Shown one piece after another: positions 1-11,629 of a stretch of DNA of 11,629 nt (position 1 is the stretch's first letter; each line of letters opens with the position of its first letter). This DNA comes from an uncultured Lachnospiraceae bacterium. Its GTDB lineage: Bacteria > Bacillota > Clostridia > Lachnospirales > Lachnospiraceae. The position numbers were made by a program, and so were the translations under genes. The DNA is taken from assembly GCA_934418055.1 (NCBI GenBank), contig CAKRWX010000050.1, positions 1-11,629 on the forward strand. The letters run 5' to 3'. The notes beneath the pieces were generated by a model, which made no database searches, was not told where the DNA came from, and was given only the letters and a program-made list of their open reading frames with translations.

Positions 1-56
1 AGCCAGTATAGGTATTCCCGTTCTATTGCCAATCGTTCTGGTCCCCAACTTTTCAA
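1..56 (-). CDS. Partial 5' end of a gene after comM, possibly DNA-processing protein DprA
   Basis: An open frame runs off the window edge. It could begin at a TTG (56-54) that overlaps the comM TGA stop, and it reads about 18 residues ending in REYLYWL. That tail would suit the start of DprA, whose N-terminus often has a YWL-type stretch. In many Clostridia comM (yifB) is followed directly by dprA, the loader of RecA onto incoming single-stranded DNA. The identification therefore rests mainly on gene order plus a few residues. No good ribosome site is visible, so translational coupling to comM or a different start codon is possible. The fragment is too short to exclude chance. Confidence 0.35.
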   Translation of the reverse strand, partial: MKSWGPERLAIEREYLYW

Positions 57-1597
57 TTGCCGTTCCAATACTTTTCCTCCAGACTGCGATAACCAATTGC
101 CTCACATAAATGTGGGTGACGGATCAGCTCTGATCCTTCCATATCTGCAATCGTCCTCGCCACCTTTAATACCTTCCCATAGCCACGGGCGCTGAATCCC
201 CGCTTCTGATACAAATCCCGGAAAAACTCCTCTTCTCCCTGTTCCAGCACACAAAACTTCCGGATCAGTTCTCCACTCATCTCTCCATTGAAATGGATCC
301 CTGTTCCACGAAAACGTGCTTCCTGGATCTCCCTGACACGTTCTACCCGCTTCCGGATGGTTTCTGAGGATTCCTGCTCCTTTCGACTGTTTAACTCCTC
401 GTAAGAGACCGCTGCGGCCTCCACACAGATATCGATCCGGTCGCGGATCGGTTTCGACACTTTTCCAAGATAATTGCGGATCTGGGTATCAGTGCAATGG
501 CAGCGGTTCCGGTCTGGATAGAAGCCACAGGGACAGGGATTCATGGCTGCCGCAAGAATAAAATCCGCCGGAAATTCATATCTTCCATTCACCCTGGAAA
601 TGACGATTTTTCTGCTTTCCAATGGTTCCCGCAAAAGTTCAATGGCACATCTTGGAAATTCTGGAAGTTCATCCAAAAACAAGACACCGCCACTGGCCAG
701 AGACAATTCTCCTGGAATTGGATACTTGCCACCTCCCGCCAATGCCTGGACACTGCAGGAATGATGGGGGCTGCGGAATGGCCGCTTCCGCATAAGAGGA
801 TGTTCCCTGGAAAGCATCCCGCATACACTGTAAATTCTGGAGATCTCCAGCTGTTCCTCAATACTGCCGGACGGCAGAATCGTAGGAATCCTCTCTGCAA
901 TCATAGTCTTACCGCTTCCAGCAGATCCAATATACAAAATATGATGTCTGCCAGAAACTGCCACTTCTGTAGCCCGGCGGACAAAAAGCTGTCCCTGTAC
1001 CTCCTTAAAATCGACCGGGTACGTCTCTGGCTCTGCTTCCCAGTTTTCCTGCGGTCTGGTTATTCGGCCTACTCCGCTTCTCTGAGTCTTCTCTTTTAAT
1101 AGCTCCGGCAGTTCCTTCACCGACCGGATACCAATGATCTGGATCCCTGGTATCATCTGACCTTCCCGCACATTATCCTGTGGAACCACGCAGATCTTTT
1201 TCCCACACCTTTTGGCCTCCATCACCATGGAAAGGACACCTCGTACCGGACGCACCTGTCCGTCCAGCCCCAGTTCTCCCAACAGCACCGCATCCCGAAA
1301 TGCCGCACAGTCCATCAGCCCGTAGGCACCCAGCACCCCAGCCGCAATGGCCAGATCAAACGCAGTGCCGCTTTTCCGCACCCCAGCAGGGGATAAATTC
1401 ACCGTCACCTTCTGGGACCGCAATGCAAAATCACTGTTGCGAAGCGCTGTCCTTACCCGGTCCTGGGCCTCTTTTACCTCCGCTGCCAGAACTCCCACCA
1501 TGACAAATGCTGGAAGTCCGTCACTGACATCCACTTCCACCGAAACCTCGTAAGCATCGATTCCTGACAGACCGATGCCAAACACCTTACTAAACAC
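53..1597 (-). CDS. comM: ComM/YifB family Mg-chelatase-like AAA+ ATPase
   Basis: This is a full-length (514 aa) ComM/YifB protein. ComM is a hexameric helicase that drives branch migration during integration of transformed DNA in naturally competent bacteria; its role in Clostridia is not established. The N-terminal Lon-protease-like ChlI domain covers about residues 1-165. The AAA+ core has a Walker A motif GSAGSGKT at 224-231 and a Walker B GVLFLDEL at 304-311. A cysteine cluster typical of the family (CPCG...CHC) lies at 355-368. The C-terminal helical domain has the conserved SARGYGKVLKVARTIAD stretch near 469-485. Translation starts at GTG (1597-1595) with AAGGAGG five bases upstream, giving the family's usual MFSKV start. 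A possible own promoter lies at 1742-1770, but co-transcription with the upstream repair genes is also possible because no terminator separates them. Confidence 0.95.
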   Translation of the reverse strand: MFSKVFGIGLSGIDAYEVSVEVDVSDGLPAFVMVGVLAAEVKEAQDRVRTALRNSDFALRSQKVTVNLSPAGVRKSGTAFDLAIAAGVLGAYGLMDCAAFRDAVLLGELGLDGQVRPVRGVLSMVMEAKRCGKKICVVPQDNVREGQMIPGIQIIGIRSVKELPELLKEKTQRSGVGRITRPQENWEAEPETYPVDFKEVQGQLFVRRATEVAVSGRHHILYIGSAGSGKTMIAERIPTILPSGSIEEQLEISRIYSVCGMLSREHPLMRKRPFRSPHHSCSVQALAGGGKYPIPGELSLASGGVLFLDELPEFPRCAIELLREPLESRKIVISRVNGRYEFPADFILAAAMNPCPCGFYPDRNRCHCTDTQIRNYLGKVSKPIRDRIDICVEAAAVSYEELNSRKEQESSETIRKRVERVREIQEARFRGTGIHFNGEMSGELIRKFCVLEQGEEEFFRDLYQKRGFSARGYGKVLKVARTIADMEGSELIRHPHLCEAIGYRSLEEKYWNGN

Positions 1598-1784
1598 TGC
1601 TTCCTCCTTACCGCAGTCAAATCACATGTTTCTCCTTCTCAATCATTCTCTTGGTTGGATTTTCTCTTATGAATTCGTACAGATACACCTGAAATACTCT
1701 TGATTCGTTTCTCTTGACTCTCTTTTTGAAATGATACTTTCATCATACTGGATACTTTCTCAAATAGCAAGCGGATTTTGCCGA
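1598..1784 (-). other. Gap between repair pair and comM, with a start-stop codon pair
   Basis: This 187-base gap holds a candidate promoter (1742-1770), no recognisable terminator and, close to comM, two ribosome-site-like sequences. The first (GAGAAGGAG, 1640-1632) precedes an ATG (1627-1625) that is followed at once by TGA (1624-1622). That ATG is 30 bases upstream of, and in frame with, the comM GTG. The second ribosome site serves comM itself. A 35-codon basic reading frame (1746-1639) is open here, but its ATG overlaps the predicted -10 box and it lacks a good ribosome site, so I do not call it a gene. Confidence 0.4.
1742..1770 (-). promoter_or_regulatory. Candidate sigma-A promoter for comM
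   Basis: On the minus strand a -35-like TTGCTA (1770-1765) and a -10-like TATGAT (1747-1742) are separated by exactly 17 bases. The -10 matches consensus at five of six positions and the -35 at four of six. The expected transcript start, near 1735, would leave a leader of about 140 bases before comM. The match is reasonable but unproven. Confidence 0.4.
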
Positions 1785-2543
1785 TCACCCCTGAAATTCC
1801 GTCATATACGGTCTGAAACGGAGTGGCAGATGGTTCATCTGACACCTTGGATTGATTCTCTCCATGATGGCAATATGCTCATGGTAGGTCTTCCACAAGT
1901 TCTCAAAAGCACTCTGGTCACTGCTGTCTTCCAGTCGTTCTTTCCAGCTCTCATCATCCAGCTGTACCATAAACCACGGCTGCTCTGCCTGATGCACTAC
2001 AGCTTTTTTCCGTTTTTCATCGTAAATCACCCAGTTTTCTCCCCGCAACCGGTCTGCGAAGTGAGGAGCCAGAAGAACGATCACATCATTCTCCGGACCG
2101 ACTGTTCCAAACAGGATTCCATCCCGGGTATTTCCAAACCGCAGAAACTCTATCAGATAATGGGCTTCATTCGATACCATCCGATTGATGCGGAAAATCT
2201 CATACACAGCTGGAATCTGAATCTGATCTACGATTTTTCTCCCATAGGTGATCGCGTAGACCAGATAACGATAAATGGCATCTGCTTTTTCCTCTTCTCC
2301 GCTCAAAAAAGCCCGGTAAACCTGCTCATAGACCTGGTCTCCTGCTTTCTTACGGATCACAGAGATCACCTTCTCGGTCTTTTCTGGCGTCACTTCTACC
2401 TCACGGTACTGGGCAAACATCTGGAGATTTCCATGGTTCTCCAGTTCCAGTTTCACATTGGCATGGCCCAGTTTGCTCATCCAGGCATCATACACGCCGC
2501 ATAAAATTCCTTCAAAGGTATCACTACAGGTAAAAATCGTCAT
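1785..2543 (-). CDS. TIGR03915-family putative DNA repair/metabolism protein, partner of radical SAM protein
   Basis: This 252-aa protein has no transmembrane segment or signal peptide. It begins with MTIFTCSDTFEGILCGVYDAW and ends LPLRFRPYMTEFQG, both typical of the TIGR03915 family of probable DNA metabolism proteins found beside a radical SAM partner. In some other bacteria this family is fused to a uracil-DNA-glycosylase-like domain. No such domain is present here, and the length fits the standalone form. Its ATG overlaps the stop of the upstream radical SAM gene as ATGA (2543-2540), so the two are translationally coupled and probably work together. The biochemical function is unknown. 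Control should follow the LexA-flanked promoter upstream of the radical SAM gene. Confidence 0.85.
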   Translation of the reverse strand: MTIFTCSDTFEGILCGVYDAWMSKLGHANVKLELENHGNLQMFAQYREVEVTPEKTEKVISVIRKKAGDQVYEQVYRAFLSGEEEKADAIYRYLVYAITYGRKIVDQIQIPAVYEIFRINRMVSNEAHYLIEFLRFGNTRDGILFGTVGPENDVIVLLAPHFADRLRGENWVIYDEKRKKAVVHQAEQPWFMVQLDDESWKERLEDSSDQSAFENLWKTYHEHIAIMERINPRCQMNHLPLRFRPYMTEFQG

Positions 2544-3847
2544 ACAACACCTCCCAGAAATCCATCATCAAACAGCGACATCTGCCGATACGTGTCCGTA
2601 TGGCTGATATCCCAGGCTTTTTTGTGTTCTTCACTGACCAGCTGACTGGTGATAAAATCCTGATCGATTCTGGTCGGATACATCATCTTTCCTTTGCAGG
2701 TGATAAAGTACACCGCCCGCTTTAACACCACACCGATCTTCTTTAGATCTCCATAGTCTAACGCCGTGCCTCTCCGGGCCGCCACGATCCGTTTGGCGGA
2801 CTTGACACCGATTCCAGGGACCCGCAAAAGCGTCTGATAATCCGCCCGGTTCACCTCCACAGGGAACTGCTCCAAGTGGTTTAACGCCCAGTCGCACTTG
2901 GGATCTAAAAAAGCGTTAAAATTGGGTCGTTTCTCATTCAGAAGCTCCCTCGCCTGAAATCCGTAAAAACGCATCAGCCAGTCCGCCTGGTATAACCGGT
3001 GTTCCCGAAGAAGTGGCGGACCGCCTGGAATTACCGGAAGCTGGCTGTCTTCGTTGACCCGGACAAAGGCGGAATAATACACCCGTTTTAAATCAAAACG
3101 GTGATACAAGGCCTCCGCAATGGTAATCATCTGATAATCGCTCTCTGGCGTGGCACCTACGATCATCTGGGTACTCTGTCCCGCTGGCACGAACTTTCTT
3201 TGTCCACGATACGGCACAATCTCCCGTTCCTGCTGCCAGATCTTCCCACTGATCTGCTTCATAGGCGACAGAATCCGCTCTCTGGTCTTTCCCGGCGCTA
3301 ATTTCTTCAACCCTTCTGCTGTAGGAAGTTCCATATTAATGCTGACGCGATCTGCCAGAAGACCGATCTGCTCCACCAGTACCGGATCTGCCCCTGGAAT
3401 CACCTTGATATGAATATAGCCGTTAAACCGGTATTCATTCCGCAGTTTCCATAAAGTCTGATACAACAGATCCATGGTATAATCCGGGCTTTTTAATACG
3501 CCGGAGCTCAAAAATAATCCCTCGATATAATTGCGGCGATAAAATTCTATGGTCAGATGACACACTTCATCCGGGGTAAAGGACGTCCGCACCACGTCAT
3601 TAGAACGGCGGTTGATACAGTAACGGCAATCATAGATACACTGATTGGTAAACAGGATTTTCAACAGGGAGATACACCTGCCGTCCGCCGCAAAGCTGTG
3701 GCAGATGCCCGGTGCTACCGTATTACCCAGCATTCCCGCCTTTCCCCCTCTCTGGGAACCACTGGAAGAACAGGACACATCATACTTGGCTGCATCTGCC
3801 AAAATTCCTAATTTTTCCTGTAAGGGCATCTCTTCCTGTATCAGCAT
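2540..3847 (-). CDS. Putative DNA modification/repair radical SAM protein (TIGR03916 type)
   Basis: This 435-aa radical SAM enzyme has its 4Fe-4S-binding cysteines in the CxxxCxxC motif CIYDCRYC (Cys70, Cys74, Cys77). The cluster would reductively cleave S-adenosylmethionine to form a 5'-deoxyadenosyl radical. After the radical SAM core comes a C-terminal helix-hairpin-helix (VPGIGVKSAKRIV, about 343-355), a non-specific DNA-binding element, which supports action on DNA. This architecture matches the family called putative DNA modification/repair radical SAM protein, which co-occurs with TIGR03915 and sometimes uracil-DNA-glycosylase-like proteins. The DNA lesion or substrate is not known. 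The ATG at 3847 has AGGAGT about seven bases upstream. Two LexA-type boxes flank its promoter, so damage induction is inferred. It overlaps the next gene by four bases. Confidence 0.92.
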   Translation of the reverse strand: MLIQEEMPLQEKLGILADAAKYDVSCSSSGSQRGGKAGMLGNTVAPGICHSFAADGRCISLLKILFTNQCIYDCRYCINRRSNDVVRTSFTPDEVCHLTIEFYRRNYIEGLFLSSGVLKSPDYTMDLLYQTLWKLRNEYRFNGYIHIKVIPGADPVLVEQIGLLADRVSINMELPTAEGLKKLAPGKTRERILSPMKQISGKIWQQEREIVPYRGQRKFVPAGQSTQMIVGATPESDYQMITIAEALYHRFDLKRVYYSAFVRVNEDSQLPVIPGGPPLLREHRLYQADWLMRFYGFQARELLNEKRPNFNAFLDPKCDWALNHLEQFPVEVNRADYQTLLRVPGIGVKSAKRIVAARRGTALDYGDLKKIGVVLKRAVYFITCKGKMMYPTRIDQDFITSQLVSEEHKKAWDISHTDTYRQMSLFDDGFLGGVV

Positions 3848-3876
3848 CTATTTCACTCCTTTTTCTCAACGCGCAT

Positions 3877-3890
3877 CGAACATGTGTTTG
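3877..3890. promoter_or_regulatory. LexA (SOS) box 1, just downstream of transcript start
   Basis: The sequence CGAACATGTGTTTG resembles the Firmicutes LexA operator (CGAAC-N4-GTTCG), with a weaker right half. It lies about 10-23 bases after the expected start point of the radical SAM gene, a position where bound repressor would block transcription. Confidence 0.7.
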
Positions 3891-3905
3891 TTTTTTTCTG
3901 TCATT

Positions 3906-3934
3906 AGCATATCACATTCAATTTTATTTTTCAA
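3906..3934 (-). promoter_or_regulatory. Sigma-A promoter of the radical SAM repair operon
   Basis: On the minus strand TTGAAA (3934-3929) and TATGCT (3911-3906) are separated by 17 bases. A TG one base before the hexamer makes an extended -10. Expected start is near 3899. It sits between the two LexA boxes, one eight bases upstream of the -35 and one just after the start, so both should control it. Confidence 0.65.
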
Positions 3935-3942
3935 GTCTTTTT

Positions 3943-3956
3943 CGAACATTTGTTCT
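3943..3956. promoter_or_regulatory. LexA (SOS) box 2, upstream of -35
   Basis: The sequence CGAACATTTGTTCT contains a perfect GAAC-N4-GTTC inverted repeat, the core of the Bacillus/Clostridium LexA operator. It lies eight bases upstream of the -35 of the radical SAM gene. Together with box 1 it brackets the promoter. Confidence 0.8.
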
Positions 3957-3977
3957 TTTTTTGTTTTTACACATTGT

Positions 3978-4011
3978 AAAAAAAGAACGGCCAGTTTCCA
4001 CCAGCCGTTCT
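3978..4011 (-). terminator. Rho-independent terminator after galE
   Basis: On the minus strand the arms AGAACGGC (4011-4004) and GCCGTTCT (3991-3984) pair over eight bases around a 12-base loop. A run of seven T residues (3984-3978) follows. It lies 27 bases beyond the galE stop and separates galE from the SOS-controlled repair genes. Confidence 0.9.
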
Positions 4012-4037
4012 CATTTCATCCTAACTCTATGAAATTT

Positions 4038-5057
4038 TTATTCCGCATATCCCTCTGGATTGTTCTTCTGCCATCTCCATGCATCCTCGCACATCTCACG
4101 GATACCGCGTTTTGCCTTCCAGCCAAGCTCTTTCTCTGCTTTAGATGGATCTGCATAGCATGCCGGTACATCTCCAGCTCTTCTGTCTTTGAACACATAG
4201 TTGATCTTCAGATTATTCGCTTCTTCGAAGGCATTGATCACATCCAGAACACTATAACCGGTTCCGGTTCCTAAATTGTAGATCCAGACACCACCCTGTT
4301 CCGCTTTTAACTTTTCAAGCGCTTTTACATGACCGTCTGCGAGGTCTACTACATGGATATAGTCTCTTACACAGGTTCCATCTGGTGTGTCATAGTCATT
4401 ACCAAAGACGCCTAAGCATACCAGCTTGCCAACTGCCACCTGGGTGATGTATGGAAGCAGGTTGTTTGGGATACCCTTTGGATTCTCGCCAATCCGTCCG
4501 GACTTGTGTGCACCGATCGGATTGAAATAACGAAGCAGCATGATCTGCCACTCCGGATCTGCTGTATGTAAATCTGTTAAAATCTGCTCCAGCATACCTT
4601 TGGTACGTCCATATGGGTTCGTGATCTCGCCCTTTGGACACTCCTCCGTGATCGGAACAAATGCAGGATTGCCATATACAGTTGCGGAAGAACTAAATAC
4701 GATGCTCTTTACTCCGTGTTTTCTCATCTCGTCACACAGGATCAGGGTTCCTGTAATGTTGTTATGATAATATTCCAGAGGCTTGTACACAGATTCTCCT
4801 ACTGCTTTTAAACCTGCAAAATGAATTACCGCTTCAATCTTCTCATTATCAAATACATTCTTTACAGCTGCCTGATCCAGCAGATCTACCTCATAGAATG
4901 TTAATTTTTTCCCTGTGATCTCCTCTACACGTTTCAGAGATTCTTTGCATGAATTGCAGAGATTATCGATGACTACCACATCATAACCTGCATTCAGAAG
5001 CTCAATACAAGTATGACTGCCAATATAACCGGCTCCGCCTGTTACTAAAATTGCCAT
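4038..5057 (-). CDS. galE: UDP-glucose 4-epimerase GalE
   Basis: This short-chain dehydrogenase-family epimerase (339 aa) interconverts UDP-glucose and UDP-galactose in the cytoplasm using bound NAD+, as part of the Leloir pathway and cell-surface sugar supply. The NAD-binding glycine motif GGAGYIG is at residues 7-13. The catalytic residues are Ser124 (SSSATVYG) and Tyr149/Lys153 (YGRTK), at the same numbers as in E. coli GalE. The start chosen is ATG at 5057 because AGGAGG lies eight bases upstream and the protein then begins MAILVTGG. An ATG at 5093 would add twelve unrelated residues. The residue matching the E. coli gatekeeper Tyr299 is Cys300 (DVPACYAD), which may widen substrate range to UDP-GlcNAc/GalNAc. 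No clear promoter is seen. A terminator follows. Confidence 0.97.
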
Positions 5058-5146
5058 AGCTTCATCCTCCTGATCTAATATAAGTTGTACCATTCCGTAG
5101 GTCTTCGCACTTGCTATGCCAGCCTATAAACACATACCTGGAACGT

Positions 5147-5181
5147 AACAAAACCTACCCCTATATTATATAAGGGTAGGT
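5147..5181 (-). terminator. Rho-independent terminator of the PTS operon
   Basis: On the minus strand ACCTACCC (5181-5174) pairs with GGGTAGGT (5160-5153). The stem extends inward through four A/T pairs, past one mismatch, to a three-base loop. TTTTGTT follows. It lies 29 bases beyond the stop of the IIBC gene and before galE, whose expression probably needs a separate promoter or some readthrough. Confidence 0.85.
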
Positions 5182-5209
5182 CCTGTTTTACAATGTCTTT
5201 TTCGTAGCT

Positions 5210-6667
5210 TTATTTGCACAATTTTTTGAATTCATCCGCTACAAACTGTACCTGAGTACCAATGATAACCTGTACAGAAGTTTTACTTGGACGGATCACG
5301 CCTGCAACACCTGCGGATTTGATCACTTTCTCGTCTACTTTGGTGTAATCTTTTACTTCCAGACGAAGTCTTGTGATACAGTTATCGATAGAAGTTACGT
5401 TGGCAGCACCGCCAACACCCTCTAAAACGATCTTCGCAACTGCAGTATAATCGTTATTTGCTAAAGTAACCTTTAACTCATCTGCATCGTCATCCTCACG
5501 TCCAGGAGTCTTTAAGTTGAACTTGGTGATCACTACGGTAAATACTACATAATACAGAACACCAACTACCAGGCCAACTGGAATCAGCAGCCATGGATTC
5601 TCTGCCAGTGGGGTGAAAGAGCTGAGTACCATATCAACGGCACCACCGGAGAAGGAGAAACCTGCACGGATTGGAAGTGCTACGGTAATTGCAGATGTAA
5701 CGCCTGCTAATAACGCATGTACTACATACAGGCCAGGAGCCAGGAACATGAAGGAGAACTCGATCGGCTCAGTAACACCAGTGAAGAAGGAACAGAATGC
5801 TGCAGATGCTAACAGTCCGTATACCATTTTCTTCTTGCCTGGTTTTGCTGTCTTATACATCGCAAGGCAGGCTGCTGGAAGACCAAACATCATGAATGGG
5901 AAGAATCCGGTCATATACATACCAGTCTGTCCATAAACACCTGTGTTGCCCCAGAAATTGCTTAAATCGTTGATTTCAGCTACGTCAAACCAGAATACAG
6001 AGTTTAATGCGTGATGCAGACCAAATGGAATCAGCAGACGGTTGAAGAAGGTGTAAATACCTGCGCCAATCGCTCCCATACCGATAAATGTCTCACCCAT
6101 GGTAACTAAGCCGCCGTATACCAATGGCCATACAAAGAACAGAACTAAAGCAGCTAAAATGGAATACATAGCAGTGAAAATCGCAACCGCACGCTTGCCG
6201 CTAAAGAATGCCAGGGCATCTGGTAATTTAATGGTTCTATACTTGTTGTAGCAGAAAGAACCGATCAGACCAGATAAAATACCTACGAACTGGTTCACGA
6301 TCTTACCGAATGCAGGAGCCGCTTCCTTACCGGTGATTCCGGCTACAGAGCCGCTGCTTAACAGAGTTGTGATCATAAACATGGATACCAGACCAGCAAG
6401 ACCGGCTGTGCCATCGCCATCCTCGGCCATACCAACTGCCACGCCAATAGCAAACAGCCAGGACATATTGTCAATTAAAGCGCCGCCTGCTTTGATCAGG
6501 AACAGACCGATGGAATAAGAAAATCCACCAGCAGTAAATCCCTGTACCTCACCTGCCATTGCCGCTGGAGCCAGAATGTAACCGATACCCATCAGGATAC
6601 CGCATACTGGCAGACATGCTACCGGCAGCATCAAGGCCTTACCTAGTCTTTGGAAAAACTTCATCAT
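5210..6667 (-). CDS. nagE: PTS sugar transporter subunit IIBC, N-acetylglucosamine (NagE) type
   Basis: This 485-aa membrane permease imports and phosphorylates a sugar. The IIC domain (about 1-385) has many hydrophobic helices, the LLIPFGLHHALNSVFWF stretch at 211-227 and the sugar-site motif TGVTEPIEF at 296-304. A linker with FNLKTPGRED leads to the IIB domain, whose phosphorylated cysteine is Cys430 (IDNCITRLRL). The IKLPDALAFFSGKRA segment and the FNLKTPGRED linker closely resemble E. coli NagE rather than PtsG, so N-acetylglucosamine is the best guess and glucose the alternative. Unlike E. coli NagE there is no fused IIA; a separate IIA gene lies upstream in the same operon. The ATG at 6667 follows an AAGGGG ribosome site by nine bases. 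Two hairpins precede it. Confidence 0.9.
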   Translation of the reverse strand: MMKFFQRLGKALMLPVACLPVCGILMGIGYILAPAAMAGEVQGFTAGGFSYSIGLFLIKAGGALIDNMSWLFAIGVAVGMAEDGDGTAGLAGLVSMFMITTLLSSGSVAGITGKEAAPAFGKIVNQFVGILSGLIGSFCYNKYRTIKLPDALAFFSGKRAVAIFTAMYSILAALVLFFVWPLVYGGLVTMGETFIGMGAIGAGIYTFFNRLLIPFGLHHALNSVFWFDVAEINDLSNFWGNTGVYGQTGMYMTGFFPFMMFGLPAACLAMYKTAKPGKKKMVYGLLASAAFCSFFTGVTEPIEFSFMFLAPGLYVVHALLAGVTSAITVALPIRAGFSFSGGAVDMVLSSFTPLAENPWLLIPVGLVVGVLYYVVFTVVITKFNLKTPGREDDDADELKVTLANNDYTAVAKIVLEGVGGAANVTSIDNCITRLRLEVKDYTKVDEKVIKSAGVAGVIRPSKTSVQVIIGTQVQFVADEFKKLCK

Positions 6668-6687
6668 AAAACAAAACCCCTTTCTTT

Positions 6688-6699
6688 GGGCTTGCGCCC
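6688..6699 (-). other. Small GNRA-tetraloop hairpin before the IIBC ribosome site
   Basis: On the minus strand GGGC-GCAA-GCCC forms a four-pair stem closed by a GCAA tetraloop. It ends about ten bases before the AAGGGG ribosome site of the IIBC gene. It is short, so a role in translation or mRNA stability is only a possibility. Confidence 0.35.
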
Positions 6700-6709
6700 C
6701 ATTTATTTA

Positions 6710-6737
6710 TTTGAACCGTTCCCCTAACGGATTCAAA
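6710..6737 (-). other. Intercistronic hairpin between HPr-like gene and IIBC
   Basis: On the minus strand TTTGAA-T-CCGTT and AACGG-TTCAAA pair over eleven bases with one bulged T around an AGGGG loop. It is followed by TAAATAAATG, not a T-run, so it is unlikely to be a strong terminator. It lies in the 77-base gap, the only sizeable one in the operon, and could mark RNA processing or protect the upstream or downstream mRNA. Confidence 0.55.
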
Positions 6738-6744
6738 CCGCATC

Positions 6745-6993
6745 TTACTGCAGGATCTCCAGAACCGCATCCAACGCTTCTGTTTCTTCCCTGCCTTCTG
6801 AAATAATCTCGATCCAGTCCCCGCAGTCCGCATTCAGCGCCATCACTTCCAGGATCTGGTCTGCAGCTGCTTCCCGTTCTCCCAAACGGAGACAGACTTT
6901 CACATCCCGCTGTCTCACAGCCATGCAGATCTGCACAGAATTCCTTGCATGGAGTCCCTCTGGATCCTTTAACTGTATTTTTCTATATACCAT
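6745..6993 (-). CDS. HPr-family phosphocarrier protein with Gln in place of Ser46
   Basis: This 82-residue protein has HPr length and fold signature. The phosphorylatable His15 sits in GLHAR (13-17), so it should pass phosphate from Enzyme I to IIA. The usual proline after the arginine is replaced by Asn18. Position 46, normally the serine phosphorylated by HPr kinase in Firmicutes (KSIMGVM), is Gln in DQILEVM (45-51), so control through P-Ser-HPr and CcpA should be lost. The gene lies ten bases after the IIA stop and upstream of IIBC, which suggests a dedicated carrier for this PTS. A general ptsH presumably exists elsewhere. An ATG start at 6993 with AGGA eight bases upstream is reasonable. 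Confidence 0.88.
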   Translation of the reverse strand: MVYRKIQLKDPEGLHARNSVQICMAVRQRDVKVCLRLGEREAAADQILEVMALNADCGDWIEIISEGREETEALDAVLEILQ

Positions 6994-7003
6994 CCCATCT
7001 GTC

Positions 7004-7489
7004 CTACAACTCGATCACAGGATCCTGCGCTTTCACTTCCATGCCAGTATGACATACCATATCCGGGAAATCCGGTGTATTGCAGATGATCACTGGTGTA
7101 GTCACATCATATCCTGCATCTTTTACTTTCTCTAAATCCACCGTCACGAGAAGATCCCCCGCCTTTACCCGGTCTCCCTGCTTTACATGAGCCTCGAAAT
7201 ACTTTCCTTTCAGATTCACCGTATCCAGACCAATATGGACGATCAGCTCCGCCCCATTATCCGCCTTGATGCTGACTGCATGTTTGGTCTCAAACATCAC
7301 CACAACCTCTCCGGATGCCGGAGCTACGATCCGTCCCTCTGACGGGATCACTGCTACACCTTTTCCCAAAATCTCCTGGCTGAATGTAGGATCTGCCACC
7401 TGGCTCATAGGAATTACTTTTCCGGAAACCGGAGCTAAGATCTCCTTTTTTTCAGCTCCTCCTAAAAACTTCTTCAATGCGCTAAACAT
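7004..7489 (-). CDS. crr: PTS glucose-family subunit IIA (Crr-like)
   Basis: This 161-aa soluble protein consists of a single IIA-Glc-type domain, which takes phosphate from HPr and passes it to the IIB cysteine. The active-site pair is His70 (ETKHAVSI) and the phosphorylated His85 (ELIVHIGLDTV), with the following NLKG segment typical of the family. Its length matches standalone IIA proteins. It starts four bases after the licT stop, and its ribosome site (AAAGGAGAA) lies within the last codons of licT, so the two are tightly linked. It should serve the IIBC encoded downstream, which lacks a IIA domain. By analogy, phospho-transfer through this IIA and HPr may also set the activity of LicT. 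Confidence 0.95.
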   Translation of the reverse strand: MFSALKKFLGGAEKKEILAPVSGKVIPMSQVADPTFSQEILGKGVAVIPSEGRIVAPASGEVVVMFETKHAVSIKADNGAELIVHIGLDTVNLKGKYFEAHVKQGDRVKAGDLLVTVDLEKVKDAGYDVTTPVIICNTPDFPDMVCHTGMEVKAQDPVIEL

Positions 7490-7493
7490 CTGT

Positions 7494-8339
7494 TTATTCT
7501 CCTTTCTGTGTTCTGACCCGCTTTAAATGAACTGCCAGATATGCCACTTCCTCTTCCGATACCTGATGTCCATAGGTCTTTTCAATATATTCTTTTACCT
7601 TTCTGCCACACTGGTATTCCTCTGGATAGATCTGCTCGATCATTCCAGGGAATTCTGACAACCCGGTGTCATCATCAATCGTTTCACTGGTATAGATCCT
7701 CTGTGCCAGAAAACGCAGATGCGTGATCAGTCTCTCATAACTGAGAGAAGTCTCATCCAGTTCCATCTGAAAATATTCCCGGACCAGATCCAGCACATCC
7801 TGAATGATCCTGGTAATATCAATCGTATCCCGCATCTTCGTGTTGTACTCTGCGTTCACAATATGAAGCGCGATCGATGCCGCCTCATCCACAGGAAACG
7901 CAATTCCAAGACGCCGTTCGATCAAATCCAATGCAAAGGTTCCAATCATGTACTCTTCTTTATAGAAAGCCCGGACTTCCCGCAAAAGCGGATTGCCAAA
8001 CAGCATATGCTCCTGAAACCGTTCAATAGCAAAATTGATATGATCCGTCAGAGTCAGGTAAATGTTAGGACTCAGCTTTTTATTCAATACCCCTTTTGCG
8101 TACTGGATCACTTCTGTGGAAATCTGAAGGCGCTCCGGCGGAAGACTGGCAACCAGATTCTTAAACTGATCCATGGAACTGGGGTTATCCAGACGGAACA
8201 CCTTCTCAATCTGCTCCTCTGGAATCGTCATCCCATGGCGCATCTGAAATCCTACGCCCTTGCCCATGACTACCACTTCTGTCCCGTTCTCTTCGATGGC
8301 GCTGACTACATTATTGTTAATTACCCGATCAATCCTCAT
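7494..8339 (-). CDS. licT: BglG/LicT-family transcription antiterminator
   Basis: This 281-aa RNA-binding regulator prevents termination in its own leader when sugar is available. The N-terminal CAT domain (1-55) has the family's VINNNVVSAIEENGTEVVVMG stretch, which binds the RAT hairpin. Two PTS-regulation domains follow. PRD1 carries His100 and His159, and PRD2 carries His207 and His271, matching the four phosphorylated histidines of B. subtilis LicT almost by number. In LicT, phosphorylation of PRD1 by the sugar permease inhibits, and HPr phosphorylation of PRD2 activates. The conserved RAT lies directly upstream at 8430-8457 and the target genes directly downstream, so autoregulation of the operon is nearly certain. 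Sequence type is LicT rather than GlcT. ATG at 8339. Confidence 0.95.
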   Translation of the reverse strand: MRIDRVINNNVVSAIEENGTEVVVMGKGVGFQMRHGMTIPEEQIEKVFRLDNPSSMDQFKNLVASLPPERLQISTEVIQYAKGVLNKKLSPNIYLTLTDHINFAIERFQEHMLFGNPLLREVRAFYKEEYMIGTFALDLIERRLGIAFPVDEAASIALHIVNAEYNTKMRDTIDITRIIQDVLDLVREYFQMELDETSLSYERLITHLRFLAQRIYTSETIDDDTGLSEFPGMIEQIYPEEYQCGRKVKEYIEKTYGHQVSEEEVAYLAVHLKRVRTQKGE

Positions 8340-8378
8340 TCCTTCGCCCCGTATCTTTCCAATTCAACGCCTATAAAG

Positions 8379-8435
8379 AAAAAAACCAATTTCAAATCAA
8401 TATCCCTACCTAAATATCGACTCAAAATTGGTTTT
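8379..8435 (-). terminator. Leader terminator controlled by LicT
   Basis: On the minus strand AAAACCAATTT (8435-8425) pairs with AAATTGGTTTT (8392-8382), separated by a loop of about 32 bases, and a T-run follows. The upstream arm shares AAAACC with the RAT, so folding of RAT and terminator is mutually exclusive. It should stop transcription before licT unless LicT binds. Confidence 0.9.
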
Positions 8436-8457
8436 GCCTGCTTACCAGTAACAATCC
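8430..8457 (-). promoter_or_regulatory. Ribonucleic antiterminator (RAT) for LicT
   Basis: The 28-base minus-strand element begins GGATTGTTACTG and ends GCAGGCAAAACC, an almost exact match to the LicT/SacY RAT consensus with a four-base GTAA centre. Its last six bases are the start of the terminator stem. It begins about 24 bases after the predicted transcript start. Confidence 0.95.
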
Positions 8458-8487
8458 AAAGTATTCATTTCTCTTTTGTATGTTTAA

Positions 8488-8516
8488 AATTTATCATACT
8501 TTTCGACAAATGTCAA
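8488..8516 (-). promoter_or_regulatory. Sigma-A promoter of the licT-PTS operon
   Basis: On the minus strand a perfect TTGACA (8516-8511) lies 17 bases from TAAATT (8493-8488). A TG one base before the hexamer gives an extended -10. The predicted start, near 8481, leads straight into the RAT. GACA and TGTC half-sites around the -35 form a small inverted repeat that could be an operator. Confidence 0.75.
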
Positions 8517-8557
8517 TCTTTTCTTTATTTTTCTTTTGTATATTTTTTATAAAAATT
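8517..8557. other. A/T-rich gap between sigK and the PTS promoter
   Basis: These bases are almost entirely A and T. On the minus strand TATAAAATTTTTATA can form a weak hairpin just after the sigK stop, but there is no G/C stem with a clean T-run. It may act as a weak terminator for sigK or as an UP-type element for the PTS promoter. Neither can be shown. Confidence 0.3.
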
Positions 8558-9184
8558 TTATATTTTCCGCATTTCTTTCCGGATCTTCTCCAGCCCCCGT
8601 TTCTCGATCCGGCTGATGTAAGACCTTGACAGTCCCATGGCCTGGGCGATCTCCCGCTGGGTGTACTCTTTCCCACCAAATAATCCATAGCGCATACGCA
8701 CCACCTGTTTCTCATTGTCATTTAAACAGACCCGATAAGCCTGGTACAGTTCCCGCACATCCTGGTCCAGGATCATTTTCTCCAGTACGTCCTCATTTTC
8801 CATTTGGATCACGTCTACCAGATTGATGGATTCCCCGTCTTTGTCCACGCCAATGGGTTCATAAAGAGAGACTTCCCTGGAATATTTCTTGTGAGACCGC
8901 AGCAGCATCAGGATCTCATTTTCCACACATTTTGCGGCGTAAGTGGCCAGTTTGGAGCCCCGATCCGGTTTAAATGTGCTGACTGCCTTGATCAGACCGA
9001 TGGTTCCCACGGAAAGCAGATCCTCTGTATCATAATCGGTATATTGATATTTTTTGACCACATGGGCCACCAAACGCATATTATGTTCAATTAAGAGCCT
9101 GCGGGCTTCCTGGTCGCCATCTTTTAAGCGCTCCAGGCATTCCCGCTCTTTAGCGGGTGTCAGTGGATTCGGAAAGGTTTTCAA
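8558..9184 (-). CDS. sigK: Sporulation sigma factor SigK (sigma-70 family), without pro-sequence
   Basis: This 208-aa sigma factor matches mature SigK, the late mother-cell sigma factor of endospore formation. Region 2 has EHNMRLVAHVVKKY, then DLLSVGTIGLIKAV and KLATYAAKCVENEILM, which contact core polymerase and the -10 element. Region 4 ends with the helix-turn-helix TQREIAQAMGLSRSYISRI. SigE is the nearest alternative, but LYEPIG-DKDGE and SRSYISRIEKRGLEKI favour SigK. The start is a TTG at 9184 with AGGTGG six bases upstream. An in-frame TAA at 9220-9218 leaves room for only eleven extra codons, so the 20-residue membrane pro-sequence of B. subtilis SigK is absent, as in C. difficile. A SigK-like promoter lies at 9214-9241. 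No skin-element interruption is present. Confidence 0.88.
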   Translation of the reverse strand: MKTFPNPLTPAKERECLERLKDGDQEARRLLIEHNMRLVAHVVKKYQYTDYDTEDLLSVGTIGLIKAVSTFKPDRGSKLATYAAKCVENEILMLLRSHKKYSREVSLYEPIGVDKDGESINLVDVIQMENEDVLEKMILDQDVRELYQAYRVCLNDNEKQVVRMRYGLFGGKEYTQREIAQAMGLSRSYISRIEKRGLEKIRKEMRKI

Positions 9185-9213
9185 AGAAAGCCACCTGAAA
9201 GCTAAACTTAATG

Positions 9214-9241
9214 TAGTTTATGCTTCGGACAATTTTCCAGT
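9214..9241 (-). promoter_or_regulatory. Candidate SigK-type (mother-cell) promoter for sigK
   Basis: On the minus strand AC (9241-9240), 17 bases, then CATAAACTA (9222-9214) matches the SigK pattern AC-N16/17-CATA-N3-TA. The -10 is also one base from the SigE pattern CATACANT. The start point would fall near 9207, about 23 bases before the TTG start codon. No sigma-A promoter is evident for this gene. Confidence 0.5.
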
Positions 9242-9251
9242 GCCTTTCCCG

Positions 9252-9280
9252 TTTCGATTTTCCTGAAACCATGTTATAAT
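9252..9280 (+). promoter_or_regulatory. Extended -10 promoter of the TM1266-family gene
   Basis: A perfect TATAAT (9275-9280) is preceded by TG one base away, giving an extended -10. The -35 position (TTTCGA, 9252-9257) is weak, which extended -10 promoters tolerate. The predicted start near 9287 gives a leader of about 68 bases. It is divergent from the sigK promoter. Confidence 0.65.
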
Positions 9281-9354
9281 AAACCCAGACAAATTTCTGC
9301 GAAGCAGTCGGTATATCATTGCCTTTGCATAGAGATCACCAGGAGGTATCTGCC

Positions 9355-9615
9355 ATGGAAACGCGGGTTGCAGTTATGAGTATCATAGTGGAAAATGGAG
9401 ATTCGGTGGAGCGGTTAAATGGGCTGCTCCATGATTATGGAGAATTTATCATCGGGCGGATGGGGATTCCCTACCGGCAGAAAAAGATCAATATTTTATC
9501 CATCGCCTTAGACGCGCCCCAGGACACCATCTCTGCCCTGGCGGGAAAATTAGGTAATTTAAAGGGAGTAAGCGTCAAAACCGCCTACTCCCACGTAACG
9601 GGCCAAGAAACTTAA
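9355..9615 (+). CDS. TM1266-family putative regulator of the iron-only hydrogenase system
   Basis: This 86-aa, ACT-like protein is recognised by RVAVMSIIVENGDSVERLN, YGEFIIGRMGIPYR and the C-terminal GKLGNLKGVSVKTAYS, all typical of the TM1266 family. Members are often found with [FeFe]-hydrogenase maturation genes (hydE, hydF, hydG), but their molecular role is not established. No hydrogenase gene is present in this window. The start chosen is ATG at 9355, with AGGAGG eight bases upstream. An in-frame ATG at 9319 would add twelve residues (MPLHRDHQEVSA) outside the family. It is a single-gene unit, the only plus-strand gene here, with its own promoter and a terminator that overlaps its stop codon. 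Confidence 0.88.
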   Translation: METRVAVMSIIVENGDSVERLNGLLHDYGEFIIGRMGIPYRQKKINILSIALDAPQDTISALAGKLGNLKGVSVKTAYSHVTGQET

Positions 9616-9631
9616 ACCTGGCCTGTTTTTT
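9598..9631 (+). terminator. Rho-independent terminator overlapping the TM1266-family stop codon
   Basis: ACGGGCCA (9598-9605) pairs with TGGCCTGT (9619-9626) over eight pairs including one G-T. Six T residues (9626-9631) follow. The TAA stop (9613-9615) lies in the loop. In the opposite direction the hairpin lacks a T-run, so it is unlikely to end the purine transcript efficiently. Confidence 0.88.
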
Positions 9632-9699
9632 GTATTTCCATTGATTCGGAATTTATGTCCGCATTGAGTGCATGATATTCCAGCATCGCAGCAGCAATT

Positions 9700-10878
9700 C
9701 TAGTGATGGAACAGACGGATTCCGGTAAAGGCCATAGCCATTCCATACTTATTACAGGTCTCAATTACATTATCATCACGGACGGAACCGCCTGGCTGGG
9801 CGATGTATTTCACACCACTCTTATATGCCCGGTCGATGTTATCACCGAATGGGAAGAACGCGTCAGAGCCTAATGCCACGTCAGTCATCTGGTCTAACCA
9901 TGCACGCTTCTCTTCTCTGGTAAATACCGGAGGTTTCACCTTAAATACTCTCTCCCACGCACCGTCTGCCAGCACATCCATGTACTCCTCTCCAATATAC
10001 ACGTCAATAGCATTGTCACGATCTGCTCTCTTGATGCCGTCCACAAACTGTAAAGATAATACCTGTGGAGCCTGGCGTAAGAACCAGTTGTCCGCCTTGT
10101 TGCCTGCCAGTCTGGTGCAGTGGACTCTGGACTGCTGTCCTGCGCCGATACCGATGGCCTGTCCGCCTTTTACATAGCAGACAGAGTTGGACTGGGTGTA
10201 TTTTAAAGTAATTAAGGAAATCAACAGGTCAATCTTCGCCTCATCCGGAATCTCCTTATTTTCCGTTACTACGTTATTTAACAATTCTTTGTTGATATCC
10301 AGCTCATTTCTGCCCTGCTCAAATACAACGCCGAACACCTGCTTGCGCTCCACTGGCTCTGGAACATAATTCTCATCCATCTGAATCACGCAGTAATTGC
10401 CATTTTTCTTAGCTTTCAGGATCTCCAGCGCCTCTGGCTCATAGCCTGGAGCGATGACACCGTCGGAAACCTCTCTCTTGATCAGTCGTGCCGTATCCAC
10501 GTCGCACACGTCAGACAGGGAAATGAAATCACCGAAGGAAGACATCCGGTCTGCACCTCTGGCTCTTGCGTAAGCACTTGCCAGCGGGGATAAATCGCCC
10601 ATATCGTCTACCCAGTAAATCTTTGCCAATGTCTCCGTCAATGGCAGACCCACTGCTGCGCCAGCTGGAGAAACATGCTTGAAAGAAGCCGCTGCTGGAA
10701 GTCCGGTGGCTTTCTTTAACTCTCTGACCAACTGCCAGCCATTGAAAGCGTCCAGGAAATTGATGTAGCCTGGACGGCCGCTTAATACTTTGATCGGCAG
10801 ATCTTTTCCATCGTTCATAAAGATCCGCGCAGGTTTCTGATTTGGGTTACAGCCGTATTTTAATTCCAGTTCGTTCAT
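9700..10878 (-). CDS. purH: Standalone AICAR transformylase (phosphoribosylaminoimidazolecarboxamide formyltransferase)
   Basis: This enzyme transfers a formyl group from 10-formyl-tetrahydrofolate to AICAR, giving FAICAR, the penultimate step of IMP synthesis. At 392 aa it has only the transformylase half of PurH (about 530 aa in E. coli); the N-terminal IMP cyclohydrolase domain is absent. The catalytic Lys67-His68 pair is in SFKHVSPAGA. Other conserved stretches are NSVCYVKGGQAIGIGAGQQSRV (around 230-251), SDAFFPFGDNID (338-349), AQPGGSVRDDNVI (360-372) and the C-terminal MAFTGIRLFHH. It lies 15 bases after the PurO-like gene, which supplies the missing cyclisation step. The ATG at 10878 follows an AAGGGAGA ribosome site. 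No convincing terminator is seen downstream. Confidence 0.95.
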   Translation of the reverse strand: MNELELKYGCNPNQKPARIFMNDGKDLPIKVLSGRPGYINFLDAFNGWQLVRELKKATGLPAAASFKHVSPAGAAVGLPLTETLAKIYWVDDMGDLSPLASAYARARGADRMSSFGDFISLSDVCDVDTARLIKREVSDGVIAPGYEPEALEILKAKKNGNYCVIQMDENYVPEPVERKQVFGVVFEQGRNELDINKELLNNVVTENKEIPDEAKIDLLISLITLKYTQSNSVCYVKGGQAIGIGAGQQSRVHCTRLAGNKADNWFLRQAPQVLSLQFVDGIKRADRDNAIDVYIGEEYMDVLADGAWERVFKVKPPVFTREEKRAWLDQMTDVALGSDAFFPFGDNIDRAYKSGVKYIAQPGGSVRDDNVIETCNKYGMAMAFTGIRLFHH

Positions 10879-10893
10879 TTGGATTCTCCCTTC

Positions 10894-11607
10894 TTAGCAA
10901 TTCTTATTGATGATTCGGCTCTCATAAGCGCCGGTTTCGATGTCAATGTAGCGGACAAATAAGGAAACTTTATTGTCTGGGTTTAAATTCTCCCATACCA
11001 TCTTGGCAAACTCATCGATCTCGCCAGAGATAGCAACCACCTTCGGCTCTCCCTCAAAGCTTGGCAGCGGATTGCCGTCGTGCATATAAGTATGGATAAA
11101 ACGGCCCTGTCCGGCCTTTGGATTCTCGTAAGCGTAGGTATAGCGGTTACAGGACTGTGGATCGCCGTCATCACTCTTTAAAATGGACATGGCAAAATTG
11201 TATCTGCCATTCTCGATATGCATGATACCAGAGATCCGAGGAGTGTAATTCGGACCGTCCGGCTCAAATTCCCGGCTTCTTAAGGACTGCTCAAAGGTAA
11301 GCTGCTTGTCCATGCCTTCATAAATGGTATCCGTCTGATCGCCATTCGTAACGATGGTCTTGTTGCCAAGAACCCGCACCGGAGCATAAATGATCAGACT
11401 TGGATCAGTTAATTTAGATGGATCAAATGCCTGGGTCCGGATGCCTGCCCCGTCCTCAACAAACACACGGTTGCGGCTGTTCTCGCTTCTGCCCATGATA
11501 AAGTAAGCAGTCACTGCCTTTTTGCCGTCTGGCGTCCTGCCAATGACGATTCCTCTTCCCGGATATGCGTTGCCGCGTAACTCTTCTGCCAGATTTAAAA
11601 TTTTCAT
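10894..11607 (-). CDS. purO: IMP cyclohydrolase, PurO-like family
   Basis: This 237-aa protein belongs to the IMP cyclohydrolase family related to archaeal PurO, which closes the ring of FAICAR to make IMP, the last step of purine synthesis. It is unrelated to the cyclohydrolase domain of bifunctional PurH. Recognised stretches include RGNAYPGRGIVIGRTPDGK, AYFIMGRSENSRNR and NYTPRISGIMHI. No membrane or export signal is seen. The ATG at 11607 has AAGGAGA about six bases upstream. The gene is complete, and its promoter, if it is the first gene, lies beyond the window edge. With the transformylase gene 15 bases downstream it forms a compact two-enzyme replacement of PurH. The identification rests on remembered family features and on this pairing. 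Confidence 0.88.
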   Translation of the reverse strand: MKILNLAEELRGNAYPGRGIVIGRTPDGKKAVTAYFIMGRSENSRNRVFVEDGAGIRTQAFDPSKLTDPSLIIYAPVRVLGNKTIVTNGDQTDTIYEGMDKQLTFEQSLRSREFEPDGPNYTPRISGIMHIENGRYNFAMSILKSDDGDPQSCNRYTYAYENPKAGQGRFIHTYMHDGNPLPSFEGEPKVVAISGEIDEFAKMVWENLNPDNKVSLFVRYIDIETGAYESRIINKNC

Positions 11608-11629
11608 AACTGTTCTCCTTTTCCTGCCG

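What the first reader, a model, noticed from the sequence alone, without database searches (positions are those of the whole stretch)
3877..3956. Radical SAM DNA-repair operon promoter bracketed by two LexA boxes
Two LexA-type operators, CGAACATTTGTTCT (3943-3956) and CGAACATGTGTTTG (3877-3890), flank an extended -10 promoter. One is just upstream of the -35 and one just downstream of the start. The first gene has a radical SAM CxxxCxxC motif and a DNA-binding helix-hairpin-helix; the second is an uncharacterised, ATGA-coupled partner. Damage-inducible control gives direct regulatory support to a family assigned to DNA repair mainly by context. The lesion repaired is, to my knowledge, not known.
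Basis: partly seen in the sequence, partly recalled or inferred. Interest (0 to 1): 0.78.

Follow-up and report, generated by a model that had tools for sequence, protein, structure and literature searches.

The report
DNA-damage-switched radical enzyme operon
A pair of genes for a poorly understood DNA-repair enzyme in a gut-type bacterium sits behind two likely binding sites for the repressor that bacteria release when their DNA is damaged; relatives keep these sites, and similar control is already in print, so it is a solid but largely expected finding.

Summary
Two LexA-type operators (3943-3956, 3877-3890) bracket a TTGAAA-17-TGaTATGCT promoter that reads into a TIGR03916 radical SAM gene and its ATGA-overlapped TIGR03915/DUF4130 partner. 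A matrix built only from lexA and recA promoters of related genomes scores them 21.7 and 17.7; the next window site scores 7.4. Of 80 related loci 73 carry sites of 12 bits or more within 250 bp; five of the other seven carry them farther up, three of these before an extra leading gene. In 24 of those genomes lexA (22 of 22 scored) and recA (23 of 23 scored) carry the box; spore photoproduct lyase does not (0 of 5). In Proteobacteria the family carries GAAC-N7-GAAC (11 of 11 alphaproteobacterial loci read) or CTGT-N8-ACAG (1 of 1 betaproteobacterial).

LexA control of such operons is not new: proposed for Clostridium acetobutylicum in 2013 and for a UDG-linked operon in Bacteroidetes, citing Verrucomicrobia and Alphaproteobacteria. 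What I did not find in print is the paired-operator design, whose upstream site takes one of two places that go with promoter type. The lesion is unknown; binding and induction were not tested.

The parts
3943..3956 (.). Upstream LexA-type operator CGAACATTTGTTCT (about -56 to -45 from the predicted start)
3877..3890 (.). Downstream LexA-type operator CGAACATGTGTTTG (about 10 to 21 bases after the predicted start)
3929..3934 (-). -35 hexamer TTGAAA
3906..3914 (-). Extended -10, TGaTATGCT (TG 3914-3913, hexamer 3911-3906)
3856..3861 (-). Ribosome-binding site AAGGAG, 8 bases before the ATG
   Evidence: read from the sequence
2540..3847 (-). Radical SAM gene, TIGR03916 (692.6 bits, cut-off 343.5), Cx3Cx2C cluster and C-terminal helix-hairpin-helix
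1785..2543 (-). Partner gene, TIGR03915 (252.1 bits, cut-off 112.25) / Pfam DUF4130; start overlaps the radical SAM stop as ATGA
3983..4012 (-). Terminator-like hairpin after the upstream galE gene, which would insulate the operon promoter
   Evidence: consensus scan; 2 found in the region, 2.2 expected in shuffles
4038..5093 (-). galE (UDP-glucose 4-epimerase), upstream neighbour, not part of the operon

Best explanation
This is an SOS operon. Without damage, LexA dimers sit on two operators that bracket one promoter, one just upstream of the -35 and one just downstream of the start, and keep the radical SAM enzyme and its DUF4130 partner off. When RecA filaments form on damaged DNA, LexA cleaves itself, both sites empty, and the two overlapping genes are expressed. 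I infer that the radical SAM enzyme binds DNA through its helix-hairpin-helix and makes a 5'-deoxyadenosyl radical that acts on a damaged base, with DUF4130 as its regular partner in lesion recognition or processing. Shown by sequence: operators, promoter, gene overlap, conservation, agreement with lexA and recA of relatives. Inferred: LexA binding, damage induction, radical chemistry on DNA. Unknown: the lesion. The confidence given is for LexA control; for action on a damaged base I would say about 0.5.
For: Independent lexA/recA matrix: window sites 21.7 and 17.7, next 7.4. Sites of 12 bits or more: 140 in 20,000 bp upstream of the gene in 80 relatives against 32 in 931,178 bp elsewhere in the same loci, a 204-fold difference; 73 of 80 loci have at least one, 64 of 80 at least two. 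Of the 7 others, L018 and L046 have them 278-362 bp up, and in L010, L021 and L035 a pair lies before an extra same-strand leading gene. lexA 22 of 22 scored (13 exact, 9 with one mismatch), recA 23 of 23 exact. Phylum-wide sample: 49 of 64 tested loci have a site of 12 bits or more. Proteobacterial loci carry other box types, 11 of 11 and 1 of 1. Spore photoproduct lyase in 5 of these genomes has none. The partner gene is adjacent in 77 of 80 loci. A C. acetobutylicum operon of the same description, CAC3343-CAC3344, was put in the LexA regulon from footprinting and expression data.
Against: No binding or induction datum exists for this organism, and its own lexA could not be read. 15 of 64 phylum-wide loci lack a site of 12 bits or more near the gene. 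2 of 2 Bacteroidota, 1 of 1 Gemmatimonadota and 1 of 1 Acinetobacter-like loci show no exact match to any of six motifs within 200 bp (the Gemmatimonadota locus has one-mismatch matches to two). RegPrecise listed no orthologue of CAC3343 under LexA, according to PMC3828012. The main texts of the C. difficile LexA study and the gut SOS meta-regulon study hold no word 'radical'. The catalytic claim rests on family assignment and domains; no solved relative of the partner was found by sequence, and only weak local matches for the radical SAM protein.
Confidence: 0.93

Rival explanations
1. The boxes are real LexA sites but the enzyme is not a repair enzyme: it modifies or salvages nucleotides or tRNA, or serves damage tolerance (polymerase or fork handling), and is merely switched on with the SOS response.
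For: SOS regulons include non-repair genes (recalled). The family name is putative and the substrate unknown. In L021 and L010 the operon leads with a rarA-like gene, a fork-handling AAA ATPase (function recalled), and in L035 with a partly guanylate-kinase-like protein.
Against: Helix-hairpin-helix matches in 30 of 30 aligned members. In Proteobacteria the DUF4130 partner is fused to a UdgX-type uracil-DNA binding domain in 4 of 4 proteins scanned and annotated so in 8 of 8 loci with an adjacent listed gene.
Confidence: 0.3
2. Only one of the two boxes is functional; the second is a decaying or low-affinity relic.
For: The window's downstream box has one mismatch and lies about 10 bases after the start instead of at it; in the phylum-wide sample 42 of 49 positive loci have one site of 12 bits or more.
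Against: 17.7 bits is above the median of the lexA/recA sites (16.9; that set was not curated), and 64 of 80 relatives keep two.
Confidence: 0.15
3. A phage-type or other LexA-like repressor, not LexA, uses these boxes.
For: Several relatives hold extra LexA-like proteins (for example three more over the cut-off in G005), which I did not examine.
Against: The matrix that finds them comes from lexA and recA promoters, and in Proteobacteria the box type is another one, the type of the local LexA as I recall it.
Confidence: 0.04
4. Chance palindromes in an AT-rich intergenic region.
For: At least one exact GAAC-N4-GTTC turns up in 30 of 200 shuffles of the window.
Against: Conservation, pairing and scores.
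Confidence: 0.005

Closest known systems
CAC3343-CAC3344 operon of Clostridium acetobutylicum (PMC3828012, passages seen)
   Same: [quoted passage not shown] proposed LexA target from footprinting and expression under butanol and butyrate stress.
   Different: Paired operators are not described in the passages seen; no direct DNA-damage experiment there. I judge orthology from the description; I did not compare the sequences.
COG1573-COG4277 operon, putative UDG-based base excision repair (PMC8565304, passages seen)
   Same: Predicted SOS control in Bacteroidetes; the paper cites reports for Verrucomicrobia and Alphaproteobacteria. That COG4277 is this radical SAM/HhH family is my recollection, not tested.
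   Different: Carries a uracil-DNA glycosylase; 24 of 24 related genomes searched have no TIGR03914 match over cut-off (5 have weaker ones, up to 140 bits against 190).
Proteobacterial TIGR03916 + TIGR03915-UdgX operon on plasmids
   Same: Same first gene, same order, LexA-type box upstream.
   Different: Second gene is 467-492 aa and carries TIGR03915 followed by TIGR03914 (4 of 4 scanned); other operator motifs.
Spore photoproduct lyase (SplB; Pfam PF20903)
   Same: Radical SAM DNA repair enzyme with Cx3Cx2C acting on DNA photolesions (recalled). SplB (COG1533) is itself called SOS-regulated in several species by PMC8565304.
   Different: None of 30 aligned members matched PF20903 at E 0.01, while 5 of 6 of the genomes searched carry a separate PF20903 gene, here without LexA boxes.
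DUF4130 as discussed by Aravind et al. 2013 (PMC3765255, passages seen)
   Same: [quoted passage not shown]
   Different: Context-based prediction; no operator analysis of this operon in the passages seen.

Membership tests
LexA (SOS) regulon, Gram-positive type | GAAC-N4-GTTC-type operator overlapping or flanking the promoter | tested here: met
LexA (SOS) regulon, Gram-positive type | Same operator at lexA and recA of the genome | tested here: inconclusive
   Own genome not held; met in relatives, lexA 22 of 22 scored, recA 23 of 23 scored
LexA (SOS) regulon, Gram-positive type | Operator conserved in orthologues | tested here: met
   73 of 80 within 250 bp, 78 of 80 with farther sites; 49 of 64 phylum-wide
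LexA (SOS) regulon, Gram-positive type | LexA binding and RecA-dependent damage induction | not testable with these tools
   needs EMSA and transcript data
TIGR03916 radical SAM (rSAM_link_UDG) | Full-length profile match over cut-off | tested here: met
   692.6 bits, residues 9-426, profile 1-415 of 415, cut-off 343.5
TIGR03916 radical SAM (rSAM_link_UDG) | Cx3Cx2C cluster and HhH | tested here: met
   Pfam Radical_SAM just under cut-off in the window protein (29.4 against 29.5)
TIGR03915 / DUF4130 | Full-length profile match over cut-off | tested here: met
   252.1 bits, profile 1-243 of 243, cut-off 112.25
Spore photoproduct lyase | PF20903 profile match | tested here: not met
   no match in any of 30 members at E 0.01
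UDG-linked (UdgX, TIGR03914) version | UdgX-type domain fused to DUF4130 | tested here: not met
   window partner matches TIGR03915 and DUF4130 only; no TIGR03914 match over cut-off in 24 of 24 related genomes

The most novel reading that the evidence does not exclude
TIGR03916 plus TIGR03915 is a core SOS repair system of several phyla whose substrate is still unknown: LexA control has been kept or regained under three different LexA recognition sequences. In the clostridial loci closest to the window it is held by a constant operator at the start and a second operator in one of two alternative places, upstream of the -35 in extended -10 promoters or inside the spacer in promoters with a better -35. 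The occasional leading rarA-like gene would place its action at stalled replication forks.
Probability: 0.4. Interest if true: 0.62.

Novelty: new member of a known kind. Interest (0 to 1): 0.42.

Why it matters
It gives a family named for repair mainly by context consistent regulatory evidence in Bacillota and Proteobacteria, says which condition should switch it on, and separates the radical SAM/DUF4130 pair from the UDG domain and from spore photoproduct lyase. That makes the open question, which lesion it handles, testable in cultured laboratory strains such as C. acetobutylicum or Paracoccus denitrificans.

Tried and rejected
Sequence comparison with solved structures gave no homologue of the partner and only weak local matches for the radical SAM protein (best E 0.0086). 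Profile comparison with spore photoproduct lyase gave nothing (probability 0.8), but both alignments are shallow, so distant kinship is not excluded. The first lexA/recA scan was wrong: loci of minus-strand genes were read the wrong way round; one search replaces it. The random-window figure is inflated because windows could overlap the promoter itself; one search replaces it. A whole-genome scan for bare GAAC-N4-GTTC in one relative gave 54 sites against 57 for the reversed control pattern, so the bare motif is useless genome-wide. The viral contig scan found no relative. Strict helical phasing of the two operators was considered and is not favoured: most spacings in the wide class spread over 54-63 bp, about a whole turn.

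Full report
What is there. On the minus strand of the window, after a terminator-like hairpin behind galE (4012-3983), one promoter reads into two overlapping genes: a TIGR03916 radical SAM gene (2540-3847) and a TIGR03915/DUF4130 gene (1785-2543), joined as ATGA. The promoter is TTGAAA-17-TATGCT with TG before the -10.

Is it more than chance. The bare pattern is weak evidence: 0.17 exact copies per window are expected, and in a whole relative genome it is no commoner than its reversed control (54 against 57). I therefore built a matrix from operators of other genes. From 24 genomes, chosen by me from those that hold the 80 related loci below, I took lexA and recA. lexA was scored in 22 (one more was at a contig edge and was dropped, and one genome had none); 13 have an exact box and 9 a box with one mismatch within 300 bp. 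recA was scored in 23 (the 24th genome had no match over cut-off); all 23 have an exact box. Extra LexA-like proteins in some genomes were not examined. The matrix takes all 100 boxes with at most one mismatch, without curation, and contains nothing of this operon. It ranks the two window boxes first and second at 21.7 and 17.7 bits; the median of its own sites is 16.9 and the next window site 7.4. In 100 simulated windows no site reached 17.7.

Conservation. In the 250 bp before the match, 48 of 80 have an exact box and 25 more a one-mismatch box; random 250-bp windows of the same loci give 1.6% and 7.9%. By matrix, 140 sites of 12 bits or more lie in these 20,000 bp and 32 in the other 931,178 bp, a 204-fold difference; 73 of 80 loci have at least one and 64 of 80 at least two. 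Seven have none there. L018 and L046 have boxes 278-362 bp before the match. In L010, L021 and L035 another same-strand gene precedes the radical SAM gene, and a pair of boxes 55-58 bp apart stands before that gene (in L021 the second box lies inside the mechanically called frame, 4584-5984, but before its likely methionine). In L021 and L010 the extra gene matches RarA-type AAA ATPase models, below their cut-offs, and L010's frame is broken in two; in L035 it has a guanylate-kinase-like part, also below cut-off. L050 has only weak sites (up to 11.8) and L056 only 325 bp of upstream sequence, without a site. So 78 of 80 loci have operators before the apparent first gene of the unit. The partner gene is adjacent in 77 of 80; in L047 and L073 its frame opens 581 and 1,045 bp downstream, and L067 ends first.

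Architecture. With promoters predicted without reference to the boxes, operators in most loci fall at three places: about -57 to -45, about -24 to -13, and at the predicted start. The spacing of the two best boxes, in 70 relatives and the window, is 50-66 bp in 35 and 20-35 bp in 29 of 71. A second script, which looked for the promoter near the most downstream box, sorted the 80 loci into 35 with upstream plus start sites, 25 with spacer plus start sites, 1 with all three, 14 with a start site only, 3 with none of these places and 2 without sites of 12 bits. The first class has an extended -10 in 35 of 35 and an exact TTGACA in 0; the second has an extended -10 in 9 of 25 and an exact TTGACA in 13. 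The mean number of -35 matches is 3.69 against 5.12, a difference reached in 0 of 20,000 permutations (relatedness of the species was not corrected for). A spacer operator occupies the place of the TG, which would explain why those promoters need a better -35; this is inference. The window belongs to the wide class by its upstream box, with an unusual 66-bp spacing because its downstream box lies about 10 bases after the start.

Farther afield. In an even sample of 299 genomes of the same phylum, 65 have TIGR03916 over cut-off. I took those 65 and one below cut-off (66 loci); the centre genome is also the source of L005, and other overlap with the 80 was not checked. Two loci lacked the search motif and were dropped. 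Of 64 tested, 49 have a site of 12 bits or more near the start, 56 sites in 24,630 bp against 8 in 216,625 bp elsewhere. 42 of the 49 have one site, so pairing is mainly a feature of the closest loci; the taxa of this sample are not named. Of the 15 without, several have weaker or more distant sites. In plasmid records, 158 have a relative; I read 16, and 2 of 10 phage records. All 11 alphaproteobacterial loci (nine genera) have an exact GAAC-N7-GAAC upstream, ten within 39 bp of the start and one at 100 bp. On the coding strand these are the only 11 copies in 55,987 bp of those loci; the other strand has two, one of them 133 bp before the Thioclava gene. The one betaproteobacterial locus has an exact CTGT-N8-ACAG at 29 bp; the Oscillospiraceae one has two exact GAAC-N4-GTTC at 185 and 156 bp, before a small gene that precedes the radical SAM gene. 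Two Bacteroidota loci, one Gemmatimonadota locus and an Acinetobacter-like contig filed as a phage show no exact match to the six motifs tried. In five of these 17 loci the start codon was estimated. That the proteobacterial motifs are the LexA boxes of those groups is recalled; the Bacteroidetes motifs are from PMC8565304.

What the proteins suggest. The radical SAM protein has Cx3Cx2C and, in 30 of 30 aligned members, helix-hairpin-helix matches. It is not spore photoproduct lyase by profile: no member matches PF20903, five of six of the genomes searched have a separate PF20903 gene, and in those five that gene has no operator (best score 8.6). Elsewhere SplB itself is called an SOS gene (PMC8565304), so this contrast holds for these genomes only. 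DUF4130 keeps invariant C6, R135, R165, D175, R229, Q235 and E249 and a near-invariant H161 and D164, which looks like an active or binding site, but no fold could be assigned. In Proteobacteria the partner is annotated as a UdgX-family uracil-DNA binding protein in 8 of 8 loci with an adjacent listed gene, and 4 of 4 scanned carry TIGR03915 followed by TIGR03914, both over cut-off. In 24 of 24 related genomes no TIGR03914 match passes its cut-off; five have weaker matches, up to 140 bits against 190. So the pair must be able to work without that domain.

Prior work. In C. [quoted passage not shown] it was the only paper of the library found for that locus tag. PMC8565304 (passages) predicts SOS control of a COG1573-COG4277 operon in Bacteroidetes and cites Verrucomicrobia and Alphaproteobacteria. 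PMC3765255 (passages) links DUF4130 to SplB-like proteins and UDGs. PMC7739468 and PMC9380542 (passages) list a radical SAM protein, of a family not named there, in Gram-positive, Balneolaeota and Streptomyces LexA regulons. The main texts of the in silico C. difficile regulon (PMC4234289, outline and passages) and of the gut SOS meta-regulon (PMC3998124, passages) hold no word radical; supplements were not read. I found no paper naming TIGR03916 and none describing the paired operators (search listings; most subscription papers are not held).

Verdict. Real, conserved and very probably LexA-controlled; a new member of a known kind, with a regulatory design that I did not find described. The function claim stays at inferred DNA repair with unknown lesion.

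Noticed in passing
L021:4584-5984; L010:4547-5880: In two relatives the operon begins with a rarA-like gene, with the paired LexA-type boxes moved in front of it (L010's frame is broken in two). This suggests a link to stalled-fork handling.
   Followed up: partly
L035:4821-5906: In another relative the leading gene is a 361-aa protein with a guanylate-kinase-like C-terminal part, also behind paired boxes.
   Followed up: partly
L073:7907 and 8368 onward: Here the DUF4130 frame opens 1,045 bp after the radical SAM stop, and an extra 17.4-bit LexA-type site lies between the two genes; the partner may have its own SOS promoter.
   Followed up: no
window 1597-1785: No terminator-like site was found between DUF4130 and the downstream comM/yifB-type gene (53-1597); a promoter-like TTGCTA-17-TATGAT lies at 1770-1742. 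That gene might be reached by read-through after DNA damage.
   Followed up: no
window 8558-9184 (-): SigK-like sporulation sigma factor starting at a TTG; the match begins at profile position 24-26, so no N-terminal pro-sequence is seen in this frame.
   Followed up: no
window 9700-11607 (-): Purine synthesis steps usually joined in PurH (recalled) are two adjacent genes here: an AICAR-transformylase-type protein and a PF07826 IMP cyclohydrolase-like protein.
   Followed up: no
L234:3001-5099: A 43.8-kb record filed as an unverified faecal bacteriophage holds both genes and two boxes (13.8 and 19.5 bits, 24 bp apart); its other frames look bacterial to me, so it may be a mislabelled chromosome piece.
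   Followed up: partly
L244: A 240-kb record filed as Acinetobacter phage carries the operon near glyQ and looks like bacterial chromosome; none of the LexA motifs tried is upstream.
   Followed up: partly
L081-L103: lexA of these genomes has two or more boxes in 21 of 22 loci scored, several with a similar one-mismatch GTTTGTC-ending site.
   Followed up: no
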